Positions 1 through 7,390 of a stretch of 7,390 bases of DNA are shown piece by piece; within the stretch, counting starts at the first letter, position 1; each line of letters starts with the position of its first letter. Source of the DNA: Promethearchaeota archaeon (GTDB taxonomy: Archaea > Asgardarchaeota > Lokiarchaeia > Sigynarchaeales > SOKP01). Below the pieces are notes generated by a model, which saw only the letters and a program-made list of their open reading frames with translations, made no database searches and was not told where the DNA came from. The DNA lies in NCBI GenBank assembly GCA_016839655.1, contig JAEOTW010000017.1, forward strand, positions 1-7,390, in the 5' to 3' direction. A program made the translations under genes and the position numbers.

Positions 1-1049
1 GTAGCAATTTAAAAATCTCATTAATTACTAGATATTCAGAATGTCACAGCAATTCGAACAGCTTCAAAATCCATCAAATTAACCGATTTAGTGGATCTAT
101 TTTAGGGAAAGTCTACTTTTATTTAATGTCCTTTTTTAAAATGGTTAAAATACATAAGGTTGAACACATCGACTTGATAAACATTCATACTTTTTCTTAT
201 AGTATAGTAACACCTCTTCTTCTAAGACTCATTTTTAAAATTCCTATACTAATGAAAATTCCGATAGATTTTAGGAGTCACGTTCAGGATGTCTTTCTAA
301 TGAAGAAGTATACCACTTTAAAGAAACTTATCTGTTATAGCTGGTTAAAATTTCTTCAAAAATATCTCATCAAAAAGGTTGACTATATTAGAGTAATAAA
401 TAACCGAATGTTTGAAGAACTCAAGGAGTTAAAATATCCTAAAACCCGTATTTTAAGAATTCCGAATGGAATTAGGCTAGATAAGTATAGTGAAATAGAA
501 AAAAAAGCCCATGAAGGTATCGTATATGGATTTGTAGGGAGACTTTCGCAATTTAAAAATCTTAGATATATGTTAGTGGAGTTTAAAGATTATTTCAAGA
601 TATGTACTTTAGATAAATTATTTATTTTTGGCGAAGGTCCAGAATTAACACATATACATAATTTTATTGAAGAGAATGATCTATCTAACAATATATATCT
701 TTTTGGATATGAACGAAATAAAGAAAAAATTTACAATAATCTTGATGTTTTAATCGATCCATCACACGGTCAAGGAATTTCTAATGCTAACCTTGAAGCG
801 ATGAGCACTAACACATTACTTATTGCTTCAAAAGTGGATGGTAATATCGATTTAATAAGGGATGGTGAGACAGGCTTATTATTTGAGCCAAGAAATAAGG
901 GTGCATTATTAGAAAAACTACTCTATTTAAAAGATTCACCCTTACAAGCAAAAGCAATGACAGAAAAAGCTCGAAAATTGATATCAGAAACCTATGATAT
1001 TAAATCCATATCGCAAGAAATAATTAAGTTTATTTTTAATGGAAATTAG
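1..1049 (+). CDS. GT4-type glycosyltransferase, 5'-truncated by the window edge
   Basis: The reading frame is open from nt 3 to the TAG at 1047-1049 with no stop, so the ATG at 126 is internal and the true start lies left of the window. 348 residues are visible; GT4 enzymes usually have 350-400, so only a short N-terminal piece is missing. The C-terminal GT-B domain is clear (numbering from nt 3): the IPNG hinge at 153-156, FVGR..QFKN at about 177-186 opening the nucleotide-sugar domain, IFGEGPE at 208-214, and a late EX7E-like region ending in NLEAMS with Glu265. The first Glu of EX7E is Gln257 (codon CAA at 771-773). No signal peptide or clear membrane span is visible, as expected for a cytosolic or membrane-associated enzyme that transfers a sugar from a nucleotide donor to a glycan or lipid acceptor. 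Donor and acceptor cannot be told. It is followed after 8 nt by the SH3 gene, so they are probably co-transcribed. Confidence 0.88.
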   Translation, partial: SNLKISLITRYSECHSNSNSFKIHQINRFSGSILGKVYFYLMSFFKMVKIHKVEHIDLINIHTFSYSIVTPLLLRLIFKIPILMKIPIDFRSHVQDVFLMKKYTTLKKLICYSWLKFLQKYLIKKVDYIRVINNRMFEELKELKYPKTRILRIPNGIRLDKYSEIEKKAHEGIVYGFVGRLSQFKNLRYMLVEFKDYFKICTLDKLFIFGEGPELTHIHNFIEENDLSNNIYLFGYERNKEKIYNNLDVLIDPSHGQGISNANLEAMSTNTLLIASKVDGNIDLIRDGETGLLFEPRNKGALLEKLLYLKDSPLQAKAMTEKARKLISETYDIKSISQEIIKFIFNGN

Positions 1050-1052
1050 GTG
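1049..1052 (+). promoter_or_regulatory. GGTG ribosome binding site for the SH3 gene
   Basis: A GGTG core, the usual archaeal Shine-Dalgarno, overlaps the TAG stop of the glycosyltransferase and lies 5 nt before TTG at 1058. It supports the TTG start and translational coupling of the two genes. No ATG or GTG in that frame lies nearby. Confidence 0.6.
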
Positions 1053-1057
1053 TTATT

Positions 1058-1414
1058 TTGAAAAAAAAAGTAAAAGTGATCAAATCTCATCATTCAGATG
1101 TACTTATTCCTTTTCAAGTAGAAAACGGTGAGATTGTAAGTGGTAAAGAAAAACCTACTCAGTGGGAAGGATGGCTTTATTGCAGAAGTAAGGATGGAAT
1201 TTACGGTTGGGCTCCCAAAGCCTATGTTTCTCCAGTAAAAGATTCAATAGAAAAATACCAATTCGTCCGTGCTTATAATTCTTATGAGATTACAATATCT
1301 AAAGGGGAATTCGTCGAAGTAAAGGAAATAGAAAGCGGTTGGGCAGTAATCGAGGACAAAAATGGGAAAATTGGATGGATCCCTTTAGATAATCTTGATA
1401 TTGCGGAAAAATAG
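1058..1414 (+). CDS. small protein with two SH3-like domains
   Basis: 118 residues, with a TTG start chosen from the GGTG site 5 nt upstream. The protein is an internal duplication of a bacterial/archaeal-type SH3 fold. Unit one spans about residues 4-58, with its signature GWLYC...GIYGWAP at 38-53. Unit two spans about 66-116, with the matching GWAVI...GKIGWIP at 94-109. The repeated G-W-x(n)-G-x-x-G-W-x-P pattern is typical of the SH3 variant in small stand-alone proteins. There is no signal peptide, transmembrane segment or catalytic motif, so it is probably a cytosolic binding or adaptor protein; its ligand is unknown. It follows the glycosyltransferase by 8 nt and ends 6 nt from the 3' end of the convergent flavoprotein gene. 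Family assignment is fairly sure; its role is not. Confidence 0.8.
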   Translation: MKKKVKVIKSHHSDVLIPFQVENGEIVSGKEKPTQWEGWLYCRSKDGIYGWAPKAYVSPVKDSIEKYQFVRAYNSYEITISKGEFVEVKEIESGWAVIEDKNGKIGWIPLDNLDIAEK

Positions 1415-1420
1415 AAAAGA

Positions 1421-1840
1421 TTAGAAGAAACCTATTTGGTCTTGTAGGTTTCTAAACAATTCAGAGAGAGTAGGGTGTGCGTGGATTAACCTACGAAAAA
1501 TTGATAACCCAGTTGGTATGTGAATTAGAGGAACTATTTCATGAATCAGTAAATCTGCTCCTTCGCCGATGATATGGCAGCCTAAAATCTCATCCTCTCG
1601 ATATAGTAATTTTATTTTTCCCCGATTTATTTTCATTATATGTCCTCGCGAAGATTGTGAGTATTCAGTTTGAACAACTTTGTATTCTATCCCATCATTT
1701 CTTAATTCTTGTTCCGTTTTTCCAACTGAACCGATTGGGGGTTCCGTAAACACTGCGTATGGAATATTCTCAAAAGTAATTTGAGTTTTATTATTCTTAA
1801 ACATGTTATGAACTACGAGTTTCGACTCTCGTAAAGCCAT
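1421..1840 (-). CDS. C-terminal dimerization part of the interrupted flavoprotein
   Basis: 139 residues from ATG at 1840, in the same frame as the upstream piece and three codons after its TAA. It starts with MALRES, the helix that in intact relatives follows the second FAD motif, then the dimerization domain with FTEPPIGSVGKTE at residues 31-43 and IHAHPTLSE at 119-127. No Shine-Dalgarno is visible before the ATG, so independent initiation would depend on coupling to termination at 1850. It ends in GFF, the last codons lying inside an inverted repeat. Whether it is made as a separate chain is unknown. Confidence 0.6.
   Translation of the reverse strand: MALRESKLVVHNMFKNNKTQITFENIPYAVFTEPPIGSVGKTEQELRNDGIEYKVVQTEYSQSSRGHIMKINRGKIKLLYREDEILGCHIIGEGADLLIHEIVPLIHIPTGLSIFRRLIHAHPTLSELFRNLQDQIGFF
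1426..1453 (-). terminator. 9 bp stem-loop at the convergent gene ends
   Basis: AGAAACCTA at 1426-1434 and TAGGTTTCT at 1445-1453 are perfect inverted repeats around a 10 nt loop. On the minus strand the stem is followed by a T-rich tail (four- and five-T runs within 1405-1425), so it suits termination of the flavoprotein transcript. The stem lies inside that gene's last codons and 11 nt after the SH3 stop, so on the plus strand it could also block read-through, though no T-run follows there. Confidence 0.5.
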
Positions 1841-1849
1841 GTGAGTGAA

Positions 1850-1852
1850 TTA
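1850..1852 (-). other. in-frame TAA interrupting the flavoprotein
   Basis: The minus strand reads ...I-L-G-K-T, TAA, F-T-H-M-A-L-R-E-S. The residues on both sides continue the family alignment with no loss or gain, so a single codon was changed; a Leu TTA would fit and is one substitution away. TAA, TAG and TGA all end other genes in this window, so general stop reassignment is not indicated. Confidence 0.8.
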
Positions 1853-2770
1853 TGTTTTGCCTAGTATGTCTCCAATTGCATAAATGTTAGGATTAGAGGT
1901 TTGTAGAAATTTATTTACAATTATATTTCCTCTTGCATCAGTGTCGACCCCAGCTGCTTCGAGCTTAAGACCTTCGGTATTAGCGATAAATCCCGTCGAG
2001 ATCATCATTTTGTCTACTCTAACTTTTTTACCGTTATTAGTTTCCAGCAGGATTTTCCCAGAGGATTTCTCTACTTTTGATGTACGAGAATTAGAAATAA
2101 AGGTTATTCCATCTTGCTCGTAATAACTTTTTATTGCTAATGACACAGTCTCATCTGCTACAAATATAGGACGAGATCTTGTATCGATTATATAAACTTT
2201 GCTCCCTAAGCAGTTAAAAACATTAGCAAATTCTAAGGAAATAAATCCTCCACCTACAAACGCGATTGATTCGGGAACTTTATTCATATTAAATATCGTT
2301 TCATGAGTTATATAATCGACATTATTAATTCCTTCAATAGGAGGGATGAAAGGTTTTGTGCCAGTGGAAATTAAAAGTTTGTTCGCATTATAAACTTCAT
2401 TTCCAACTTTCACTGAGGATTCGCTTACACAATGACCTTTTTGTCTTAGAAAATCAATATTTTTAAATTCTTCCAATTGTTTTTCGTTGCCTTTAATCGC
2501 ATCTCGGACTAATTTGTGTGAATATTCCATCAATTTCTCAAAGTTTATTTTTACATTCTTAAGATCTACACCAAAATTCTCTGCTTTCAGAGCCGTTTTA
2601 TAAACTTTCGCAGCGTAAATCATTGCTTTAGCCGGAATGCAACCGTTTTCAATACATTTTCCACCTAAAGCGCTGTCACCTAATAATAACACTTTTTTTC
2701 CATAACTGGCAGCGATTTTAGCTGATGGGAATCCAGACGTACCTGCTCCAATAATTATTAAATCGTAAAT
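1850..2770 (-). CDS. N-terminal FAD/NAD-binding part of the interrupted flavoprotein
   Basis: 306 residues ending at TAA 1850-1852, holding both nucleotide-binding domains and the CIENGC disulfide. The frame is open up to a TAA at 2783-2785, but between that stop and the first Rossmann strand (YDLIII) there is no ATG, GTG or TTG. The codons are GAG GGA TTT CAA ATT. The first conventional start is GTG at 2692, which would delete the FAD GxGxxG motif and cannot give a working enzyme. ATT at 2768-2770, with GAGG eight bases before it, puts the start exactly where this family begins (M-x-x-D-hydrophobic). If this piece were made alone it would lack the dimer interface and the catalytic His-Glu pair. 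Confidence 0.65.
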   Translation of the reverse strand: MYDLIIIGAGTSGFPSAKIAASYGKKVLLLGDSALGGKCIENGCIPAKAMIYAAKVYKTALKAENFGVDLKNVKINFEKLMEYSHKLVRDAIKGNEKQLEEFKNIDFLRQKGHCVSESSVKVGNEVYNANKLLISTGTKPFIPPIEGINNVDYITHETIFNMNKVPESIAFVGGGFISLEFANVFNCLGSKVYIIDTRSRPIFVADETVSLAIKSYYEQDGITFISNSRTSKVEKSSGKILLETNNGKKVRVDKMMISTGFIANTEGLKLEAAGVDTDARGNIIVNKFLQTSNPNIYAIGDILGKT

Positions 2771-2782
2771 TTGAAATCCCTC
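2768..2782 (-). promoter_or_regulatory. Shine-Dalgarno plus ATT start candidate for the flavoprotein
   Basis: On the minus strand GAGGGA (2782-2777) is followed by six bases and then ATT (2770-2768), which opens the conserved N-terminus. The site is correctly spaced for initiation although the start codon is non-standard. An ATG-to-ATT change or a sequence error would look the same. Confidence 0.45.
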
Positions 2783-2801
2783 TTATCATTTAATTATGGG
2801 A

Positions 2802-2819
2802 AGTATTTAGAATAATACT
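2802..2819 (-). promoter_or_regulatory. dyad upstream of the flavoprotein gene
   Basis: AGTATT at 2802-2807 and AATACT at 2814-2819 form 6 bp inverted arms with a 6 bp spacer, 32-49 bp before the ATT start. The position would suit an operator near the transcription start, but in such AT-rich DNA it may be chance. Confidence 0.25.
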
Positions 2820-2908
2820 ATCATGTTGGTCATTTAAATTGATTGATTATTATCTATAATGTGCTCAGTATAGCTTGAAATTGAATTCACATTACTTCAA
2901 ATCACTCT

Positions 2909-2968
2909 TATCCTTGAAAAATTTGATGCAATTATCTTAATAAATGGATACTAATCCCATATAAATTA
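2909..2968 (+). repeat. dispersed intergenic repeat, copy 1
   Basis: Sixty bases align without gaps to 6584-6643 with 48 identities. The best blocks are TATCCTTGAAAAA, ATGCAATTA and AATCCCATAT. Weaker similarity extends left to about 2892 with one small gap (TCAAATCA against TCAAAATCA). Both copies contain a short GG(G)A/TCC inverted pair near the right end (GGAT-acta-ATCC here). This copy lies between two minus-strand genes and has no long ORF. Its function is unknown; it could be a small RNA gene, a binding-site cluster or a remnant of a small mobile element. Confidence 0.65.
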
Positions 2969-3046
2969 ATTATTTAAAAGAAATAGATAGTGGATAGGAA
3001 TGAATAGAGAATGAGAAAAGAAAACTCGAATGACTTCCATTAGAAA

Positions 3047-3064
3047 ATCTCGATCCGTAGAGAT
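3047..3064 (-). terminator. weak stem-loop downstream of the regulator genes
   Basis: ATCTC at 3047-3051 pairs with GAGAT at 3060-3064 across an 8 nt loop, about 40 nt after the stop of the second regulator gene. On the minus strand it is followed by TTTTCT. The stem is only 5 bp, so termination is possible but weakly supported. Confidence 0.3.
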
Positions 3065-3105
3065 ACTTCTTAATCTACTAACTTTAAATCTTTCTCTTCA
3101 AGATA

Positions 3106-3600
3106 TCACTTTATCTTCTCCATATCGTTTATTATAGATTTGATATGTGGGACACTTTGTAGATAGAAATTTACGATTTCAGAAATAGTTTTGAAATTTT
3201 CATACTGTTCAAATTCAGTATTATTTTCTTCAATTTGTTTTTTAATTTGTTTAAAACTTAATTCCCATTTTTTAACCACATTAAGAAATTCTGAGATATA
3301 AGGAAATAGGGATAATTTTGCAGATTTAATATGATAATGTGTTTGAGAACCTTTTGTAGGTTGTTTTTCAATATACCCTAAATATATAAGTCTATTTAAT
3401 TCTCGGGATATTTTACCAGTAGATAACCCAGTTAAATCTTTCAAATCCTTTTGAGTTAAAACTCTTCTTGTTAAAAAATAACCCAACACCAATAAACTGA
3501 TGGTATCTTTTCCAGAAAATAATCTTGAATTCATTATGAAGTTAATAATATCATCTTCAATTTTTTTTACCTTTGGATTGAAAATATCTATCTCTGTCAT
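3106..3600 (-). CDS. GbsR/MarR-family winged-helix regulator, downstream paralog
   Basis: 164 residues, ATG start at 3600, TGA stop. A predicted helical N-terminus (residues 9-45) leads into a winged helix-turn-helix at about 48-79 (LTQKDLKDLTGLSTGKIS, then LNRLIYLGYIEK), with a short wing around 80-92 (KGSQTHYHI). A long charged helical tail (95-164) is probably for dimerization. The pattern LTQ..L..L...S.G.IS..LN....G.IEK is that of GbsR-type MarR relatives, DNA-binding repressors or activators that respond to small molecules. It lies 18 nt after its paralog on the same strand, almost certainly in one operon, with no clear Shine-Dalgarno. The pair diverges from the corrinoid methyltransferase operon, which is the likely target. 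No metal- or cofactor-binding motif shows; the effector is unknown. Confidence 0.8.
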   Translation of the reverse strand: MTEIDIFNPKVKKIEDDIINFIMNSRLFSGKDTISLLVLGYFLTRRVLTQKDLKDLTGLSTGKISRELNRLIYLGYIEKQPTKGSQTHYHIKSAKLSLFPYISEFLNVVKKWELSFKQIKKQIEENNTEFEQYENFKTISEIVNFYLQSVPHIKSIINDMEKIK

Positions 3601-3618
3601 GGTTTATTTCAATTTAAA

Positions 3619-4110
3619 TTATTTGAGAGTCAATTCTAAATGACGGTCTAAAATATCTCCAAAATTTTGTAAATACTGCTTCATTTCTTTAATATTTTCT
3701 ATAAGAGTTTCTACATTTTTATTCTCTCGATATATTGCTAAATCCATCTCCTTAATCTTTAAAAATTCTATAAAGTTAAGTGCATGTTCTAAACTTAATG
3801 AGATACCGCGTTCAACATTAAAAATTGGGCTAGATAATGAATAACTAGTTATTTTTTTCCTTTTCCCCTTAATCAATTTCTTCTCCACCATTCCCATACT
3901 TAACATTGCGTTTAAATTTGTGGATATTGAACCTACGGAAATTTTGGATAGTTCATGTAATCGTTGTTGCGTGAGTGATCTATAAATAGATAAATATCCT
4001 GAAATAGCTGCAATTTTCGACGATTGTCCTCTTGATAAGCCATATTCTATAAAGAAGTCAATAACTTGCGCTTCGATTTCGCCGAATTTAGGGGTATGAT
4101 TTTCAACCAT
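3619..4110 (-). CDS. GbsR/MarR-family winged-helix regulator, upstream paralog
   Basis: 163 residues, ATG start at 4110, TAA stop. It has the same layout as its neighbour: N-terminal helices (9-44), a helix-turn-helix at about 46-77 (LTQQRLHELSKISVGSIS, then LNAMLSMGMVEK), a basic wing (KGKRKKITSYSL, 81-92), and a C-terminal helical region to 163. The shared spacing and residues show the two genes arose by duplication, but they have diverged strongly, which would allow different ligands or a heterodimer. It is the first gene of the minus-strand operon, 151 bp from the start of the corrinoid protein gene, so it can control both directions from the shared region. No Shine-Dalgarno is seen before the ATG; a TATA-like box about 40 bp upstream fits a short leader. 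Confidence 0.82.
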   Translation of the reverse strand: MVENHTPKFGEIEAQVIDFFIEYGLSRGQSSKIAAISGYLSIYRSLTQQRLHELSKISVGSISTNLNAMLSMGMVEKKLIKGKRKKITSYSLSSPIFNVERGISLSLEHALNFIEFLKIKEMDLAIYRENKNVETLIENIKEMKQYLQNFGDILDRHLELTLK

Positions 4111-4149
4111 AATAGGATTAATATCTTTCTATCTAAAAATTTTCTTATA

Positions 4150-4158
4150 CTTTTATAT
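4150..4158 (-). promoter_or_regulatory. TATA-like box of the regulator operon
   Basis: On the minus strand ATATAAAAG lies 40-48 bp before the ATG at 4110. Transcription starting about 25 bp downstream would leave a leader of some 15-20 nt. The region is AT-rich, so this is a candidate only. Confidence 0.4.
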
Positions 4159-4176
4159 TTTTCAAAAAATGTGAAA

Positions 4177-4190
4177 ATCTTTATAAAGAT
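4177..4190 (+). promoter_or_regulatory. perfect 14 bp palindrome covering the TATA box of the methyltransferase operon
   Basis: ATCTTTATAAAGAT equals its own reverse complement. It contains TTTATAAA, a near-ideal archaeal TATA box, 75-82 bp before the ATG at 4262, which would give a leader of about 50 nt. A dimeric MarR-type regulator bound here would compete with TBP. Related AAAGATA/TATCTTT words recur at 4122-4128 and 4186-4192, so the spacer may hold more than one site. Confidence 0.5.
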
Positions 4191-4261
4191 AGAGATTGAG
4201 ATAATATTCAAATTTTATTTATTGAAAAAATAATGTATCTGAAAAATAAAGAGTTGATGAA

Positions 4262-4903
4262 ATGACTCAAAATGTAATTTTAACAGACTTAAAGAAAGCT
4301 GTTCTTGAGGGTGATGACGAAATCGCTCAGGAACTTGCTCAGAAAGCTTTAAACCAGGGAATTAAACCAATAACTATTGTAAACCAAAGTGTCATCCCTG
4401 GAATTCAAGAAGCTGGAGAGTTATGGAAGCAGAACGAATATTTTCACACAGATATTATTTTATGTGCTGAAGCTTTCCGATTAGCTATGGAAATCATCGA
4501 ACCAAAGCTTATGGCCGGAGACAGAGGGACTTCAGGAAAAATAGTAATTGGAACGGTTGCGGGGGATATGCATAATTTAGGTAAAATCATGGTTAATGCT
4601 ACTCTTCGAGGAGGAGGTTTCGAAGTTATTGATTTGGGAGAAGATGTATCAAAGGAGGTCTTCATTAAAACAGTTAAAGAAGAAAAACCTGATATCTTGG
4701 GTTTAGGATGTTATATGACGACAACCATGCTCGAGATGAAAGAAATAGTCAAACATCTTGAAAATGAAGGATTGAGAAACAGTGTTAAAGTTTTAATTGG
4801 TGGAGTACCTTGTACTCAAGAATTTGCTGATGAAATAAAAGCTGATGCTTGGGGTAAAGACGCATTTGATGCCGTAGAAAAAGCGAAAGAGGTTATGGGG
4901 TGA
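4262..4903 (+). CDS. corrinoid (B12-binding) methyl-carrier protein, MtaC/MtbC-like
   Basis: 213 residues, the usual size. The N-terminal helical cap (about 1-85; LKKAVLEGDDEIAQELAQKAL, then VIPGIQEAGELW) is followed by a B12-binding Rossmann domain from about 93. The cobalt-binding signature D-x-H-x-x-G is present as DMHNLG at 102-107, with His104 the lower cobalt ligand. Further marks are LGCYMTTTM at 147-155, in the place of the usual Ser/Thr segment, and GGVP at 160-163. It carries a methyl group on cobalt between a substrate-specific methyltransferase and an acceptor methyltransferase, in the cytoplasm. The next gene, starting 6 nt later, is a UroD-type methyltransferase and the natural partner. 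Which methyl donor is used cannot be read from the carrier. No reductive activator or second methyltransferase is in the window. Confidence 0.93.
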   Translation: MTQNVILTDLKKAVLEGDDEIAQELAQKALNQGIKPITIVNQSVIPGIQEAGELWKQNEYFHTDIILCAEAFRLAMEIIEPKLMAGDRGTSGKIVIGTVAGDMHNLGKIMVNATLRGGGFEVIDLGEDVSKEVFIKTVKEEKPDILGLGCYMTTTMLEMKEIVKHLENEGLRNSVKVLIGGVPCTQEFADEIKADAWGKDAFDAVEKAKEVMG

Positions 4904-4904
4904 T
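4897..4904 (+). promoter_or_regulatory. GGGGTGAT ribosome binding site for the UroD-SCP2 gene
   Basis: A strong archaeal Shine-Dalgarno spans the TGA stop of the corrinoid protein gene and ends 5 nt before the ATG at 4910. It fixes the start of the methyltransferase and implies coupled translation of the two partners. Confidence 0.75.
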
Positions 4905-4909
4905 TTAAC

Positions 4910-6490
4910 ATGGCTCAAACAGGAGAAAGGAAAAAGGATTTAGGAAGTGTTCTTTCAGTTGGTGATAAAAGGCATATTGCTATTTCAGCTCAATGCCATG
5001 ATCATGTAATGTATCTAGCAGAAGTTCCAGCTAAAACCTTTTTTACTGATTTTAATTTAAATTTTGAAATAGGAGGATTAGTGGGAAAATATTATGATTT
5101 AGATGGTCCAGCAGGAGGATATGATTCCTATGATTTAGAAGTAGAAGCGTTAGGAGGGAAATTAATTTATGGCGAAAATTCTATGCCTACTATTGATTTC
5201 CGTCAACCGTTAATTAAGAATTATGAAGATTTAGAAAAATTAAAAAACAAAAAAATCGATTTTTATAATGCTGGACGCTTTCCGAAAATCTTAAATACTA
5301 CAGGCTCAGTGGCGGCTGGAGTGTGCATATTCTGCTCCCCTTTTAGCTTAGCAGTTGGATTGATGGGATTTCCAAAACTCATTAGAGCAATGAAAAAGGA
5401 GCCAGAATTATATCAGGGAGTAATGAGTTTCGTTGTCGATGATGTTTTAGCACCTTGGATTAGGATACAAAATGAGAAAACAGGTAATTTAATGGGAATA
5501 GGAGCTGATGCATGGGCTAGTGTACCAAATCTATCCCCCAAAGAGATGATGGACTGGATAGTCCCCTATAATCAACGACTCGAAAAGAAATGCAACGAAT
5601 TTGGAGTAATCACGATGAACGTGACAGCAGACTATTGTGAAGAACGATTAGATAAATTTGATGAGAAAATACTTCATGATAGTTTTGATGTACAAATTGC
5701 AAGCATGGGTGGTAACCCCGCATTGTTCTTAGCCATGGGTCGATGGCATGAATACCCTCTCGAAGCAGTACGTAATTACACTGAAAAATTTCGAAAAGAA
5801 GGTAAAACCGTGTCGATTACAGCAGGGATAAATGCTCGATTGCTCCGTAATGGGCCCATAGAGAAAATTGTAGATAATGTTAAAAGATTCGTTGATGCTT
5901 TTGGAAGAGATCATAACCTAAGTATTCTCTTATCAAACGTTCCTGCAGACACTCCTTCGGAACACATTCACGCGGCTGTAGCCGCAGCTCATACTTATGG
6001 AAAGCTCCCTATCGCAGATAACCTAAATGAAATTCAAGTAAAAATTCCAACAAAGAAACCTTTTAAAGAATGGAGAATTGAGAATGAATCTATTATAAAT
6101 GCTCAATTGAAAGAAGAAGCTAAAGAACAACGATTCGGTCTTGCAGGATTATTATGGCAACAGTTGGGACAGATAAATCAAAATGAAAAATTCAAAGAAG
6201 AATATGCCGATGCAAAAATGAGTTTCCTCTACAATCTTACTGACCAAAGATATAGTGCGCTAATTAAGATTGAAAATGGAACTCTAGATGTAAAACATAT
6301 AGAAAATGATAGTGATACTATAAAAAATATTGAAGTTGATGGTTCAATAGCTTGTACTGCCAAATTATTTTTTGACTTCACTGGTGGAAAGATTTCTAAG
6401 GTTAGTATGATAATAAAAATGCTCACGGGAAAGTTGAAAGTTAAAGGCATGAAAAATATGCAAGAATTAGCCAAAATTATGGCTTTATAA
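4910..6490 (+). CDS. UroD-type corrinoid methyltransferase fused to an SCP2-like lipid-binding domain
   Basis: 526 residues, against about 340-380 for ordinary MtaA/MtbA or uroporphyrinogen decarboxylase relatives. Residues about 20-370 form the UroD-type TIM barrel: GGKLIYGENSMPTIDF at 82-97, the Asp/Trp-rich stretch GIGADAWASVPNLSPKEMMDW at 196-216, and the closing ADTPSEHIHAA at 346-356. The adjacent corrinoid gene argues for methyl transfer to or from cobalt rather than haem synthesis. The H-x-C...C zinc triad of MtaA/MtbA is not evident: Cys243 (TADYC) is present, but the late Cys position reads SNVPADTP. Residues about 405-526 match the sterol carrier protein 2 pattern: an FGLAGLLWQQL helix, an INQNEKFKE helix, a central beta sheet, and the typical ending TGKLKVKGMKNMQELAKIM. 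SCP2 domains bind lipids or acyl chains, so the substrate may be hydrophobic (inference). No signal peptide. Transcription probably ends at the A9/T10 tract 18 nt downstream. Confidence 0.85.
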   Translation: MAQTGERKKDLGSVLSVGDKRHIAISAQCHDHVMYLAEVPAKTFFTDFNLNFEIGGLVGKYYDLDGPAGGYDSYDLEVEALGGKLIYGENSMPTIDFRQPLIKNYEDLEKLKNKKIDFYNAGRFPKILNTTGSVAAGVCIFCSPFSLAVGLMGFPKLIRAMKKEPELYQGVMSFVVDDVLAPWIRIQNEKTGNLMGIGADAWASVPNLSPKEMMDWIVPYNQRLEKKCNEFGVITMNVTADYCEERLDKFDEKILHDSFDVQIASMGGNPALFLAMGRWHEYPLEAVRNYTEKFRKEGKTVSITAGINARLLRNGPIEKIVDNVKRFVDAFGRDHNLSILLSNVPADTPSEHIHAAVAAAHTYGKLPIADNLNEIQVKIPTKKPFKEWRIENESIINAQLKEEAKEQRFGLAGLLWQQLGQINQNEKFKEEYADAKMSFLYNLTDQRYSALIKIENGTLDVKHIENDSDTIKNIEVDGSIACTAKLFFDFTGGKISKVSMIIKMLTGKLKVKGMKNMQELAKIMAL

Positions 6491-6507
6491 AATTCATATA
6501 ATTATTT

Positions 6508-6526
6508 AAAAAAAAATTTTTTTTTT
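6508..6526 (+). terminator. A9/T10 tract, poly-U terminator of the methyltransferase operon
   Basis: Nine A (6508-6516) run directly into ten T (6517-6526), starting 18 nt after the stop of the UroD-SCP2 gene. Long T-tracts without a GC stem are the common intrinsic terminators of archaea, and the symmetric tract could act in both directions. It separates the operon from ATP-citrate lyase. Confidence 0.7.
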
Positions 6527-6583
6527 AACTCACTTTATTCAAAACAATTCGCTATCTCCTATCTTTACACTCAAAATCATACC

Positions 6584-6643
6584 TATCCTTGAAAAAATTC
6601 ATGCAATTACGTTATAAAAGGGAAAAGAATCCCATATTAATCA
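6584..6643 (+). repeat. dispersed intergenic repeat, copy 2
   Basis: Pairs with 2909-2968 over 60 ungapped bases with 12 mismatches; similarity extends left to about 6565. The right-end inverted pair is GGGA-N6-TCCC here. This copy also contains TTATAAAAG at 6612-6620, which could be a TATA box, but copy 1 has TTAATAAAT there, so a promoter is not the shared property. It lies 89 bp before the ATP-citrate lyase start and after the operon terminator. Relative to flanking genes its orientation is opposite to that of copy 1. Confidence 0.65.
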
Positions 6644-6681
6644 TGTAGGTAAAATTTTTATTAAAGTTGAGTTTACCCTTA

Positions 6682-6690
6682 TTATAAATA
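6682..6690 (+). promoter_or_regulatory. TATA box of the ATP-citrate lyase gene
   Basis: TTATAAATA lies 42-50 bp before the TTG start. Transcription about 25 bp downstream, near 6711, would give a leader of roughly 20 nt. Only a weak purine-rich ribosome site (GAGAAAGAGAG, 6717-6727) precedes the start. A second candidate, TTATAAAAG, lies in the upstream repeat. Confidence 0.5.
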
Positions 6691-6731
6691 TTTGACATAA
6701 CATTAAAAATAAATAAGAGAAAGAGAGAAAA

Positions 6732-7390
6732 TTGGCTCAAAAAAATATTTATGAGTATGATGCTAAAAAGCTCATAGCGCACGAATTACCAAAATACTTT
6801 CCAGATTTTAATTACCATAACAAGTTAGTAGTTATTGACTGTGAGACTGATTTAGATAAAGCAATTATAGAAAATCCATGGGTAAACACTGAAAAAGTCG
6901 TTGTTAAACCTGACCAACTCTTTGGAAAAAGAGGGAAGGCAAATTTACTCTTGTTAGACGCAAACTGCGACGAAATGAAAGATTTTTGTTATAGTAATTT
7001 AGACAGAGTTTGCGAAATTGGTAACGTAAGGGGCGCTTTGAAACGCTTACTTGTAGAACCTTTTATACCCCACGAAAAGGAGTATTATGTTTCCATTACA
7101 ACTGAAAGAGATGGTGATGTTATCCATTTTAGTTTTGAAGGGGGTATTTTCGTAGAAGAAAATTGGGATAAAGTTATTCATATACCCGTACCTATAGGAA
7201 CTGATATTACTTCGTTCGATATAGAAGGTAAGATGCCCGATTTAGGAAGTTCTAAAAATCTTTTGATATCATTTATAAAAGGGCTTTACCAAGTGTTTAT
7301 TGATCAAGATTTTACTTTTCTTGAAATCAATCCTTTCGCAATCACTGAGGATAATAAAGTTGTACCTTTAGACGTTAAAGCTAGACTAGA
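6732..7390 (+). CDS. ATP-citrate lyase, ATP-grasp (small) subunit, 3'-truncated by the window edge
   Basis: 219 complete codons from a TTG start. A TAA at 6714-6716 in the same frame leaves TTG as the only conventional start before the conserved N-terminus (IYEYDAKKL). ATP-citrate lyase cleaves citrate with CoA and ATP to acetyl-CoA and oxaloacetate; this subunit supplies the ATP-grasp and citryl-CoA synthetase part. Visible signatures are NPWV at 48-51, VVVKPDQLFGKRGK at 56-69 (nucleotide-binding lysines), VEPFIPHEKEYYV at 108-120, a GGIFVEENWDK block, and FTFLEINPF at 194-202, followed by PLDVKARL. The KPDxLFGKRGK and EENWDKV blocks resemble plant ACLA, the separate-subunit form of about 420 residues; naming differs between lineages (plant ACLA, bacterial AclB), so no symbol is given. 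Succinyl-CoA synthetase beta is a more distant relative. The catalytic-His large subunit would be expected to the right of the window. The gene has its own promoter. Confidence 0.9.
   Translation, partial: MAQKNIYEYDAKKLIAHELPKYFPDFNYHNKLVVIDCETDLDKAIIENPWVNTEKVVVKPDQLFGKRGKANLLLLDANCDEMKDFCYSNLDRVCEIGNVRGALKRLLVEPFIPHEKEYYVSITTERDGDVIHFSFEGGIFVEENWDKVIHIPVPIGTDITSFDIEGKMPDLGSSKNLLISFIKGLYQVFIDQDFTFLEINPFAITEDNKVVPLDVKARL

Follow-up and report, generated by a model that had tools for sequence, protein, structure and literature searches.

Why should a methyltransferase of the corrinoid-dependent type carry, at the end of the same chain, a domain of the sterol carrier protein 2 (SCP2) fold? The question is raised by a protein of 526 aa encoded at 4910..6490 (+) in the window, the whole 7,390-nucleotide stretch of Asgard archaeal DNA that was analysed. 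UroD methyltransferases, the Mto-type gene cluster and SCP2 tails on enzymes are all already known; what is new, as far as could be seen, is a stable UroD-SCP2 combination and the recurrence of SCP2 as a further component in Asgard archaea. A literature search, with most subscription journals outside its coverage, returned no UroD-SCP2 methyltransferase among the matches listed. The architecture has already been annotated automatically, since one relative (P0036) is named at source 'uroporphyrinogen-III decarboxylase/putative sterol carrier protein'.

Architecture of the fused protein

The open reading frame is confirmed as a UroD fold of the corrinoid type followed by a helical linker and, last, a domain of SCP2 fold, with methyltransferase catalysis predicted from sequence. 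The barrel occupies 4937..6034 (+; about residues 10-375), a linker with a helix at residues 385-405 in the predicted structure follows at 6035..6130 (+), and the SCP2-fold domain, assigned by modelling it alone and by fold and profile comparison, spans 6131..6487 (+; residues 408-526). These boundaries agree with the sequence-only reading, which had placed the barrel in about the first 370 of 526 residues and an SCP2-like end after it. The structure-prediction alignment comprised 95 rows picked from the listed proteins. Solved structures yielded no match at E<=1 in a sequence search with the whole protein, three uninformative matches with a whole-protein profile (E 0.38-0.71, one a UroD) and three with a C-terminal profile (E 0.07-0.88, none SCP2); for structural matches, only fold comparison was informative. 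The C-terminal domain was modelled separately because the rows listed in the whole-chain fold comparison covered the barrel only.

Membership of the UroD superfamily is clear: PF01208 matches above its cut-off and the predicted barrel is UroD-type, with 4ay7/4ay8 as the best structural match. Together with the adjacent corrinoid gene described below, this upholds the earlier view of a corrinoid-linked UroD methyltransferase. Profile alignment with seven Asgard MtaA/CmuA-type proteins extends over 320 columns at a probability of 98.8. MtaA, MtbA and CmuA have the same barrel as the UroD-SCP2 protein, but the zinc ligands of MtaA (H, C and C) are replaced in the latter, where they align to N237, T239 and S342; H or C occurs at these columns in 12, 0 and 0 of 80 rows, respectively. 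The protein falls outside the MtaA/CmuA family TIGR01463 (30.2 bits against a family cut-off of 235.4) and the H-x-C...C ligands are absent, so that the suspicion of an incomplete zinc triad and an unusual subfamily proved well founded. An altered metal site is possible, because 71 of 80 rows conserve C243, four residues past T239. The zinc motif of the O-demethylases is E-X14-E-X20-H, and E245, D260 and E281 stand at the same spacing and are acidic in 80, 79 and 79 of 80 rows, although the last residue differs from the motif (E, not H); an O-demethylase-like metal site here might be entertained as a lead only. Invariant in all 80 rows are D31, Y62, E77, E79, R123, W202, Y242, E244, E245, R313 and N343, and H32, H352 and H354 each vary once. 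Zinc is not needed by every UroD relative, CdmB being described in the available text of its report as working without it (PMC13222342).

The C-terminal domain

Modelled alone, residues 408-526 give a predicted structure with the SCP2 fold, for which 36 Foldseek matches at E<=0.001 comprise 25 SCP2-type and 11 alkylsulfatase-type chains. The C-terminal SCP2 fold proposed from the letters alone is thereby supported, and the alternatives that residues 400-526 form an unrelated fold or part of the barrel find no backing in the separate model. Sequence signals are fainter: the window domain scores 14.1-14.6 bits against PF02036, under the Pfam gathering score of 21.3, and 9 of 10 stand-alone relatives match PF02036, all below the cut-off. 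A member of the same domain family fused to an aminotransferase (L060) scores 26.3 bits, above the cut-off, and hhalign comparison of the domain family with 10 Asgard PF02036 proteins gives a probability of 93.5 (E 2.3e-7, 91 columns). As modelled, the domain is SCP2 weakly by sequence and firmly by fold. In the alignments made, it is 16% identical to the SCP2 domain of human MFE-2 and 11% to UbiJ. Pfam matches to AsmA and 2B_soluble, which lack a supporting structure match, were judged to be chance; those to Alkyl_sulf_C agree with the predicted fold. The best structural matches of the domain are indeed alkylsulfatase tails, and these tails may play a structural part: Pisa1 and SdsA1 have C-terminal domains of like fold, their catalytic domain is unrelated to UroD, and they are not known to have a corrinoid partner.

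Fusion and separation in Asgard archaea

The whole-protein search recovered 164 relatives, of which the best 120 are listed. The closest 47 are 53-94% identical to the window protein; four that are partial or short (P0031, P0033, P0034, P0037) were left out, and all 43 examined carry the SCP2 domain (43/43). Where an organism is given for one of the 47, it is an Asgard archaeon, in one case entered just as 'archaeon', and the closest of those listed is P0001, from a Lokiarchaeota genome, at 94% identity (locus L001). Five relatives named as Chloroflexota or Bacteroidota (P0070, P0080, P0089, P0092 and P0107; 385-421 aa, 48-53% identical) have no SCP2 domain in their chains, and for this reason the domain is not required for the core chemistry in these relatives. 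The C-terminal domain used as query brought up 20 matches, stand-alone proteins of about 130 aa among them, and a wider SCP2 profile gave 153, of which those named by organism in the best 120 are all Asgard. P0131, an Asgard SCP2-family member, is filed under a Nanopelagicaceae bacterium MAG and is probably mis-binned. Another SCP2 protein, P0132, has the locus tag adjoining that of P0048, a UroD named in the same series and not fused. Across the Asgard genomes, a profile built from 11 close SCP2-family members finds matches in 102 of 227. As a separate observation, canonical SCP2 (PF02036) occurs in 100 of 119 Asgard genomes with up to 13 matches per genome, a large expansion.

The separate existence of UroD and SCP2 genes in sister lineages could suggest that the window holds two neighbouring genes joined by assembly or gene calling. 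Against this, 44 of 119 rows (window included) are fused and come from several sources, 42 rows, again with the window, align through the UroD-SCP2 junction, and nine fused copies sit in eight genomes. On these counts an artefactual boundary, which the sequence-only reading had named as a way in which it could fail, is exceedingly improbable and was rejected.

At E<=1e-60 the UroD subfamily is matched 16 times, in 14 of the 227 Asgard genomes: nine fused, five split, one contig-cut and one distant. Each of the five split UroD genes (5/5) shares its cluster with a stand-alone SCP2 gene (L009, L074, L072 and, in two copies, L071); the SCP2 protein is a component of the cluster also where it is a separate gene. 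The contig-cut match (G103, L091) has a corrinoid-like gene upstream; the distant match (G213, 33% identity) also occurs with a corrinoid-like gene, in a genome where the SCP2 profile search found no family match. A further fused fragment lies at a contig edge in G144. A control in 12 of these genomes counted 154 matches to PF01208 (the weakest not listed) and 35 to the SCP2 family. On contigs holding both, each of the 14 subfamily UroD genes has an SCP2 match at a distance of 0.1-3.3 kb; among listed matches on shared contigs, which are short, no other UroD paralogue comes closer than 21.4 kb, leaving 0 other listed paralogues within 20 kb of an SCP2-family match on the same contig in the 12 genomes. 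One genome (G135) has a close SCP2 copy on a 5.7-kb contig with no UroD on it, and no subfamily UroD was found in that genome; this lone SCP2 is either an exception or an assembly gap.

Trees point in the same direction. The UroD tree of 119 parts (the window, five loci and 113 relatives from the 120 listed; P0031, P0033, P0034, P0037 and three rows of <364 aa were left out) places all fused rows inside one 68-row set with support of 97, and the fusion label needs six changes, at least four of them forced by supported branches. The SCP2 tree, with few columns and 28 of the 44 fused rows, mixes fused and stand-alone rows. Genes that cluster when separate and have repeatedly fused or split provide good evidence of a working partnership; the UroD-SCP2 association is general in this Asgard subfamily.

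Gene neighbourhood and likeness to known systems

Directly upstream of the fused gene, at 4262..4903 (+), is a corrinoid protein of the MtgC/MtbC type (B12-binding E 1.3e-25, B12-binding_2 E 4.1e-18), the presumed methyl acceptor and partner. In all nine loci L001-L009 the UroD gene is immediately preceded by a corrinoid-like gene (Pfam run on L009 only, and the corrinoid-like gene in L004 cut by the contig end), in keeping with the neighbouring corrinoid protein already remarked upon in the sequence-only reading. Against MtgC models the window corrinoid protein reaches E 9e-58 yet stays below cut-off, and MtgA is likewise under cut-off on the MtrH protein of L009; these matches were rejected as evidence that glycine-betaine is the substrate.

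Three loci with split genes (L009, L072 and L074) bring corrinoid, UroD, MtrH-type, RACo-type activase and SCP2 genes together in one run, with the corrinoid gene of L074 cut by the contig end. The MtrH protein of L009 matches PF02007 (E 4.4e-70) and passes the NCBIfam MtrH-family model (299.7 against a cut-off of 287). No MtrH or RACo gene was found beside the fused gene in the window or in L001-L008, so the Mto-type cluster of four enzyme types is present in L009, L072 and L074 and absent from the window and the fused loci. Genome-wide, MtrH occurs in 11 of the 12 genomes searched and RACo in 11 of 12; among genomes with a fused gene, G004 gave no MtrH match and G003 no RACo match. The RACo matches in operons G009:C417 and G133:C201 each read through one TGA.

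The resemblance to the Mto system is one of parts list. As described in the available text of two reports, MtoB carries the methyl group of methoxyaromatics to MtoC, the MtrH-like MtoA relays it and MtoD reactivates cobalt (PMC8630106, PMC8359953), and MtoB belongs to the UroD superfamily (PMC13222342). In Methermicoccus shengliensis and Archaeoglobus fulgidus, according to the same sources, MT1, corrinoid protein, MtrH-family MT2 and activase (MtoB/C/A/D) are clustered, and the same four enzyme types are held by L009, L072 and L074. The Asgard clusters, unlike Mto, add an SCP2-fold protein, fused or separate, and inspection of their open reading frames by eye revealed no MFS transporter, also unlike Mto. 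Homologues of mtoABC have been reported in a Lokiarchaeota genome (PMC8359953, available text). The Cdm chloromethane system of Acetobacterium dehalogenans combines a zinc-free UroD-superfamily MT1, a corrinoid protein and an MT2, and Cdm homologues are reported in Asgardarchaeota (Sigynarchaeales); the accessible part of that paper describes no SCP2 part, and CdmB handles its hydrophobic substrate via channels in the barrel (PMC13222342).

Divergent from the operon lies a tandem pair of winged-helix-like genes, a MarR-type protein at 3106..3600 (-; MarR_2 E 4.6e-6), which may regulate the operon, and a second at 3619..4110 (-) with weak HTH matches only. A like pair adjoins the operon in L003 (619-1113 and 1131-1622) and is found in none of the seven other loci with upstream sequence (L001, L002, L005-L009); with one of eight such loci having it, the regulator pair does not belong to the conserved system. 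Matches of the pair to the choline regulator CudC are marginal. Elsewhere in the window are a dihydrolipoamide-dehydrogenase-like gene at 1421-2778 (-), with an in-frame stop at 1850-1852 and no ATG start, and the beginning of an ATP-citrate lyase gene at 6732-7388 (+; PF24948 E 1e-61). In L001, no dihydrolipoamide-dehydrogenase-like gene is found between the SH3-type and corrinoid genes, and a like ATP-citrate lyase gene (7820-9115) follows the fused gene, with another large gene after it (9117-10952).

Role of the SCP2 domain

The wider settings of the SCP2 family, judged from sequence, lean towards lipids. In other Asgard genomes the domain is attached to class-III aminotransferase-type chains of about 580-600 aa (L059-L066), possibly another lipid-handling enzyme; L060, on which alone Pfam was run, combines PF00202 (E 1.1e-69) with PF02036 and adjoins an alpha/beta hydrolase gene. 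SCP2-like domains also precede what by eye is a probable multi-span membrane part (L067 6323-7471; L069 68-1249 and 1463-2611), and the chain of this kind that was tested, L069 68-1249, gave no Pfam match. Other members lie beside glycerophosphodiesterase (GDPD), ABC transporter and CoA-ligase-type genes (by Pfam in L043 and L045, by likeness in the others), and L051-L055 share a recurrent run of stand-alone SCP2-like, FAD-linked oxidase, Fe-S and CrtC-like genes (Pfam on L051 only), some with a flavoprotein that by eye resembles geranylgeranyl reductases.

It is against this background that the part played by the domain must be judged. One possibility is a structural role: as a lid, or as a module for oligomerisation, the domain would give its shape to the barrel mouth or to the face that docks the corrinoid protein, and would hold no ligand of its own. 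The same reading implies an ordinary small substrate (a methoxy, methylamine or haloalkane compound). Yet SCP2 is a separate gene in the split clusters, not even adjoining the UroD gene in L009 and L074, and the family also occurs alone, on aminotransferases, on probable membrane proteins and in lipid-type neighbourhoods; such a purely structural role is accordingly rather unlikely.

One further alternative is that the pathway runs in the biosynthetic direction, a tetrahydropterin methyl group passing via MtrH to the corrinoid protein and UroD methylating a lipid or quinone acceptor held by SCP2. Such methyl transfers are reversible in principle, and some stand-alone SCP2-family genes lie beside GDPD, others beside flavoprotein and CrtC-like genes, both of which speak for this proposal. 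Two things oppose it. Redox catabolism fits the genes around the fused gene of L005, which are of AOR, FrhB and, by eye, HdrA type (Pfam was applied to L005 alone) and have counterparts in L002 and L006; and the described systems with the same parts list are, in the available text, catabolic (PMC8630106, PMC8359953). Methylation of a bound acceptor is thus improbable, clearly more so than a structural role. The HdrA-like genes, recognized by eye at 9408-11156 in L005 and 9028-10710 in L002, are both split by an in-frame TGA after DDCSI; selenocysteine is found in HdrA of Lokiarchaeota, and selenocysteine at these codons fits.

Presentation of a hydrophobic methyl donor remains the likeliest role of the SCP2 domain, with a structural role next and biosynthetic methylation third, and we put the probability at roughly one half that the UroD-SCP2 protein is the MT1 of an Mto-like Asgard system whose SCP2 domain captures such a donor. 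The barrel would dock the corrinoid protein encoded directly upstream and methylate its Co(I) at the expense of an organic donor. An MtrH-type MT2 would then hand the methyl to a tetrahydropterin C1 carrier, with a RACo-type activase presumably keeping the cobalt reduced, and the fused enzymes would be served by MtrH and RACo encoded elsewhere in the genome. SCP2, whether fused or encoded separately in sister lineages, may capture the hydrophobic donor or keep the demethylated product, and would present the captured donor to the barrel. Of these proposals the least certain is the occupation of the SCP2 cavity by a hydrophobic donor; the sequence-only reading had pictured the donor as hydrophobic or acyl-linked.

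Implications for Asgard carbon metabolism

The corrinoid systems described so far, in the text available of the papers cited, use small donors: methoxyaromatics, methylamines, methanol and haloalkanes. A more tentative proposal, which we regard as possible without favouring it, is corrinoid methylotrophy of Asgard archaea on lipid-like compounds, in which SCP2 would fetch a methylated or methoxylated compound that does not dissolve in water, from the membrane or from organic matter of the sediment, and bring it to UroD; if true, it would add a lipid-like class of C1 substrate used by none of the corrinoid systems in those portions of the cited papers. Because UroD and SCP2 have fused and split repeatedly, their partnership is open to direct test, and the corrinoid protein, UroD, SCP2, MtrH and RACo make up an expressible set of proteins for a substrate hunt. 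Debate continues over which carbon sources Asgard archaea use in sediments. SCP2, as a conserved partner, would suggest that these organisms draw on a hydrophobic source of C1 units, a greasy rather than a water-soluble fuel.
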